Source of the DNA: Elusimicrobia bacterium HGW-Elusimicrobia-1
GTDB taxonomy: Bacteria > Elusimicrobiota > Endomicrobiia > PHAN01
Length of the DNA stretch: 64,000 nt
Assembly: GCA_002841695.1 (NCBI GenBank)
Contig: PHAN01000006.1
Span: forward strand, 1-64,000
Reading direction: 5' to 3'
Shown here: positions 1 to 64,000 of the stretch, in pieces
How positions within the stretch are numbered: the first letter of the stretch is position 1
Layout: the number at the start of each line of letters is the position of its first letter
Notes under the pieces: generated by a model
Told to the model about the DNA's origin: nothing
The model's database searches: none
The model's input: the letters and a program-made list of their open reading frames with translations, nothing else
Translations under genes and position numbers: made by a program

Positions 1-84
1 CGCTACAAAGCCGATGAGTCCGAACACAAGTATTTATACAAAATAATTGTTACGAAGTTGTTACGAAAAGAAAAAACGTGCAGC

Positions 85-157
85 GTGAAGGGTTAAGGGT
101 CAAGGGTCAAGGGTTAAAGGAAAACTACTCTTCACCCTTCACGATTTACCCTTCACG
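85..157. repeat. GTGAAGGGT-type direct and inverted repeats
   Basis: The stretch holds tandem copies of AAGGGTCA/AAGGGTTA, followed about 40 bases later by two inverted copies (CCCTTCACG at 135-143 and 149-157). The arms can fold into a hairpin just past the stop of the leftward diguanylate cyclase. The last codons of that gene lie inside the inverted copy. It may act as a loose transcription end, but there is no clear U-run. Positions 1-84 show no gene. Confidence 0.55.
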
Positions 158-1962
158 TCCGCTACGACGACCCTGTTTCTTCCTTCCTCTTTGGCGCGAT
201 AAAGAGCCGCGTCGGCCTGCTTTATCAGAGATTCCTTGTCGGCGGGACTTTCTTTGGTGACGGTGGCCGCGCCGATGCTTACCGTAAGATTCAGCCCGCC
301 CGAAAAAGTGTGCCGCTCGACGGTGGCGCGGATTTTTTCGGCGGCGCGCAACGCGCCTTCGGCGGACGCTTCGGGTAAAATAATCGCCATTTCTTCGCCG
401 CCGTAGCGGGCGACCATATCAATTTCGCGCGTCTGATATTTAAGAATTTTCGCCACTTCCTTCAATACCGCGTCGCCCGTCTGATGGCCGTGAGTGTCGT
501 TGACCGATTTAAAGTGGTCTATGTCGACCATAAGAAGCGAGAAGAATCTGGAGTATCTGCGGGCGCGCAGGAACTCCTGTTCGAGCTGTATCTGGAAATA
601 TCTGTGTATGTAAAGACCGGTGAGCCCGTCGGTAATCGCTGAATAATAGAGTCGCGCGTTTTCTATGGCCATAGTGATTTGATAAAAAAGCGTCCTCAGA
701 AAATCGCCGGAGCCCTCGAGTTTGTTGGTGTAGAGCAAAAATCCGCAGAGAGTGTCCTTGAATATCAGAGGGGCGATGTAGCCGCACTCCGCGGCGTCGA
801 GCCATTCTACGGCCTCGGCGGCTTCGGGAATTTTTTTGAGTTCGTCGATGCCGTGCGCGGTGTTGTTGGCGGGCTGTTTTATCCACTCTCTGAAACTTTC
901 CGAGAGGCGCGTGTCGAATCTTTTATGCCCGATGAAAGCGTCGTTCTCCACGAACTTGGGAGGGCGCACTCCCTCGGAAATGGCGATTTCCACGCGGTTT
1001 TCAGAGCTGTCGGTCAAAAGTATGAGTCCGGCGGGCGAAGATGTGAGTTCGAATACCACGTCAAGCGAACTTTTGAGGGCTTTGTCGAGTTCTATCGACG
1101 AGGATAGGGTTTCGGAAACCTTATTAAGTGTGCTGAGTTTTTGGAGTTTGTCGTTTATGTTCTCTCCCATGGAGTTCATAGCGTCGGCCAGAAACTCTAT
1201 CTCGTCGTTGGTTTTAAGACTGATTTTATGGGAATAATCGCCGCCGCCGAGGATCTTTGTTCCGTCTATGAGTTTTTGAATCGGGTTGGTCAGACCCTTT
1301 GAAACCATGCGCGAAAAAAATAACGCCATTATGACTCCGGAAAGAAATATCGCCAGAATTCTCATCTGCAAAGCCCGCTGCTCGGCGACGATGGTCTGCG
1401 CCGTAACGTCGATGCCGACTATGGCGACGGCCTTGCCGCCGGAGTCGTAGACCGGAGCGTACCCCGAAAGAAAAGAGCCCCATTTGTCGGACGTAAGTTT
1501 TTTGTCGGCGGCCGGTCCGTCGAAAGCGGAAAGCATCTCGGGAAAATCCGAGGCGTCGTATTCTTCGCCGGGGGGCGAAACGTCCTCGTCGGGGCTTATT
1601 TTGCCGTCGCCGTTTTCGTCGAGCGGCTCGGAAGCGTCCACGGCGAACTTGTATACGCCCGGACGGTCGCCTCTGACCATCGTATAAATGTAACGCACCC
1701 GTGGAACCTCTTTTTTGAACCGGCGCAGAATGTCTCTTATTCCGAGGTATTCCGGCGAGGCCATATCGCCCGAAGCGTACGCTTTAGTATGCGTGTCGCC
1801 GTCTATCATAAGAGACGCGCTTATGGCAAGTTCCGTAAGATTTCGCCTGAGGTCTTCCGTCTGGGCGTTCATCGAACGCTCGTAGAAAATCGCGCTTACG
1901 TACAAAGAAATCGCGGCGACGAAAACGCTGAATACGACGGATATTTTTTTCTGAATTTTCAT
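139..1962 (-). CDS. membrane sensor diguanylate cyclase (Cache-like, HAMP, GAF, GGDEF)
   Basis: Predicted to make cyclic di-GMP from two GTP in response to an outside signal. The 607-residue protein has a membrane segment at about 8-27, an extracytoplasmic sensor region to about 185, a second membrane segment, a HAMP linker, a GAF-like domain around 290-440 and a C-terminal GGDEF domain. The active-site loop reads RYGGEEM, a functional GG[D/E]EF variant. An RxxD inhibition site (REID) lies five residues before it. The sensor contains a complete EF-hand-type loop, DENGDGKISPDE, at about 115-126. I chose the ATG at 1962 because the 19 residues before it do not look like a membrane-protein start. 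Its target process is not shown by the context. Confidence 0.85.
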   Translation of the reverse strand: MKIQKKISVVFSVFVAAISLYVSAIFYERSMNAQTEDLRRNLTELAISASLMIDGDTHTKAYASGDMASPEYLGIRDILRRFKKEVPRVRYIYTMVRGDRPGVYKFAVDASEPLDENGDGKISPDEDVSPPGEEYDASDFPEMLSAFDGPAADKKLTSDKWGSFLSGYAPVYDSGGKAVAIVGIDVTAQTIVAEQRALQMRILAIFLSGVIMALFFSRMVSKGLTNPIQKLIDGTKILGGGDYSHKISLKTNDEIEFLADAMNSMGENINDKLQKLSTLNKVSETLSSSIELDKALKSSLDVVFELTSSPAGLILLTDSSENRVEIAISEGVRPPKFVENDAFIGHKRFDTRLSESFREWIKQPANNTAHGIDELKKIPEAAEAVEWLDAAECGYIAPLIFKDTLCGFLLYTNKLEGSGDFLRTLFYQITMAIENARLYYSAITDGLTGLYIHRYFQIQLEQEFLRARRYSRFFSLLMVDIDHFKSVNDTHGHQTGDAVLKEVAKILKYQTREIDMVARYGGEEMAIILPEASAEGALRAAEKIRATVERHTFSGGLNLTVSIGAATVTKESPADKESLIKQADAALYRAKEEGRNRVVVADVKGKS

Positions 1963-2040
1963 ATTTGTCTTCGGGCGGCGAATGAGATTCCTCGCTACAC
2001 TCGGAATAAATAAAACCAAATATGTTACTCATATCCGGTT

Positions 2041-2319
2041 TTATTTAATCGAATCGCTGACTTCTTTGAGCGCCTTGGAGATGCTCTTTTGGCCGGACGA
2101 AACTTCTTTTGGCATTATCTTCGACGATATTTTTTCGGCGGACGGCCTGCCCGTCTTAATTTCATTCCATAAATTCCGGAACGCCGACGGAGCCAAGGAC
2201 GACGACAGGGCGTAATAAACGGCCAATGCCGCCAAAAAACGTCCGAAGATTCTTGTCAGGGGATTTTTCTGAAGGTTGGCGAGCATAAAAAGCGCGGCCG
2301 CCAAAAGTAAATTAGTCAT
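2041..2319 (-). CDS. small predicted membrane protein
   Basis: I do not recognise this 92-residue protein. It has a hydrophobic N-terminal half, with one or two membrane segments within residues 1-45, and a charged, lysine- and serine-rich C-terminal half that may be helical. It lies 78 bases upstream of the diguanylate cyclase on the same strand, so the two may be co-transcribed. The coding call rests on an uninterrupted frame filling the gap; no domain supports it. Confidence 0.5.
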   Translation of the reverse strand: MTNLLLAAALFMLANLQKNPLTRIFGRFLAALAVYYALSSSLAPSAFRNLWNEIKTGRPSAEKISSKIMPKEVSSGQKSISKALKEVSDSIK

Positions 2320-2349
2320 AGTTCGATTATATCATAAATTCAGTTGATT

Positions 2350-2494
2350 GAGTCAATTGAAAAATCCCGTTATTTGTCATTCTGAGTCCCTCGCGGTGTC
2401 ATTCTGAGCGAAGCGAAGAATCTCGTATTCCGACGACAAACGGGACCCTTCACTTCGTTCAGGGTGACGTTTTGGACTCTTTTTCAACTGACTC
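2350..2494. repeat. inverted-repeat-bounded element overlapping the uvrA end
   Basis: A 15-base end GAGTCAATTGAAAAA (2350-2364) is matched by an inverted copy with one mismatch (2480-2494). Between them lie GTCATTCTGAG-type sequences (GTCATTCTGAGCGAAGCG) that recur near 21311. The right arm contains the uvrA stop codon and its last codons. No coding capacity is visible. It could fold into a long hairpin in either transcript. Confidence 0.55.
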
Positions 2495-5345
2495 TGATTA
2501 TAAAAGATTTTGATGACGGGGACTTCGATAAAACTTTTTTAAGGTAGACACCCGTATCAGAGGACTGATTTTTTGCGACGGATTCCGGCGTTCCCTCGGC
2601 GACGATTCGTCCGCCGGCGTCGCCGCCCTCCGGCCCAAGGTCAATTATATGGTCGGCGGTTTTGACGACTTCAAGATTATGCTCAATGACCACGACGGTG
2701 TTGCCTTTATCCACGAGAGAATGTAAAACGCCGAGCAGTTTTTCGACGTCGGCGAAGTGAAGACCCGTCGTGGGTTCGTCGAGAATATAGAGCGTCCGGC
2801 CCGTGTCGCGGCGGGACAGTTCCGAGGCAAGTTTGACCCTTTGCGCCTCGCCGCCGGAAAGCGTGGTCGCCGCCTGACCGAGTTTTATGTAACCCAGGCC
2901 CACATCGTTAAGAGTGGACAAAACGCGGGCCACGCGCGGAATATTTTCAAAATACGAGGCGGCCTCTTCGACGGTCATATCCAGCACCTCGGCGATATTT
3001 TTTCCTTTATATCTGATTTCAAGCGTCTCGGGATTAAAGCGCGCGCCGCGGCATTCGTCGCAATGCACATAGACATCGGGCAGAAACTGCATCTGGATTT
3101 TTATGACACCGTCGCCGGAGCAGTTTTCGCATCTTCCGCCGGGGACATTGAAGGAAAAACGTCCCGGCTTGTATCCGCGTTTTTTGGACTCGGGTGTCAT
3201 CGAAAAAAGAGTCCTTATATGGTCGAACGCGCCGGTGTAGGTGACCGGATTGGAGCGGGGAGTCCGGCCTATCGGCGACTGGTCTATGACTATGATTTTA
3301 TCGAAAATTTCCGCGTTCCTGATTTCTTTATGCGCGCCCGGCTCTTCCTTGGCGCCGTGGATTTTTTTCGCCAGTGATTTATACAATATTTCGTGCACAA
3401 GCGTGGACTTGCCGGAGCCGGATACGCCCGTGACGCACACAAAACTTCCGACGGGGATTTTAACGTTGATATTTTTGAGATTGAACTGCCGGGCGCTGAT
3501 TATTTCGATAAATTCTTTCGACTTTCGCCGCCGCGCAGGAAGAGGAATTTCCATTTCGCCGTTGAGATATTTTGCCGTCAGGGAGCGGGGGGATTTAAGA
3601 ATTTCTTCCGGCGAACCTTCGGCCACTATCTCGCCGCCGTGAGCGCCGGCGCCCGGGCCCAAATCGATTACATAGTCGGCGGCGCGGATGGTTTCCTCGT
3701 CGTGTTCAACCACAATCAGGGTATTGCCCAGGTCGCGAAGTTTTTTGAGCGTGACTAAAAGTTTTTCGTTGTCCCGCTGATGAAGCCCTATGCTCGGCTC
3801 GTCGAGAACGTAGAGCACTCCCGTGAGCCGCGAGCCGATTTGAGTGGCCAGCGAAATCCTCTGCGCCTCGCCGCCGGCCAGGGTCTGCGTGGCGCGGTCT
3901 ATCGTGAGGTAGTCCAGCCCCACGTTGGAGAGAAACTCCAGGCGGGAGCGGATTTCTTTAAGCACGTTTTTGGCTATGACCTTCCTTGTCTCCGTAAGCT
4001 CCAGCGCATCGAAGTATCTTTTCATATCGCCGACGGAGAACGCCGAAACCTCGGAAATATTTTTTCCGCCGATGAAAACCGACAAGGCCTCTTTTTTCAG
4101 ACGGCGGCCGCCGCACGACGGGCACACGCGCGTGCGCATATATTTCTTCTGTATCTCTTCTTTTACGAACTCGGATTCGGTTTCGGAGTACCTGCGTTTC
4201 AGGTTGTTCGCGACGCCCTCGAAGGTTCCGTCGCCGTAAAGAAAGATTTTTTTCTGCTCCGGCTTAAGCCGCGCCCACGGCACGTCGACGGGAATGCCGT
4301 TTCGGCGGGATACTTCGTCGAGCATTTCGTTGTAATAGCCCTTCCAGGCGCCAATCCAGCGGTGAGTTCTTGTGGTGATTGGATCCGACCACGGAGTGAT
4401 GACACCATCCTGTATCGAGCGTGAAGTATCGGGTACGACGAGAGATTCGTCGATTTCGGTCTTCTCTCCCAGACCGGTGCATTCCGGACACGCTCCGAAA
4501 GGCGAATTGAAAGAAAACAACCGCGGCTCAATTTCTCCCAATGAAATGCCGCATTCGATGCAGGAATTTTTCCGTGTGTATGTGACCGCGGCAGGCGATT
4601 TCTTCCGCCCCGCGCCTCCGACGGCGGCGTCGTCGGCGGATATTATTTCGACGAGGCCGCCAGATTCTTTGAGAGCCGTTTCCACGGAATCGGCGATTCT
4701 GTCCTTCGACGTCTCCCCGATTACAACCCTGTCGACGGACACGGATATCGAATGTTTGCCGTAGCGCGACAACTTTATTTTTTCATCCAGCGAGAGAAGT
4801 TTGCCGTCGACCATAACGCGGGCATAGCCGGATTTGGCCAGCCGCTTAAAAAGGTCTTCGTACGCGCCGGTCCTTCCGCGCACAAGCGGCGACAGTATGT
4901 GCAGACGCGAGCCGGACGGCTTCAGAGTTATGAGTTTTATTATTTCCGACGACGACGCTTTTGTTATCGGCTTGCCGCAATCAGGGCAGTGCGGCTGTCC
5001 GACGCGCGCAAAAAGCAGCCGCAGATAATCGTAAATCTCCGTAACGGTTCCCACGGTGGAGCGCGGATTGTGCGACGGCGCGCGCTGCTCTATGGCGATG
5101 GCCGGAGACAGACCTTCTATCGTCTCGACGTCCGGCTTTTCCATCAGTTCCAAAAATTGCCGGGCGTAGGCCGACAGAGATTCCACATACCGCCGCTGTC
5201 CCTCGGCGTAAATTGTGTCGAACGCCAGCGACGACTTGCCCGACCCCGACAGACCCGTTATCACGACCATCCTGTTTTTGGGAATTTCAAGATCGAGGTC
5301 TTTAAGATTGTGTTCGCGCGCGCCGCGTATTATTATTTTATCCAT
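2484..5345 (-). CDS. uvrA: excinuclease ABC subunit A
   Basis: DNA-damage recognition ATPase of nucleotide excision repair; it works with UvrB and UvrC in the cytoplasm. At 953 residues it is full length. It carries two ABC ATPase modules, with Walker A motifs [13 protein letters not shown] near the N-terminus and [12 protein letters not shown] in the second half. Both signature motifs are present ([10 protein letters not shown] and [11 protein letters not shown]). Zinc-binding CxxC pairs include CPDCG, CPECTG, CENCSG and CDECRG. The final dozen residues after the usual end ([12 protein letters not shown]) are encoded by an inverted-repeat element, so the natural C-terminus has probably been changed. 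UvrB and UvrC are not in the window. Confidence 0.97.
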
Positions 5346-5357
5346 TGGTATTGCATT

Positions 5358-5472
5358 GTCATTGCGAGGTTATTGTAGGGACAGGTCGCGACCTGCCCCT
5401 ACTTGCGGGAGATTGCCGCGTCGTCCATCAAGTAGGGGCGTATAATTATACGCCCCTACTCCTCGCAATGAC
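5358..5472. repeat. nested palindromic intergenic repeat
   Basis: The element is bounded by GTCATTGCGAGG (5358-5369) and its inverse CCTCGCAATGAC (5461-5472). Inside are two 28-bp palindromes, at 5375-5402 (core GGTCGCGACC) and 5432-5459 (core GCGTATAATTATACGC). The second core gives a TATAAT -10-like hexamer on both strands. Relatives of this element lie at 36021-36204 and 38241-38319. It occupies the region upstream of uvrA. Confidence 0.7.
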
Positions 5473-5492
5473 AGAAAAGCGGAAAGGCAGAT

Positions 5493-5521
5493 TATACAAA
5501 ATGCCGTCCTTTTGGTATAAT
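5493..5521 (+). promoter_or_regulatory. extended -10 promoter toward rimI
   Basis: TGGTATAAT at 5513-5521 is a perfect extended -10. A weak -35 (TATACA, 5493-5498) lies 17 bases upstream. Transcription would begin about 5528, a few bases before the MITE, and read through it into rimI. No experimental support. Confidence 0.45.
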
Positions 5522-5534
5522 TGCCGCCGAACTA

Positions 5535-5774
5535 CTGAGGATTCACTAAATAATGGACACACCGGAGGCGGGGATTTCAAGATGGATGCAAGGCGCGACG
5601 AACGACGGCGTATCCTCTGTGATACGCTGAGGAGGAGCAACGCCGCAGACGCTTGAAAGACGCGCCTCGCCGAAGGCGCCGGCCGTTTTTGGGCTGCGAC
5701 TTCGGCGCTCCTCGCTTCCCGTCTCGCTCCAAAACCGGCTCGGCCGGTGTATTCATTATTTAGTGAACCCTCAG
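5535..5774. mobile_element. 240-bp MITE with 31-bp terminal inverted repeats and TA flanks
   Basis: The left end CTGAGGATTCACTAAATAAT and the right end CTGAGGGTTCACTAAATAAT (read inward) match at 28 of 31 positions. TA dinucleotides lie on both sides (5533-5534 and 5775-5776), as expected for a target duplication of the IS630/Tc1-mariner type. There is no transposase frame inside, so it is a non-autonomous element. The inner arms are also loosely complementary and GC-rich, so the RNA would be strongly folded. The right end sits three bases before the rimI start codon. Confidence 0.75.
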
Positions 5775-5778
5775 TAAT

Positions 5779-6261
5779 ATGACCCTGAAATTCGAAAAAC
5801 TCAAATCTTCCGACGCGGCGGAAATCTATGAGATAGAAAAAATCTCTTTTTCCGAGCCGCATTCGCTGGCCTCGGTGGCCGCCGCGATAATGAATCCCGC
5901 CTGCGAATTCTGGGTTTTGCGGGATGCGCCCGATGATACCGGCGCCGACGGCGCCAAGACGGAAAAAATAGCCGGCTTCATAGAATTCTGGCTTATGTAC
6001 GACGAGGCGCACGTAATCGACATAGCGGTGCGCCCCGAGTACCGAAGGCGGGGACTCGGCAGGCGTCTTATGGATTTTCTCGTCGAAAAATCCGCCGAAG
6101 CCGGAGCAAAAAAAATCTTTCTTGAAGTCCGCCCGTCGAACAGCGGCGCCATATCGCTTTACAAAGAAGCTGGCTTCGTCGACGCGGGCAGGCGCGTAAA
6201 GTATTACAAGGACGAAGACGCTTTGATTATGACCAGAGATGTGGAAGTGGTTAGTGCTTAG
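5779..6261 (+). CDS. rimI: GNAT acetyltransferase, ribosomal-protein-alanine N-acetyltransferase type
   Basis: Predicted to acetylate the N-terminal alanine of ribosomal protein S18 or a similar protein target using acetyl-CoA. The 160-residue protein shows the GNAT core: the beta4 strand followed by the pyrophosphate loop RPEYRRRGLGRRL at about 92-104, then LEVRPSNSGAISLYKEAGF, typical of RimI. The start ATG lies directly behind the MITE end and has no Shine-Dalgarno sequence, so the element has replaced the natural leader. A different GNAT substrate cannot be ruled out because tsaB, a common partner, is absent. Confidence 0.8.
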   Translation: MTLKFEKLKSSDAAEIYEIEKISFSEPHSLASVAAAIMNPACEFWVLRDAPDDTGADGAKTEKIAGFIEFWLMYDEAHVIDIAVRPEYRRRGLGRRLMDFLVEKSAEAGAKKIFLEVRPSNSGAISLYKEAGFVDAGRRVKYYKDEDALIMTRDVEVVSA

Positions 6262-6284
6262 TGGTTAGTGGTTGAAAACTGTCT

Positions 6285-8447
6285 ATGGTAAATTCAATTA
6301 TGTTTGCAAAAAACAATCGCCTGAAGTTTTCAATATTGCCGACGAGGATTCTGCGCGCGGGCGCGTTGATTGCGACCGCGATGTGTTTTTTTGCGGCGCA
6401 AAGCCGCTCAATGCCGCCCCAGCGAAGCGGCGGCGCGGGGACATACCTTGAATATGTGGCCGCCCGCGTTCTCATCGAAGAAGGACATCTGGCGCAGGCA
6501 GCCGCCGCGCTCGAAAAAATCGTGGCCGCCGACCCCGACGCCGCCGCCGCGCACCGCGATTTGGCCGAGACATATCTTAAAATGGGCGAAATTGAAAAGG
6601 CCATGGCATACGCCGACGAAATCGCCCGCAGATACGCGGACAGGGAAACATACAGGTTTCTTGCGACTTTTTATTTTTACGCTTTTTCGCACAGCCGCGC
6701 GGCGTATTATTTTGAAAAACTTCTCGAGGAAGAACCCGACGACGAGGACGCGCTCGCCTTTCTTGCCAATTACTACTCCACGGTAAAACCGGATGAAGCG
6801 ATAAAATATCTCGACCGGCTCGCGGCGCACAATCCGGAGGACGCCTCGGTGTTCGTGCGCCTTGCGGCCGTTTACGAAAAACTTAATCTCTATGAAACCG
6901 CCATAGGCCACTACCGGAAATCCATGGAACTCGACCCCGGACTCAAAGAGGGTCATCTGGCCATTTCAAGAATTTACGAGGTAATGCGGGATACGCGGGC
7001 GGCAATAGGTGAATACGGGGCATATCTGTCGGCCGATCCCGACAACATCGCGGTGCTGTCTTATCTGGGAGCGTTATATTTTGCGACGGGAGACATCGAC
7101 AAAGCAAAAGACACTTTCGAGCGGCTCGTAAGCGTGTCGACGTCGCCGGCAGTCCGCATCTGGCTGGGAGCCGTCGCCGCCGAAAAAGGGGAACTGCTCG
7201 AAGCCGTCAGATATTTTGAAAAAGCGGCGGCGGCGGAACCTTCGGCGCAGGTCTACCAATACATCGCCGAATTGCAAATCCGACGGAAGGACTTCGAGGC
7301 GGCGCAGCTTGCCGCGGAAAAATCCGCGAGGATGTCGCCCGACGACCCCAAAATTCTGATGCTGGCCGCGCTGGTGCGTATGGACCGCCGCGACTACGGG
7401 GGCGCGATAAAATTTTTGAACGAGGCGCTCCGCGTCGCTCCCAATTCGGAAGAGGCCATTTTCTACAAGGCCGTCGCTCTGGACAATACAAAACGGTTCA
7501 AGGCGATGCGCGCGTCGCTGGAGCGGCTGATATCGCTGAATCCGTCGCATCATCAGGCCAAAAATTATCTGGCGTATTCCCTGGCGGCGCGGGGAATGGA
7601 GCTCGATTACGCCCTGAATCTCGCCCTCGACGCTCTCAAAATATCGCCCGACACTCCGGCATACATCGACACCCTGGGCTGGATATACTTCAAAAAGGGA
7701 AGATACGAAGACGCCGAACGCGAACTCGTCCGCGCCGTCGAAATGCAGCGCGACTGGGAAATATACTTTCACGTCGGAGAAGTAAAAGAAAAACTCGGAA
7801 AGGAACGCGAAGCGATATCGGCCTATTGCTTCTCGTTGTATTACGGCGCGCCCGGAGCCGAGGGAAAGGAAACAAAGAAACGTCTGGCGCGCCTCGCGGC
7901 CTCTCACAACGCCGAAACACTTTTTGGCGATTTAATCAGAAATATAATTTCGGAAATTCCGCCGGCGGAAAAAATCGACGCGGGATTTGCGGCGAAATCG
8001 CCCGCGGGAACATTCCGCGGAAAGGCGTCCTTCCGGTCTCCTTCGGCATTCACCCTGGACATAGGCGAGGGTCTTTTCAAAACTTTCATACGTTTGGAGC
8101 GCAATGTCGAATACTTTCCTTTCGCGCCCGCGATTTTTCCGGACGACTCCGCCGAAAATATAATGTCCGTGTTAAGAAGTGTTTTTTCGGGCGGATTTTA
8201 CGAAACCATGACGAACGCCGCCGCGCGAACCAAAGGCGGCGACATGGTAGAAATAGACACGGCCGACGCCAAAATAACCGCCTCCCGCTTTACAGGCGAC
8301 GTGCTGAAACTCGACACGGGACGCTCCGTCTGGAAATTCTCGAATTATGCGGCTGTCAGGGGACACAGAATCCCGTTGAAAATAGAGTTTTTCGACGGTA
8401 GAACCAAAATTTTTGAAGCCGCCATACACAATCCGGAAATCGAATGA
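6285..8447 (+). CDS. exported TPR-repeat protein with C-terminal beta-rich domain
   Basis: The 720-residue protein starts with a basic, hydrophobic stretch that looks like a signal peptide or membrane anchor (about 15-40). About a dozen tetratricopeptide repeats follow, to about residue 520. The last 180 residues have no TPR pattern and look beta-stranded (FRGKASFRSPSAFTLDIGEG and ending with KIEFFDGRTKIFEA). They vaguely recall LolA/LolB-type lipid-carrier folds, with low certainty. The protein probably acts at the periplasmic face or outer membrane as a scaffold. The stop overlaps the ispE start by four bases (ATGA). An alternative start lies at 6300. Confidence 0.75.
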   Translation: MVNSIMFAKNNRLKFSILPTRILRAGALIATAMCFFAAQSRSMPPQRSGGAGTYLEYVAARVLIEEGHLAQAAAALEKIVAADPDAAAAHRDLAETYLKMGEIEKAMAYADEIARRYADRETYRFLATFYFYAFSHSRAAYYFEKLLEEEPDDEDALAFLANYYSTVKPDEAIKYLDRLAAHNPEDASVFVRLAAVYEKLNLYETAIGHYRKSMELDPGLKEGHLAISRIYEVMRDTRAAIGEYGAYLSADPDNIAVLSYLGALYFATGDIDKAKDTFERLVSVSTSPAVRIWLGAVAAEKGELLEAVRYFEKAAAAEPSAQVYQYIAELQIRRKDFEAAQLAAEKSARMSPDDPKILMLAALVRMDRRDYGGAIKFLNEALRVAPNSEEAIFYKAVALDNTKRFKAMRASLERLISLNPSHHQAKNYLAYSLAARGMELDYALNLALDALKISPDTPAYIDTLGWIYFKKGRYEDAERELVRAVEMQRDWEIYFHVGEVKEKLGKEREAISAYCFSLYYGAPGAEGKETKKRLARLAASHNAETLFGDLIRNIISEIPPAEKIDAGFAAKSPAGTFRGKASFRSPSAFTLDIGEGLFKTFIRLERNVEYFPFAPAIFPDDSAENIMSVLRSVFSGGFYETMTNAAARTKGGDMVEIDTADAKITASRFTGDVLKLDTGRSVWKFSNYAAVRGHRIPLKIEFFDGRTKIFEAAIHNPEIE

Positions 8448-9295
8448 ACCGAATAATCCTGAGGGCGCCGGCCAAGATAAACATATTCCTTGAAATAGAA
8501 CGGCGACGTCCCGACGGCTACCACGACATCTCCAGCGTGTTCCGCCTCATAGAACTTTCCGACGAAATTGCCGCCGAAAAAATACCGTCGGGCGTTGAGT
8601 TTTACTGCGACGAGCCGCTTCTGAACACACCCGACAATTTGGCCGCCAAAGCGGCGCGCGCCATAATCGCGGCCGCCGGAATCAAAGGCGGCGCGCGCAT
8701 TAAACTCTCAAAGAAAATCCCGTGGGCATCCGGACTTGGCGGCGCGTCGTCGGACGCGGCGACGGCCATAAAAGCCGTTTTGGCGTTGTACAACGCCCGC
8801 ATGGACAACGCCCGGCTCGTTGAAACAGGCAAAGCGCTCGGCGCCGACGTCCCGTTTTTTTTGAGCGGCGCCCCGACGGCCGCAATAAGCGGAATCGGCG
8901 AGAAAATTATGCCGCTCTCATGGCCCGAAAATTTCTACATCGTCGTCGTAAAGCCGACCTTCGGCATATCCACGAAAGAGGCCTATGCCCGTCTGGTTTT
9001 TCCCTTGACTGACCGACGCCAAATTGATAAAATGACCGCCGCTATTGTTGCGGGCAAGCCGCCGGAAGATATCGCCGCGGAAGCGTTCAACCGCTTCGAG
9101 GGGATTGCATCGGCGGCACATCCCGAAATCCCCGCGATAAAAAATTTCCTTCTGAGTTCCGGAGCGCTTTGCGCTCTTATGAGCGGTTCCGGCTCGGCGG
9201 TGTTCGGAGTTTTCAAAGACAAGGCATCGGCGCGAAAAGCGGTCGAAGCCGCGCCTTCTGAACTCGGACGCGCATATCTGACCGGAACTTTATAA
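8444..9295 (+). CDS. ispE: 4-diphosphocytidyl-2-C-methyl-D-erythritol kinase
   Basis: GHMP kinase of the non-mevalonate (MEP) isoprenoid pathway; it phosphorylates the 2-hydroxyl of CDP-methylerythritol with ATP. The 283-residue length is normal. It starts with RAPAKINIFLEI, has the ATP-binding glycine/serine loop PWASGLGGASSDAATA at about 92-107, and ends with the MSGSGSAVFGVF motif. The start overlaps the TPR gene stop by ATGA, so translation is coupled. The tRNA-Gln gene follows 17 bases downstream. Confidence 0.96.
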   Translation: MNRIILRAPAKINIFLEIERRRPDGYHDISSVFRLIELSDEIAAEKIPSGVEFYCDEPLLNTPDNLAAKAARAIIAAAGIKGGARIKLSKKIPWASGLGGASSDAATAIKAVLALYNARMDNARLVETGKALGADVPFFLSGAPTAAISGIGEKIMPLSWPENFYIVVVKPTFGISTKEAYARLVFPLTDRRQIDKMTAAIVAGKPPEDIAAEAFNRFEGIASAAHPEIPAIKNFLLSSGALCALMSGSGSAVFGVFKDKASARKAVEAAPSELGRAYLTGTL

Positions 9296-9312
9296 AAAAC
9301 TCCGTCCGTCTT

Positions 9313-9383
9313 TCCGGGGTGGTGTAATGGTAGCACAAGGGACTTTGGATCCCTTTGTCGTGGTTCGAATCCACGCCCCGGAG
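9313..9383 (+). tRNA. tRNA-Gln (anticodon TTG)
   Basis: The 71-nt sequence folds as a cloverleaf. The acceptor stem pairs TCCGGGG (9313-9319) with CCCCGGA (9376-9382), with discriminator G. The D arm is GGTGTAATGGTAGC, the anticodon loop CTTTGGA and the T arm GTTCGAATC. The 3' CCA is not encoded, which fits with the separate cca gene at 21.4 kb. A run of seven T follows at once (9384-9390). Confidence 0.96.
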
Positions 9384-9401
9384 TTTTTTTCATAAAAGAT
9401 T

Positions 9402-9743
9402 ATGCTAATCGTAAAAGACACCATATCCCGCGACGAACTTAAAAAAATCGCCGCAAAACTCTTCGGCGACATGGTCAAAGCCGTGATCGACATTGACAGG
9501 GGACTCATCGCCGTCGACGCAGAACTCCACTCCGACCTGGAGGCAGTTCTTATAGAAGACGGCTCCCATACGACGGCTTTATGGGGGATAAATCTGTATC
9601 CCGAACTTTCGGGAGAAGATTATCTGGAATTCGACTCGCTCATAAACGTGAAGCCCTCCGTCGCCAACAGGACCAGGGGCGTGGAAGACGAAAAACTCCG
9701 CGAGCGCATAAAAAACATTGTAGCCAAAAGGATAACAGTATGA
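9402..9743 (+). CDS. DUF5674-like small protein
   Basis: The 113-residue protein resembles the DUF5674 family of unknown function. Recognisable parts are the N-terminal IVKDTISRDELKKIA, the central VKAVIDIDRGLIAVDAELH and HTTALWGINLYPE. It has no signal or membrane segment. Its stop overlaps the next start (ATGA), so the two small proteins are probably made together and may interact. The lead is recalled from family appearance; no activity can be assigned. Confidence 0.7.
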   Translation: MLIVKDTISRDELKKIAAKLFGDMVKAVIDIDRGLIAVDAELHSDLEAVLIEDGSHTTALWGINLYPELSGEDYLEFDSLINVKPSVANRTRGVEDEKLRERIKNIVAKRITV

Positions 9744-10072
9744 GCGTCTCGCACAGGGAGCTTTCCGCGGGCCGCTGGCGCTCTATGTCCGTCGTCGAAC
9801 AACTGGCCAATATAGGCGGAGAAATAGGACGGGCCGTCAAATGGCGTCAGAAAAATAACCCTGCGTATTCCGGCAAAGCCGCCGAGCGCGCGCTTGAACT
9901 TATCGATTTCACGCTTGATGACCCAAAAAATATCAAACGCCTTCGTGAAATAGCCCGCTTAAGAGAAGCGGCGGCCGACTATTTTTTCGGCGACAACACA
10001 TGGGGTTCCACGGATAAATCCTGGAGCCGGTATGTCTCGCACTTCGCAACGGCGGCGAGGCGGGCCGGATAG
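9740..10072 (+). CDS. conserved small helical protein, partner of DUF5674-like gene
   Basis: The 110-residue, mostly helical protein contains MSVVEQLANIGGEIGRAV, NPAYSGKAAERALELIDFTL and YFFGDNTWGSTDKSW. I remember similar proteins of unknown function in several uncultivated phyla. The ATG overlaps the previous stop, which argues for translational coupling. Two small co-expressed cytosolic proteins could be a toxin-antitoxin-like or regulatory pair, but nothing in the sequence proves this. Confidence 0.65.
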   Translation: MSVSHRELSAGRWRSMSVVEQLANIGGEIGRAVKWRQKNNPAYSGKAAERALELIDFTLDDPKNIKRLREIARLREAAADYFFGDNTWGSTDKSWSRYVSHFATAARRAG

Positions 10073-10147
10073 AAATTTTTCGCTCGCGCTTTCACTCCGA
10101 TATTGATTTTCTCCGCCGGCGGCGCGGCAAACAAACATAACCGAAAA

Positions 10148-11740
10148 ATGCTTCTTGAAACCCACGCGCACACATCCCGTCACTCGTCGTGCAGCGGGCT
10201 CGGTCCCGCCGAACTCGTGCGCCGCTGCGCCGCAAAAAAACTTCAGGGCGTAATCATCGTCGAACATCATTTCCTCTGGAAAAAACCCGAACTCGAAGAA
10301 TTAAAACGCGACACCGGAATGGAGCGCGGTTTCGTTATACTCGCCGGCCAGGAAATACAAACCGGAATCGGCCACGTTATCGTCATAGGCGCCGGCGAGA
10401 CAATCCGTGCGGGAACGGAAATCGGGACAATAGGAAAACGGTGGCCCGCGGCCGCGCTGATACTGGCTCATCCCTTTCGCGGAGGCAGATTGCCGTCGGA
10501 CGCGCTGCTGCTCGACCGGCGTATGGACGCCGTCGAAATATTCAACACAAATCAGACGATGAAGGAAAACTGCGCCGCGCTGGCGGCATGGCATCGTCTC
10601 AAATTTACGGCCGTCGCCGGCTCCGACGCGCACGCCGCCGCGACGGCGGGTGTCTATCCGACCTTGTTCGACCATCCGGTGTCGTCGGAAAAAGAAGCCG
10701 CCGAAGAAATAAAAAAAGGCAGAACGCGGCCTTTCCACAAGGAAATTCCCAAGGCCGGCGGCAATGTCACGGTAACCGAAATAACCATAGGGACAAAGGG
10801 CGACGACGAAGCCCGCCGCCGCGTGATACTCAGAACCTTCGACGACGAAAAGAAATATCTGCGGGCGCGGCAGGCCGCAAAACTGGCCGAGGCGCTCAGG
10901 GCATCGGGTTTCGCGGAGGGCATTTTCAGGGTACCGGCGGTTATCGAAATACAGGACGCCGAAAAGATAATAATCGAAGAAGGCCAGCGCGGCAAAAATC
11001 TCCGGGACATCGCAGCCAATTCCTCGACGGAAGCGGCACGGAGGGATTTTGAACTTGCGGCGCGATGGCTCGCCCGCCTTCACTCGGCGGACCGCAAAAA
11101 AATCCTGCGCGGCTGCGGCATAAATTCGCCGTCCGACACGCTCGAACGGGAACGAAAAAGATTGCGCGGCTATCTTGATTCGTTCGCCGCCACCGACAAC
11201 CCGATGACGGACGACGCGCGCAAAATCATCTCTGCGGTCGGCGACGCGCAGGAAATACTGCTGGGCGCCGGATCGCAAAAAACGTCGCGGCGGCGCGAAT
11301 ACGCGCTGTGTCACGGAGATTATCATCCCAAAAACATCATCATCGGCCAGGACATCTCTGACGATACCGCGACGCGTTTTATATCCGTCATAGATTTCGG
11401 CAGCGCCTTAGTTCACCTGCCGGCGTTCGACGTGGGATATTTTCTGGCCCAGTCAGAAAACCAGTTTTTCGGCGAGGCGAAAATCCTGCGCAATTTTGTC
11501 GCCCGCGATTTTATCGACGCTTATATTGACGAACTGCCCGCCGGAAAGCGCGCCGCCGCGCGGCGTGAGTTACCGCCGCTGGCCGATTTTTACAAAGCCC
11601 GGGCCAACCTGAGCATTGCGGCATTTCTCATTAAAGTCGGCAAAGGCGAGAGCCCGGAAACCGCCGCCGCCATAAGAAAATCGCTGAAAATTATCCGCCG
11701 GATCGTCGACACAGGCGCGGCGCCCGGAATAAAACTATGA
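10148..11740 (+). CDS. PHP-domain phosphoesterase fused to aminoglycoside-phosphotransferase-like kinase
   Basis: The protein of about 530 residues combines two enzyme folds. Residues 1-220 are a PHP metallo-phosphoesterase with metal ligands in ETHAHTSRHSS, VEHH, AGQEI, LAHPF and GSDAHAA. Residues 230-530 are an APH/choline-kinase-like domain with the catalytic loop CHGDYHPKNIIIG and the metal loop VIDFGSA. Both active sites look complete, so it could both remove and add phosphate on a small molecule; the substrate is unknown. The ATG at 10148 places the HxH motif at the N-terminus as in other PHP proteins. An ATG 45 bases upstream is less likely. The stop overlaps gph (ATGA). Confidence 0.85.
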   Translation: MLLETHAHTSRHSSCSGLGPAELVRRCAAKKLQGVIIVEHHFLWKKPELEELKRDTGMERGFVILAGQEIQTGIGHVIVIGAGETIRAGTEIGTIGKRWPAAALILAHPFRGGRLPSDALLLDRRMDAVEIFNTNQTMKENCAALAAWHRLKFTAVAGSDAHAAATAGVYPTLFDHPVSSEKEAAEEIKKGRTRPFHKEIPKAGGNVTVTEITIGTKGDDEARRRVILRTFDDEKKYLRARQAAKLAEALRASGFAEGIFRVPAVIEIQDAEKIIIEEGQRGKNLRDIAANSSTEAARRDFELAARWLARLHSADRKKILRGCGINSPSDTLERERKRLRGYLDSFAATDNPMTDDARKIISAVGDAQEILLGAGSQKTSRRREYALCHGDYHPKNIIIGQDISDDTATRFISVIDFGSALVHLPAFDVGYFLAQSENQFFGEAKILRNFVARDFIDAYIDELPAGKRAAARRELPPLADFYKARANLSIAAFLIKVGKGESPETAAAIRKSLKIIRRIVDTGAAPGIKL

Positions 11741-12396
11741 TCTCCGCGAGCATCGCGATATTCGACCTCGACGGAACTCTTCTTGACACCCTCGAAGACC
11801 TCACCGATTCCATCAATGAAGCGCTGAAACGGAGGGGACTGCCGGTTCATACTTCGGAAGCCGTAAAATATTTCGTGGGCGACGGCGCCGAAGAATTCGC
11901 CGCGCGTGCCCTGCCGCCCGAGCTTTCCGGCGACGTCGAATATGTAAGACGCGCGGCCGCCGAAACAATGGACGAATATTCGCGCAGGTGGCGCGTTAAA
12001 ACCCGCCCGTACGACGGCGTGCCGGAAATGCTTGCCGGAATCAGGTCGCGCGGAATTAAAACCGCGGTTCTATCCAATAAACCGCACGACTTCACCCTGC
12101 TGACGGCCGAACACTTTTTCGGACGGGAGACGTTCGATATCATACTCGGCGCCGGCGACGACTTCCGGCGAAAGCCCGATCCGGCCGGAATCCGCATAAT
12201 ACTCGAAAAACTGAAAGCCGGTCCGGAAGCGGCTTTTATGCTCGGCGACACAGCCACCGATATGGCGACCGCTGTCGCCGCCGGCGTAAAAGCCATCGGC
12301 GCTCTGTGGGGATTCCGCCTTGCGAAGGAACTCTTAGCCGGCGGCGCGGATATCCTCGTTGAAAAACCCTCCGACGTCGCCGGGCTTTTGCTATAA
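11737..12396 (+). CDS. gph: HAD-family phosphoglycolate phosphatase
   Basis: Predicted to dephosphorylate 2-phosphoglycolate or a similar small phosphate ester. The 219-residue HAD protein has motif I FDLDGTLLDT at about 8-17, motif II SNKPH, and motifs III/IV with FRRKPDP and MLGDTATDM. A helical cap domain lies between. The start overlaps the PHP-kinase stop. Its stop and the next ATG share one base (TAATG), making a continuous translation chain. HAD substrates cannot be read from sequence with certainty. Confidence 0.88.
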   Translation: MISASIAIFDLDGTLLDTLEDLTDSINEALKRRGLPVHTSEAVKYFVGDGAEEFAARALPPELSGDVEYVRRAAAETMDEYSRRWRVKTRPYDGVPEMLAGIRSRGIKTAVLSNKPHDFTLLTAEHFFGRETFDIILGAGDDFRRKPDPAGIRIILEKLKAGPEAAFMLGDTATDMATAVAAGVKAIGALWGFRLAKELLAGGADILVEKPSDVAGLLL

Positions 12397-14066
12397 TGGA
12401 TTTTCGCATGAAAATAAATCCGCGCCGCCACGCCGTCGAATACGCGTACACCGCTCTGGCAGCCGTAACTCTTCTTACGGCTTCATGCGCTCCCCGGCGT
12501 CCCGCCGCGCCCCGCGACGGCAAATCGCCCGCAAGGGATACCTTCGTGCAGGCATTGCTCGGCGACGCGTCGTATCTGAATCCCGTGCTGGCCTCTGACT
12601 CGGCTTCGGGAGCCGTCAACGCGCTGGTCTTCAACGGCCTTATAAAGTATGACCGCGATCTTAATATCGTCGGCGACCTGGCCGAATCGTGGCGCGTATC
12701 CGACGACGGCAAAACCATTGTCTTCCGCCTTAAAAAGAACGCGCTCTGGCACGACGGCGCGCCGTTTACCTCCGGCGACGTCAAATTCACTCACGAAAAA
12801 CTTACCGATCCGCGCACAAAAACGCCTTACGCTTCGGATTACCTGCTGGTGGAATCCCTGCAAACACCCGACGCGCATACCGTAGTGATTCGCTACAAAA
12901 AACCGTTCGCGCCGGCGCTCGAATCGTGGGGTATGGGAATAATCCCCAAACACATTTTCGACGGACGCGACATCAACACGCATCCGGCTAACCGCTCTCC
13001 CGTGGGAACCGGCGCGTTTAAATTTCTGAGCTGGAAATCCGACGAGCGCATAGTCCTTGAGGCCTTCGACCAATGTTTTGAGGGTTCGCCGGGAATCGGC
13101 CGCGTTATATTCAATATCGTGCCCGACCAGTCGGTGCAATTTCTTGAATTACGCAACGATTCGGTGGACTATATGTCTCTTACGCCCGACCAGTACAACG
13201 CCTACGACGTATTCTTCCGACGACACGACAAGTTCCGCTATCCCGCGTTTCAATACACCTATATGGGTTTCAACCTCGAACGGCCGCCTTTCGACGACAT
13301 AAGAGTCCGGCGGGCGATGGCGCACGCCATAGACAAATCCCAAATCATCGACGGAGTTCTTCTGGGGATGGGTCGCGCGGCCACGGGGCCGTTCCCGCCG
13401 CAGTCGTGGTCGTACAATCCGGACGTAAAAGATTTCGAGTATAACCCCGGGAAAGCCAAAGATTTGCTTCGCGAAGCCGGATGGACGGATTCCGACGGAG
13501 ACGGCGTTCTTGACCGCGGCGTATCGAAAAACGGACGGAATCGACGACAGAATTTAGAGTTCACAATTCTTACCAATCAGGGCAACAAAATCCGCTCGAT
13601 GACCGCCGAAATAATTCAGGCGCAACTCGCCGCCACGGGCATAAAGGCCGACATCCGCATAGTCGAATGGTCGGCGTTCATACATCAGTTCATCAACAAA
13701 AAAAACTTCGACGCCGTAATACTCGGCTGGTCGCTGTCGCGCGATCCCGACCAGTACTCGATTTGGCATTCGGCCGAGACCGGCGAAGGAAAATATAATT
13801 TTGTCTCCTACAAAAATCCCCGGACGGATCGTCTTCTGGAGCGCGGCAGAAGCGTGTTCGACAAAAACGAAAGGCGCCGCATCTATCGCAAAATCCACGA
13901 AATAATCCACGCCGACGCGGCCTACATTTTTCTGTATTATCCCGACGCCCTGCCGGTAGTGCATAAAAGATTCAAAGGGCCCCAAGTCGCGCCCGCGGGA
14001 CTCGGATGGAATTTCGTCGAATGGCGCGCCGCCGACGGAAAAATAAAATACTCATCGGGAGAATAG
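12396..14066 (+). CDS. oligopeptide/dipeptide ABC transporter substrate-binding lipoprotein
   Basis: Family 5 extracellular solute-binding protein, 556 residues. The N-terminus is a lipoprotein signal ending in the lipobox LTASC (cysteine near residue 30), so it is anchored on the periplasmic side. The mature part has typical features: LNPVLASDSASGAVNALVFNGL split over the first lobe, then LAESW, DGAPFTSGDVKFT and RRAMAHAIDK. It binds peptides or similar solutes and delivers them to the permease encoded next. A second in-frame ATG lies at 12408. It shares one base with the gph stop. Confidence 0.93.
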   Translation: MDFRMKINPRRHAVEYAYTALAAVTLLTASCAPRRPAAPRDGKSPARDTFVQALLGDASYLNPVLASDSASGAVNALVFNGLIKYDRDLNIVGDLAESWRVSDDGKTIVFRLKKNALWHDGAPFTSGDVKFTHEKLTDPRTKTPYASDYLLVESLQTPDAHTVVIRYKKPFAPALESWGMGIIPKHIFDGRDINTHPANRSPVGTGAFKFLSWKSDERIVLEAFDQCFEGSPGIGRVIFNIVPDQSVQFLELRNDSVDYMSLTPDQYNAYDVFFRRHDKFRYPAFQYTYMGFNLERPPFDDIRVRRAMAHAIDKSQIIDGVLLGMGRAATGPFPPQSWSYNPDVKDFEYNPGKAKDLLREAGWTDSDGDGVLDRGVSKNGRNRRQNLEFTILTNQGNKIRSMTAEIIQAQLAATGIKADIRIVEWSAFIHQFINKKNFDAVILGWSLSRDPDQYSIWHSAETGEGKYNFVSYKNPRTDRLLERGRSVFDKNERRRIYRKIHEIIHADAAYIFLYYPDALPVVHKRFKGPQVAPAGLGWNFVEWRAADGKIKYSSGE

Positions 14067-14116
14067 CGCGGGACATTTCTTCGTAAAAATTCGCAAGAAA
14101 GCGGTTTGACATAAAA

Positions 14117-15112
14117 ATGAAAAAATATTTTCTTCGACGCATCATCAATTCCGCGCCGGTTTTGTTGGGCATAACCATACTCACATTTTTTGTAATGCAG
14201 GCCGCGCCGGGAAAGCCCACGGATTTGGTGGAGTTCAGCGCAAAGGTCTCGGCCGAATCCAGGCAGCGCCTCATCAAACTTTACGAACTCGACCGTCCTT
14301 TGCACATCAGATACATAAAGTGGCTCGGACGGATGGCGCGGCTGGATTTCGGCAACTCTTTCCGCGACGACCGCCCCGCGATAAATAAAATCGCCGAGCG
14401 GCTTCCCGCGACACTGCTGCTCAATCTGCTTTCTCTTTCGGTGATTTTCGCCGCGGGCATAGGACTGGGCGTGCTGTGCGCCGTACGTCACAAAACTTTT
14501 ATGGACAACCTGATAACAACCGTCGTCTTCGTGGGTTATTCGCTGCCCGCCTTCTGGCTGGCTCTTATGGCGATAATATTCTTCGGAATACATCTCGGCA
14601 TTTTGCCGATATCGGGATTGCGCTCCCTCAATTATGAGTTTCTGCCGTGGTGGGGGAAAATATTCGACGTGACAAAACATCTCGTTTTGCCCGTGGCAAT
14701 AACATCTTTCACGGGAGTGGCCGGTCTCACGCGATACGCCAAAAGCGGTATGCTCGACGCGCTTAAATCGGATTACACCCGCTTCGCGCGCGCGAAGGGA
14801 GCGCCGATGAGGGAAGTGGTTTTCGGGCACGCGCTCAAAAACGCTCTTCTTCCCGTCATAACCATAATGGGACTTTCACTGCCGGGCATCATCGGCGGCG
14901 GTTTCATATTTGAAACGATATTCTCTTATCCCGGAATGGGCAGATTGGGATACGAGGCGATAATGTCGCGCGACTATCCGGTAGTTATGGCCATAAGCGT
15001 GATAGTGGCGATACTTACTCTGGCCGGAAATATCATAGCCGACGCCGCCTACGCTTTCGCCGATCCCAGAATCAGATATTCCGACGGAAACGGACGCGGC
15101 CGGAACGACTGA
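14117..15112 (+). CDS. dppB: peptide ABC transporter permease, DppB/OppB type
   Basis: Inner-membrane permease of the peptide importer, 331 residues. It begins with the typical YFLRRIINSAPVLLGITILTF segment (split by the usual N-terminal helix) and continues with further MetI-type membrane helices. The cytoplasmic EAA-like loop TRFARAKGAPMREVVFGHALKN near residue 215-236 contacts the ATPases. The DFGNS motif around 75-80 is characteristic. It follows the binding protein after 50 bases and precedes dppC by seven. Peptide specificity is inferred from the family. Confidence 0.95.
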   Translation: MKKYFLRRIINSAPVLLGITILTFFVMQAAPGKPTDLVEFSAKVSAESRQRLIKLYELDRPLHIRYIKWLGRMARLDFGNSFRDDRPAINKIAERLPATLLLNLLSLSVIFAAGIGLGVLCAVRHKTFMDNLITTVVFVGYSLPAFWLALMAIIFFGIHLGILPISGLRSLNYEFLPWWGKIFDVTKHLVLPVAITSFTGVAGLTRYAKSGMLDALKSDYTRFARAKGAPMREVVFGHALKNALLPVITIMGLSLPGIIGGGFIFETIFSYPGMGRLGYEAIMSRDYPVVMAISVIVAILTLAGNIIADAAYAFADPRIRYSDGNGRGRND

Positions 15113-15119
15113 ACATATT

Positions 15120-15947
15120 ATGCTTCGTTATTATTTAGAAAGGTTCAAGCGTAACAAACGCGCGATCGCGGGACTTGTCGCTATCGGCGTAATTTTTATT
15201 CTGGGAGCCGCCGCGCCTTTTGCGGCTCCGCGCCCGCCCGGCGAGCAGAACCTTGCCGGACGACTCGCGCCGCCTTCGCGGTCGGCGCTTTTGGGCACGG
15301 ACGATCTCGGCAGAGACGTGCTCTCAAGAATGCTTTATTCCATCAGGGTGTCTTTCGCCGTGGGAATCGCGGCCGCCGGAATATCTGTCGTCATAGGAAC
15401 ATTCATAGGAATACTCAGCGGCTATTTCGGAGGCAAAACCGACGAGGCGATTATGCGGTTCGTCGACGTAATGCTGTGTTTTCCGACGTTCTTTTTGATA
15501 CTTATGGTCATCGCTTTTCTTGAGCCCGGAATTACCACGGTAATGGCCATTATAGGTCTTACGTCGTGGATGGGCCTTGCGCGACTCGTGCGCGCGGAAG
15601 TTATGTCGATTAAAGAACGCGAGTTCGTTCTGGCGGCCCGTCTTTTGGGACTTAAAAAGCGGCGGATTTTTTTCGTTCACATACTTCCCAATGTCATATC
15701 GCCGGTTTTGGTATCGGCCACTATGAGCGTGGGAGCGGCGATTCTTGTCGAGTCGGGGTTGTCGTTTCTCGGTCTGGGCGTGATGCCTCCGACTCCATCG
15801 TGGGGCCAGATGATATCGTCGGGAAAAGATTACATACACATAGCGTGGTGGCTGTCGCTTTTTCCCGGGCTGGCCATACTCGCCACCGTGTTGTCGTTTA
15901 ACACTCTGAGCGAAGGCCTCAGGGACGTGTTCGATCCCAAATTATGA
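15120..15947 (+). CDS. dppC: peptide ABC transporter permease, DppC/OppC type
   Basis: Second inner-membrane permease of the importer, 275 residues. It has the short N-terminal domain with one membrane helix, the conserved HLLGTDDLGRDVLSR-like stretch (LLGTDDLGRDVLSRMLYSIR at about 57-76) and the EAA loop EREFVLAARLLGLKKRRIFFVHILPN. Several membrane segments follow the MetI pattern. The stop overlaps the dppD start by ATGA. The full gene order substrate protein, B, C, D, F makes the assignment firm. Confidence 0.95.
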   Translation: MLRYYLERFKRNKRAIAGLVAIGVIFILGAAAPFAAPRPPGEQNLAGRLAPPSRSALLGTDDLGRDVLSRMLYSIRVSFAVGIAAAGISVVIGTFIGILSGYFGGKTDEAIMRFVDVMLCFPTFFLILMVIAFLEPGITTVMAIIGLTSWMGLARLVRAEVMSIKEREFVLAARLLGLKKRRIFFVHILPNVISPVLVSATMSVGAAILVESGLSFLGLGVMPPTPSWGQMISSGKDYIHIAWWLSLFPGLAILATVLSFNTLSEGLRDVFDPKL

Positions 15948-16966
15948 AACCCGAAAATATTCTTGAAGTCCGGAATCTAAGCGTCGGATATTTCCTCGAC
16001 GAGGGAATAGCCCCGGCCGTCGCCGGAGTATCGTTCGACATAGCCAAAGGCGCGGCCACGGCTTTAATAGGCGAATCGGGTTCCGGAAAGACGACCGTCG
16101 CAAACGCGATTATGGGATTGATAATGCCGTGGGAGGGCCGCATCGCCGGAGGAACCTCGCGATTCGCCTTCCCCGACGGCGAAATCACGGAAACCGCCGT
16201 GGAAAAACGCAAACGCGCAAGAGGCGGAATATCTCTGGTGCCGCAGGACGCCGCGGCGGCTCTCGATCCGGTAATGCGGATATACCCGCAGATCGCCGAG
16301 GCGGTGAGATACTCCGCGGATACCGTCGAAGCCGGCGCGTTGAGCCGCCAAGACATCCGGCGAAAAGTTCTTGACGCGGCCCGTCTGGCCAAATTTCCCG
16401 AAGACGCCCTCGACGCCTATCCCCACCAGATTTCCGGCGGACAGAAACAGCGCGCCGTGATAGCCTCGGCGCTGGCCGGCGAGCCGTCGCTGATAATCGC
16501 CGACGAGCCAACGTCGGGACTGGACGCCGCCGTGGCCGGCGAAATTCTTTCGACTCTCTCAGATCTCAAAAACTCCCGGAGATTATCGCTCCTTATGATA
16601 ACACACGACATCCGCGCGGCCGCGGCGCTCTGCGACGAAGCCGTAATAATGTACGCCGGCAGAGTTTGCGAACGCGCAGCGCTAAAAAGTATAATCCACG
16701 CGCCGAAACATCCTTACTCCGCGGGACTGATGAACGCCGTTCTTTCCGTCTCAAAACTGACCGAAGGAGTCGCGCCCGTGGAAGGTTCTCCGCCGTCGGC
16801 CGGAGACCTCGCGAAAAGTTCCGGTTGCCGCTTCGCTCCGAGGTGTCCTTACGGAATGAATATCTGCGAAGCGTCCGAACCGCCGATGTTCAAGACGCCG
16901 GACGGAGAGGCCGCCTGCTTTCTTTTTGGGCGGAATCCGGATGTTTCCGACGACACAAAAGTATGA
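15944..16966 (+). CDS. dppD: peptide ABC transporter ATPase, DppD/OppD type
   Basis: First nucleotide-binding subunit of the peptide importer, 340 residues. Walker A is GESGSGKTTVANAI near residue 40-53, the signature is HQISGGQKQRAVIA and Walker B is SLIIADEPTSGLD. The C-terminal extension typical of OppD/DppD contains a cysteine cluster (CRFAPRCPYGMNIC) that in relatives can hold an iron-sulfur cluster. Start and stop both overlap neighbouring genes by ATGA. Confidence 0.95.
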   Translation: MKPENILEVRNLSVGYFLDEGIAPAVAGVSFDIAKGAATALIGESGSGKTTVANAIMGLIMPWEGRIAGGTSRFAFPDGEITETAVEKRKRARGGISLVPQDAAAALDPVMRIYPQIAEAVRYSADTVEAGALSRQDIRRKVLDAARLAKFPEDALDAYPHQISGGQKQRAVIASALAGEPSLIIADEPTSGLDAAVAGEILSTLSDLKNSRRLSLLMITHDIRAAAALCDEAVIMYAGRVCERAALKSIIHAPKHPYSAGLMNAVLSVSKLTEGVAPVEGSPPSAGDLAKSSGCRFAPRCPYGMNICEASEPPMFKTPDGEAACFLFGRNPDVSDDTKV

Positions 16967-17736
16967 ATACTTCAGTCATAGAAGCCGTAAATATCGTAAA
17001 ATCTTTTCCGTCATCCGGCGCATTCGGCAGAAGCGTCGCGATAGAAGCGCTTAAAGGCGTATCGTTTTCCGTAAACAGAGGCCGCGCTCTCGGAATACTG
17101 GGCGAATCCGGATCGGGCAAGACGACTCTGGCTCAGATACTCTGCGGACTTCAAAAGGCCGACGGCGGCAGAATTCTCATCGACGGTATCGACAGAGCGG
17201 ATATTGCCGCCGCCGGAATGCCGCGCAAAATTCAGATGGTGTTTCAAAATCCCTACGCGTCGCTGAACCCCAAGCTTTCCGTGGGCATGCAGATAAACGA
17301 GGCGTTGAATGCCTCCGCCCCGAAGCGCGGCGCATGGCGGCGCGGGGCCGTCGAATTGATGCGGCTGGTGGGTCTCGACGGAGAATTCCTCGGCCGTTTT
17401 CCGCACCAGCTTTCCGGCGGTCAGCGTCAGAGAGTGGCTATAGCAAGGGCTCTTGCGCCGGAGCCGGAAATACTTGTGGCCGACGAAGCGGTTTCGTCGC
17501 TGGACGTTTCCGTGCAGGCGCAGATACTCAATCTTTTTAGATTGCTCAGACGTGAAACCGGCGTCACCATAATATTCATATCTCACGACGCGCTGGCCGC
17601 CGCTTATGTGTCCGACGACCTCATAGTCATGAAAGACGGCGCCATCGTCGAAAGCGGCGTTGCGGCGGCAATACTTGAAAAACCCGAAAGCGAATATGCC
17701 GCTCTGCTCGTATCGGCGGCAAAAACTTTGCATTGA
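16963..17736 (+). CDS. dppF: peptide ABC transporter ATPase, DppF/OppF type
   Basis: Second nucleotide-binding subunit, 257 residues from the ATG at 16963, which overlaps the dppD stop by ATGA. Walker A is GESGSGKTTLAQIL, the Q-loop reads QMVFQNPYASLNPK, the signature is HQLSGGQRQRVAIARAL and Walker B is ILVADEAVSSLD. The cysteine-containing C-terminal tail of many OppF proteins is missing, so this is the short form. The frame is open far upstream but that part lies inside dppD and reads as arginine-rich shadow. Confidence 0.94.
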   Translation: MNTSVIEAVNIVKSFPSSGAFGRSVAIEALKGVSFSVNRGRALGILGESGSGKTTLAQILCGLQKADGGRILIDGIDRADIAAAGMPRKIQMVFQNPYASLNPKLSVGMQINEALNASAPKRGAWRRGAVELMRLVGLDGEFLGRFPHQLSGGQRQRVAIARALAPEPEILVADEAVSSLDVSVQAQILNLFRLLRRETGVTIIFISHDALAAAYVSDDLIVMKDGAIVESGVAAAILEKPESEYAALLVSAAKTLH

Positions 17737-17750
17737 ACGGAGGGGATAAT

Positions 17751-19271
17751 ATGACCGCAAACTTTATCGAATCCCTGTCTACCCTGGAAAAATCGGCGCC
17801 GCAGGGCGGCTGGTTCAAGGGTATACGCCTTGTCTATCAGGGCTTCGGCGCTATGGCGGCCGATATGTTCAGGCGCTTTGCAACCGTGGACTCAGTCGTC
17901 TCTTTTTATTACGGCGAGGATGTGGCGACGCACGTTGAAAAGCGCTGGGGCTCAAAAGTGTTTTCCTACGAAAAAAAGAAGAAAGTGAGACACAACGCCG
18001 TCGGCCTTTTCAACGAATATTTTTACCGCGATTACGGCGATGAAATACTCAAACACCTCTCCGGCGTCGACGGTAAAATAGCTTTCGTGCCGTTCGCTAC
18101 GACTAAAGCGCTCCAGGATTTTCTTTTTGAGCGCGGGCGCGGAATGCATCTCTTTCAGAATCCCGTAATCGTACAGAATTATTTCGACTACAAGGCGCGG
18201 CTGGCATGGCGCGCCGCCGAAATAGGCGTGCCGATGCCTCCCGACAGCACTATATCCTTTTTCGGAAGGATGGATTATAAGGAATTGTCCGACCGCTATG
18301 GAAGTTTCGTCGTGCAGGTTCCCATTTCACAGGCGGGCGGGGGAACGGATTTTATTCACTCGCTCGGCGATTTTGAAAAAATAGTGTCGATGCGAAAGAA
18401 TGCTCTCGGAACGGCGTTTGAAAAAACTCCGGTCAAAATCACGCGGTATATGGCCGGCCCCAGCTTAAACTGCACGGGCTGCGTCGTCGGAGGAAGCGTC
18501 GTTCTTTCTCAACCCGATATTCAGATTGTGGGCGACCCCACGATAACGACCAATCCCGCTCAATACATAGGATCGGACTTCTCGCTGAACCCTTTTTCGC
18601 AGGAGCACAAGAACCGGATGCTGGAAATAACCGCCAAAATCGGCGTGTGGATGGGCAAAAACGGCTATCGCGGAAACTTCGGCGTGGATTTTCTATCGAC
18701 CCTGACCGCCGACGGCAAGCTCGACGAAATCTACGTCAGCGAGGTAAACGCCCGCCTCGTCGGAGAATCGCAATACCTTGCGGATTTTCAGAGCATGAAA
18801 AATCAGGTGCCGCTGACGTTTTTCCATCTTGCCGAGTTCGCGGAACTCGACATAGACCCGCGTTTCGTTAAAACATACAACGACAATCTGCCCGATTTGG
18901 AGGGCTCCGCGATAATGATATTCACCGAAGGTAAAGGCATATTCTCCACCGACGGGGAATTCAAGTCCGGCGTCTATAAAATAGAAAACGCCAAACCCGT
19001 CCGTCTGCGCGACGGCCTCACGCTTTCCGACACAAAAACACGCGAAGAGTTCGTGGTCACGAACGGTATCCCGTGGAAAGGCCTCACGATTGGCCATCCC
19101 AGATACGGCGACGAAGACGTGTGTCTCGGCTACATTATGACGCGCGAAAGCATAGTCGACCCGAACGACTGGAAACGGATAAATAAAAAATGGAAGTCGA
19201 CAATCGACATGGTCAGAAAAGAAATGAAACTCGCGCCGGCTCCGAAACGCAGTTTGAAAGATTGCCGGTAA
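17751..19271 (+). CDS. ATP-grasp family ligase, substrate unknown
   Basis: The 506-residue protein is probably a carboxylate-amine or carboxylate-thiol ligase. The ATP-grasp lid and phosphate loop are seen in VVQVPISQAGGGTDFIHS (about 190-207). The metal-binding EVNARLVGESQYLADF is at about 340-355, with the Glu-x-Asn pair typical of the fold. The N-terminal 120 residues form a separate pre-ATP-grasp region. The start ATG at 17751 has a good ribosome site (GGAGGGG). It follows the peptide transporter by 14 bases and is followed by a large hydrolase after five, so a small-molecule or peptide-conjugate role is plausible. Substrates cannot be read from the sequence. Confidence 0.8.
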   Translation: MTANFIESLSTLEKSAPQGGWFKGIRLVYQGFGAMAADMFRRFATVDSVVSFYYGEDVATHVEKRWGSKVFSYEKKKKVRHNAVGLFNEYFYRDYGDEILKHLSGVDGKIAFVPFATTKALQDFLFERGRGMHLFQNPVIVQNYFDYKARLAWRAAEIGVPMPPDSTISFFGRMDYKELSDRYGSFVVQVPISQAGGGTDFIHSLGDFEKIVSMRKNALGTAFEKTPVKITRYMAGPSLNCTGCVVGGSVVLSQPDIQIVGDPTITTNPAQYIGSDFSLNPFSQEHKNRMLEITAKIGVWMGKNGYRGNFGVDFLSTLTADGKLDEIYVSEVNARLVGESQYLADFQSMKNQVPLTFFHLAEFAELDIDPRFVKTYNDNLPDLEGSAIMIFTEGKGIFSTDGEFKSGVYKIENAKPVRLRDGLTLSDTKTREEFVVTNGIPWKGLTIGHPRYGDEDVCLGYIMTRESIVDPNDWKRINKKWKSTIDMVRKEMKLAPAPKRSLKDCR

Positions 19272-19276
19272 AATAA

Positions 19277-21292
19277 ATGTTCCCGTTTGAAAAAAAGGAA
19301 ATCATTGTCCCGCCGCATTCTCTTTACGCAGAGGCGTACTTGCCGTCCGCCGGACAAAAAGAATCGTCGGGCGCGCTTCCTTTTGTTTTTGTGGGCGGCG
19401 TGTTCGACGGCTCGTGGATATTCGCCAGGCACGCGGAATATATGGCCTCAAGAGGCCGCCCCGTCTACGCGCTGAACCTTCGCGGGCAATACAAAAGCCG
19501 CTGGCCTTATGTCTCGCGGCTTACACTGTCCGACTATCTGGATGATATATCATCGTCGATAAAACACATTATCAAAGGCCCATACGCGCTGGCCGGCTAC
19601 AGTATGGGAGCGGCGCTGGCTCTGAGATTTACCGAATCCGCGTTCGCGTCGGGCGGCGCTAACGTCGCGCCGCCGTCGTCGCTGATTCTATACGACCCGA
19701 CTTATCCCCGCGAGGCCGCCGAGGCCGCGGGGGAAAAACCTCCGAAACGGCTTCCCCGCCTTGCGCCGGCCATGCACTTCATCCCGCCGAAATCCATAGT
19801 CGAGGAAATGCTCGACGAGACGATTTTACACGGCGCATATCTTAGAGCGGTGGAATTGTTCCGGTACACCTACGCGTCTTCGCAAGTATACCGCCAGACG
19901 GAAATCGAACGGCTGCAATCAGACCCGTCCGCGGTGAAATGCCCTTCTCTGATACTGGCCGTCGACGGAAAAAATCCGGCTTACTCCGCATTCGCCCGGA
20001 TGTTGAACGCCCGTCTGATTCTTTTCGGCGGATACTCCCACGGCAGTTTTCTTACCGGCAGATATTTCGAGCCGGTCGCGCGGATGGTGTCGGAATGGAT
20101 GGATGAGACATCCGCAAAGACGCCTCCCGAATCCGAAAAAATACGTTCGTATAATTGGCATCTGGATACGTCGTTCGAAGGAGGCAAGCACAAAATGCTA
20201 CTGAGATATTTTACCGGATGGGAAAAGCCCTCCGTCGAGATTTATTCGGCAAGCGGACAACACGCCGCTTCCGTCGCCATGAAAAATATCGGCGCGGGAC
20301 GTAAAGACAAGGAAAGAATTTACGAGGCCGAATTCAATTTTAAGCGCAACAATTCGTTCGCCATAACGGAAGTTACCGACGAAGTATCGTCGGTGACACC
20401 TCCGGGCGCCGCCACAACCGCGCTGCCGCGCTCCATAGCCGATATTCCATCGCCCGGAAGGCGCTACGCCCCGCTATTGTCCGATTTATGGCTTATGGAC
20501 GGCAAATTCTATCAGACCAGACCGACGGAGGAACCCGTCGCGCCGAAATATTTCACTAAGTATTTCGAGTCATCCGCGATGAAACAAAAAATCGCCGCGC
20601 ACATCCGGCTGCCCCGCAATTACGACCCTCAAAAAAAATATCCGCTGGCCGTCCTCAACGACGGACAGAACCAGTACAAGGGCTGGGGAATGCACGGCGG
20701 ATGGCATACCGACGCCTCGCTGCAATATCTTTGCGAAGCCGGACGGATGCCCGACACCGTGCTCATAGCCGTTGAAAGCCCCCGGCGCAGACGCAACGAA
20801 ACTTACCTGCCGCCTCCGATAGGCCGCGCGGATCTTTACGTCAACTTTCTGGCCGACGAACTGCTGCCGTCTCTGGCCAAAGAAATATCGCTGACGACGG
20901 ACCCCCGCCAAACAGCCATAATCGGCGCGTCCTACGGGGCGAATAATTCCGTTTACGCCGGACTGTTCCGTCCCGATGTTTTCGGGCTGGTGGGATCGCT
21001 TTCCTTCGCTTACCTCCCCAAGTGTCCGGCGCGCACGGACATGCGCGCGCGGGCGCAGCTTCCCTTCGCGCGGCTTTACGCCGACTGCGGCACCAAATGG
21101 GCCGACGACCAGCCGCGCCGCGACGACTCGACGCCGTCGACGAAAGATCTGGTGAATATCGCCAAGGAAAAGGGAATGACGGAAAACGAGAATCTGCTCG
21201 GACTTGTTTTCGCCGGACACTATCACAGCGAAACTTTCTGGCGCAAAAGAATAGGAATCTGCCTGGAATTTCTGTTGGCTCCGCGTATATGA
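19277..21292 (+). CDS. three-part protein: alpha/beta hydrolase, beta-rich linker, esterase
   Basis: The 671-residue protein has two hydrolase domains. The first (about 1-280) has the nucleophile elbow GYSMG, an aspartate in AVDGKNP and a histidine in GGYSHG. A central beta-rich region (about 295-380) with LLRYFTGWEKPSVEIYSASG resembles carbohydrate-binding or Fes-like N-terminal modules. The C-terminal domain (about 430-671) is a PF00756-like esterase, related to enterochelin esterases, with the elbow GASYGANNS, an aspartate in YADCGTKW and a histidine in FAGHYHSETFW. No signal peptide is seen. It is probably co-transcribed with the ATP-grasp ligase; a paired bond-making and bond-breaking role is inference. 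Confidence 0.82.
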   Translation: MFPFEKKEIIVPPHSLYAEAYLPSAGQKESSGALPFVFVGGVFDGSWIFARHAEYMASRGRPVYALNLRGQYKSRWPYVSRLTLSDYLDDISSSIKHIIKGPYALAGYSMGAALALRFTESAFASGGANVAPPSSLILYDPTYPREAAEAAGEKPPKRLPRLAPAMHFIPPKSIVEEMLDETILHGAYLRAVELFRYTYASSQVYRQTEIERLQSDPSAVKCPSLILAVDGKNPAYSAFARMLNARLILFGGYSHGSFLTGRYFEPVARMVSEWMDETSAKTPPESEKIRSYNWHLDTSFEGGKHKMLLRYFTGWEKPSVEIYSASGQHAASVAMKNIGAGRKDKERIYEAEFNFKRNNSFAITEVTDEVSSVTPPGAATTALPRSIADIPSPGRRYAPLLSDLWLMDGKFYQTRPTEEPVAPKYFTKYFESSAMKQKIAAHIRLPRNYDPQKKYPLAVLNDGQNQYKGWGMHGGWHTDASLQYLCEAGRMPDTVLIAVESPRRRRNETYLPPPIGRADLYVNFLADELLPSLAKEISLTTDPRQTAIIGASYGANNSVYAGLFRPDVFGLVGSLSFAYLPKCPARTDMRARAQLPFARLYADCGTKWADDQPRRDDSTPSTKDLVNIAKEKGMTENENLLGLVFAGHYHSETFWRKRIGICLEFLLAPRI

Positions 21293-21310
21293 GCGGGACG
21301 AACGCCTATT

Positions 21311-21335
21311 GTCATCCTGAGCGCAGCGAAGGATC
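21311..21335. repeat. GTCATCCTGAGCGCAGCG interspersed repeat
   Basis: The 25-base sequence, beginning GTCATCCTGAG, is a close relative of the copy inside the element near 2.4 kb. It lies between the hydrolase stop and cca. It suggests that the bases just after it, including the first ATG at 21346, are intergenic rather than cca coding sequence. Confidence 0.5.
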
Positions 21336-21399
21336 CCGTTAGAATATGACAAAGATTCTTCCCCCGCCACACGACGGCGGGGTCAAAATAACATTGAGT

Positions 21400-22893
21400 A
21401 TGAAATCATCCGACTATCTGAAAATAATCCTTGGGATTGCCGGCAACGGACGGGTATATCTCGTCGGCGGAGCCGTGCGCGACCTGCTGTCGGGACGTCC
21501 GTCGAGCGACTTCGACTTCGCAATGAGCGCAAATCCGTCGCGCATGGCCGCGAAGTTCTCCCGCGCGGCGGTCGCATCCGTGGTCGTTCTCGACGAAGAA
21601 CGCAAAATATACCGCGTCGTCAAGAAAACGTCATCGGGACCGCTGACCTTCGACTTTTCCGCATACCGCGGACCGACCATAGAGCGCGACCTTATGCTGC
21701 GCGACATCACCGTCAACGCGATGGCCCTGCCGCTTAAAAGCGCCGCCGCGCTGCTCGACGAGACATCGGACGCGGAAAAAAAAATAGCCACCGCGCTGCT
21801 GGATCCGTCGGGCGGCCTGGACGACTTTAAGAAGCGCCGCATAAAACTTGTCCGCGAAAAAGCAGCGCGCGAGGACCCCGCAAGATTGCTCAGAGTGTTC
21901 CGTTTCGCCGCCGAACTCGGCTTTGCCGTCGAGCCCAAAACACTCGCGTCGTGCCGGCGGCTCCGCGGCAAAATCCTTGAACCGGCTCCGGAGCGGCTGC
22001 GCGACGAGATATTTAAGATTTTCGCCACCGACCGCGCTTTGTCGTCGGTAAAAATGCTCGATAAAACCGGAATTCTTGAAATTCTTGCGCCTGAAATCAC
22101 GGCGCTGAAAAAATCCTGCAAAAGTTTCTACTTTCATCCGCAGGGGCTCTGGCACCATCTCACCGAAACTCTCGGCCGCGTCGAGGAATACGCATCCGAC
22201 GTCCCGTCGCAATTTCCCGAGGCCGCCGGTGACATCGGGCGGTATCTTTCAAGGCAGATGTCCTCCGGCAACGTTAAATCACTGCTTAAATTCGTCACGC
22301 TCCTGCACGACGCGGGAAAACCCCTCTGCGCGAAACGCATCGCAAAAAGAATGAGATTTTTCGGCCATGAGACAGTCGGCATCAAGGTCTTCAACGACAT
22401 AGCCGTCCGGCTTAAATTCTCGCGGGACGAAATGAAGTTCGCCGCGACCCTCATAAAAAATCACATGCGGATTCTTCAGCTCGTCGGCTCGGGAAATACT
22501 TCGGACAGGGCGGTTTATCGTCTCAGACGCGACGCCGGCGACACTTTTCCGGCGCTCTGTCTGCTGTCGCTGTCGGACGCGGCCAGTTACAGGAACCTCA
22601 AAGGATTCGAGAAAAATAATGTTTCGGTCGTCCACGATTTCGTGAGCAAAGCGCTTAAAAATTATTTTGACGATATGAAAAAACCGCCGCGCTCCAAAAT
22701 AATAGACGGCCATATGATTATGCGTCGGCTCTCGATAAAACCCGGGCCGGCCGTCGGCGTCATACTCAAGCGCCTCGAAGAAGAACGCGCTGTCGGAACC
22801 GTAAAAACAACCGCCGAGGCGCTCGAATGCGCGCGCGGAATATACAGGGAAATATCCACCGGCGCATCGCCGGAGAAACGGAGACACAAATGA
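21400..22893 (+). CDS. cca: CCA-adding enzyme / polynucleotide adenylyltransferase family protein
   Basis: Adds or repairs the 3' CCA of tRNAs, or acts as a poly(A) polymerase. The protein of about 497 residues has the nucleotidyltransferase core LVGGAVRDLLSGRPSSDFDF near residue 22-41, the tRNA-head motif LLRVFRFAAELGF and an HD domain (LLHDAGKP). The tRNA-Gln in this window lacks an encoded CCA, which fits. I prefer the ATG at 21400. An in-frame ATG at 21346 adds 18 residues that read like translated intergenic repeat. CCA versus poly(A) specificity is not certain. Confidence 0.9.
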   Translation: MKSSDYLKIILGIAGNGRVYLVGGAVRDLLSGRPSSDFDFAMSANPSRMAAKFSRAAVASVVVLDEERKIYRVVKKTSSGPLTFDFSAYRGPTIERDLMLRDITVNAMALPLKSAAALLDETSDAEKKIATALLDPSGGLDDFKKRRIKLVREKAAREDPARLLRVFRFAAELGFAVEPKTLASCRRLRGKILEPAPERLRDEIFKIFATDRALSSVKMLDKTGILEILAPEITALKKSCKSFYFHPQGLWHHLTETLGRVEEYASDVPSQFPEAAGDIGRYLSRQMSSGNVKSLLKFVTLLHDAGKPLCAKRIAKRMRFFGHETVGIKVFNDIAVRLKFSRDEMKFAATLIKNHMRILQLVGSGNTSDRAVYRLRRDAGDTFPALCLLSLSDAASYRNLKGFEKNNVSVVHDFVSKALKNYFDDMKKPPRSKIIDGHMIMRRLSIKPGPAVGVILKRLEEERAVGTVKTTAEALECARGIYREISTGASPEKRRHK

Positions 22894-22960
22894 CTGAAAA
22901 ATCAGCAAAAATGATTTCGGAACGGATACCATCGAATCGCTCTTTAGGATAAGTTCCGAG
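22890..22960 (+). other. apparent frameshift at the start of the GAF-ANTAR gene
   Basis: An ATG at 22890 overlaps the cca stop as ATGA, the usual coupling in this genome. Its frame stops after 20 codons. Shifting back one base at the A-run 22907-22911 gives MTEKSAKNDFGTDTIESLF and runs into the open frame of the GAF-ANTAR gene. The upstream part of that open frame (22898-22960) has no ATG, GTG or TTG. Either one A has been lost in the genome or assembly, or a -1 slip occurs on AAAAA. Confidence 0.6.
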
Positions 22961-23602
22961 ATGGTGTCCGACAAAGTCCTCAACGAAATACTTCGCTTCA
23001 TCGTCAACGTCACGGCCAAAATGATGAAGTCAAAAATTTGCTCGATACTTCTTCTCGACGAGAAAAAGCGCGAACTCTACATAGTGGCCACGCAATCTTT
23101 GAGCGAAGAATACATCAACAAGCCGAACCTTAAAGTCGGCGAGGGTATTTCCGGCATCGCCATCAAAAATAACTCCGTGACTACTTCCGCCGACGTAAGA
23201 ACCGACAAACGTTTCAAATATCCGGAAATCGCCCGCAAGGAAAATATCGTCTCAATGATATCGGTGCCCATTTCGATTAAGGGCCGAGCGGTGGGAGTCA
23301 TAAACTCCTACACTCCCAAAAAACACAAACACACGAAAAAAGAAATAAAACTTCTCGGCACCATAGCAAACCAGGCGGGGCTCGTCATAGAAAATTCCAA
23401 GCTGATGGAAGAAATCAGCACGACAAAACAGATTCTTGAAGTCCGCAAAGCCGTAGAGCGCGCCAAAGGAATTCTTATGCGGGATCTGGCGATTTCCGAG
23501 GACGAGGCCTACAAAATCATACAGCGCAAGTCGATGGACACCTGCCGCCCCATGAAAGAAATCGCCGAAGCGGTGATACTGACGTACGAGATAAAGAAGT
23601 AG
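22961..23602 (+). CDS. GAF-ANTAR domain RNA-binding antiterminator
   Basis: Predicted one-component regulator that senses a signal through GAF and binds leader RNA hairpins through ANTAR to prevent termination. From the first in-frame ATG it is 213 residues. GAF spans about 1-145 (SILLLDEKKRELYI, GEGISGIAIKNN). ANTAR spans about 160-213, with the conserved AVERAKGILMRDLAISEDEAY helix pair read in two parts. About 20 more residues of GAF-like sequence (NDFGTDTIESLFRISSE) lie upstream in the same frame without a start codon, so the true start is probably 22890 with a frameshift. It stands 76 bases before cas9 on the same strand; a regulatory link is possible but unproven. Confidence 0.82.
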   Translation: MVSDKVLNEILRFIVNVTAKMMKSKICSILLLDEKKRELYIVATQSLSEEYINKPNLKVGEGISGIAIKNNSVTTSADVRTDKRFKYPEIARKENIVSMISVPISIKGRAVGVINSYTPKKHKHTKKEIKLLGTIANQAGLVIENSKLMEEISTTKQILEVRKAVERAKGILMRDLAISEDEAYKIIQRKSMDTCRPMKEIAEAVILTYEIKK

Positions 23603-23678
23603 TATTATTTGTTTCTGCCGGCGGGCTGGAGCGTAAAGATTTCACTTGCGATTGGCGGGGAATATACGGGAGGGGAAA

Positions 23679-26600
23679 ATGTCTAAGGGGAATGAACTCG
23701 TTTGGTCGTTTGATTTGGGGACAGGAAGTATCGGGGAATGCGCGCGGCGCGGCAAAGAAATTCTACATCTCCATTCTCTTCTTCTGCCCAACGACTTTGC
23801 TGCCTTGAAAGATGCCAGAGAAAGAAGGCGACAAATCAGAACGCGCGAGGCGCATAGAAAGCGCGAAAATTGGTGGCGGCAACAGGCCAAAAAAGTGGGC
23901 ATAGAAGTTCTTGAAACCGGCCATCGCGCGGACGACGGAACTTTCATCAAACCAGACGCAAGAATGTCACGCCAATTCCCCGAAAATGGCGATAAAACTA
24001 TTTACGCCTCCTGCCTTCTGAGAATCGCTCTTTTACAAGGCGTACAACTCGATGGATGGCAGATTTACAAAGCGATATGGTCAGCGATACAGCGGCGCGG
24101 TTACGACGCCGACCTGCCTTGGAAAAGAGAAGTCAGTCGCAATATCGCCGACAAAGAAACTTCGGAAAAACCGGCAAGCGGGAAAAAACTCGCCTCGCAT
24201 AAAGAAGCTAAAAAAGAGGACGGCGCCGGCGAAAAAGACGAAAAAGAAAATCTCGACGCAGTGCAAAATTATCAAAAAGAACTCGAAAGAGTTTTTAAGG
24301 ACGAGAAATATCGTTTGCCCTGTTACTACGAAGCGTATAAGCTCGGCGTCTGGAACCCCCGCAAACCCGATACCCTTGACGGCAAATTCGGCGCCAACCC
24401 CGAACCCGCCAGAAACAAGGACAACAGAACTTCACTGATTCCGCCCCGCGCTCTCGTCGCCAAAGAATTACTCGTTATGCTGACGCAGGCGTCCAAACAA
24501 TACCCCAAACTCAAAGATAAAGTCCGCTATGTTCTATACGGCCCCGCCGAGCAGGAATACGCTTCTTACAAAGATGAAAAATACGCTCACTATCGCGGCA
24601 CGGAGTGGGACTCGCAGGGTCTAATCTCACAAAAAATTCCAAGATTCGACAACCGCATAATATCCAAGTGCGCGCTTATGCCTCGTTTCAATGTCTGCAG
24701 CGCCAAGATCCGCAAAGACAAGGCCGGCAACATAATTCCTGAGTCGATGTTGCCATCGGAAGTTACCTTTCTTCTCAAACTCAAAAATATACGTTACACC
24801 GATACTACGACGGGCGAAATGGAAAAACCGCTTTCACCGGCGGCGCTCAAAGAATTGTTCAACGCATACAACGACAAGAAACACATCACGCAAAAACAAC
24901 TCGAAAAATATATAAAGACAAATCTATCCGGCCTGCCGCCCGCAAACCTCGTCGAAATCGAAGAACCCAAAACTTCGGGTCGCTCCCGATTCTGCCGCCC
25001 GGCGTTAAGAATTATAAAAGAAATAATACTCTCCGGTAAAAGTCCGCACGCCTACCACGAAGAATGGCTCGCGGCAAACAAAAATAAAGACCTACAAAAA
25101 GGTCTCGTCGCGGATGATGTCAAGTTTCTGCTCGATATGCCCGCGGAGTGGGAAAAACTCCATATACCTGACCGTCGCATAGAGGAATCGGAACTTAAAA
25201 AATCAGAGCGCGAAAAACGCATCGTCGAAATACTCGGTGGCATAACGAATCCAGTCGTCAGACATCGGCTGGAATTATTCATACAGCGCCTGAAAGTCTT
25301 AAAAAATAAATGCCGCGCCGAGGGCGAACCGGCCAAAATAATCCTCGAATTCGCGCGGGAGGGAGAAGAAAGTTTTCAGGGACAAAAGAATAAAAATCGC
25401 CAAAAGTGGGAAAAACTCCAAAAAGAAAACCGGGCGAAAAAAGACGAGGCGTATAAATCTCTTCAAACCGCCGAAATCCACGGCAAACAATCGCTTCTTA
25501 AAATGATGCTCTTCAAAGAGCAGGTTGGTTATGACTTCTACTCGATGACGCCTCTTGTCGCCTCGCGGCTGGAATCCTACGAGATAGACCACATAGTCCC
25601 GCGCGAAGGCGGCGGTTCCGACGCTTATATCAATAAAATTCTGACCACGCCTGACAAAAACCGCGAAAAGGGAAAACACACACCCTTTGAGTGGCGCTCG
25701 TCGGATAAGGCAAAATGGCTGGACTTCATCAAAGCCGTAGGTTCAAGCAAACTACACGACAAGAAAAAAGCTCTGCTGACATCCGAAAATCCGCTTGAAC
25801 TTATAAACAAATACACAGACCTCGCATCCACGGCCTACATATCGAAACTCGCGCAAAAAATAATCCACCTGTTTTTCGGCTGGCCTCAACTCATCGAGGG
25901 TTCGACAAGAAAAGTCGTCGTCGCAAACGGCGGCCTCACCGCGAAACTGCGCAGACAATACAAATTAGACCGACTGCTTCACCCTGGTATTCCCGACGAG
26001 CAATTCTCGGAACTCGCTCAAAGCGGCGAATTGGACAAGAAGAACCGCGCCAACCCCCGCCACCACGCCCTTGACGCCCTCGTAATATCAATGACTCCTG
26101 AACTTAAACTCGACCCCCGAAGTAAAAAAGACATACTCCCCGACTGGTTTCACAAGGAATATTGCCGTCCAATCATTGAAACCGTATATCCCGAGAGAAT
26201 CCGTTTTGAAAAGCCGAAACTTGCCAAGACGATATACGGGTTAAGAAAAAATCTCGAAGATAACCGGGAATTCTATGTGTTCACGACCCGCTTCGGCACC
26301 GGCACGAGAATTGAGCAATTTCGCGAAATCGAGAAAGCGCGGAAATACACCGACGGCATATTCGATGAGCACATAAGAAACGACTTTAATAAAATGCTCG
26401 CCTCGAAGCCCGCTCAGCAGGAATGGGAAAAGTTTCTCGACGAATATGAAGTCGCCGGCTCAAAACCCAAAAAGTTTGTTCAAATCGCCTCGGGAGAAAT
26501 TGACAAAGAAACAGGGGAGAAATTAGAAAGGGGGGAACTCACGACTTACGGAGAGCATGTTCGTGGCAAGATGGCAGGGCAATATTTCAAGAATGATGTG

Positions 26601-26942
26601 TCTTTGGGGTATTTTGTCTATCAGAACGAAAAAGACAGGTGGGAAAGAGAGCCGATTTATGCTTTTGAGTCGCTCTATAAAAAAATAGAAGCACTAAAAA
26701 AAGACCCTGCTGTCAAAAATCCCGTATTCTTTCGCTCGGGTATGCTCGTTGAAATAAAAAACGACTGCAACCTTCAAAATCCAAAACAAAAAGTTACAAG
26801 GGGATTTTGGTACTTGAATACAATCAAAGATGGTGGTGAAGTCAAATTAACCTCTATTGATCACTCACTTGAAAGAAAAGCGCAATTGAACGCTCTAATG
26901 ACCGACGGCAAAATGGCTCCACCACAAGAAAATATTCGTTAA
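23679..26942 (+). CDS. cas9: type II-C CRISPR-associated endonuclease Cas9
   Basis: RNA-guided DNA endonuclease, 1087 residues from the ATG at 23679, which has a strong GGGAGGGG ribosome site. RuvC-I is SFDLGTGSIGE (D12) and the arginine-rich bridge helix is about 43-71. A charged Lys/Glu insert in the recognition lobe is at about 152-200. RuvC-II is IILEFARE (E557). HNH is YEIDHIVPREGGGSDAYINK (H638, with N661 later) and RuvC-III is RHHALDA (H796, D799). All catalytic residues are present. The segment IPRFDNRIIS at 320-329 recalls the Cas9 branch containing Akkermansia. The PAM-interacting end is about 900-1087. Base composition drops there to about 35-38% GC over 26580-26880. No csn2 or cas4 is present, so subtype II-C. 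Confidence 0.97.
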   Translation: MSKGNELVWSFDLGTGSIGECARRGKEILHLHSLLLPNDFAALKDARERRRQIRTREAHRKRENWWRQQAKKVGIEVLETGHRADDGTFIKPDARMSRQFPENGDKTIYASCLLRIALLQGVQLDGWQIYKAIWSAIQRRGYDADLPWKREVSRNIADKETSEKPASGKKLASHKEAKKEDGAGEKDEKENLDAVQNYQKELERVFKDEKYRLPCYYEAYKLGVWNPRKPDTLDGKFGANPEPARNKDNRTSLIPPRALVAKELLVMLTQASKQYPKLKDKVRYVLYGPAEQEYASYKDEKYAHYRGTEWDSQGLISQKIPRFDNRIISKCALMPRFNVCSAKIRKDKAGNIIPESMLPSEVTFLLKLKNIRYTDTTTGEMEKPLSPAALKELFNAYNDKKHITQKQLEKYIKTNLSGLPPANLVEIEEPKTSGRSRFCRPALRIIKEIILSGKSPHAYHEEWLAANKNKDLQKGLVADDVKFLLDMPAEWEKLHIPDRRIEESELKKSEREKRIVEILGGITNPVVRHRLELFIQRLKVLKNKCRAEGEPAKIILEFAREGEESFQGQKNKNRQKWEKLQKENRAKKDEAYKSLQTAEIHGKQSLLKMMLFKEQVGYDFYSMTPLVASRLESYEIDHIVPREGGGSDAYINKILTTPDKNREKGKHTPFEWRSSDKAKWLDFIKAVGSSKLHDKKKALLTSENPLELINKYTDLASTAYISKLAQKIIHLFFGWPQLIEGSTRKVVVANGGLTAKLRRQYKLDRLLHPGIPDEQFSELAQSGELDKKNRANPRHHALDALVISMTPELKLDPRSKKDILPDWFHKEYCRPIIETVYPERIRFEKPKLAKTIYGLRKNLEDNREFYVFTTRFGTGTRIEQFREIEKARKYTDGIFDEHIRNDFNKMLASKPAQQEWEKFLDEYEVAGSKPKKFVQIASGEIDKETGEKLERGELTTYGEHVRGKMAGQYFKNDVSLGYFVYQNEKDRWEREPIYAFESLYKKIEALKKDPAVKNPVFFRSGMLVEIKNDCNLQNPKQKVTRGFWYLNTIKDGGEVKLTSIDHSLERKAQLNALMTDGKMAPPQENIR

Positions 26943-26975
26943 ATCACTTAACGATAGGACGCAAGGAGCGGGGCG

Positions 26976-27881
26976 ATGTCCTACCACTTAATACACATAC
27001 TTCAGCATCAGAGCCGCCTACACATTGACCGCGGATGTCTCGTCCTTGAAACCTCCGACGGGGTCGAAAAACGCGCTCCGCTTGCCGACATTCTTGCCGT
27101 CATAGTCGCCGCGCGCGGCGTCTCATTCTCCGGCGACGCGCTCTCGGCAATACTCTCGAACGGCGGCATCGTCCTTCACTGCGACCACAACTACCGCCCC
27201 GTAGGCAAAACCGTGGGACTTCACCGCGTGGTTCACTCCGAAATTTTCGAGCGGCAAATCGGCAAATCGCCCGATTTTTCCGGTAAACTCTGGTCGAGAA
27301 TTCTAAAAGCCAAAATCGAGAATCAGGCCGTATTGCTTGATTCCATAAAAGCCGCGCACAAACTTCACGAATATCTCGCCGAAGCCGAATGTCCCGACGA
27401 AGGCAACGCCGCCCGCCATTACTGGAAGTTTTATTTCTCCAAGTTCGGAAGAAAAGCGCCCCAAGAAAGAGAACACAAAGACGCCGAGCATCCCGTCAAT
27501 CAAATGCTTAATTATTCCTACGCCGTTATGGGTGCCATAATCCACCGGAGCGCCATAGCCCACGGTCTCAACACTACGCTGGGCATACACCACAAATATC
27601 GCTTCCGCTCCGAGCCGCTCGTTTATGACCTGTTAGAACCACTGCGTCCTTTCTGCGACCTGATGCTTTTACGCTTCAAAACGAGAAACCCCCGCAAACC
27701 GATAGAAGAATACATCAAATCCGTCGCCGCAGACATTGTGGGACTGCGCGTAAGATACGACGCCTCAAAAACCCTTAAACTCGTCAACGCCATAGACCGT
27801 TACATTTCGTCCGTAACCGACTGCTTCTACTCAGGAGTAGTTCAAGAACCCTTTATACCCCGCATAGCGGACTTGTCATAA
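26976..27881 (+). CDS. cas1: CRISPR-associated integrase Cas1
   Basis: Spacer-integration nuclease, 301 residues, normal for type II Cas1. The beta-rich N-terminal domain has RAPLADILAVIVA. The helical C-terminal domain carries the metal ligands E142 (DEGNAARHYW), H205 (LGIHHKYRF) and E221 (YDLLEPLRP). An AAGGAG ribosome site lies just before the ATG. It follows cas9 by 33 bases and shares one base with cas2 (TAATG), so cas9-cas1-cas2 form one operon. Confidence 0.97.
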   Translation: MSYHLIHILQHQSRLHIDRGCLVLETSDGVEKRAPLADILAVIVAARGVSFSGDALSAILSNGGIVLHCDHNYRPVGKTVGLHRVVHSEIFERQIGKSPDFSGKLWSRILKAKIENQAVLLDSIKAAHKLHEYLAEAECPDEGNAARHYWKFYFSKFGRKAPQEREHKDAEHPVNQMLNYSYAVMGAIIHRSAIAHGLNTTLGIHHKYRFRSEPLVYDLLEPLRPFCDLMLLRFKTRNPRKPIEEYIKSVAADIVGLRVRYDASKTLKLVNAIDRYISSVTDCFYSGVVQEPFIPRIADLS

Positions 27882-28231
27882 TGTCCGCCGTAAAGAGTTC
27901 CTATCGTATGGGCTGGCTGGTAGTAATGTTTGACCTCCCGACCGACACCAACGAGGAAAAAAGAAAGGCCGCCCGTTTCCGGAACGACCTTTTGGACCTC
28001 GGTTATCTGATGCTGCAATATTCTATCTATGTGCGTTGCGCCGTTACTCTCGACAAGAAAAAACACTTGGTGTTCGAATTAGAAAAAATAAGCCCCGGAA
28101 CCGGAAGCGTCAAGTGTTTGTTCATAACCGACGCCCAGTGGGGGCAAATGGCGAATATATGCGATGAGAGGAAATATGGGCCGAGGAAGGTGGACAAATC
28201 ATTTGGCGGGGAACAACTTCAATTCTGGTGA
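27881..28231 (+). CDS. cas2: CRISPR-associated protein Cas2
   Basis: Small structural partner of Cas1 in spacer acquisition, 116 residues. The ferredoxin-like first strand is WLVVMFDLPTDTNEEKR with the conserved aspartate, followed by LLDLGYLMLQYSIYVR, typical of type II Cas2. The C-terminal extension ends in GGEQLQFW. It is the last cas gene, and the oppositely oriented tracrRNA lies directly downstream. Confidence 0.96.
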   Translation: MSAVKSSYRMGWLVVMFDLPTDTNEEKRKAARFRNDLLDLGYLMLQYSIYVRCAVTLDKKKHLVFELEKISPGTGSVKCLFITDAQWGQMANICDERKYGPRKVDKSFGGEQLQFW

Positions 28232-28320
28232 TATAAATAAGATAACCCTGACGTGCGAGGCAGAGGTCAAGGTCTCTTGTTTTTTGTTAAGACGGTGCTG
28301 TTAAGATTTTAGCATTTAAG
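28231..28320 (-). ncRNA. tracrRNA candidate
   Basis: Read leftward, 28299-28286 is AGCACCGTCTTAAC, which pairs with the first 14 bases of the crRNA repeat (GTTTTGACGGTGCT) at 12 of 14 positions, leaving two U-U mismatches as the usual bulge. Next comes a nexus-like stem AGAG-N8-CTCT followed by GC (28277-28260). This is the same layout I recall for the Campylobacter jejuni tracrRNA. An alternative seven-pair hairpin (CCTTGAC with GTCAGGG, 28272-28246) is followed by a U-rich tail (TTATCTTATTTATAT), which could end transcription. Both ends are estimates. A -10-like TATGAT lies near 28330. The extended -10 in the nearest repeat is another possible promoter. Confidence 0.8.
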
Positions 28321-28352
28321 CGCGAATCATACAAATCCGCACTATAAATCCT

Positions 28353-28361
28353 ATTATAACA
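28353..28361 (-). promoter_or_regulatory. extended -10 promoter inside each CRISPR repeat
   Basis: Read leftward, every repeat ends in TGTTATAAT, a perfect extended -10. The coordinates give the copy nearest the tracrRNA; the other eight intact repeats carry the same nine bases at their low-coordinate end. A TTGACG sequence lies near the repeat start, but 21 bases before the -10. Initiation would fall in each following spacer, as known for Neisseria type II-C arrays. The copy at 28353 points into the tracrRNA. Confidence 0.65.
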
Positions 28362-28983
28362 AAATCAACTTTTTAGCACCGTCAAAACATGGCACGCGCC
28401 CCATGATTTTGGAAAATTATTATAACAAAATCAACTTTTTAGCACCGTCAAAACGGTTCCCGTACCCCACAATCGCAATATTAAATTATAACAAAATCAA
28501 CTTTTTAGCACCGTCAAAACAATACGCGGGATGAACCATACAAAGAATCGATTATAACAAAATCAACTTTTTAGCACCGTCAAAACAGCCAATTGACCCG
28601 GGGCGTCGGCGGCGCTATTATAACAAAATCAACTTTTTAGCACCGTCAAAACAGGTATATTTATATTGATACTGTTCACATTATTATAACAAAATCAACT
28701 TTTTAGCACCGTCAAAACTCGGTGTGCGCCTCATCGCGGATAAATCCAATTATAACAAAATCAACTTTTTAGCACCGTCAAAACAGAGACGCATACGATA
28801 CCGAAGAAGAGCGAAATTATAACAAAATCAACTTTTTAGCACCGTCAAAACACCTATATTATAGCAGATAAAAAAAGAAAAATTATAACAAAATCAACTT
28901 TTTAGCACCGTCAAAACGATGCCGGCGCATACGAGACGAGAGCGTTCGTTATACCAAATCTATGAGAGAGGGGGAATTATAAC
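28353..28983 (-). CRISPR. CRISPR array, nine 36-bp repeats plus one degenerate repeat, nine spacers
   Basis: Nine identical 36-bp repeats start at 28353, 28419, 28485, 28551, 28617, 28683, 28749, 28816 and 28882; as written they begin ATTATAAC and end CGTCAAAAC. Spacers are 30 bp, one is 31. A tenth, decayed repeat begins at 28948 (GTTATACCAAATC), exactly one spacer length after the ninth. The leftward strand is the crRNA strand: it starts with GTTTTGACGG, as usual for type II, and pairs with the tracrRNA. The spacers are all different. I saw no match to other parts of this window. Confidence 0.98.
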
Positions 28984-28985
28984 GG

Positions 28986-29480
28986 TTAACCACCGATATC
29001 CTTTTTAGATTTTCCCTGTCGTTCAACAACAGTGAGATTTTCGTGGTCGGTCTGGTCTACCGACTTACTGCGTTTTTCAGCAACGACGGCTTTGTTTCTT
29101 TTCAGTTGCTCAAGTCCGAGATAATTTACGGGCGTCGCGCCGTATTTCCCTTTTTCAAGGTTGTTCCATATTTCGTCATCGTTCAGGCCATCGATTTTTG
29201 TAGTAATGTGTACCATAACGGGCGGCTGTCCGAGTTCGAAAATCTTTTTGCGATCTAATAGGTCCTCGGGTTTGGCTCCGGTGCCGACAAATCCAAAATC
29301 CTCTATCGCCTTTATTGCTCTTTTGGCATTTTCCGGCGTCGACTGTATTAGGACATCCATATCGTTGGTAAACCGGGGGCAGGTGTAATACATAACAGCA
29401 TAGGCGCCGACAACACAATAGTTCACATTATTGGCGTTCAACGCTTTTAATAAATCTTCGAAATCCTTTTCTACTCTCAT
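28986..29480 (-). CDS. nucleotidyltransferase-fold protein
   Basis: The 164-residue protein has the minimal nucleotidyltransferase core: the glycine loop CVVGAYAVMYY at about 22-32 followed by TNDMDVLI (about 38-45), with two acidic metal ligands. This pattern is found in stand-alone nucleotidyltransferases, many of them in toxin-antitoxin-like or resistance pairs. The substrate is unknown. Its start overlaps the upstream 65-codon gene by ATGA. Its stop lies right beside the decayed end of the CRISPR array. Confidence 0.78.
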   Translation of the reverse strand: MRVEKDFEDLLKALNANNVNYCVVGAYAVMYYTCPRFTNDMDVLIQSTPENAKRAIKAIEDFGFVGTGAKPEDLLDRKKIFELGQPPVMVHITTKIDGLNDDEIWNNLEKGKYGATPVNYLGLEQLKRNKAVVAEKRSKSVDQTDHENLTVVERQGKSKKDIGG

Positions 29481-29674
29481 TTTTTTATAACTATCTTAAA
29501 AGAAGTTTTGTCCATCGGCGCCGGCGGGGTTCCTTTGACCTTAAAAAACTGCTCGCGCAGATATTGGGCGGCATCGAGGCGCTCCTCCGGCGTGAGGGAC
29601 GAGTAATATTTCCTCATCGTCTCGTCGGATTCTTCAAAGGATTCGGAGATATGAAAAAAAAGTTTGTCAGCCAT
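29477..29674 (-). CDS. small protein paired with the nucleotidyltransferase
   Basis: The 65-residue, mostly helical protein contains the stretch SSLTPEERLDAAQYLREQFF and a C-terminal tail with PPAPMDKTSFKIV. Short proteins of this pattern commonly precede small nucleotidyltransferase genes, possibly as partner or antitoxin. I infer that from the arrangement only. TATAAT lies five bases upstream of the start codon and a second TATAAT is further up near 29710, so transcription probably starts very close to the gene. Confidence 0.65.
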   Translation of the reverse strand: MADKLFFHISESFEESDETMRKYYSSLTPEERLDAAQYLREQFFKVKGTPPAPMDKTSFKIVIKK

Positions 29675-29760
29675 ACAGTATTATATCTTTATGCTCATTG
29701 CTTTTATATTATACAAAAAAACACGGCGCCGGAAAGACGCAAATACGCGCGGATTTCTTC

Positions 29761-29790
29761 TTGACAAGCCACGCCGGATTATGGTATATT
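29761..29790 (+). promoter_or_regulatory. sigma-70-type promoter of the glutamate synthase operon
   Basis: A consensus -35 TTGACA (29761-29766) is followed after 18 bases by TATATT (29785-29790). The predicted start of transcription is about 29797. The first gene begins at 29951, leaving a leader of about 150 bases with a terminator in it. Confidence 0.8.
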
Positions 29791-29796
29791 CCCTCC

Positions 29797-29950
29797 GATA
29801 GTTAACAGCCGCCCCGACGCAACGACGCGACATCGGGCGGAGCAGAGAAAAACGAGGCGACGACGCCCGTGACACGGAGATTTCCGTGACGCGGGTTTTT
29901 TTATTTTCAAAAACCGGCGGCAAGGCCGGATTGCGGGCGAAACAAACATT
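29797..29950 (+). promoter_or_regulatory. structured leader with terminator/antiterminator, glutamate synthase operon
   Basis: A first hairpin pairs CCGCCCCGA (29809-29817) with TCGGGCGG (29833-29840). The downstream terminator uses CGCCCG (29864-29869) as part of, or next to, its 5' arm. CGGGCG at 29834-29839 is exactly complementary to that hexamer, so the first hairpin and an antiterminator exclude each other. A later hairpin (CCGGC 29914-29918 with GCCGG 29925-29929) lies before the start codon. The leader has no ATG, which argues against ribosome-mediated attenuation and for a ligand or protein sensor. I do not recognise a known riboswitch. Confidence 0.5.
29866..29902 (+). terminator. 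intrinsic terminator in the leader
   Basis: A hairpin of 12 base pairs with one A-A mismatch (arms 29866-29878 and 29883-29895, loop GATT) is followed directly by seven T (29896-29902). It lies between the promoter and the first gene, so read-through must be controlled or partial. Confidence 0.8.
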
Positions 29951-31063
29951 ATGTGCGGAATAATAGGAATTATCAATCTCGACAGACGCCCTTTTTCCGG
30001 CGAGGTCATAGCCCGCGGGCTATCGCATCTGAAAGACCGCGGCAACGGACTGGGATCGGGTTACGCCGGTTACGGAATATATCCCGATAACGCCGACGAC
30101 TGGTGCTTTCACATATTCTTCTCTTCCGACGACGCGCGGCTTAAAACCGAAGCGCGCCTGGACGCCGCTTTCAAAGTCGTTAAAAAAGAGCCGGTACCCG
30201 TCAAACCACTGACATCGGTAAAGAGGCCTCCCGTAATATGGAGATATTTTCTAAAGATACCCGCGCTGCGCTCCACGACTACCGGCACTCTCGACGAACG
30301 CGAAAAAAAATACATCTTCGCGCTGGTAATGGAAATAAATTCTTCTATCGAGGGGGCGTTCGTAGTATCGAGCGGGAAAAATATGGGGATATTCAAAGGC
30401 GTGGGATTTCCCGACGAGATAGCCGAGTTTTACCGTCTCAACGAATACAGCGCGACCGTGTGGACCGCGCACAACCGCTTTCCGACGAACACTCCCGGAT
30501 GGTGGGGCGGCGCGCATCCTTTCGGCATAGCCGACCTTTCGCTCGCGCACAACGGCGAAATCTCGTCGTTCGGCATCAACAAAAGGTATTTGGAAAGTTT
30601 CGGATATCATCTTGCATTGCAGACGGATTCAGAAGCCATACTCTATCTTTTCGACTTTCTTACGCGCATCCACCGGCTGCCCGTTGAAATCGCCTCGGCC
30701 GCGCTTACCCCGCCGCACTGGGACATCATAGACCGTATGCCTTCCGACGAGAAAAAACTCTTCACGGCTCTCAGGATGACTTACGCGTCCTGCCTTATAA
30801 ACGGCCCGTCGGCACTGTTACTGGGATTCGAGGGCGGCCTGATGGGCTTAAACGACAGGATAAAACTGCGTCCCCTGGTTGCGGCCGAAAGCCGGTCATA
30901 CGCGTATCTCTCGTCGGAAGAATCGGCGATAGCGTCGATTGCGACGGAAAAATTGACAAAAATAACGCACCCGCCGGCGGGTGAACCCGCGATATTCAGG
31001 TATCGCGGCGACGAAAAGAAAAATCGACACAATGAGAAAAACACAAAAACTCCGCGAGTTTAA
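29951..31063 (+). CDS. glutamate synthase glutaminase (class II amidotransferase) subunit
   Basis: Releases ammonia from glutamine for the glutamate synthase encoded next. The 370-residue protein begins MCGIIGI, so after loss of Met the Cys2 is the N-terminal nucleophile of the Ntn fold. Other conserved parts are TAHNRFPTNTPGWWGGAHPF and LAHNGEISS. It matches the separate amidotransferase subunit of archaeal-type glutamate synthases. The stop lies 32 bases inside the next gene. The ribosome site is weak and may be hidden in the leader fold. Confidence 0.92.
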   Translation: MCGIIGIINLDRRPFSGEVIARGLSHLKDRGNGLGSGYAGYGIYPDNADDWCFHIFFSSDDARLKTEARLDAAFKVVKKEPVPVKPLTSVKRPPVIWRYFLKIPALRSTTTGTLDEREKKYIFALVMEINSSIEGAFVVSSGKNMGIFKGVGFPDEIAEFYRLNEYSATVWTAHNRFPTNTPGWWGGAHPFGIADLSLAHNGEISSFGINKRYLESFGYHLALQTDSEAILYLFDFLTRIHRLPVEIASAALTPPHWDIIDRMPSDEKKLFTALRMTYASCLINGPSALLLGFEGGLMGLNDRIKLRPLVAAESRSYAYLSSEESAIASIATEKLTKITHPPAGEPAIFRYRGDEKKNRHNEKNTKTPRV

Positions 31064-32558
31064 AATAATCCGCGACCGCGACCGCTGCATTCAATGCGAG
31101 GTCTGCGTGAGGCAATGCGCTTTCGAGGCGCATATTTTCGACGGGGAAGCCCTTGCGATGGAATCCGCCGACGAACTTTGCGCCGGCTGCCAGCGGTGCG
31201 TGTCGCTTTGTCCGACGGGCGCTCTTACCATAATCAAGAATCCCCAGGAGTTCCGGCCCGATTCGTACTGGACAAAAAATGTCCTGCAAGGCATATACAA
31301 ACAGGCGGACACGGGCGGAGTGCTTCTTTCCGGAATGGGTACGGATAAAGTTTATAAGTCGTACTGGGACAGAATACTGCTGGACGCAAGCCAGGTGACG
31401 AATCCGTCGATAGACCCACTGCGGGAGCCGATGGAACTCAGGACTTATCTGGGCGCCAAACCCGAAAAACTCGACATAAAATACTGCGGCAAAGAGCGCA
31501 AACCGCGACTGTCTACCGAGCTCGCGCCGCAACTGCGGCTGGAAACGCCGATAATGTTCTCCGCGATGTCCTACGGCGCCATATCGCTCAATACCGTGAC
31601 GGCTCTGGCGCGCGCGGCCGCCTCAAGCGGAACTTTCTGGAACACGGGCGAGGGCGGCTTTCCGAAATCGCTTTACGAATACGCCCCGCACACGATAGTG
31701 CAGGTCGCCTCCGGACGTTTCGGAGTTCACGCCGGATATTTGAACGCCGCCGCCGCGATCGAAATTAAAATAGGCCAGGGCGCCAAGCCCGGAATAGGCG
31801 GACATCTTCCCGGCGAAAAAGTCAACCGGCTCATATCGGAAACTCGGATGATACCGGAGGGCTCAGACGCCATTTCTCCGGCTCCGCACCACGACATATA
31901 TTCGATAGAAGATTTATCGCAGCTCATCGGCGCCGTCAAAGAAGCCACGCGCTACGAAAAACCGGTGTCGGTGAAAATCGCCGCCGTGCACAACGCCGCC
32001 GCCATAGCGTCCGGAATAGTGCGGGCGGGCGCCGACATCGTGGCTATCGACGGTTTCCGCGGCGGCACGGGCGCGGCCCCCACAAGAATCAGAGACAACG
32101 TGGGCATACCCATAGAACTCGCCCTTGCTTCCGTCGACGAACGACTTCGCCAAGAAGGAATCCGCCATCGCGCCTCGATAGTGGCCGGCGGCGGAATCCG
32201 CAACTCGGCCGACGTCATAAAGGCCATTGCTCTGGGCGCCGACGCGGTTTACATAGCCACATCGGCTCTCGTCGCGATGGGATGTCATCTCTGCCAGAAA
32301 TGTTACACGGGAAAATGCAACTGGGGAATCGCCACGCAAAACGATTATCTCATCAAGCGTCTCAATCCGGAAATCGCCGCGGAGCGTCTTTCAAATCTCG
32401 TAAAAGCGTGGTCGCACGAAATCAAAGAGATGCTCGGAGGAATGGGCATAGACGCCATCGAATCTTTAAGAGGCAACCGTCTGCGCCTGCGCGCGGTGGA
32501 TATGACGGAATCGGAAATGAAAATACTCGGAATAAAACCGGCCGGAGAATCGCTGTGA
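31032..32558 (+). CDS. glutamate synthase, ferredoxin-FMN catalytic subunit (archaeal type)
   Basis: Makes glutamate from 2-oxoglutarate and ammonia on FMN. The N-terminal 70 residues of this 508-residue protein hold two [4Fe-4S] motifs (CIQCEVCVRQC and CAGCQRCVSLCP). The rest is the FMN-binding glutamate synthase barrel with PIMFSAMSYGAIS, GQGAKPGIGGHLPG and DGFRGGTGAAP. A further cluster motif is GCHLCQKCYTGKCNWG near residue 417. I chose the ATG at 31032 because it lies just before the ferredoxin domain. It overlaps the amidotransferase gene in another frame. Confidence 0.94.
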   Translation: MRKTQKLREFKIIRDRDRCIQCEVCVRQCAFEAHIFDGEALAMESADELCAGCQRCVSLCPTGALTIIKNPQEFRPDSYWTKNVLQGIYKQADTGGVLLSGMGTDKVYKSYWDRILLDASQVTNPSIDPLREPMELRTYLGAKPEKLDIKYCGKERKPRLSTELAPQLRLETPIMFSAMSYGAISLNTVTALARAAASSGTFWNTGEGGFPKSLYEYAPHTIVQVASGRFGVHAGYLNAAAAIEIKIGQGAKPGIGGHLPGEKVNRLISETRMIPEGSDAISPAPHHDIYSIEDLSQLIGAVKEATRYEKPVSVKIAAVHNAAAIASGIVRAGADIVAIDGFRGGTGAAPTRIRDNVGIPIELALASVDERLRQEGIRHRASIVAGGGIRNSADVIKAIALGADAVYIATSALVAMGCHLCQKCYTGKCNWGIATQNDYLIKRLNPEIAAERLSNLVKAWSHEIKEMLGGMGIDAIESLRGNRLRLRAVDMTESEMKILGIKPAGESL

Positions 32559-33013
32559 AAAACAAAAACGCCGACGGTAAACTCAAAAAAATCTACGCCC
32601 GCCCGGAATACTGCATGGCCTGCCGCCTCTGCGAAACCGCGTGTTTCGTGAAGCATTCAAAATCCAAAAAAATAATAAAGGCATTCCGCGACGAGAGGGG
32701 GGATTTCCGCCCGCGCATAATCGTGGAACAAAGCGGGCCGGTGTCATTTGCCCTGCAATGCCGCCACTGTGACGACGCGCCCTGCATAGAGGCGTGCCTC
32801 AGCGGCGCGATGGCGCGCGCCGCCGACGGAACCGTCGCCTGCGACGAAGACAAATGCGTAGGATGCTGGTCGTGCATAATGGTCTGCCCGTTCGGCGCCA
32901 TATCGCAGGACAGACGCCGCAAAAAAATAGCGTCCAAATGCGATATGTGTCCCGATAAAAACACGCCGGCGTGCGTAGAGGCCTGTCCGAACGAGGCGCT
33001 TGTTTATGAATAA
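32555..33013 (+). CDS. 4Fe-4S dicluster ferredoxin subunit
   Basis: Electron-transfer subunit, 152 residues, beginning at a GTG that overlaps the previous stop (GTGA). Four cysteine groups are visible: CMACRLCETAC, CRHCDDAPCIEAC, CVGCWSCIMVCPFG and CDMCPDKNTPACVEACP. They should hold up to four [4Fe-4S] clusters, as in HycB/CooF-type proteins. Its place between the catalytic subunit and the flavoprotein suggests it passes electrons from NAD(P)H to glutamate synthase. Confidence 0.92.
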   Translation: MKNKNADGKLKKIYARPEYCMACRLCETACFVKHSKSKKIIKAFRDERGDFRPRIIVEQSGPVSFALQCRHCDDAPCIEACLSGAMARAADGTVACDEDKCVGCWSCIMVCPFGAISQDRRRKKIASKCDMCPDKNTPACVEACPNEALVYE

Positions 33014-34310
33014 AAAAAAGTCGGCCGAATATCTTATTATCGGAGCCGGTCCCGCATCAGCCGCCGCCATAGAATCCATAAGAAAAATCGACGGACGCGG
33101 AAAAATTATAGTCGTCTCGTCGGAAAAAGACGTCTTTTATTCGCGGCCGCTCATATCCTGCCTGCTTGCTTTGGAAATCGACAAAAAACATATCGTTTAC
33201 CGCGGGCGTGATTTCATAGAGAAAAACTCTCTTGAAATAATCGCTCCGGCGGCCGTTACGTCCGTCGACGCCCGCGGCAAGTCCGTACGCCTTTCCGACG
33301 GCGCGCGGATTAAGTGGAAAAAACTCATCATCGCCTCGGGCGGCGAAGCCATCGTGCCGGAGAATATAGCCGGCGCAAAGGGTTTAAGGACATTTACATC
33401 CGTCGAAGACGCGCGGCGTATCGACGCCGACATAAAATCCGGCGCGAAACGCGCGGCCGTCATAGGCGGCGGCTTCATCGGTCTTAAATGCGCGGAAGCG
33501 CTCGTCAAACGGGTCTTAAAGGTCACTCTTATCGAACTCGCCCCGCGCGTTTTGCCGTCGCTGCTCGACGATGTCTCGGCCGCCGTATTCACCCGCAATC
33601 TTACGCGCCGCGGCATAGACGTACGCACGGGCGCTCGCGCCGAAAAAATTTCCGCCGACGGCAAAAAACTCTTTCTTGCCGACGGAAGCAAAATATCGGT
33701 CGACTTCACCGTCGCCGCCGCCGGCGTTCGCCCGAACATATCCTTTTTGGCGGGGTCCGGCATACGCGCGGCAAAAGGCGTGATAGCAGGCGGCGACATG
33801 CGCGCAAACTTCCCCGATATTTTTGCCGCCGGCGATTGCGCCGAAACGCCCGATTTTTTTTCGGGCGAAGCGCGCCCCAAAGCGCGCCCCGCGCCGATAT
33901 GGCCCGTGGCCCGTCTGAGCGGAGCGGCGGCGGGCGCCAACGCCGCCGGCGGAAAGGTTACCGCCGAAGGCGCTCTGTCGATGAACTCCGTTGAAGTTTT
34001 CGGCCTGGCGGTCATATCGGCCGGAATTGTCAACCCGCCCGACGGCTCCGGATTGACCGTCGAGACCGCCGGACTCTCCGACGGCGCGTCAACCGGCGGC
34101 CCGCGCTACAAAAAACTGATTTTCGACGGCGACCGCCTCGCCGGATTCATAATGCTCGGCGACGTCCTGCGCGCGGAAATCTACACCGGCCTCATCAGAA
34201 ACCGCGCGTCCGTGGCGAACTGCAAAAAGGAACTATCCGGCGACACCTTCGGATTTATCGCCGTCGGAGAAGAAAACTGGAAAAAACGCATCACGCCGAT
34301 GGAGGTCTGA
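33006..34310 (+). CDS. FAD/NAD(P)-dependent oxidoreductase of the glutamate synthase operon
   Basis: Two-dinucleotide-fold flavoprotein, 434 residues. The FAD motif is IIGAGPASAAAIESI near the N-terminus, the NAD(P)H motif is AAVIGGGFIGLKCAEAL around 150, and the second FAD motif is DIFAAGDCAE. A C-terminal region after about 330 resembles the interface domain of nitrite- or rubredoxin-reductase-like proteins. It probably oxidises NAD(P)H and feeds the ferredoxin and glutamate synthase subunits. The start ATG at 33006 overlaps the ferredoxin gene by eight bases. Confidence 0.88.
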   Translation: MNKKKSAEYLIIGAGPASAAAIESIRKIDGRGKIIVVSSEKDVFYSRPLISCLLALEIDKKHIVYRGRDFIEKNSLEIIAPAAVTSVDARGKSVRLSDGARIKWKKLIIASGGEAIVPENIAGAKGLRTFTSVEDARRIDADIKSGAKRAAVIGGGFIGLKCAEALVKRVLKVTLIELAPRVLPSLLDDVSAAVFTRNLTRRGIDVRTGARAEKISADGKKLFLADGSKISVDFTVAAAGVRPNISFLAGSGIRAAKGVIAGGDMRANFPDIFAAGDCAETPDFFSGEARPKARPAPIWPVARLSGAAAGANAAGGKVTAEGALSMNSVEVFGLAVISAGIVNPPDGSGLTVETAGLSDGASTGGPRYKKLIFDGDRLAGFIMLGDVLRAEIYTGLIRNRASVANCKKELSGDTFGFIAVGEENWKKRITPMEV

Positions 34311-34332
34311 TGCTCTCGACAAGACATCCCGC

Positions 34333-35079
34333 ATGAAAAATATCCGCATTGACTCCCGCCGCCTCGATTATAAAACGCTCAACGAACGCATCCGCGCCGC
34401 AGTGACCGCCGGACGGGGAGAATGCGCGTCAAAAATCGTCCTCGACGGCGTAAACGGCCAGCGATTCATCGCGGCCGGTATCGAAAGCCCCGTGCGAATC
34501 GAAATAAACGGAATCCCCGGCAACGACCTCGGCGCGTTTATGAACGGACCCGAAATATTAGTGCGCGCGAACGCCCAGGACGCGGTGGGCAACACTATGT
34601 CGGGCGGCTTCATCGCCGTCGACGGACACGTCTCCGACGCGGCCGGCTACAGTATGCGCGGCGGCTCGATAATCATCCGCGACAACGCGGGTTATCGCAC
34701 AGGTATACACATGAAAGAATACCGCGAAAGCGTTCCGACCGTAATAATCGGCTCTTTCGCCCGCGATTTTCTGGGAGAATATATGGCGGGCGGACGGATA
34801 ATCGTCTTCGGTATCGGCGCAAAAAAGGCCTGCGGAAATTATCCCGGAACGGGAATGCACGGCGGCGAAATATACCTGCCTTCGGACAAACTGCCGCCTC
34901 GTATGCCCGAAGGTCTGAAAATATCGCCCGCCGGCGCCGATGTCGTGGAAAACGCGGCCGCAACTTTCGCCCGCGCTCTGGGCATACCCCGCAAAGAACT
35001 TCCCTCGACGAAAAAAATATCTTTTTGCGTAATCCGTCCCGCCTCTTGCCGCCCCTACGGCAGCATCTACGCTTACTGA
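34333..35079 (+). CDS. glutamate synthase GXGXG-domain subunit
   Basis: The 248-residue protein corresponds to the C-terminal beta-helix (GXGXG) domain of glutamate synthase alpha chains, made here as a separate subunit. The repeat pattern is visible in GNTMSGGFIAVDG, GYSMRGGSIIIRD and GEYMAGGRIIVFG. In archaeal-type enzymes this part helps to assemble the ammonia channel. It completes the operon amidotransferase, FMN subunit, ferredoxin, flavoprotein and GXGXG subunit. Confidence 0.92.
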   Translation: MKNIRIDSRRLDYKTLNERIRAAVTAGRGECASKIVLDGVNGQRFIAAGIESPVRIEINGIPGNDLGAFMNGPEILVRANAQDAVGNTMSGGFIAVDGHVSDAAGYSMRGGSIIIRDNAGYRTGIHMKEYRESVPTVIIGSFARDFLGEYMAGGRIIVFGIGAKKACGNYPGTGMHGGEIYLPSDKLPPRMPEGLKISPAGADVVENAAATFARALGIPRKELPSTKKISFCVIRPASCRPYGSIYAY

Positions 35080-35110
35080 AAAACCGGCCCGCCTTTGGTA
35101 TAATCATGTT

Positions 35111-35965
35111 ATGGGACACAAATACGCTTGTTCTTTGGCTGTAATTTTCGCCGCCGCGACGGTCGCGGGCGCATTTTCAGTCGATCCGCCGTCGCCCAAA
35201 GGCGGCGAAGCGGCGCTGTTTTCTTTCAAGCCGTCGCCTTTTCTTTCATACGAAATTACTCACGACTCCAAAACCTACAAACCTTATCCTGCCGTCGGAG
35301 GGAAAAGAGAAATATTTCTTCCCATAGCCATTGAAGCGTCGGGCGAAACCTCGATTCTTGTCGCCAAAAAACTTTTAGGCATAAAAATCGCCGCGTCCAA
35401 AGTTCCTTTTATAATTACCGCCCGACAGATACCCGTTATCCGCCTTTCGCCGACCAGCGAGAGAATGCGCGACTCAAAACCGGCTCTGAGCGACGAAAGA
35501 GCGCGTCTCCTTAAGTCCTTGGGCATCAGGAGTCCGGCAAAATTCGCCCAAGGCCCGTTTTTATCGCCGCTCGACGGCAGACAAGGGGAAGATTTCGGCG
35601 TCAAAAGAGAAGGAGCGCGTTACTCCTATTACCATAAAGGCGTAGATATATCCACACGGGCCGGTGTTCCGGTCGCGGCGGCCAACGCGGGCGCGGTGGC
35701 TCTGGCCTCGGAAAACCTCAATGTGACCGGCAAAACCGTAGTCATAGACCACGGACAGGGTTTAGTCAGCTGCTATTACCACCTCGACAAGATTCTGGTG
35801 TCCGAGGGGGAAAAAGTCGCAAAAGGCCAAAACATCGGCTTGGTCGGCTCCACGGGCTGGTCTACCGGCCCGCATCTTCATTTCGGCGCATATCTTCAGG
35901 GCGAAGCCATAGACCCCCTGTGGCTCATAGAATTTACATCTTCAACTTATCTTAAACCTCGCTAA
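35111..35965 (+). CDS. M23-family (LytM-type) metallopeptidase, exported
   Basis: Predicted cell-wall endopeptidase or LytM-type activator in the periplasm, 284 residues. A signal peptide spans about 1-21. A beta-rich region precedes the catalytic domain (about 145-284). Zinc ligands fit SYYHKGVDIST (H and D) and GPHLHFGAYL (the HxH motif); CYYHLD supplies another conserved histidine. The domain looks catalytically complete. It begins 31 bases after the glutamate synthase operon but is functionally unrelated. Confidence 0.9.
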   Translation: MGHKYACSLAVIFAAATVAGAFSVDPPSPKGGEAALFSFKPSPFLSYEITHDSKTYKPYPAVGGKREIFLPIAIEASGETSILVAKKLLGIKIAASKVPFIITARQIPVIRLSPTSERMRDSKPALSDERARLLKSLGIRSPAKFAQGPFLSPLDGRQGEDFGVKREGARYSYYHKGVDISTRAGVPVAAANAGAVALASENLNVTGKTVVIDHGQGLVSCYYHLDKILVSEGEKVAKGQNIGLVGSTGWSTGPHLHFGAYLQGEAIDPLWLIEFTSSTYLKPR

Positions 35966-36020
35966 CGCCATTGTCAGGATGTTCCTTCCCATAGTCATTG
36001 CGCCGCCGCTCTCACCCCTT

Positions 36021-36204
36021 GTCATTGCGAGGAGTTGTAGGGGCGTATAATTATACGCCCCTACTTGATGAACGACAGCCCGCCCCGCCTTGGCGGGGAG
36101 GCAATCTCATCACGCATTATGGTAGGGGCGACCCCCTGTGGTCGCCCACATAACAGGGCAGGCACGGGGGCCTGCCCCTACAAAGTAATGCCCCTCGCAA
36201 TGAC
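36021..36204. repeat. nested palindromic intergenic repeat (large copy)
   Basis: This 368-base gap between the peptidase and perR is mostly filled by an element bounded by GTCATTGCGAGG (36021-36032) and CCTCGCAATGAC (36193-36204). It contains the same 28-bp palindrome as upstream of uvrA (36037-36064, core TATAATTATA). It also has a CCCGCC/GGCGGG hairpin and two more palindromes based on GGGCGACC and GGGCAGGC. No gene is visible. The promoter of perR lies downstream of it. Confidence 0.7.
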
Positions 36205-36261
36205 AACAAAGGGGGATTTTAAAATTCCTCGTCCGCCTCCCGCAGAAACCCTGTAATAAAT

Positions 36262-36322
36262 TTGACATCATCCTGCGTTTTTTATACAATACTATTGATT
36301 ACTACATAGTATTGATTACTAT
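36262..36322 (+). promoter_or_regulatory. perR promoter with tandem operator
   Basis: TTGACA (36262-36267) and TACAAT (36285-36290) are 17 bases apart. Directly downstream are two direct copies of TA[C/G]TATTGATTACTA (36290-36304 and 36307-36321). The second copy lies in a near-palindrome ATAGTATTGATTACTAT (36306-36322). AT-rich inverted boxes at the start site are typical of Fur/PerR proteins, so autorepression is likely. Confidence 0.65.
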
Positions 36323-36333
36323 TCAGATATTTT

Positions 36334-36798
36334 ATGACAAAAAACAACACACCCCGCGAAACCCCGCACATCGAAAAAATCTTAAAGGGCTCGCGGCTTA
36401 AAGTCACGCCGCAGCGAACGGCGATACTCGAATATCTGCTTTCAACCTACGCACATCCATCCGCGGACACCATCTGTAACGAAGTCAGAAAGAAACACCC
36501 GTCCGTAAGCCGAAACACCGTCTATCAAACTCTTGATTTTTTTGAAGGCAAGCGGCTTATTTTTGCTATAATGGATACGGAAGGGGTAAGACGCTATGAC
36601 GCGCACACCGACCCGCACATACATTTGATATGCCTGGACTGCGGAGCCATAATAGACACCCCCTACGACGACAGACGCATCCTCGGAAAAGTCAAAAAAT
36701 ACTTCAAACCCGAAAAATCCGTCGTTTATATTTACGGACACTGCGTGCCGGGGAATCCCGCCGGATGCGCCCCGCGCGAGGACGCGCGCAAGGAGTAA
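36334..36798 (+). CDS. perR: Fur-family regulator, PerR-like
   Basis: Metal-dependent transcription repressor, 154 residues. The winged-helix part has LKVTPQRTAILEYLL and VSRNTVYQTLDFF. The metal part has RRYDAHTDPHIHLICLDCG and a second cysteine pair near the C-terminus (GHCVPGNPAGC). The gene heads a run of oxygen-defence genes (rubredoxin, flavodiiron protein, rubredoxin reductase, rubrerythrin), so peroxide sensing is the best guess. Fur or Zur specificity cannot be excluded by sequence alone. Confidence 0.87.
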   Translation: MTKNNTPRETPHIEKILKGSRLKVTPQRTAILEYLLSTYAHPSADTICNEVRKKHPSVSRNTVYQTLDFFEGKRLIFAIMDTEGVRRYDAHTDPHIHLICLDCGAIIDTPYDDRRILGKVKKYFKPEKSVVYIYGHCVPGNPAGCAPREDARKE

Positions 36799-36804
36799 AA
36801 CAAT

Positions 36805-36963
36805 ATGGAAAAATGGAAATGTATCGTCTGCGGTTACATTTACGACCCGCAAAAGGGGGACCCCGCCGATAACGTCGCCGCCGGAACCAAATTCGAGGAT
36901 ATTCCGGACACTTGGGTCTGCCCCGAATGCGGAGCGCTCAAAGATATGTTTGAAAAGGCCTGA
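36805..36963 (+). CDS. rubredoxin
   Basis: The 52-residue one-iron electron carrier has both CxxCG loops: [10 protein letters not shown] near the start and [11 protein letters not shown] near the end. Start is the ATG at 36805, with AAGGAG 10 bases upstream. It lies six bases after perR and 29 before the flavodiiron gene, so it is the expected electron donor for that enzyme and for rubrerythrin. Confidence 0.95.
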
Positions 36964-36992
36964 AAGCTCGCGGCAAACAGGGAGAAATCATT

Positions 36993-38219
36993 ATGAATCC
37001 GGTAAAAATTATTGACGGACTGCATTGGGTCGGCGCGGTCGACTGGGATACAAGGGATTTTCACGGACATTCCTACTCGGTACACAGAGGCACGACGTAC
37101 AACGCGTATCTCATCATCGACGAAAAAATAACTCTCGTCGATTCGGTGTACACACCTTTCGCGGACGAACTCATAGCGCGGGTATCCGCGCTCGTTGACC
37201 CGTCCAAAATCGACTATATCGTCGCAAACCACGTCGAGGTGGATCACTCCGGTTCGTTAGCCAGGATGACCGCCATAGCGCCCAAAGCGCAGATTATCTG
37301 CACGAAAAAAGGCGAAGAGGGCTTCCGCGCACATTTCGGAAAACACGTGGCGCCGCACCTTGGCAAACCGGCCGACGAATGGAACTTCCACACGGTAAAA
37401 ACGGGCGATGAACTCAAAATAGGGAAGAAAACCCTGGTATTTCTGGAGGCGCCCTTTCTTCATTGGCCCGACTCAATGTTCACCTACGTCAAAGAAGACG
37501 CCGTCCTGCTTCCGAACGACGCATTCGGACAGCATTTGGCGTCTTCCGGACGATTCGACGACGAGGTCGAAGAAAGCGTTCTCATGGAAGAAGCGGCCAA
37601 GTACTTTGCCAATATTCTTACGCCATTTGCCCCTCTGATTCTCAAAAAACTCGACGAAGTAGCCGCCCTCAAAATCCCCATAAAAATGATATGCCCCAGT
37701 CATGGAATAATGTGGCGCCGCGACCCGGCCAAGATTATCGACGCGTACAAGAGATGGTCGCTGGGCGAATATAAAAAGAAAATGCTTATCGTCTATGACA
37801 CAATGTGGGGAGCCACCGAAAAAATGGCCAGAGCAATCGTTGAAGGCGCCGAAAGCGTCGGCGGGATCGAAGTAAAACTCTTCAAAATGCCCGTAACCGA
37901 CCGCTCGGACGTAATAAAAGAACTGCTCGACGCCAGAGCCATAATAGCGGGCTCATCTACGATAAACAAGGGTATGCTCCCGACGATGGCGCCGGTTCTT
38001 GAGGATATGGAGGGTTTGAGATTCAAAAACAAGATAGGCGCTACATTCGGCGCGTTCGGATGGTCGGGCGGAGCCGTGGAAGCAATGGAAGCGCGGCTTA
38101 AAAAGTCGGGGGTCGAGATAGTACACGCGCCGATAACGTCCAAGTGGATACCCGACGCGCCCAAACTTGCCGAATGCGAAGCGATGGGCCGCGAAATTGC
38201 CGCCAAAATAGCGGGATAA
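36993..38219 (+). CDS. fprA: flavodiiron protein (FprA/ROO type oxygen or NO reductase)
   Basis: Reduces oxygen to water, or nitric oxide, with electrons from rubredoxin. The 408-residue protein has an N-terminal metallo-beta-lactamase-like diiron domain with HVEVDHSGS (about 79-87) and further ligands in APFLHWPD and PSHGIMW. A C-terminal flavodoxin domain follows from about 260 (MLIVYDTMWGATEKMA). Size and order match stand-alone class A flavodiiron proteins. The adjacent rubredoxin gene supports the role. Confidence 0.95.
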   Translation: MNPVKIIDGLHWVGAVDWDTRDFHGHSYSVHRGTTYNAYLIIDEKITLVDSVYTPFADELIARVSALVDPSKIDYIVANHVEVDHSGSLARMTAIAPKAQIICTKKGEEGFRAHFGKHVAPHLGKPADEWNFHTVKTGDELKIGKKTLVFLEAPFLHWPDSMFTYVKEDAVLLPNDAFGQHLASSGRFDDEVEESVLMEEAAKYFANILTPFAPLILKKLDEVAALKIPIKMICPSHGIMWRRDPAKIIDAYKRWSLGEYKKKMLIVYDTMWGATEKMARAIVEGAESVGGIEVKLFKMPVTDRSDVIKELLDARAIIAGSSTINKGMLPTMAPVLEDMEGLRFKNKIGATFGAFGWSGGAVEAMEARLKKSGVEIVHAPITSKWIPDAPKLAECEAMGREIAAKIAG

Positions 38220-38240
38220 CAAGAAGACGACACAAACCTC

Positions 38241-38319
38241 GTCATTACGAGGCACCGCCGTTTTGGTAGGGACAGGTCGCAACCTGTCCCTACTTCGTCA
38301 TTACATTCCTCGCAATGAC
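38241..38319. repeat. nested palindromic intergenic repeat (short copy)
   Basis: Bounded by GTCATTACGAGG (38241-38252) and CCTCGCAATGAC (38308-38319), with one 26-bp palindrome inside (38267-38292, core GGTCGCAACC). It is a third member of the family seen at 5358 and 36021. It ends eight bases before the next start codon, so that gene's ribosome site region derives from the repeat. Confidence 0.7.
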
Positions 38320-38327
38320 AAATTACT

Positions 38328-39521
38328 ATGAACATACTCATAATAGGCAACGGAGTCGCCGGCATTACCGCGGCCAAAACTATCAGACAAAAATCCTCCG
38401 AAGCCGTCATTACCGTGGTCACGGACGAGCAATTTGCCTATTACAACCGACCCGCACTGATTGACTTTATCGCCGGACGCAAGAAAGAGGATGAGTTATA
38501 TTTCTATCCGGAATCGTGGTATACTCAGAATAACATTAAAGTATTACTTGAAAAAAGTGTCCAAAAACTGCAACTTTCCGCCAAATCCGCACTGCTCGAT
38601 GACGGTTCAACAATTTCGTACGATAAACTCATTATAGCCGCGGGTGCAAGCGCAAATACACTGCCCATACCGGGGTCAGACAGCCCGAAAGTTCTCACTT
38701 TAAGGTGCCTCGAAGACGCCAAAACACTCATGGATGAGGCGGGCAAAACCTCGCAGATAGCATTTATAGGAGGCGGGGTACTGGGAATAGAGGCCGCCGC
38801 GGCCGTAAAAGCTTCATTTCCCGCGATTGATATAACCGTAATAGAGGTTGCGCCTTACCTTCTTCCCCGACAACTCGACGCCAAAGGCGGCGAAATACTC
38901 TCCAAATGTCTGGCCGCCAGAGGACTAAAAGTGATTGCCGGAGCCAAAATATCGGCCATCGGCGGCGATGGCGCGGCGCTTGACGACGGCCGCAAGATAC
39001 CCGCCGACCTGTTCGTCGTCTCGGCCGGGATAAAACCGAACATAAAGTTTGCCGCGGAAGCCGGAATAGCCGTCGCGAAAGGAATTATCGTCAACGAATA
39101 TCTGGAAACATCGGCGCCCGACGTCTTTGCCGCCGGCGACTGCGCCGAATACAAAGGCGTCGTATGGGGCATAGTGCCCGTTGCCGTCGAGCAAGCCCGC
39201 ATAGCGGCATCGAACGCCGCCTTTGTAGGGGCGAAAAATCTTTCGCCCTCGCAAAGGTACGAAGGCACCGTGATGTCGAATACGCTTAAAGTGGCCGGAA
39301 TCGACCTTACCACCGAAGGCAACATCGCCGAAATCGACGGAATCGTAACCTACGAACACGCCGATACCGCGAAAGAAATTTATAAAAAAATATTCCTGAA
39401 AGACGGCGTTATAGTGGGCTCAATGTGTATGGGCGACGCCGAAGCGGCAAAAAAAATATCGGCGGTCAGAAGGTCGGCAAAACCCGTCGGCGAAAAAGAA
39501 GCCAAAGAACTCATATCATAA
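38328..39521 (+). CDS. NADH:rubredoxin oxidoreductase-like flavoprotein
   Basis: The 397-residue FAD/NAD(P)H protein has ILIIGNGVAGITAAKTI at the N-terminus, IAFIGGGVLGIEAAAAV around 145 and DVFAAGDCAE around 265. Residues YYNRPALIDFIAG and the small C-terminal domain match NADH:rubredoxin/nitric-oxide reductase relatives. Its neighbours (rubredoxin, flavodiiron protein, rubrerythrin) make reduction of rubredoxin the likely job. No clear Shine-Dalgarno is visible because a repeat ends just upstream. Confidence 0.88.
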   Translation: MNILIIGNGVAGITAAKTIRQKSSEAVITVVTDEQFAYYNRPALIDFIAGRKKEDELYFYPESWYTQNNIKVLLEKSVQKLQLSAKSALLDDGSTISYDKLIIAAGASANTLPIPGSDSPKVLTLRCLEDAKTLMDEAGKTSQIAFIGGGVLGIEAAAAVKASFPAIDITVIEVAPYLLPRQLDAKGGEILSKCLAARGLKVIAGAKISAIGGDGAALDDGRKIPADLFVVSAGIKPNIKFAAEAGIAVAKGIIVNEYLETSAPDVFAAGDCAEYKGVVWGIVPVAVEQARIAASNAAFVGAKNLSPSQRYEGTVMSNTLKVAGIDLTTEGNIAEIDGIVTYEHADTAKEIYKKIFLKDGVIVGSMCMGDAEAAKKISAVRRSAKPVGEKEAKELIS

Positions 39522-39543
39522 ATCGACACGGAGGTATGTGCCA

Positions 39544-40119
39544 ATGAAACCCATCAAAGGTTCTCAGACGGAAAAAAATCTTCTCAAAGCGTTCGCGGGC
39601 GAATCGCAGGCGCGCAACCGCTACACCTATTACTCGGGCGCGGCAAAAAAAGAGGGCTACGAGCATATCGCGGCTTTATTCCTGGAAACCGCCGAAAACG
39701 AGAAAGAACACGCCAAGGTGTTTTTTAAATTTCTGGAAGGCGGAGACGTTGAAATAACGGCGTCCTATCCCGCCGGAAAAATCGAGAGCGCCGTCAAGAA
39801 TCTGGCGCACGCCGCCGACGGAGAAAAAATGGAATGGGGAACGCTTTACCCCGAGTTCGCGGCCGTCGCCAAAAAAGAGGGCTACGACGAAGTCGCCAAA
39901 GCATTCGAAGAAATCGCCCGCGTCGAGGCGTTCCACGAAAAAAGATACCGCGCGCTCGAAGCCAACATCAAAAAGTCGTCGGTTTTCAAAAAAGCGGGGG
40001 CCGTAAAATGGCACTGCCGCAACTGCGGCTATATCACCGAAGGCGCGGAAGCTCCCAAACAGTGTCCCGCGTGCAAACATCCTCAATCCTACTACGAATT
40101 GCTGTCCGAGAATTACTGA
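39544..40119 (+). CDS. rbr: rubrerythrin
   Basis: Non-heme iron peroxidase that reduces hydrogen peroxide with electrons from rubredoxin. The 191-residue protein has a four-helix diiron domain (FAGESQARNRY, ENEKEHAK, EIARVEAFHEKRY) and a C-terminal rubredoxin-like domain (CRNCGYITEG, CPACKHPQ). The ATG at 39544 has GGAGG upstream; a GTG two codons earlier is possible. It sits 22 bases after the rubredoxin reductase gene. Confidence 0.96.
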   Translation: MKPIKGSQTEKNLLKAFAGESQARNRYTYYSGAAKKEGYEHIAALFLETAENEKEHAKVFFKFLEGGDVEITASYPAGKIESAVKNLAHAADGEKMEWGTLYPEFAAVAKKEGYDEVAKAFEEIARVEAFHEKRYRALEANIKKSSVFKKAGAVKWHCRNCGYITEGAEAPKQCPACKHPQSYYELLSENY

Positions 40120-40123
40120 GCGT

Positions 40124-40915
40124 ATGACATTAAGCGAACGTTTGAAGACGTCACTTTATTCCGAGGCGGCGGCCGCAGTGCTCGACGGCCAAAACGTGAT
40201 CAAAAAATATTTTGAGCGCGGCTTTAAAATCGAGTACAAGGGCGACATCGACCCTGTAACAATAGCCGACCGCGAGACGGAAAATATCATAATAAAGCGT
40301 CTCAAAAACCGCTTTCCCGACATCGGTTTTCTGTGCGAGGAATCCTGTCCCAAAGAGATGAGGGAAGGAACTTTCTGGGTTCTCGACCCGCTGGACGGCA
40401 CGGTCAATTTTGTGCATCATTGTCCGGTATTTTCTACGTCCCTTGCGCTTTTCTCGGACGGAAAAATCGTTTTGGGAATAGTCAACGACGTAATGCGCTC
40501 GGAATTGTTCGGCGCGGTGCGGGGACGCGGCGCGTTATTAAACCGCAAACGCATAAGAGTATCGGGCGTCAAAACGCTCAACCGCGCGCTGTTAGTCACG
40601 GGCTTCCCGTATTACATAAAGGAACGCCACAACCGCGTGATAAAAAACTTCAAAAATCTGGTGCTTTCCGCGCAGGGCATAAGACGGCTGGGCTCGGCGG
40701 CGCTTGATTTGGCCTACACGGCGTCGGGCAGGTTCGACGGTTTCTGGGAAGAGGGCCTCGCCCCGTGGGACGTTGCGGCGGGTTCGCTTCTCGTCGAAGA
40801 AGCCGGAGGTCGGGTGAGCGATTTCGCCGGAAGCGACGATTGGCTCTTCGGAAAAATGATAACGGCCTCCAACAGCCGCATCCACAATTCGATGATAAAG
40901 ATTTTGCAGCAATGA
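40124..40915 (+). CDS. inositol monophosphatase family protein
   Basis: Magnesium-dependent phosphatase of the inositol-monophosphatase/SuhB family, 263 residues. The metal-binding motifs are FLCEES, WVLDPLDGTVNFVH and APWDVAAGSLLVEEAGG. It may act on inositol phosphate, fructose-1,6-bisphosphate or PAP; the family does not decide this by sequence. It begins four bases after rubrerythrin but has no obvious link to oxygen defence. Confidence 0.9.
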   Translation: MTLSERLKTSLYSEAAAAVLDGQNVIKKYFERGFKIEYKGDIDPVTIADRETENIIIKRLKNRFPDIGFLCEESCPKEMREGTFWVLDPLDGTVNFVHHCPVFSTSLALFSDGKIVLGIVNDVMRSELFGAVRGRGALLNRKRIRVSGVKTLNRALLVTGFPYYIKERHNRVIKNFKNLVLSAQGIRRLGSAALDLAYTASGRFDGFWEEGLAPWDVAAGSLLVEEAGGRVSDFAGSDDWLFGKMITASNSRIHNSMIKILQQ

Positions 40916-40954
40916 TGAATAAGCAAATCACAAAACTTACCCCCTCACCTCAAT

Positions 40955-40975
40955 CCTCTCCCTCGATGGGAGAGG
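40955..40975. repeat. short hairpin in intergenic repeat
   Basis: CCTCTCCC (40955-40962) and GGGAGAGG (40968-40975) form a perfect eight-pair stem with a five-base loop. It is part of a common type of intergenic repeat running on to about 41000. No T-run follows. The remaining gap to 41117 shows no gene. Confidence 0.5.
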
Positions 40976-41117
40976 CGGCCCGAAGGGCAGGGGAGGGTGA
41001 AATAAAAAGTATCGTCCCAGATGGCAGGAGGGCAAAAATATTCCGGGCGCTGAATTCTCCGACGGGAAAATAGTTTCGTGACGGGCTGATGACCTATTAC
41101 ATACAGGAGGAGTAAAG

Positions 41118-41303
41118 ATGAAAGTGACAGTTCTTGAAGATGTTTGCACCGGCTGCGGGCTTTGCGTTTCCGACGCGCCCGATGTTTTTGAAGTCCCCGA
41201 AAGTGTGGCCAAGGTAAAAGTAAACCCCGTGCCCGCCGCCCTCGAAGAATCCGCAAAACTGGCCGCGGCCGATTGTCCGGTCGAGGCAATAAAAGTTGAA
41301 TAA
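41118..41303 (+). CDS. single-cluster 4Fe-4S ferredoxin
   Basis: Small electron carrier, 61 residues. The cluster ligands are in CTGCGLCVSDAPDVF (three cysteines) and a fourth in ADCPVEAI. The presence of aspartate-rich SDAPDVFEV after the third cysteine is typical of Thermotoga- or Desulfovibrio-type ferredoxins. An AGGAGGAG ribosome site lies just upstream. The stop overlaps the nth start. Confidence 0.93.
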   Translation: MKVTVLEDVCTGCGLCVSDAPDVFEVPESVAKVKVNPVPAALEESAKLAAADCPVEAIKVE

Positions 41304-41973
41304 ATCAAAAAGCGCGGGCGACCGCGCAGACGCAATAGTATCGCGTCTGCGACGGAAATACCGCGACGCGAAGATTCCTCTTGAGTTTGCCACGCCGTGG
41401 CAGTTGCTGGTGGCCGTAATATTGTCGGCGCAGTGCACGGACGAGCGCGTCAATAAAGTCACGCGGGAACTGTTCAGAAAATACCGCACGCCCGAAGATT
41501 TCGCCGCTGCGCGCGCCTCGGAGCTGGCAAAAGCCGTGTTCTCGACGGGATTCTATCGCGCCAAGGCGAAAAACATCGCCGGGGCGGCAAAAGCCGTAAT
41601 AGAAAAATTCGGCGGGAAAGTGCCGCGCACTATGGAAGAAATTCTTACGCTTCCCGGCGTGGCCAGAAAAACCGCCAATGTGGTGCTGGCTCACGCCTAC
41701 GGAGTCGTGGAAGGCATTGCGGTCGATACCCACGTAAGACGACTGGCGGCGCGGATGGGACTGACATCCGAGAATGACCCCGTCAAAATCGAACGCGACC
41801 TGATGTCCGTCGTGGCGCGCAATAACTGGCGGAACGTTTCGCTTCTGTTACAGTACCACGGACGGGCGGTTTGCCGCGCGGCAAAACCCGCCTGCGGCGC
41901 GTGTCTACTCTCGGATATATGCCCGAGCGCGTATTCATTCGGGGAAAAACCGGCGGGGAAAAATAAAAAATGA
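41296..41973 (+). CDS. nth: endonuclease III
   Basis: DNA glycosylase/AP lyase that removes oxidised pyrimidines. The 225-residue protein has the helix-hairpin-helix LPGVARKTANVVLAHAYG with catalytic lysine, the catalytic aspartate in VDTHVRR, and the C-terminal [4Fe-4S] cluster motif C-x6-C-x2-C-x5-C. It starts at TTG 41296, overlapping the ferredoxin stop by eight bases. No ATG in a suitable place was seen. The stop overlaps the next small gene by ATGA. Confidence 0.94.
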   Translation: MNKSKSAGDRADAIVSRLRRKYRDAKIPLEFATPWQLLVAVILSAQCTDERVNKVTRELFRKYRTPEDFAAARASELAKAVFSTGFYRAKAKNIAGAAKAVIEKFGGKVPRTMEEILTLPGVARKTANVVLAHAYGVVEGIAVDTHVRRLAARMGLTSENDPVKIERDLMSVVARNNWRNVSLLLQYHGRAVCRAAKPACGACLLSDICPSAYSFGEKPAGKNKK

Positions 41974-42116
41974 AAAAAATCGAACTGAAAGTAAATTCCA
42001 AAAAAGTGCCTCTGAATTTTTTCGTAACCGGGTTTTACATACGCACGATTGAAGCGATGGTAAAATCCCTGCGCGGCACGAAAAAACCCCGCAAAATCGA
42101 AATAACCATTTCCTGA
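41970..42116 (+). CDS. 48-residue basic small protein
   Basis: Translation gives a short protein starting MKKIELKVNSKKVPLNFFV and ending RKIEITIS. It begins at an ATG overlapping the nth stop (ATGA). It is basic, without cysteines or membrane segment, and looks like a short beta-helix-beta fold. I do not recognise a family. The coupled start and the sensible amphipathic pattern argue that it is real. Confidence 0.6.
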   Translation: MKKIELKVNSKKVPLNFFVTGFYIRTIEAMVKSLRGTKKPRKIEITIS

Positions 42117-42202
42117 AACTCATAAAGAAAATGCGCGGGCTGTATGATACTTTCTTAACGTCTTAACATTGTGCTGAGAATTCACTAAACTACGGAGGTT
42201 TT

Positions 42203-42940
42203 ATGGCAAAATTGTCAGCGCTGGTTTTATCCTGTATGTTTGCGGCGGCCTCGGCGGGACTCGCGGAAACTTCAAATTACGAAGTCGGCGCCTGCGCCGA
42301 ATGCTCGCCGCACAAAATGGCGATGATGCACGGCTCTATGGATATGAAAGAAAAGGCCGCAGAGGCGCAAACAAAAACGTCAGATACCGCGACATCAGCC
42401 ACAATGAAAGCCGAAGCGGCGTGGACAAACAAAGTATTCACCGCCGACGAACTCAAAAAATTCGACGGAAAAGACGGCAGGCCGTCGTATGTCGCGGTGG
42501 ACGGTATCGTATACGACGTGACCGGCGTAAAGGCATGGGAAGGCGGACGACATAAAAATATGCACAACGCCGGAGCCGACCACACGTCGGATTTCCACAA
42601 GAAAGCTCCCAAAAAAATCCACCACGACGGGAAAGCGCTCGATAAACTTCCGAAGGCGGGCGTTACCGAGTCGTATAAAATGATGAAACCCGTCAAGGGC
42701 CATATGCACGACGGAAGCAAACAGATGCCGGACGTCTCCGCGCCCGCGGCCGGCGCCGTTTCCGACTATAAAATCGAGCCCTCGTCATACGGCCGCACGG
42801 TGACATGTCCCGTTACCGGTGATAAATTTAAGATTTCAAAGGAAACGCCGGCCGTCAAATATAAAGGCAAGGAACAGTACTTCTGCTGCCCGGCCTGCGT
42901 CGACGACTTCAAAAAAAATCCCGCTAAATATGTAAAATAG
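42203..42940 (+). CDS. exported cytochrome b5-like heme domain plus YHS domain protein
   Basis: The 245-residue protein has a signal peptide (1-21) and a Met/His/Cys-rich stretch. Next is a cytochrome b5-like heme/steroid-binding domain at about 75-150 (FTADELKKFDG, YVAVDGIVYDVTG, GGRHKNMHNAGADHT). A C-terminal YHS/TRASH-like metal-binding domain is at about 195-245 (TCPVTGDKFKI, YFCCPACVDDF). It is probably periplasmic and binds heme and a metal such as copper or zinc. The next gene is a two-helix membrane protein with two histidines, a possible partner. A good GGAGG ribosome site precedes the start. Confidence 0.85.
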   Translation: MAKLSALVLSCMFAAASAGLAETSNYEVGACAECSPHKMAMMHGSMDMKEKAAEAQTKTSDTATSATMKAEAAWTNKVFTADELKKFDGKDGRPSYVAVDGIVYDVTGVKAWEGGRHKNMHNAGADHTSDFHKKAPKKIHHDGKALDKLPKAGVTESYKMMKPVKGHMHDGSKQMPDVSAPAAGAVSDYKIEPSSYGRTVTCPVTGDKFKISKETPAVKYKGKEQYFCCPACVDDFKKNPAKYVK

Positions 42941-42956
42941 GACGAATGGTAAAAAA

Positions 42957-43157
42957 ATGACCGCATACATATTCGGCAAACCGGCATACGTCTGGGGCGG
43001 CATTGTGATAGGAATTCTATTCGTCCTGACGATATTCACGGGTATTTTCATGGGCAGATTCGGCATAAAAATAAGGACTCACAAAATCCTCGCCGGAGCG
43101 ACCGCTGCAATGGCGGCTTTGCACGCCGCGGGAGGGTTATACGTTTGGTTTTTTTAA
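42957..43157 (+). CDS. small two-helix membrane protein, possible heme-binding partner
   Basis: The 66-residue protein has membrane segments at about 11-33 and 43-65. The second helix carries H42 and H56, 13 residues between them, a spacing seen in cytochrome b helices that hold two hemes. It follows the cytochrome b5-like gene by 16 bases. The link to heme is inference from histidine spacing and context. No family is recognised. Confidence 0.65.
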   Translation: MTAYIFGKPAYVWGGIVIGILFVLTIFTGIFMGRFGIKIRTHKILAGATAAMAALHAAGGLYVWFF

Positions 43158-43176
43158 ATAACGGAGGGTATGCTTT

Positions 43177-43656
43177 ATGCAGACGGTAAAAATCGACAAG
43201 ATAAAAGAGTTCGCCGAAGAAAAGCTCCTGAAGAAAGTTCCGCTCGAAACCGACAAGATAGTATTCAATAATTTTTTTCTCAAACCCGGACAGATTCTGC
43301 CGTTTCACAAACATCCGGCCACCGACGAACTTTTTTATATCGTCGAAGGCGCGGGGGAGTTTACCGTGGGCGATGAGCAGACGGCGGCCGGCCCCACAGC
43401 GGCCGTGTACGGCCCCGCGGGAGTTTATCACGGAGTGGTCAACTCGGGCGACAAGGATATGGTCATGATTTCCGTGCAGGGACCGAAGCCCGTGGAGACG
43501 ATTTTTAAGGAAAACGCCGCGATAATCTGCCCCGTATGCAAGCAGGAAGTCATCCTGAAAGACAACGCCAAAGAGGGCGATAAACTGGTATGCCCGCGCT
43601 GCCAGGCGAAATTGACCCTTAAAAAAGACGGGGCGAAATTCGTCGCCGTTCATTGA
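43177..43656 (+). CDS. cupin domain protein with C-terminal zinc ribbon
   Basis: The 159-residue protein has a single cupin barrel (about 25-110) with metal-ligand histidines in PFHKHPATDELFYIVEG and a later histidine in VYHGVVNSG. A zinc-ribbon-like end follows (CPVCKQEVIL and CPRCQAKL). The function is unknown; it could be a small oxygenase, isomerase or sensor. A GGAGG site lies upstream. The gene is next to heme, iron-sulfur and sulfur-transfer genes. Confidence 0.78.
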   Translation: MQTVKIDKIKEFAEEKLLKKVPLETDKIVFNNFFLKPGQILPFHKHPATDELFYIVEGAGEFTVGDEQTAAGPTAAVYGPAGVYHGVVNSGDKDMVMISVQGPKPVETIFKENAAIICPVCKQEVILKDNAKEGDKLVCPRCQAKLTLKKDGAKFVAVH

Positions 43657-43685
43657 ACCGCGAACCATCGCCGAGAGTGAAAATT

Positions 43686-44930
43686 ATGCCGCCTCCAAAA
43701 TCCGTATACCTCGACAACCAGTCGTGCACGCGGCCGGACGACCGCGTGATCGAAGCGATGCTGCCCTGCATCGGCGAGGCCTACGGCAATCCGCAAAGCA
43801 TTCACTCGCGCGGCGCGACGGCCAAAGACGCTCTCGACGAAGCCCGCCAAAAAACGGCGGCGTTCTTGAACGCTTCCCCCCGGGAAATAATCTTCGCGTC
43901 GTGCGGCTCGGAGGCGAATAATCTCGCCGTAAAAGGCACGATGGCAGCGCGAGCGAATGATGGCCGCCACATAATAGTTTCGGCGGTCGAACACTTTTCC
44001 GTGCTGCACGCGGCAAAACGTCTGGCAAAATCCGGAGTCGAGCTGACAGTAATCGGAGTCGATAAATACGGCACGGTAATGTTCGACGAACTCTCCGCCG
44101 CGATTCGGCCCGACACCATACTCGTCTCGATACAGCACGCCAATACGGAAGTCGGCACGGTGCAGCCGATAAAAAAAATATCGCAGATAGTGCGCTCCAA
44201 AAATCCTAAAACGACTATTCATACGGACGCCGTCGGCTCCGCCGGAGCGATTTCTCTTGACGTAAACGACCTCGGGGTCGATCTTATGACCATAGCGGCT
44301 TCCCAGTTCCACGGACCCAAAGGCGCCGCCGCGCTCTACGCCGCCAAGGCGGCGCGCCTGATTCCGCAAATCGACGGAGGGATTCAGGAGGATGGCCGTC
44401 GGGCCGGCACGGAAAATCTGGCCGCCATCGTCGGCATGGGCAAGGCCTGCCAGATAGCCGCGGCCGAACTCGCCGAAAATGTCAAGAAAATTACCGCTTT
44501 AAGAAATCGTCTGGCCGAAGGTGTAATATCCAAAATACCGCACGTTTATCTCAACGGACATCCGCACGAGCGTCTGCCGGGCAACGTCAACCTGTCGGTG
44601 GAGTTCATAGAGGGCGAGGGGATGCTGCTGTTACTGGACCAAAAAGGCATAGCGGCTTCGTCGGGCTCGGCGTGCACGTCGAAGGCGCTGAAACTTTCGC
44701 ACGTGCTCGAAGCCATGGGCATCGACGTGGCCGTGGCGCAGGGCTCGCTTCTTTTCTCTCTTTCCAAATACAATACCGCCGACGATATCGATTACGTCAT
44801 AGCCGAGCTGCCGCCCATAGTCGAGCGTCTGCGGTCGATGTCGCCGACTTACGCGCACTTCGTAAAAACCGGCGAGCGTATGAAAGTCGGGCCGGGCACG
44901 GACTACGAACATCACGGGCATAATCATTAA
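43686..44930 (+). CDS. IscS/NifS-like protein lacking the PLP lysine
   Basis: Aminotransferase-class-V protein, 414 residues, next to iscU. It keeps the overall IscS sequence: YLDNQSCTRPDD, SCGSEANNLAVKG, VEHFS, HTDAVGS, the catalytic-cysteine loop SSGSACTSKAL (C330) and a His-rich tail. The residue that normally binds pyridoxal phosphate is missing: SxHKxxGPKG reads ASQFHGPKG, with Q207 in place of lysine. The usual Gln after the PLP aspartate is glycine (DAVG). It may therefore lack cysteine desulfurase activity and work as an assembly partner, as I recall for the lysine-less Archaeoglobus IscS. The start at 43686 is preferred; an ATG/alternative start lies 33 bases upstream. Confidence 0.85.
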   Translation: MPPPKSVYLDNQSCTRPDDRVIEAMLPCIGEAYGNPQSIHSRGATAKDALDEARQKTAAFLNASPREIIFASCGSEANNLAVKGTMAARANDGRHIIVSAVEHFSVLHAAKRLAKSGVELTVIGVDKYGTVMFDELSAAIRPDTILVSIQHANTEVGTVQPIKKISQIVRSKNPKTTIHTDAVGSAGAISLDVNDLGVDLMTIAASQFHGPKGAAALYAAKAARLIPQIDGGIQEDGRRAGTENLAAIVGMGKACQIAAAELAENVKKITALRNRLAEGVISKIPHVYLNGHPHERLPGNVNLSVEFIEGEGMLLLLDQKGIAASSGSACTSKALKLSHVLEAMGIDVAVAQGSLLFSLSKYNTADDIDYVIAELPPIVERLRSMSPTYAHFVKTGERMKVGPGTDYEHHGHNH

Positions 44931-44956
44931 TTATTGAAATGTGACACGGAGGCAAA

Positions 44957-45337
44957 ATGCCGTTTTATTCCGAAAAAGTAATGGATCACTTCGCCAATCC
45001 CCGCAACGTCGGAGAGATAAAAGACGCCGACGGCGTGGGCGAAATAGGCAACCCCGTCTGCGGGGACATGATGACATTCTACGTAAAGGTAAAAGACGGA
45101 CGGCTGGAAGACGTGAAGTTCAAAACCTTCGGCTGCGGAGCCGCCATAGCGGTTTCATCTATGGTCTCGGAAATGGCAAAAGGCAAGTCCATCGACGAAG
45201 CCCTTAAAATCACCAACGCTTCCGTGGCGCTGGAACTCGGCGGACTGCCGCCCAATAAAATGCATTGCTCAAACCTCGGCGCCGACGCGCTCCGCAAGGC
45301 CATAGAGGATTATCTGACCAAAAAGGGGGACAAATGA
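44957..45337 (+). CDS. iscU: iron-sulfur cluster scaffold protein
   Basis: IscU/NifU-N type scaffold, 126 residues. The three cluster-binding cysteines are present in GNPVCGDMM, FGCGAAIA and KMHCSNLG, and the aspartate after the first cysteine is conserved. It follows the IscS-like gene by 26 bases and overlaps the next Cys-rich gene (ATGA). A working sulfur source must come from elsewhere if the IscS-like partner is inactive. Confidence 0.94.
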   Translation: MPFYSEKVMDHFANPRNVGEIKDADGVGEIGNPVCGDMMTFYVKVKDGRLEDVKFKTFGCGAAIAVSSMVSEMAKGKSIDEALKITNASVALELGGLPPNKMHCSNLGADALRKAIEDYLTKKGDK

Positions 45338-45522
45338 ACAAATCCTCCGATAAAGCGGCAAACAAATGCAAGTGTCCTTATTGCGACGAAGAACTCAAGT
45401 TTTCCTGTTTTGAACCGGCGTTTTGCGTGCCCTGCAAAGTCGAAATAGTCATCTGCGAAAAGTGCGGCCAAAGCATTAACGCGGCGCAAAAATCTTCGCA
45501 CACATGCAAGGAAAATAAATGA
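45334..45522 (+). CDS. small cysteine-rich zinc-ribbon-like protein
   Basis: The 62-residue protein has nine cysteines, in CKCPYCDEEL, FSCFEPAFCVPCK, ICEKCG and HTCKENK. It probably folds around one or two zinc ions or an iron-sulfur cluster. The start overlaps the iscU stop and the stop overlaps the DsrE-like gene, so it belongs to the sulfur operon. I do not recognise a named family. Confidence 0.75.
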   Translation: MNKSSDKAANKCKCPYCDEELKFSCFEPAFCVPCKVEIVICEKCGQSINAAQKSSHTCKENK

Positions 45523-46004
45523 ACGCCGAAGCCGCCAGACCCAAAATAACATTGATACTTTTTTCGGGCGAACTCGACAAAGCCATCGCCTGTTTCACGC
45601 TTGCCGCCACGGCGGCGGCCGGCGGGTTCGATGTTACGATATTCTTCACTTTCTGGGGCCTCAATGTCATCAAGAAAAAACGCTTCGCCGTCGGAAAATC
45701 CCAGAACCTGTTTCAGAAACTCTTCAATCTGATGAGCACGTCGCGCCTGCCTCTCTCAAAGTTGAATTTTTTTGGGGCAGGACCCGTCATGATGAAAATT
45801 TTGATGAAAAAAACCGGCGCGGCGCGCCTTGATGACCTTATAAAAACCGCGCGGGACCTTAAAGTAAAATTCATCGCCTGCACGACATCCTGCGGAGTGA
45901 TGGGCCTCGGCAAGGACGAGCTTTCAGGCGACGTCGACGAATTCGCCGGCGCGGCGACCTACCTGGCCGAAGCCAAAGGCGCCGGCATCAATCTTTTCAT
46001 CTAA
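45519..46004 (+). CDS. DsrE/DsrF-like sulfur-transfer family protein (DsrE2 type)
   Basis: The 161-residue protein has the DsrE-type alpha/beta fold: an N-terminal ITLILFSGELDKAIACFTLA, then DVTIFFTFWGLNVI typical of the DsrE2 group, and a C-terminal VKFIACTTSCGVMGL with conserved cysteines. It is predicted to carry persulfide sulfur. The nearby iscU and tusA support this. The first part is coupled to the Cys-rich gene, and the stop codon lies in the end of a 97-bp mini-element. Confidence 0.85.
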   Translation: MNAEAARPKITLILFSGELDKAIACFTLAATAAAGGFDVTIFFTFWGLNVIKKKRFAVGKSQNLFQKLFNLMSTSRLPLSKLNFFGAGPVMMKILMKKTGAARLDDLIKTARDLKVKFIACTTSCGVMGLGKDELSGDVDEFAGAATYLAEAKGAGINLFI

Positions 46005-46098
46005 TACAAACGCATTATGTAGCGCGACCTTTTAAGGTCGCCTTTTGCCCCGATAAATCGGGGCACTACATGTCAAAACAAATAATGCGATTGTATTA
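46002..46098. mobile_element. 97-bp mini-element with 17-bp terminal inverted repeats
   Basis: The left end TAATACAAACGCATTAT (46002-46018) and the inverted right end (46082-46098) match at 16 of 17 bases. Inside are the palindromes CGACCTTTTAAGGTCG and GCCCCGATAAATCGGGGC, bounded by TGTAG and CTACA. It begins with the stop codon of the DsrE-like gene. Too short to code; probably a non-autonomous insertion or REP-type element. Confidence 0.6.
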
Positions 46099-46140
46099 AA
46101 ATCAAAGAGCGTCAAATACCCGGCCAAACGGAGTAGCGCG

Positions 46141-46368
46141 ATGGAAGCGTCAAAAAAAATCGACTGCACCGGCCTTTTCTGTCCGATGCCCGTCGTAAAA
46201 ACCAAAATCGAACTTGAATCCCTAAAACCCGGCGAAGTCCTGGAAATCACCGCCGACGACCCCGGTTTCCAAAAAGATTTGCCGGCGTGGTGCTCAATGG
46301 CCGGCGAACAATGCCTCGGTGTATTCCTCGAAGGGAGTATCATCAAAGGTTACGTCAGAAAAAAATGA
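46141..46368 (+). CDS. tusA: TusA-family sulfur carrier
   Basis: Small persulfide carrier, 75 residues. The conserved sulfur-carrying cysteine is in the CPMPVVKTK motif (C14) and the helix-strand pattern continues with LKPGEVLEITADDPGFQKD. It sits in a cluster with iscU and a DsrE-like gene, which are common partners of TusA-like proteins in sulfur relay. Its stop overlaps the next start by ATGA. Confidence 0.93.
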   Translation: MEASKKIDCTGLFCPMPVVKTKIELESLKPGEVLEITADDPGFQKDLPAWCSMAGEQCLGVFLEGSIIKGYVRKK

Positions 46369-46856
46369 GCGCGAAAACCGCCGGAATATCGTCGGGATCA
46401 TATTCGCAAAAACGCGATTTTACGCGCACGCCGGAACCTGCCGGCGACGGACGGCGATTTGTCGTCGCCCGTCACAAAGATGCCTCTGCGGGAGGCGGAA
46501 TATTCGTGGTGCATAAACACGCGGCGTCTCATCTCCACTGGGATCTGCGGCTTGAAAACAACGGCGCGCTCGAGTCGTGGGCCGTGCCGAAAGAACCGCC
46601 CGTGGAACCGCTCGTCAAGCGTCTGGCGGTGCGCGTGGAAGATCATCCTCTGAGTTACGCATCCTTCGAGGGTACCATACCGGAAGGCAACTACGGCGCG
46701 GGCGCCGTCGAGATTTGGGACAAGGGAACATACGGCGCGATTAAACGCGAGGCGCGCGAAATATTAGTCGATTTCAAAGGCAAAAAACTCCGCGGCAACT
46801 ACGCTCTCATAAACACCGGCGGCAGAAACTGGCTTTTTTTTAAGAGGAAAATATGA
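46365..46856 (+). CDS. stand-alone LigD-type 3'-phosphoesterase domain protein
   Basis: The 163-residue protein matches the phosphoesterase module of DNA ligase D, which trims 3'-phosphates and ribonucleotides at broken ends. Conserved parts are FVVHKHAASHLHWDLRLE, ESWAVPKEPP, VEDHPLSYASFEG and IPEGNYGAGAVEIWD. No ligase or polymerase domain is attached and no Ku gene is in the window. The ATG overlaps the tusA stop; its stop overlaps trxB, so it is embedded in a redox operon. Confidence 0.9.
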   Translation: MSAKTAGISSGSYSQKRDFTRTPEPAGDGRRFVVARHKDASAGGGIFVVHKHAASHLHWDLRLENNGALESWAVPKEPPVEPLVKRLAVRVEDHPLSYASFEGTIPEGNYGAGAVEIWDKGTYGAIKREAREILVDFKGKKLRGNYALINTGGRNWLFFKRKI

Positions 46857-47866
46857 GCGAACTTGAATTTTTTCTCGACGACAAAGATAATGCGGCTCCC
46901 AAACCGTCCGCGTCGTGTCCGGCGGCGTCTCTTAAACCCGCCGACGCCGGCAAACTCTACGACCTGGCCATACTCGGCGCGGGCCCGGCGGGAATGACCG
47001 CGGCGGTTTACGCGTCGCGCAAAATGCTCGACGCCGTACTTATAACAAAAGACATCGGCGGCCAGCCGTTGCTGACGGCTAAAATCGAAAACTATATGGG
47101 CTACCAATACATATCGGGAAAATCGCTCATAGAAAAATTCGACGAGCAAGTCAGAAAATTCCCGATAGCCGTCGTGGAAAACGACGGCGCGGCCTCGATA
47201 AAAAAAGAGCCGGACGGATTCTCCGTCGCGACGGAAAGCGGCAAGAACTTCCGCGCGCGCTCTCTGGTGATTACATCCGGAAAGCGCTCAAGAGAACTCG
47301 GGGTGCCCGGCGAGAGAAAGCTGGTCGGAAAAGGCGTGGCGTACTGCTCCACCTGCGACGCGCCGCTTTTCGGCGGCAAGGACGTAGTCGTCGTCGGCGG
47401 CGGAAACTCGGCGCTTACGGCCGTTAACGACTTGCTGAAAGTCGCGCGGAAAATATATCTCGTCAACAATCTGCCGGAACTGACCGGAGACCCCGTGCTG
47501 CGCGGCAAGGTTGAAACTCCGAAAGTCGAAAAAATAATGCCGGCCTCGATTTCCGAAATCGTCGGCGAAAATACGGTCGAAGCCGTGAGCGTGAGAACAT
47601 CCGACGGAAATCTTCGACGGATAGAAGCGCAGGGAATATTCATAGAGATAGGCCTGGAGCCCAACAGCGCGTTTGCGGACGGCCTGCCGGAACTTAATTC
47701 CTCCGGCGAAATAAAAGTGGACTGCCGTTCGCGGACTTCCGTCGAGGGGATATTTGCCGCCGGAGACGTCACGGACGTGCCGGAGAAGCAAATTATCGTC
47801 GCCGCGGGCGAAGGCGCCAAGGCCGCCCTCGGCGCGTACAGATATCTGGTCGGACTGAAAAAATGA
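46853..47866 (+). CDS. trxB: thioredoxin reductase
   Basis: Flavoprotein that reduces thioredoxin-like proteins with NADPH, 337 residues. FAD-binding is LAILGAGPAGMTAAVYASRK, the redox-active disulfide is CSTC (VAYCSTCDAPLF) and the NADPH motif is VVVVGGGNSALTAV. The closing FAD motif is GIFAAGDVTD. An N-terminal extension of about 33 residues, Asp/Ala/Pro-rich, is unusual and may be a linker. The likely substrate is the thioredoxin-fold protein encoded 15 bases downstream. Confidence 0.94.
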   Translation: MSELEFFLDDKDNAAPKPSASCPAASLKPADAGKLYDLAILGAGPAGMTAAVYASRKMLDAVLITKDIGGQPLLTAKIENYMGYQYISGKSLIEKFDEQVRKFPIAVVENDGAASIKKEPDGFSVATESGKNFRARSLVITSGKRSRELGVPGERKLVGKGVAYCSTCDAPLFGGKDVVVVGGGNSALTAVNDLLKVARKIYLVNNLPELTGDPVLRGKVETPKVEKIMPASISEIVGENTVEAVSVRTSDGNLRRIEAQGIFIEIGLEPNSAFADGLPELNSSGEIKVDCRSRTSVEGIFAAGDVTDVPEKQIIVAAGEGAKAALGAYRYLVGLKK

Positions 47867-47881
47867 CGGGCTGGAGGGAAA

Positions 47882-48538
47882 ATGAGCATACTTTCAAGCG
47901 AAATACTTGAGCGGCTTAAAGACGAACTCTCGGGATTATCGTCGACGGTCAACATAGTATTTTTCGACGACCCCGACGGCAACTGCCGCCATTGCCGCGA
48001 AACTTCCGAATTCCTCGACGAGACAGCCAATGCCGCCGCCGGTAAAATAAACGTCCGCAAAATTGTGATAACGGACGACGCCGAGTCCGCCGGCAAATAC
48101 GAAGTTTTCGCCGCGCCGGCCATAATATTGCTTGACGCCGGCGGACGGGACCGGGGCATACGCTTTTTCGGAATTCCCGGCGGTCACGAGTTGGCTTCCT
48201 TTGTTGCGGCGGTAAAACTCGTTTCGGCGGGCGGAGCGGGACTTTCCGCCGAGACGGCAAAAGCCGTCGCGGAACTGCAAAAAACCGTCGACTTAAAAGT
48301 TTTCGTCACGCTGTCCTGTCCGTACTGCCCCGCCGCCGTGCAACTCGCCCACAAGTTCGCCTACGAGAGCGCGGGCAAGATTACGGCGTCCATGATTGAC
48401 GCCGCGGGTTTTATGAGTTTGTCCTCAAAACATTCCGTAATGAGAGTCCCGAAAATCGTAATCGCCGACAAGGACTCCGTCGAAGGCGCTCCCTCGGAGG
48501 CGGCTCTTTTGGAGCGCGTTAAAGCCGCGGCGCAATGA
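47882..48538 (+). CDS. two-domain thioredoxin-fold protein (PDO/glutaredoxin-like)
   Basis: The 218-residue protein has two thioredoxin folds. The first has CRHC (about 35-38) and the cis-proline FAAPAI. The second has CPYC (SCPYCPAAV, about 145-148) and the cis-proline MRVPKI. This is the layout of archaeal protein disulfide oxidoreductases and AhpF-like N-terminal domains. Placed after trxB, it is probably its redox partner. Cytoplasmic, no signal peptide. Confidence 0.86.
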   Translation: MSILSSEILERLKDELSGLSSTVNIVFFDDPDGNCRHCRETSEFLDETANAAAGKINVRKIVITDDAESAGKYEVFAAPAIILLDAGGRDRGIRFFGIPGGHELASFVAAVKLVSAGGAGLSAETAKAVAELQKTVDLKVFVTLSCPYCPAAVQLAHKFAYESAGKITASMIDAAGFMSLSSKHSVMRVPKIVIADKDSVEGAPSEAALLERVKAAAQ

Positions 48539-49068
48539 TGTCTAAAAATATCATAATAGCCGGCAATCACGGAGCCGGCAAAACCACGCTTGTAAAATCC
48601 CTGGCCGCGGCTTATCCGGATTTCTTCGGCGGGTTTTACACGCAAGAGACGCCGGGAAACGTTTTGATAATAAAAACTCTCGACGGCGTAGAAAGAGTGT
48701 TTGCCTCAAAAAATGCCGCCGACCTCGCGGGCGGCAGGATCGCAAAATTCAAAAAATATCGAGTTGATTTGGACGCTCTGGAAGACGTCGCCATACCGGC
48801 GGCCGACGAGAGCGTAAGGTCAAAAAAAATAACCATTCTCGACGAGATAGGTTCGATGGACGTGCTCTGCGAGGCCTTCCGCGTCGACATACTCCGCTGG
48901 CTCGCGTCCGATTCCGGCCTGATGCTGGCCACGATATTGCCCAAGTCCCGCCTGTTTACCGACGACATAGCAAAACGCCCCGACTGCGCCGCGCTTTATC
49001 TTACCCGTCACAATTTCCCAAAAGTCCGCGCGGAAGCCGCGCGGCTTCTGGGCCTGCCGCGCCGCTGA
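48535..49068 (+). CDS. P-loop nucleoside triphosphatase, THEP1-like
   Basis: The 177-residue P-loop protein has Walker A GNHGAGKTTLVKSL at about 9-22 and Walker B ITILDEIGSMDVL at about 98-110, followed by LATILPK. The layout resembles the THEP1/NTPase_1 family, which hydrolyses nucleoside triphosphates; its physiological role is unclear. The start overlaps the thioredoxin-fold gene by ATGA. Confidence 0.8.
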   Translation: MMSKNIIIAGNHGAGKTTLVKSLAAAYPDFFGGFYTQETPGNVLIIKTLDGVERVFASKNAADLAGGRIAKFKKYRVDLDALEDVAIPAADESVRSKKITILDEIGSMDVLCEAFRVDILRWLASDSGLMLATILPKSRLFTDDIAKRPDCAALYLTRHNFPKVRAEAARLLGLPRR

Positions 49069-49116
49069 GCACTATCAAAATATCCCGCATTTTTTGTATA
49101 CTACGCGCTATAGATT

Positions 49117-49518
49117 ATGAGAAAAATACATACGACAAAATCCGCCTGCGCCGCGCCCGTGTTTAACCGCATAACGCCCGGTCTTATGCGCGCCATGCCG
49201 TACGAGGGCGGACGGAAAAAAATCGATATCCTCATCGAAACTCCGGAGTTTACCTGCCTTTGTCCGTGGTCGGGGCTTCCCGATTTCGCGCATTTGGCCG
49301 TAAGATACGTGCCCGATACAAAAGTGGCGGAACTTAAGGCCTTCAAGTTTTACATACAGTCCTACCGTATGGTCGGAATTCTGCACGAAGACGCCGCCAA
49401 TCGAATCTGCGACGACCTGGCCGCGGCTGTCCGTCCGCGCGAATTGACGGTGGAAATTACGTTCAACCTTCGCGGCGGGATAAAAACAACCGTGACGAGA
49501 CAATACCGCAAAAAATAA
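49117..49518 (+). CDS. queF: NADPH-dependent 7-cyano-7-deazaguanine (preQ0) reductase
   Basis: Reduces preQ0 to preQ1 in queuosine synthesis. The 133-residue protein is the short, single-domain type. The signature EFTCLCPWSGLPDFAHL holds the catalytic cysteine and aspartate, and LKAFKFYIQSYRMVGILHEDAANRI follows the family pattern in two parts. A TATACT -10-like sequence lies about 20 bases upstream. Other queuosine genes are not in the window. murC begins two bases after it. Confidence 0.93.
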   Translation: MRKIHTTKSACAAPVFNRITPGLMRAMPYEGGRKKIDILIETPEFTCLCPWSGLPDFAHLAVRYVPDTKVAELKAFKFYIQSYRMVGILHEDAANRICDDLAAAVRPRELTVEITFNLRGGIKTTVTRQYRKK

Positions 49519-49519
49519 A

Positions 49520-50884
49520 ATGTTCGACCACATAAAAAGAATCCACTTCGTCGGGATAGGCGGCTCGGGGATGTCGGGCATCGCCGAAGTTCTTCTGAAT
49601 CTCGGCTACCGCGTATCCGGCTCCGACCTTAAAAAATCAGAAACGACCGAGCGCCTCTCAAAACTCGGCGCGAAATTTTCCGTGGGTCACCGCGCGGCTA
49701 ATCTTGCCGGAGCCGACGTCGTCGTGACGTCCACGGCCGTGCGCCGGGACAATCCCGAAGTCGCGGAGGCGGGACGCCGTAAAATTCCCGTTATCCCGCG
49801 CATCGAAATGCTTGCCGAAATAGCCCGCCTCAAATATACCATAGCCGTCGCCGGAACTCACGGAAAAACCACCACGACTTCTCTTACATCTCTTATACTT
49901 ACCGAAGGCGGGCTCGACCCGACGGTGGTAGTCGGCGGGCGTCTGAAAAATATATCCGGCGGCGCAAGATTGGGCAAGGGAAAATATCTTGTCGCCGAAG
50001 CGGACGAATCCGACGGCTCGTTTCTGAAACTTTCGCCGGCGCTCTCCATAGTAACCAACATCGACGACGACCATCTGGATTATTACGGCACTATGGAAAC
50101 GCTTAAAAAATCATTTCTGGACTTCATCAATAAAGTGCCTTTTTACGGCTGCGCGATACTATGCGCCGACGACAAAAACATCCGCGAACTCATACCGTCG
50201 GTCAACAGGAGATACGCCACGTACGGTTTCGGCAAGGGTTTGGATTACACCGTGTCAAATTTCCGAAGCGACGCGGCGAACACCTCGTTCGTTATTTCAA
50301 AGGGATCTAAAACCGTAGGCAGAATAACGTGGGGCGTTCCGGGACGGCACAACGCCCTTAACGCGGCGGCGGCGGCGGTTTGCGGTATGGAACTCGATAT
50401 TCCATTTTCTAAAATAAAAACGGCGCTCGCGTCTTTCGGCGGCGTCGCGCGGCGTCTTGAAACGAAATATCGCCGCAGCGGGATCGTCATCATCGACGAC
50501 TACGGACATCATCCCACGGAAATAAAAGCCACACTGTCCGCCGTGAAAGAACGCTGGCGTCCGAAACGCCTGATGGTAATTTTCCAGCCGCACCGCTACA
50601 GCCGCACGAAACTCCTGTACAAAAATCTGGCGCGGTCGCTTTCCGCCGCCGACGAAATTTTCCTGATGCCGGTATATCCGGCGGGGGAAAAGCCGATTGC
50701 CGGAGTAACAAGCCGCCTTATAAAAAAAGAAATCGAAGCCGCCGGCGGCGCGGCGGAGTATTTTTCGTCCGGCGACTGTCCGTCTCTGGCCGCGCGTCTG
50801 AAAGAAGGTGATGTGGTGGTGACTCTCGGCGCGGGAGATGTAACCGCGATATCGGGCATATTATCGGAGGCCGCCGGACGGTGA
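49520..50884 (+). CDS. murC: UDP-N-acetylmuramate--L-alanine ligase
   Basis: Adds L-alanine to UDP-MurNAc in peptidoglycan synthesis. The 454-residue protein begins with IHFVGIGGSGMSGIAEVL, has the P-loop AVAGTHGKTTTTSL at about 111-124, and the C-terminal-domain motif DDYGHHPTEIKATL. It is the first of a murC-murB-ddl-ftsQ-ftsA-ftsZ cluster. The stop overlaps the murB GTG start (GTGA). murG, often upstream, is absent here. Confidence 0.97.
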   Translation: MFDHIKRIHFVGIGGSGMSGIAEVLLNLGYRVSGSDLKKSETTERLSKLGAKFSVGHRAANLAGADVVVTSTAVRRDNPEVAEAGRRKIPVIPRIEMLAEIARLKYTIAVAGTHGKTTTTSLTSLILTEGGLDPTVVVGGRLKNISGGARLGKGKYLVAEADESDGSFLKLSPALSIVTNIDDDHLDYYGTMETLKKSFLDFINKVPFYGCAILCADDKNIRELIPSVNRRYATYGFGKGLDYTVSNFRSDAANTSFVISKGSKTVGRITWGVPGRHNALNAAAAAVCGMELDIPFSKIKTALASFGGVARRLETKYRRSGIVIIDDYGHHPTEIKATLSAVKERWRPKRLMVIFQPHRYSRTKLLYKNLARSLSAADEIFLMPVYPAGEKPIAGVTSRLIKKEIEAAGGAAEYFSSGDCPSLAARLKEGDVVVTLGAGDVTAISGILSEAAGR

Positions 50885-51771
50885 GTGTCTCGAAAGCCGC
50901 CATTCTTGCCGTCGCCTCCGACGTAAAAGAAAACGAGCCGCTGTCGGGCCGGACCACATTCCGCGCGGGCGGAACCGCCAAATACTTTGTAATCGCGCAA
51001 AATCTTGCCGAACTAAAAAATCTTCTGTCGCTCCTTCGCGCCGAAAAAGAAAAATATTTTTTGCTGGGCGCAGGGTCGAACGTGCTCTTCGCCTCCCCTG
51101 TTTACGACGGAGTAGTGGTCGCGCTCGGTGGCGATTTCAGGAAGATATCCCGCAAAGGAAACGCCGTAACCGCCGGCGCCGCCGCCAGAATGGGCACGCT
51201 TGAGGCCTTCGCGGTAAAAGAGGGATTGTCCGGCCTGGAAACGTTGAGCGGAATACCGGGCACCGTCGGAGGGGCCGTGGCGGGCAACGCCGGCGCCAAC
51301 GGCGGCTCCGTAGCCGACGTATTTGAATCCGCCGAAGCTCTCGACGCTAATCTGGAAGTAAAATCAATCCCGAAAAGCGGCGCGGAGTTTTCATACAGAA
51401 GTTCGTCGCTCTCGTCTTCTACTATACTTGCGGCGACTTTCCTTCTGAAACCGGACAAACCTTCCGAGATACTCAAACGAATCGACGCTATAATGGCGCG
51501 GAGAGTCGCGGCGCAGCCGCATTTGCCGTCGGCCGGATCCGTTTTTAAAAACCCCGCCGGAACCGCCCCCGCCGGAAAATTGATGGATGACTGCGGCCTC
51601 AAGGGTCTTAAAATCGGCGGAGCGATGATATCGAACGAACACGCCAATTTCATAGTCAATACCGGCAACGCCTCGCCGGCCGACGTTCTGGCGCTGATGG
51701 AAGCCGCCGCCGGTAAAGTAAAAGAAAAGTTCGGCGTGACGCTTGAGCCGGAAATAAAGGTTGTGAAATGA
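50881..51771 (+). CDS. murB: UDP-N-acetylenolpyruvoylglucosamine reductase
   Basis: FAD-dependent reductase making UDP-MurNAc, 296 residues, starting at a GTG that overlaps the murC stop. FAD-binding elements are LLGAGSNVLFA and SGIPGTVGGAVAGNAGANGG. The catalytic serine is in LPSAGSVFKNP and the glutamate near the end in LEPEIKVV. It looks like the shorter type II MurB. The stop overlaps ddl by ATGA. Confidence 0.96.
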   Translation: MSVSKAAILAVASDVKENEPLSGRTTFRAGGTAKYFVIAQNLAELKNLLSLLRAEKEKYFLLGAGSNVLFASPVYDGVVVALGGDFRKISRKGNAVTAGAAARMGTLEAFAVKEGLSGLETLSGIPGTVGGAVAGNAGANGGSVADVFESAEALDANLEVKSIPKSGAEFSYRSSSLSSSTILAATFLLKPDKPSEILKRIDAIMARRVAAQPHLPSAGSVFKNPAGTAPAGKLMDDCGLKGLKIGGAMISNEHANFIVNTGNASPADVLALMEAAAGKVKEKFGVTLEPEIKVVK

Positions 51772-52745
51772 ACGCAAACAAAAAACGCGCGGCCCATCCG
51801 CCGATTAAACCGTCGGCCGGGATTCCGAAACACATTTCAAAAATGAAAATAGCGGTGCTGCTCGGCGGGCCGTCATCGGAAAGAGCCGTGTCGCTCAGAA
51901 GCGGAGCGGCGGTGGCCGGAGCGCTAAAAAAACTTGGAGCGACGCCGATAAAAATTCTCGTCGGCCGCGACATTTCGTGGCTCGCGCGGCTGAAACACGC
52001 GCGGCCGGATTTCGTATTCATCGCTCTGCACGGAAAATACGGCGAGGACGGCGCGGCGCAGTCGGAACTTGAATCCGCAGGATTCCGATACTGCGGCTCG
52101 GGTCCGGCGGCGTCGGCTCTTGCGATGGACAAAGCCGAAACAAAGCGGGTGCTGGAAGCATCGGGCATACGCACACCCGCGGGACAGCTTGCGCGACGAG
52201 GAACGAAAATACCCGCGACAACTTTTCCGTGCGTGGTCAAGCCGTCCGACGAGGGTTCCGCGGTGGGAGTGGCCATAGCCCGAAACCGCAGCGAACTCTC
52301 AAAAGCCGTTAAAAGCTCGCTCAAATATTCTTCGACGGCTCTGATAGAAAAATACATTCCCGGCGTCGAAATTACCGCCGCCGTGCTGGACGGCAAATGC
52401 CTGCCGCTCATAGAGATAGTTCCCAAGGGGAGCTTCTACGATTACCGGTCTAAATATTCCCCGGGGATGTCGGACCACATAGTTCCGGCGCGCATAACGT
52501 CCGCTGCGGCGCAAGAAGCGTCCAAGATTGCGGCAAAATCTTTCCGCGCGCTCGGATGCCGGGCATTCGGCCGCGTGGATATGAAAGTGGCGCCGGACGG
52601 ACGCATTTACGTCTTTGAAGTCAACACCATTCCCGGCCTTACCGCCACATCGCTTTTTCCCGACGCGGCCAGGGCGGCCGGCATATCATTCGAGCGCCTG
52701 ATAGAACGCATGATAAGAGCTTCTCTTAAAGCCGCCCGCCGGTAA
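51768..52745 (+). CDS. ddl: D-alanine--D-alanine ligase
   Basis: ATP-grasp ligase forming D-Ala-D-Ala for peptidoglycan. From the ATG overlapping murB it is 325 residues; the conserved part starts at KIAVLLGGPSSERAVSLRSG near residue 26, and an alternative ATG lies at 51843. Other motifs are ALHGKYGEDGAAQ, CVVKPSDEGSAVGV, EKYIPGVEITAAVLDG and VFEVNTIPGLTATSLFP. The substrate-gating tyrosine region YDYRSKYSPG is seen. No change pointing to D-lactate use was noticed. Confidence 0.96.
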   Translation: MNANKKRAAHPPIKPSAGIPKHISKMKIAVLLGGPSSERAVSLRSGAAVAGALKKLGATPIKILVGRDISWLARLKHARPDFVFIALHGKYGEDGAAQSELESAGFRYCGSGPAASALAMDKAETKRVLEASGIRTPAGQLARRGTKIPATTFPCVVKPSDEGSAVGVAIARNRSELSKAVKSSLKYSSTALIEKYIPGVEITAAVLDGKCLPLIEIVPKGSFYDYRSKYSPGMSDHIVPARITSAAAQEASKIAAKSFRALGCRAFGRVDMKVAPDGRIYVFEVNTIPGLTATSLFPDAARAAGISFERLIERMIRASLKAARR

Positions 52746-52787
52746 AAGCGCCGGCTGACTCAAAAAAAATCTTTCCCGGATTTTATC

Positions 52788-53609
52788 GTGAGAAAACCAA
52801 GAAAAAGAATTAAGGTCAGATTAAGGAGCGAAGTCCGCAGAAAACGTCTCCGCGCCATAGGTTTGGCCGCGGCCGCATTGACGACGGCGGCGCTCGGCAT
52901 TATGGGATTCATGGCCGCCAGAAACGGCATAACGGACTATCTGGGCTCCGCGCGGTTCGCGGTGAAAGAAATATCCGTTGAAGGCCTCCGCGGCGTCGAC
53001 GAAAAAATAATTATGCCCCAACTCGAACCGCTGCGCAAGTCGACCGTCTGGAACGCCGATTACAAAGGCGTCGCAAAGCGGATAATGGAGAAACATCCGC
53101 GCGTGAAAAAAGTTTCCTTTCGCAAACGCCCTCCGGCGGCGGTAATCGTTAAAATCACGGAACGCGAAGCCGAGGCAGTCATCAAAAAAAACGGACGGCT
53201 CGACGCCGTCGACAAGCACATGGCGCTGTTTGCTCCCACTGACGAAGACCGGGCCGGACTCCCCGAAATACTCGAACCTCCCGACGAGGCCGCGCCGGGC
53301 ATCGTCGCTTTTCTCGACGCGCTCGGCGATGTCGACGCGGCTTTCAAAAAACGCGTGAAGTCCGTTTCAGTCGATTCCGTCTCAATGCATCTTACCCTCG
53401 ACGACGACACCGCCGTATTGTGGGGCGCAACGCCGGAAAAACCCTCGTCAAAAAATGCCCTGAAGGCCATATCGGCCAAAATCGCGCGTATAAACCTCAT
53501 AATGGCCGACGCAAAAAAAAGGTTCGGCGGATGCCTTTATATCGACCTTACTCAATCGCCCGAAACCCTCGAACGCGTGGTTGTAATGCCGCAGGGGAAA
53601 AAGATATAA
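52788..53609 (+). CDS. ftsQ: cell-division protein FtsQ/DivIB
   Basis: Bitopic division protein, 273 residues, starting at GTG 52788. The N-terminus is very basic and cytoplasmic (RKPRKRIKVRLRSEVRRKR), followed by one membrane helix (about 22-45). A POTRA domain follows with FAVKEISVEGLRGVDEK, then an FtsQ-type beta region. It sits between ddl and ftsA, the classic position. Sequence is divergent, so context carries much of the call. Confidence 0.88.
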   Translation: MRKPRKRIKVRLRSEVRRKRLRAIGLAAAALTTAALGIMGFMAARNGITDYLGSARFAVKEISVEGLRGVDEKIIMPQLEPLRKSTVWNADYKGVAKRIMEKHPRVKKVSFRKRPPAAVIVKITEREAEAVIKKNGRLDAVDKHMALFAPTDEDRAGLPEILEPPDEAAPGIVAFLDALGDVDAAFKKRVKSVSVDSVSMHLTLDDDTAVLWGATPEKPSSKNALKAISAKIARINLIMADAKKRFGGCLYIDLTQSPETLERVVVMPQGKKI

Positions 53610-53717
53610 TCAAGGCGATAAAAAAATACCGCGGCGACGGTGAAACGGACGCGCGATTAAATTGATCAGGCGGACGTAAGCGTAAGGACGCGGTGAATTT
53701 ACCGACGGAGAAACGAA

Positions 53718-54956
53718 ATGGCGAAGCAAGACATAGTCGGAAGCGTGGATCTGGGCAGCAACCATGTGGTCTGCGTGGTGGGTCGGCCGTCGGACAACGG
53801 CATCATAGAAGTTCTGGGCGCCGGCAGAGTCGAGACGAAGGGCATAAAAAATGGCGTGGTAGTGGACGTCAAAGAGGCCTCGGAAGCCATAGAGGCCGCC
53901 GTGAGATCGGCGGAAGAGTCCTCTGATCAGGTATTAAAACATCTCTACGTCGCGCTGAGGGGATCTCACCTTGAATCTCACAACAGCCGCGGAACCGTGG
54001 CCATATCCCGCACCGACAAGGAAATCACCGAGGAAGACGTCGACGCCGCAGTTGAAACCGCCAAGAGAAACATCCGTATTTCCGCCGACAGAGAAATAAT
54101 TCATTCGATACCGCAGGGCTTCACCGTAAACTCTCAGACGGGAATTCTCAATCCCGTCGGAATGGACGGCAGCCACCTTGAAGTGGAAATTCACGTCATC
54201 ACCGCATCCTGCGACCATCTCAACAACATTCAAAAAGCCATAGCCAGAGCCGGCTTCGACGTAGTCGAGTTCATTTATGGAGTACTGTCGCTGGGCGAGT
54301 GTGTCGTAACTCAGGAAGAAAAAGATCTCGGCTGCATACTTGTGGATATAGGCGGATTATCGACGGGTATAGTGCTCTACCAGAACGGCGGAATACAGAC
54401 CTCAAGCGAAATCGAGGTCGGCTCCGACAACATCACAAAAGACCTCGCGCATTTCCTGAAAACAAAAGCCAAAACCGCCGCGGAGATAAAAGAAAAATAC
54501 GGCGTCGCCATGAAAAAACTCATGAAAGCCGACGAGGCGTCGCAAAAAATCTCCTACACCGGCATAGACGATAAAACACCCCGCGAAATAAAACGTCAGG
54601 AAATAATCCCGCCCATAGAATCCCGTCTCGACCAGATAGTGACTTTCATGGCCGACTCCGTGGCCAAGGTCGGTTATTCGCAGGAACTTTTCGCCGCGGG
54701 AGTGATACTGGCCGGAGGCGGCTCGCGCTTAAAACGTATCGACGAGGCCTTTCAGGAATGGCTTAAACTCTCGGCGCGCGTAGGCATAGTCACCGACGTG
54801 GAAGGCGAAGCCGACGTAGTCGGCAATCCGTCTTATCACACCGCCATAAGCATGCTGAAATATCACTTCGGCGATACGCGTTCCGCCAAACCCAGGCGCG
54901 GCGGCGGCAAGGGGATGTGGCAATCCGTATCCAAATGGTGGGAAGAGGCATTCTAA
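53718..54956 (+). CDS. ftsA: cell-division protein FtsA
   Basis: Actin-like membrane anchor of FtsZ, 412 residues. The N-terminal phosphate loop is VGSVDLGSNHVVCVVGR. The SHS2-type insert 1C region with YVALRGSHLESHNSRG, DIGGLSTGIVLY and AGGGSRLKRIDE follow the family. The C-terminal amphipathic tail that binds membrane is MWQSVSKWWEEAF. The stop is immediately followed by the ftsZ ATG. A 108-base gap with no gene separates it from ftsQ. Confidence 0.96.
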   Translation: MAKQDIVGSVDLGSNHVVCVVGRPSDNGIIEVLGAGRVETKGIKNGVVVDVKEASEAIEAAVRSAEESSDQVLKHLYVALRGSHLESHNSRGTVAISRTDKEITEEDVDAAVETAKRNIRISADREIIHSIPQGFTVNSQTGILNPVGMDGSHLEVEIHVITASCDHLNNIQKAIARAGFDVVEFIYGVLSLGECVVTQEEKDLGCILVDIGGLSTGIVLYQNGGIQTSSEIEVGSDNITKDLAHFLKTKAKTAAEIKEKYGVAMKKLMKADEASQKISYTGIDDKTPREIKRQEIIPPIESRLDQIVTFMADSVAKVGYSQELFAAGVILAGGGSRLKRIDEAFQEWLKLSARVGIVTDVEGEADVVGNPSYHTAISMLKYHFGDTRSAKPRRGGGKGMWQSVSKWWEEAF

Positions 54957-56075
54957 ATGATCGGCAATAATAACGACGACGGCATCAGACGCGGCAGACC
55001 CGAATTCTCCGAAAGTCCCGCGGTAATAAAAGTGATCGGCATCGGCGGCGCCGGCGGCAATGCCGTCAACCGCATGATAAACTGCGGACTCTCAGGGGTG
55101 GAATTCATTGCGATGAACACCGACGTGCAAGTGCTCCGGTCGTCGCTGGCGGGCACGCGGATACAACTCGGCAAGGAGTTGCTCGCCGGTCTCGGAGCGG
55201 GAGGAAGCCCCGAAAAAGGACGTCTGGCCGCCGAGGAATCCAAAGACCGCATAAGAGAAGTCGTGACCGGCGCCGATATGTTATTTATAACAGCCGGCAT
55301 GGGCGGAGGCACCGGCACCGGAGGCGCTCCGATAGTCGCCGAAATTGCGCGCTCTATGGGCATACTTACCGTCGGAGTGGTCACCACGCCGTTCGAGTAC
55401 GAACTGCAAATAAGAAGAAAACAGGCGAATCAGGGCATAGATGAACTCAAAAAACACGTCGACACTCTCGTTACAATACCCAACGACAAAATATTCGTGG
55501 TCATTGACGAACGAACCACTCATCTGGAGCAGGCGCTCGTCATTATCGACGACGTACTCAGACAGGCGGTGCAGGCAATCTCGGAGATCATAGTGAAACC
55601 CGGCATCATGAACCGCGACTTCAACGACGTCAAAGCCATCTTAAAAGACGCCGGCGAGGCGCATATAGGAATGGGCGAAGCGTCCGGCGAGGACAGAGCC
55701 AGAACCGCCGCAAGAAAGGCCACGGAAAATCCTCTGCTTGAAAATGTCTCGATAGCCGGCGCCAGGAAGATACTCGTCAACATTACGGCATCGGCAAAAC
55801 TTATGACCAACGAAGTGCGTGAAATCATGGAATTGATCAGGGACGCGGTATCGCCCGAAGCCGATTTTGCGTACGGCACCGTAAGGGACGACGACATGGA
55901 GGATCGCCTGAAAGTTACCGTCGTGGCTTCCGGACTTCCGCCCGCGCCCAAAACTCTCAGGAAAACTCCGGCGCAATCGAAAACGCTTCCGGAACATCCG
56001 TCGAAACCGCCGGAAAAAAGTCACGGCAACGTGGAGATTCCGGCTTATCTCAGCTGGAAAAAACAATTCAAATAA
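54957..56075 (+). CDS. ftsZ: cell-division GTPase FtsZ
   Basis: Tubulin-like GTPase that forms the division ring, 372 residues. It has VIKVIGIGGAGGNAVNRM, the tubulin signature AGMGGGTGTGGAPI and the T7 loop with FNDVKAIL. The C-terminal peptide VEIPAYLSWKKQF is a variant of the usual IPAFLR motif that binds FtsA, consistent with the adjacent ftsA. The linker is short and proline-rich. Confidence 0.98.
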   Translation: MIGNNNDDGIRRGRPEFSESPAVIKVIGIGGAGGNAVNRMINCGLSGVEFIAMNTDVQVLRSSLAGTRIQLGKELLAGLGAGGSPEKGRLAAEESKDRIREVVTGADMLFITAGMGGGTGTGGAPIVAEIARSMGILTVGVVTTPFEYELQIRRKQANQGIDELKKHVDTLVTIPNDKIFVVIDERTTHLEQALVIIDDVLRQAVQAISEIIVKPGIMNRDFNDVKAILKDAGEAHIGMGEASGEDRARTAARKATENPLLENVSIAGARKILVNITASAKLMTNEVREIMELIRDAVSPEADFAYGTVRDDDMEDRLKVTVVASGLPPAPKTLRKTPAQSKTLPEHPSKPPEKSHGNVEIPAYLSWKKQFK

Positions 56076-56108
56076 TCGCGACGGAAAATAACGGCGGGGA
56101 GAACCCAG

Positions 56109-57209
56109 ATGCAATTCGCGGAACTGCTTAAGAAAATGACGGAGACGGGGGCATCGGACCTTCATATAAGATCCGACTCGGCTCCGGCGCTGCGCGTGGA
56201 CGGAGTGATCGCAAAAATCGAAGGAGCGACGCATACCGCCGCGGAGGTCGAAAAGATGGTCGGCGAGCTGCTCGACGACAGAAACCGCGCCATGCTCAAA
56301 GATCATTTTCAATGCGATATGGCGGTATCCATGGAAGACGGCTCGCGTTTCCGCCTCAACGTGTACCGGCAGAGGGGGCTGTTGAACATCGCCGTGCGCG
56401 CCATCCCCGTGTCGGTGCCGTCGCTGGCCGACACGAAACTGCCGGCTTCAATCGCCAAAATCGCCGAAAACAGACGCGGACTGGTTTTGGTCACCGGCAC
56501 CACGGGCTGCGGAAAATCGACCACCCTGGCCGCAATCATCAACCACATCAACGAAAACAGGGCGGCGCATATAATTACCGTCGAAGACCCGATCGAATTT
56601 ATCCACAAAGATAAAAAATCCATTATCACTCAGCGCGAGATCGGCCTGGACACCGTAAACTACGCGGAGGCCCTCAAGCACGTCGTCCGCGAGGACCCCG
56701 ACGTAATTCTGATAGGGGAAATGCGCGACATTGAAACCATGGCCACCGCGCTTACGGCGGCGCAAACAGGACATCTTGTGCTGTCCACCGTGCACACCAT
56801 CGACGCAATGCAGACGATAACCCGCATAATCGACATGTTCCCGCCGCACCAGCAAAACCAGATACGGTTGCAGCTCTCCGACACGCTCAAAGCGGTAATA
56901 TCGCAGCGACTGGCGCCGAACGCCTCCGGCAAAGGACGTTTGCCCGTGGCCGAAATACTGGTCGTCACGGGCCTTGTCAAAAAGTTTATAGCCGAAAACA
57001 ACAACGTCGAGATAATAAGCGCCATGAAACAGGGGCAGTATTACGGAATGCAAAGTTTCAATCAGGCGCTGCTGGCTCTCGTCAAAAACAAAGAAATAAA
57101 CCTGCAGGACGCGCTGGAAATTGCCACCAATCCCGAAGAACTTATGCTTTCCATAAGGGGCATAGAATCGTCTACGGCCTCCGCGTCCAACATTCTGGAA
57201 AGATTCTGA
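56109..57209 (+). CDS. pilT: type IV pilus retraction ATPase PilT
   Basis: Hexameric ATPase that retracts type IV pili, 366 residues. Walker A is VTGTTGCGKSTTLAAII, the Asp box is HIITVEDPIEFIH, Walker B lies in DPDVILIGEMRD and the His box is GHLVLSTVHT. The AIRNLIRE retraction motif of many PilT proteins is only loosely matched here (NQAL-LALVKNKEI). It follows ftsZ by 33 bases. The pilus structural genes are not in the window. The stop overlaps pgeF (TGATG). Confidence 0.94.
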   Translation: MQFAELLKKMTETGASDLHIRSDSAPALRVDGVIAKIEGATHTAAEVEKMVGELLDDRNRAMLKDHFQCDMAVSMEDGSRFRLNVYRQRGLLNIAVRAIPVSVPSLADTKLPASIAKIAENRRGLVLVTGTTGCGKSTTLAAIINHINENRAAHIITVEDPIEFIHKDKKSIITQREIGLDTVNYAEALKHVVREDPDVILIGEMRDIETMATALTAAQTGHLVLSTVHTIDAMQTITRIIDMFPPHQQNQIRLQLSDTLKAVISQRLAPNASGKGRLPVAEILVVTGLVKKFIAENNNVEIISAMKQGQYYGMQSFNQALLALVKNKEINLQDALEIATNPEELMLSIRGIESSTASASNILERF

Positions 57210-57907
57210 TGTCCGCCTGGCGGCGCGACGGCGACCGGCTCATTGAAACCGGCTTTGCGGAAATCGGCGCGGACGCCGCCTTCACTCTGGCGGGCCTCGG
57301 CGATATGAGCGACGCGGCCGCAAGGCGGAAGGCCTTCGGCGACGAGCGTCCGGCGATTTGCTCTCAGACGCACGGAACCGCTATTGTCGAAGCGGCGGCC
57401 ACCGACGCGGGCCGCGAATTCGCCGCCGCCGACGGCCTGGCGGTTTCAGGCGAAGATTCTCCGGCGATAGTCATACGCACAGCCGACTGCGCCGCGGTGT
57501 ATCTGTTTGGCGCATCCGAAGAAAGAGCCGTTCTCGTACACGCCGGACGGAAAGGCGCGGCGGCGGGTATAGTCGAAAAAGCCGCGTCGCTGTTTAAAAA
57601 TCCGTCGTCAATCCGTGCCGCCGTAGGACCTCACATAGGCGCCTGCTGCTACGAAGTCGGCGGGGATGTCGGCGGCGAGTTCGGACAATTCTTCGACGGC
57701 AAAAAACTGGATCTGGGCGGTTTCATAATGTCCCGCCTGAAAGCATCCGGAGTTCCGGCGGCCAATATATCGCCGGCGAACATTTGCACATGCTGCGGCG
57801 GAGGCGACTATTTTTCTTACCGCCGTCAGGGAAAAGCGGCGGGAAGACACGCGGCTTTTCTGAAGATGTCCGCAATAACAGGCAAACGACGGGAGCCAGA
57901 CAAATGA
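57209..57907 (+). CDS. pgeF: peptidoglycan editing factor / multicopper polyphenol oxidase-like (YfiH) protein
   Basis: The 232-residue YfiH/PgeF protein is thought to remove misplaced amino acids from muropeptide precursors; related proteins also act on purine nucleosides. Conserved motifs are SQTHGTAIVE, IRTADCAAVYLFG (the Cys of the metal/catalytic site), VHAGRKGAAAGI and GPHIGACCYEVG. CTCCGGGDYFSYRRQG ends the domain. Its place in the cell-wall cluster fits. It overlaps pheA by ATGA. Confidence 0.92.
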   Translation: MSAWRRDGDRLIETGFAEIGADAAFTLAGLGDMSDAAARRKAFGDERPAICSQTHGTAIVEAAATDAGREFAAADGLAVSGEDSPAIVIRTADCAAVYLFGASEERAVLVHAGRKGAAAGIVEKAASLFKNPSSIRAAVGPHIGACCYEVGGDVGGEFGQFFDGKKLDLGGFIMSRLKASGVPAANISPANICTCCGGGDYFSYRRQGKAAGRHAAFLKMSAITGKRREPDK

Positions 57908-58977
57908 GCATTATTAAGATAGCGCCTTTGAGAAAAAAAATCGACGGCGTGGACGAAAAAATCATCGCGCTGCTGGTCGAGAGGGGAAAACTCGCCGCGG
58001 AAATAGGCCGGATAAAGAAATCCCGCGACGCGGAATACTATGTGCCGTCGCGCGAAAAAGAAGTGCTTATGAAACTTCGCGACAGAAACGTAAAGCCGTT
58101 CACCCGCGAGTCGCTTGAAAATATTTTCAGGGAAATCCTCAACGCCACACGCTCCGTCGAAAAAAAACTTTCCGTGTCGTACTTCGGCCCCGAGGCGACG
58201 TTCACTCATCAGGCGGCGCTCAAGAGCTTCGGCGTAAATGCCGTCTACATAGCGGCCGATACGATATCGGGGGTCTTCGAGGAAGTCGAAAAATCCCGCG
58301 CCGACTACGGCGTTGTCCCCGTGGAAAACACGTCGGAGGGGATGGTAAATCACACTCTTGACATGTTCTTCGACTCGGACCTTAAAATAGCCGCGGAAAT
58401 CAATCTGCCCATAGAACACTGCCTACTTTCCAAATCGTCCTCTATAGGTTCAATCAAGGTCGTGTATTCGCATCATCAGGCGCTAGCGCAGACGCGCAAC
58501 TGGCTCTCAAGGCATCTCGGCGGCGCGCGCGTAGTCGAAACACTCTCGACGGCTCACGCCGCAAAAATAGCCGCCGGCAAATCTTCCGCGGCTGCCGTAG
58601 CCGGCTCGGCGGCCGCAAAGATGTACGGGCTGAATATCCTTGCAAAAGGCATAGAGGATTCCAGGACAAACTACACGCGCTTTCTGATAATAGGCCGCGG
58701 GATGTCATCGCCGTCGGGCAGCGACAAGACATCGGTGATGATTTCCATAAAAGACCGCGTCGGCGCGCTCAACGATATTTTGCTGGCCTTCAAAAGACAC
58801 GGCATCAATCTCACGAAAATAGAGTCGAGACCGAGCAAAAAAAAAGCGTGGGATTATGTCTTCTTCATAGATTTTCTCGGACATATCAACGACTCAAAAG
58901 TCAAAAAGGCGCTGACCGCCGTCGACAGAAGCGCGCGCTCGGTAAAGATTCTGGGCTCTTACCCGCGCGCCGAATAA
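57904..58977 (+). CDS. pheA: bifunctional chorismate mutase / prephenate dehydratase
   Basis: P-protein of phenylalanine synthesis, 357 residues from the ATG at 57904 overlapping the pgeF stop. The N-terminal chorismate mutase (about 1-85) has LRKKIDGVDEKIIALLVERG. The prephenate dehydratase has VSYFGPEATFTHQAAL, VPVENTSEGMVNHTLDMFF and NYTRFLIIGR. A C-terminal ACT domain (TSVMISIKDRVGALNDIL, ESRPSKKKAWDYVFF) probably gives feedback inhibition by phenylalanine. Confidence 0.96.
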   Translation: MSIIKIAPLRKKIDGVDEKIIALLVERGKLAAEIGRIKKSRDAEYYVPSREKEVLMKLRDRNVKPFTRESLENIFREILNATRSVEKKLSVSYFGPEATFTHQAALKSFGVNAVYIAADTISGVFEEVEKSRADYGVVPVENTSEGMVNHTLDMFFDSDLKIAAEINLPIEHCLLSKSSSIGSIKVVYSHHQALAQTRNWLSRHLGGARVVETLSTAHAAKIAAGKSSAAAVAGSAAAKMYGLNILAKGIEDSRTNYTRFLIIGRGMSSPSGSDKTSVMISIKDRVGALNDILLAFKRHGINLTKIESRPSKKKAWDYVFFIDFLGHINDSKVKKALTAVDRSARSVKILGSYPRAE

Positions 58978-58995
58978 CGCCATCCGGAACTCATT

Positions 58996-60165
58996 ATGAA
59001 ACTAAAAAAACTTGTGCGCAAAGCTGTAAAAAACTTCGCTCCGTACGTGGCGGGGCGCGACCTTGAGTCGGTAAAAAAAGAATACGGAATCAAATCCGTA
59101 ATAAAACTCGCGTCCAACGAAAACCCTCTGGGCGCGGGCCGCGCGGCGGTTGAAGCCGTAAGAAAAGCCGCAGCCGGCATATTCCGCTATCCGGACAGCG
59201 ATTCCTCCGCGCTCCGTGCGGAGGCGGGCAAAAAATTGGGCATCGCCCCCGAAAATATTGTCGCGGGAGCCGGCTCCGACGAACTTATCGAAATAATAGC
59301 CAAAACTTATTTTAGCCCGGGCGACGAGATAGTAGTTTCCAAACACGCTTTCATCAGATATAAAATGGCGGCGGAACTTATGTCGGCGCGCACCGTCGAA
59401 GTGAGTGTTTCCGGCCTGAGTCACGACCTTGAAGCGATGGCGCGCGCAGTCACTTCCCGCACAAAAGCGGTTTTTATAGCCAACCCGAACAATCCGACCG
59501 GCACATACAATACGGCGCTTGAGTTAGAACGGTTTCTAAAAAATCTCGCGCGGCGAAAACTTGAACCGCTGACAATCGTGGACGAGGCATATTTTGAGTA
59601 CGCCAGAGAATTCCCGGACTATCCGGATTCGTCAAGATATATCGCGCGGCATCCGAACATTGTCGTATTGAGAACTTTTTCCAAGATTCACGGACTTGCC
59701 GGATTGCGTCTCGGACTTGCCCTCTGCTCAAAAGAAGTCGCCGCGGAACTCAATCGCGTGCGCCCGCCTTTTAACGTGTCAACCACGGCGCAGGCGGCGG
59801 GCATTGCCGCCCTGTCCGACGACAAACACGTGACCGCGTCGCTTACCGCGCTTAAATCGGGGCGGGATTTTATTTACCGCGAACTGAAGAACGCGGGCAT
59901 TGGTTTCCTCAGAACTGCGGGCAACTTTATACTCGTTGAAGCCGGCAAGCTCTCCGGCGCCGAGATATTTCGCCGGATGATTGCCAAAGGCGTAATAGTC
60001 AGGGCAATGGACGAATACGGGCTGCCCGAACATTTCCGCGTTACCGTGGGACTGCCGTCGGAAAACAAGATTTTCGTCGAAGAATTAAAAAAAATAATGA
60101 AAAAAGGAGAGCGCGGGCCGCGCAAACGCCAAAAGCGGGCGCGGCAGGGCTTAAAACAACAATGA
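58996..60165 (+). CDS. hisC: histidinol-phosphate / aromatic aminotransferase
   Basis: Class I/II PLP aminotransferase, 389 residues. Motifs are [44 protein letters not shown] and [18 protein letters not shown] with the PLP lysine. The family is HisC-like, but the gene lies among phenylalanine and tyrosine genes, so it may transaminate phenylpyruvate and 4-hydroxyphenylpyruvate as well. The C-terminus is extended by a lysine/arginine-rich tail. The stop overlaps the DAHP synthase gene. Confidence 0.9.
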
Positions 60166-61175
60166 TCATCACACTGAAAAACGGCGCGGCGAAAAAAGAC
60201 GTCGACGCCGTGGTAAAAAAAATCAAGTCGCTGGGATACACTCCGCACGTGTCGCGCGGAGTAGACAAAACCATCATCGGAATGATAGGCGAAAGGGCGG
60301 AAAAATACCGCGAGGCCTTCGAGGCGATGGAGGTCGTAGACCACATAAGCGAAATCGAGAAACCCTACAAACTGGCGTCGAGGGAATTCAAAAAAGAGAA
60401 TACCGTCATAAAAATAGACGGCGTGGAAATAGGCGGCAACAAAATCGTAGTCATAGCCGGTCCGTGCGCCATCGAGAAAAAAGATATTCTCGTGGAGATC
60501 GCCCGTCTTATAAAATCCTGCGGAGCCAAAGGAATAAGAGGCGGAGCGTTTAAGCCCAGGACGTCGCCGTACGCGTTTCAGGGACTCGGCGAGGCGGGAT
60601 TAAAACTTCTTGCCGAAGCAAAAAAAGCGTCGGGTCTCATTACCGTCACGGAAGTAATGAACATAACGCAGATTGCTCCGGTCGTCAAATACGCCGACGT
60701 AATACAGATAGGCGCCAGAAACATACAGAACTACGACTTGCTGAAAGCCGTGGGAAAAACGCGCAAACCGGTTCTTCTCAAGCGCGGAATGGCCACGACG
60801 GTAAAAGAGCTCCTGCTTTCGGCGGAATACATAATGTCGGGCGGCAACCACAAGGTAATTCTCTGCGAGCGCGGAATCCGCACGTTCGAGGACTCAACGC
60901 GCTTTACTCTGGATTTGAACGCCGTGCCGGTCTTAAAGAAACTCTCGCATCTGCCGGTTTTCGTCGATCCTTCGCACGGAATAGGCATAAGAGAACATGT
61001 CGGGGCAATGGCAAAAGCGGCCGTAGCCGCCGGAGCCGACGGCATTCTCATAGAAGTCCACCCGAAACCGGAAGAGGCGCTCTCCGACGGTCCGCAGTCG
61101 CTGCTGCCCCATCAATTTGAAAAACTCATGTCGGAGCTCAAACTCGTGGCCGCCGCCGTGGGAAGGCAGATATAA
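60162..61175 (+). CDS. aroF: 3-deoxy-7-phosphoheptulonate (DAHP) synthase
   Basis: First enzyme of the shikimate pathway, joining phosphoenolpyruvate and erythrose 4-phosphate; 337 residues. An N-terminal ferredoxin-like regulatory domain (about 1-70) precedes the barrel, as in Thermotoga-type enzymes. Barrel motifs are [58 protein letters not shown] and [10 protein letters not shown]. The gene overlaps hisC and precedes tyrA by five bases. Confidence 0.95.
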
Positions 61176-61180
61176 ACTTT

Positions 61181-62038
61181 ATGAAAATCGCCGTAATAGG
61201 CGCCGGACTCATAGGCGGATCCATAGGAATGGCTCTGCGCCCCTTGAAAATCGGCGGTAAAAAAATCCGTGTGACGGGCGTAGGCCGAAACCGCGCGCGG
61301 CTCGAACTCGCCCGCCGCCTCGGAGCCGTCGACGAATACTCCCTCGACGCAAGAGCCGGCGTAAAAGACGCCGATGTCGTTTTCATCTGCCTGCCCGTGG
61401 ATATGATAGCCAAAACCGCGCTCGCCGTGGCGCCCTTCTGCAAGCGCGGAGCGGTGATAACCGATGTCGGAAGCGTAAAAAAAATCATTGTCGATGCCGT
61501 CGACAAGCGCGCCAAAACACTCCGCGAAGCCGGCGTGTTTTTCGTGGGCGCGCATCCGATAGCCGGAGCCGAAAAAACGTCGGTGCGAAACGCGCGGCGC
61601 GATATGTTCGCCGGAGCGACGGCTGTCGTTGCGCCGGGAAAAACATCCGGAAGCAAAGCCGTCCGCCTTGTCGAAAAACTCTGGAAAGCCGCGGGCGCCA
61701 AAGTCGCGCGGCTGTCGCCGTCGGCGCACGACGCCAAACTCGCCCGCACAAGCCATCTGCCGCACGCGGTGGCCTACGCCCTTGCGAACTCCGTCGGATA
61801 CGGCGACCTCAGGTTCGCCGGCGCGGGCTTTGCGGATTCCACGCGCATCGCTTCATCTGCGCCCGATTTATGGGCGCAGATAATACTTTCCAATAAAAAA
61901 GAAACTCTTAAGGCGGTTCGGGTTTTCGCCGGAGAACTCTCGAAAATCGCCCGCGCGAAGTCCAAACCCGCGCTGGCGCGAATCTTTGCATCCGCCAAGA
62001 AAAAAAGAGATTCTCTCGACGGAGTTTCAGGCAAGTGA
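61181..62038 (+). CDS. tyrA: prephenate dehydrogenase
   Basis: NAD(P)-dependent dehydrogenase of tyrosine synthesis, 285 residues. The Rossmann start is KIAVIGAGLIGGSIGMALR, the prephenate-binding region includes GAHPIAGAEKTSVRNA, and the helical C-terminal domain has LARTSHLPHAVAYALAN. It could use arogenate instead of prephenate. No chorismate mutase is fused. It overlaps the aroA GTG start (GTGA). Confidence 0.94.
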   Translation: MKIAVIGAGLIGGSIGMALRPLKIGGKKIRVTGVGRNRARLELARRLGAVDEYSLDARAGVKDADVVFICLPVDMIAKTALAVAPFCKRGAVITDVGSVKKIIVDAVDKRAKTLREAGVFFVGAHPIAGAEKTSVRNARRDMFAGATAVVAPGKTSGSKAVRLVEKLWKAAGAKVARLSPSAHDAKLARTSHLPHAVAYALANSVGYGDLRFAGAGFADSTRIASSAPDLWAQIILSNKKETLKAVRVFAGELSKIARAKSKPALARIFASAKKKRDSLDGVSGK

Positions 62039-63306
62039 ATCGTATATCCGGCAGGATTGAAGTCGCGGCCGACAAGTCCGTCTCCCACAGGGCGCTGATG
62101 ATTTCGTCCATAGCCCGCGGAAAAACCCTCGTAAAAAATTTCCTCCGCTCGGACGACTGTCTTTCTACAATGGCCGCCATGCGCGCCCTCGGCGTGTCCA
62201 TAGACGACCGCGGAACCGAAGTCCTCATCGACGGACGGGGGACGGCGTTAACGCCGCCGGCGGGCGATATCTATGCCGGCAATTCCGGCACCACAGCGCG
62301 CCTGCTGGCCGGAATACTGGCCGGACAAAACTTCAAAACTATTATAACCGGCGACGCGTCGCTGTCGTCGCGGCCGATGGGCAGAATCGAGCGGCCGCTT
62401 AATGCGATGGGCGCGGCCGTAAAAACCACGGGCGGAAAGCTGCCCGTCGAAATCAAAGGCGGCAAACTGCGCGCCGCTGAATACTCGTCGGACATCGCCT
62501 CCGCCCAGGTGAAGTCCTGCGTATTGCTGGCCGGACTTTACGCCAACGGCTTGACGACTTTCCGCGAGCCCCGCAAATCCCGCGACCACACCGAACGAAT
62601 GCTGACTGACTTCGGCGTCGACATCAGAACGTCCGACGGCGGCGCCGCCGGCTGCTCCGTCACCGTTAAAGGCCCGTCGGGGCTGGCTTCGCCGGAGACC
62701 ATTGAAGTGCCCGGCGACATATCTTCGGCGGCTTTTTTTATGACGGCGGCGTCCATACTTCCCGGTTCAAATATAACGATAACGGGCGTCGGCGTAAATC
62801 CCACGCGAACCGGCGTCATCGACGTCCTCCGCCGCATGGGCGCCGATATTACCGTGGACAATCCACGCAACGCCGGCGGCGAGCCGGTCGCCGACATCAC
62901 CGTGAAATATGCCGGCCTTAGGGGCGTCGACATCGCGGAAGCCGAAATTCCTCTTTTAATCGACGAACTTCCCATTATCGCCGTCGCCGCGTGCCTGGCC
63001 GACGGCCCCACGACGGTGACCGGCGCCGCCGAACTCCGCGTAAAAGAAACCGACAGAATCAAATCCGTCGTCGGCGAACTCTCGAAAATGGGCGCGCGCA
63101 TAAACGAACTGCCCGACGGCTTCCGCGTCGAAGGCCCGTCGCGCCTGCGCGGCGCGCGGGTGGACTCGCGGGGCGACCACCGCATGGCGATGTCTCTGGC
63201 CGTGGCCTCTCTTGCCGCCGAAGGAGAAACCATCGTAACCGGCCCCGAATGCGCCGCGGTTTCTTTCCCGAACTTTTATGAAACGCTCGCGAGGGTGAAA
63301 TCATGA
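62035..63306 (+). CDS. aroA: 3-phosphoshikimate 1-carboxyvinyltransferase (EPSP synthase)
   Basis: Sixth step of the shikimate pathway, transferring enolpyruvyl from PEP to shikimate 3-phosphate; 423 residues from a GTG overlapping the tyrA stop. Motifs are AADKSVSHRALMISS, YAGNSGTTARLLAGILAG, GDASLSSRPMGRIERPL and VKETDRIKSVVGEL. RGDHRMAMSLAVASL closes the second domain. It completes a cluster that covers entry, aroA and both end branches. Confidence 0.97.
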   Translation: MNRISGRIEVAADKSVSHRALMISSIARGKTLVKNFLRSDDCLSTMAAMRALGVSIDDRGTEVLIDGRGTALTPPAGDIYAGNSGTTARLLAGILAGQNFKTIITGDASLSSRPMGRIERPLNAMGAAVKTTGGKLPVEIKGGKLRAAEYSSDIASAQVKSCVLLAGLYANGLTTFREPRKSRDHTERMLTDFGVDIRTSDGGAAGCSVTVKGPSGLASPETIEVPGDISSAAFFMTAASILPGSNITITGVGVNPTRTGVIDVLRRMGADITVDNPRNAGGEPVADITVKYAGLRGVDIAEAEIPLLIDELPIIAVAACLADGPTTVTGAAELRVKETDRIKSVVGELSKMGARINELPDGFRVEGPSRLRGARVDSRGDHRMAMSLAVASLAAEGETIVTGPECAAVSFPNFYETLARVKS

Positions 63307-63983
63307 AAAAGAAAAACGTCATAGCCATCGACGGCCCCGCGGGAGCGGGAAAATCCACCATAGCCAAAATTGTCGCCAAAAAACTCGGGTATCTTTATAT
63401 CGATACCGGCGCCATGTACCGCGCCGTCACGTGGAAAGCCCTGAAAGAAAAAATCGACCTCGGCGACATAGACGCCGTGGTGGCTCTGACGCGCAAAACC
63501 GACATAGGTCTCAAAAATACCGGAGGGGCTTTAAGCGTTTTTGTCGACGGGCGCGACGTCTCCCCTGAAATACGCAAAGAAAGCATATCGCGGCACACCA
63601 ACGAAATAGCGTCGCTGGGCGGCGTAAGAAACATACTCAGGCAGAAACAACAGGAAATGGGCTCAAAAGGCGGCGTAGTAATGGAAGGCCGCGACATAGG
63701 CACCTGCGTATTCCCCGACGCAAAATATAAATTTTATCTCGACGCGTCAATAGAAGAGAGGGCGCGCAGACGCTATAATCAACTCTTAAAAAAAGGGGAA
63801 AAAGTCAACCTCGCCAAAATAAAATCGGCGATAGCCGAGCGGGATTACAAAGACAAAAACCGCGGAATAAATCCGTTGAGATGCGCGGAAGACGCCGAGG
63901 TTATCGATTCCACCCGCCTGAACTTAAAAGAAGTCGCCAAAGTAATATTCGACTATGTCCGAAACAAAAAAAAACTTAAGTAG
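63303..63983 (+). CDS. cmk: cytidylate kinase
   Basis: Phosphorylates CMP and dCMP, 226 residues. The P-loop is IDGPAGAGKSTIAKIVAK, the CMP-binding part includes YIDTGAMYRAVTWKAL, and MEGRDIGTCVFPDAKYKFYLDAS is seen in two parts. aroA-cmk order is common. The stop is TAG at 63981. A 12-bp palindrome GTTCGCGCGAAC (63987-63998) follows at the window edge. Confidence 0.96.
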   Translation: MKKKNVIAIDGPAGAGKSTIAKIVAKKLGYLYIDTGAMYRAVTWKALKEKIDLGDIDAVVALTRKTDIGLKNTGGALSVFVDGRDVSPEIRKESISRHTNEIASLGGVRNILRQKQQEMGSKGGVVMEGRDIGTCVFPDAKYKFYLDASIEERARRRYNQLLKKGEKVNLAKIKSAIAERDYKDKNRGINPLRCAEDAEVIDSTRLNLKEVAKVIFDYVRNKKKLK

Positions 63984-64000
63984 CCCGTTCGCGCGAACGA

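Follow-up and report, generated by a model that had tools for sequence, protein, structure and literature searches.

The CRISPR arrays of Neisseria type II-C systems carry one promoter per repeat, and the repeats of known Cas9 CRISPR RNAs (crRNAs) start with GUU. In the 2025 classification, type II-D comprises a Cas9d clade whose members are archaeal proteins and small bacterial ones, with cas4 in the adaptation module and a Cas1 branch of its own (PMC12669027); its loci share cas1-cas2-cas4 (PMC12669027). For Cas9d proteins, zinc-binding ribbons located in REC and close to RuvC-II have been reported (PMC9755519), and MG34-1 requires a 158-nt sgRNA (PMC11706934). The locus described here, from an uncultured Elusimicrobiota bacterium, is very probably a type II immune locus of the clade that NCBI models as “Cas9d,” with tracrRNA-guided cutting by a Cas9 of 1,087 amino acids (aa).

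Organization of the CRISPR-Cas locus

The window (the whole 64,000-nucleotide stretch of DNA that was analyzed) belongs to contig 6 of a 2.06-Mb genome that is 97% complete. A complete type II CRISPR-Cas locus occupies positions 23679 to 28983, with the cas genes on the plus strand and the tracrRNA and array antisense to them. The individual features are as follows.

23679 to 26942, plus strand: cas9, 1,087 aa (open reading frame from ATG; NF049971 match; alignment of 54 relatives; AlphaFold2 model)
26976 to 27881, plus strand: cas1, type II/NMENI type, 301 aa (TIGR03639, 150.8 bits; PADLOC Cas1_II, 202 bits)
27881 to 28231, plus strand: cas2, 116 aa (TIGR01573; PADLOC Cas2_II)
28232 to 28311, minus strand: tracrRNA core, consisting of the anti-repeat (about 28286 to 28311) followed by the nexus hairpin (anti-repeat match; fold z-score, -5.9)
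28235 to 28282, minus strand: nexus hairpin with the conserved CCUCUGCCUxGCACG (fold z-score, -2.7; covariation)
28353 to 28917, minus strand: CRISPR array of nine identical 36-nt repeats, in crRNA sense GTTTTGACGGTGCTAAAAAGTTGATTTTGTTATAAT (repeat comparison)
28353 to 28361, minus strand: first copy of the putative extended -10 promoter motif TGTTATAAT (sequence)
about 28948 to 28983, minus strand: degenerate tenth (terminal) repeat at the crRNA 5' end, ending in GGTATAAC in crRNA sense (read from the sequence)

The initial annotation had proposed a complete compact locus at these coordinates, and full-length cas9, cas1, and cas2 genes, a tracrRNA, and nine identical repeats are indeed present there. 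It had given no strand for the tracrRNA or the array; the minus strand is added here, an orientation based on homology with known Cas9 crRNAs (GUU start) and on the anti-repeat. The features typical of type II systems were all found, including an HNH domain inside a split RuvC domain, intact catalytic residues, and a tracrRNA. A gene encoding RNase III was found in the host genome as well. Given the full-length NCBIfam match (E = 2e-288) and the z-score of -5.9 for the fold of repeat plus tracrRNA, the locus is far beyond chance expectation. Overall, it looks like a functional and apparently intact chromosomal immune system.

Cas9 and its relatives

The Cas9 protein has the domain order RuvC-I (D12), arginine-rich bridge helix, REC lobe, RuvC-II (E557), HNH (D637/H638/N661), RuvC-III (H796/D799), and a C-terminal WED/PAM-interacting region. 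All six catalytic residues named in the initial annotation (D12, E557, H638, N661, H796, and D799) are in place. In the alignment, E557, H638, N661, H796, and D799 are invariant among all 54 relatives, and D12 is kept in 53, the one exception being a truncated sequence. Likewise, IPRFDNRIIS is a hallmark of the clade, with PRFDNR invariant in 54 of 54 relatives. The RuvC-I motif SIGE had been singled out as unusual, a view that we reject because it is common in the clade (15 of 54 members, next to 16 with SIGY and 7 with SLGE). The window Cas9 sequence contains no CxxC pair. Four single conserved cysteines (C215, C331, C340, and C439) are present, and these might form another kind of metal site.

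The best model for the window Cas9 was NCBIfam NF049971, “type II CRISPR RNA-guided endonuclease Cas9d,” which scored 960.2 bits (cutoff, 375 bits; E = 2e-288) with a match covering model positions 2 to 984 of 986. The general Cas9 model TIGR01865 gave 219 bits. Relatives also scored highly with NF049971 (verrucomicrobial, 1,245 bits; Gastranaerophilales, 1,023 bits; Hydrogenedentota, 966 bits; Vampirovibrio, 581 bits), whereas a canonical II-C Cas9 from this phylum reached 175 bits with NF049971 and 734 bits with the general model. NF049971 is therefore centered on the clade to which the window Cas9 belongs. Within the phylum, its cutoff was exceeded in 19 of the 295 genomes searched.

When one genome per species was scanned, 339 candidate stretches encoding a relative were obtained, and the best 80 of these were inspected. 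Clade members number at least dozens and occur in Elusimicrobiota, Verrucomicrobiota, Hydrogenedentota, and Gastranaerophilales; those aligned share 30 to 51% identity with the window Cas9. Common to the relatives are the cas9-cas1-cas2 order, a reversed array, and a short tracrRNA, and most members also have a promoter motif within the repeat. The kinship with an Akkermansia-like branch suggested by the initial annotation agrees with the many Verrucomicrobiota among the matches listed, which include two records titled Akkermansia muciniphila, and with the shared PRFDNR, in a comparison based on the relatives found in the scan. Searches of open-access main texts and a text search of a Cas9 ortholog catalogue yielded neither a laboratory study nor a solved structure for any clade member. 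The window Cas9 adds a member to a known and widespread clade that already has a database name but is apparently uncharacterized.

When aligned by sequence to solved Cas9s, the window protein matches only over the RuvC-II/HNH/RuvC-III core, which bears out its earlier description as divergent. Its nearest solved counterparts by sequence profile are the Nme/Hpa/Geo-type II-C proteins; for the canonical II-C Cas9 from this phylum, alignments to Nme and Geo instead extend across most of the protein or all of it (about 570 bits). In a midpoint-rooted tree of the core, built with few named references and without II-A, II-B, or II-D, the clade stood apart from Nme, Geo, and the other Cas9s of the phylum, and the window Cas9 grouped with a Hydrogenedentota and one other bacterium, not with Endomicrobium. 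Midpoint rooting was chosen because no IscB outgroup was found within the phylum. The AlphaFold2 model (mean pLDDT, 85; pTM, 0.70) has a Cas9 fold, and the nearest folds in Foldseek were all Cas9s, led by St1, Sa, Nme, and Thermo Cas9 at global TM scores of about 0.35 to 0.5. The II-D protein NbaCas9 ranked 35th, a position that its shorter length also lowers.

tracrRNA and CRISPR array

Covariation identifies the tracrRNA, which lies between cas2 and the array and has a core of about 70 to 115 nt. Compensatory changes were observed at 9 of 9 consensus pairs of the nexus hairpin (26 sequences), and across 21 loci, the anti-repeat matched the repeat of its own locus at 9.3 of 10 positions (positions 7 to 16), compared with 5.3 of 10 for the repeats of other loci. 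A 2-nt repeat:anti-repeat mismatch at positions 4 and 5 is present in 21 of 21 loci, and the window anti-repeat otherwise matches the repeat. Where TT in the repeat is replaced by CT, the anti-repeat changes too and the mismatch at positions 4 and 5 stays. If the -10 box in the last repeat sets the start of transcription, the 5' end of the tracrRNA may lie at about position 28346. An Rfam search of the tracrRNA returned no match.

The spacers of the array are 30 to 31 nt long, and the ninth ends at position 28947. Every intact repeat in the window closes with TGTTATAAT; among 48 clade repeats examined, 32 end in TGnTATAAT and all 48 start with GTT[T/C][T/C]G. A -10 motif at the repeat end agrees with the II-C arrangement in which every repeat has a promoter, and by analogy, these motifs would be active here.

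Corresponding site in a sister species

In a congeneric genome (G080), the flank upstream of cas9 (window positions 21409 to 23601) is conserved, and a Cas3 HD domain (TIGR01596, 92 bits) directly follows the same GAF-ANTAR gene, in place of cas9. The contig ends inside this cas3 gene, so that the type I cas3 is known there from a partial gene. Two congeneric species thus carry different CRISPR types at this position, a pattern consistent with replacement or exchange. The sister genome also has a solitary copy of the window repeat (34 of 36 positions); this copy is located next to an amidase gene, and its flank resembles window spacer 3 (14 of 16 positions). The orthologous region in the genome of the window is without a repeat copy.

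Subtype assignment

The initial annotation had assigned the locus to type II-C. For the gene set this holds, as the operon consists of cas9, cas1, and cas2 only, without csn2 or cas4, and both Cas1 and the layout are II-C-like. For the lineage of the Cas9, II-C is a candidate assignment, given that its best model is named “Cas9d” and that the core tree sets it apart from Nme and Geo. That name in turn conflicts with the published II-D definition, because the II-D hallmarks cas4, CxxC zinc ribbons, and a long guide RNA are not seen at this locus. No cas4 was seen in the window operon or in the operons of relatives, and the host genome yielded one Cas4-like match only, below the cutoff and on another contig. 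We therefore file the locus as an NF049971 member with II-C-type locus organization.

The chances appear about even that the system is a plain type II-C, that its Cas9 is a divergent branch inside II-C, and that “Cas9d” is a labeling problem at NCBI. The cas gene content and NMENI-type Cas1 argue for this, as do the extended -10 motifs within the repeats, the Nme/Hpa/Geo-type proteins as nearest solved Cas9s by sequence profile, and the lack of CxxC zinc ribbons. However, the general Cas9 model gives 219 bits here compared with 734 bits for the phylum's canonical II-C Cas9, the REC and PAM-interacting (PI) regions cannot be aligned to II-C by sequence, and the core tree places the clade separately.

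A true type II-D that has lost cas4, with the MG34-type and archaeal (former II-C2) Cas9d proteins as its sister group, is a doubtful assignment. It has the NCBI family name and the separation of the clade from canonical II-C in the core tree on its side, and it is at odds with operons lacking cas4, in the window and in relatives, when published II-D has cas4 and its own Cas1 branch (PMC12669027). Also against it are a Cas9 without a CxxC zinc ribbon, a tracrRNA core of about 70 to 115 nt set against the 158-nt sgRNA of MG34-1 (PMC11706934), and the low Foldseek rank of NbaCas9, which its length partly explains. It is rather unlikely that the clade is a deep branch of type II separate from both canonical II-C and II-D, with a guide-RNA architecture of its own (2-nt mismatch, single nexus hairpin) and an unexplored PAM-interacting domain. 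If this were true, a subtype or variant name of its own may be merited.

Proposed function and spacer targets

Family resemblance suggests how a type II immune locus of this clade would operate. Cas1-Cas2 would acquire 30-nt spacers, and the extended -10 in each repeat probably drives minus-strand transcription of short crRNAs from inside the array. The tracrRNA, encoded on the same strand between cas2 and the array, would pair with the repeat, and RNase III probably trims the resulting repeat:anti-repeat duplex. Cas9 would then use the RNA duplex to find invading DNA, and its HNH and RuvC domains would cleave the two strands adjacent to a 3' PAM.

No protospacer was found for the nine window spacers in 295 genomes of the same phylum or in GenBank phages, nor for five of them in IMG/VR by exact 21- to 22-nt matches. 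Searches with an Endomicrobium array (against 96 genomes of the class) and with the arrays of two relatives (against phages) gave nothing usable, only repeats, low-complexity sequence, or weak chance matches. Self-targeting was rejected, as no spacer matches the host genome outside the array.

It is highly improbable that the locus is in decay and has lost its defense role, since these missing protospacers, the broken cas9 of some relatives (L017 and L045), and a sister species without a Cas9 locus are outweighed by full-length open reading frames and a full set of catalytic residues, together with an array of nine identical repeats and an anti-repeat that is intact.

Significance

The locus is an ordinary defense system and a reasonable tool candidate. 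Its clade is widespread and compact (about 1,000 to 1,100 aa), uses a short guide RNA, and represents untapped tool space for which, as far as our search could see, there is no published PAM or solved structure. It also exposes a naming conflict between the NCBI term Cas9d and loci without tested II-D hallmarks, and resolving it would clarify the relation between II-C and II-D. The locus is a clean candidate for characterization and poses a naming question; it is not a surprise.

Comparison with known systems

Type II-C systems (NmeCas9, GeoCas9/ThermoCas9) resemble the window locus in gene set and order, in having a tracrRNA, and in 36-nt repeats with an extended -10 motif at the end, and their RuvC/HNH core is about 30% identical to that of the window Cas9. 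In contrast to them, the window Cas9 belongs to a distinct clade, its REC lobe and PAM-interacting region are not alignable by sequence, and its repeat:anti-repeat duplex carries the conserved 2-nt mismatch. Type II-D Cas9d proteins (MG34-1, NbaCas9, and the archaeal former II-C2) have the general Cas9 fold and the family name in common with it but measure about 600 to 1,050 aa, compared with 1,087 aa here, and differ from the window locus in its lack of CxxC zinc ribbons and cas4 and in its much shorter tracrRNA. The verrucomicrobial Cas9s (L064, L077, L080, and others) are of the same clade and share locus layout, nexus motif, and anti-repeat mismatch with the window, at 35 to 39% identity and with GC-rich repeats. 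Finally, the NF049971 family gives a full-length match to the window Cas9, with verrucomicrobial and Gastranaerophilales members in the same clade.

Conserved features of Cas9 and its guide RNA

Four cysteines in the REC region of the window Cas9 (C215, C331, C340 and C439; cas9, 23679-26942) were each retained in 74 to 100% of the NF049971 clade. Their spacing does not follow a CxxC pattern, and they could possibly constitute a metal site. In some Endomicrobium relatives (loci L045 and L017), cas9 was disrupted by a frameshift or stop. Repeat positions 4-5 were unpaired with the anti-repeat in all 21 clade loci compared (28286-28301 in the window), and the mismatch persisted when these bases changed from TT to CT.

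The CRISPR array and its surroundings

28785-28815, spacer 7
28918-28947, spacer 9
28986-29480, minus strand, gene for a 164-aa protein, adjoining the array

Spacers 7 and 9 share a CTC/TC-rich start as well as CGTATGCG and were possibly derived from related targets. The 164-aa protein had no matches in Pfam, NCBIfam or PADLOC; by our own reading, it looks nucleotidyltransferase-like.

In the congeneric genome G080, in which neither an NF049971-family Cas9 nor Cas1 was detected, a solitary, promoter-like copy of the 36-nt window repeat (34/36 identical) adjoins an amidase gene (contig C290, L157:5938-5973), and its flank resembles window spacer 3 (14/16). Elsewhere in G080, a type I cas3 (HD domain) begins directly 3' of a GAF-ANTAR gene (L158:3102-3713), whereas the window carries the cas9 operon at the matching position after its GAF-ANTAR gene (23603-28983). 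A single chromosomal site is thus occupied by two CRISPR types within one genus.
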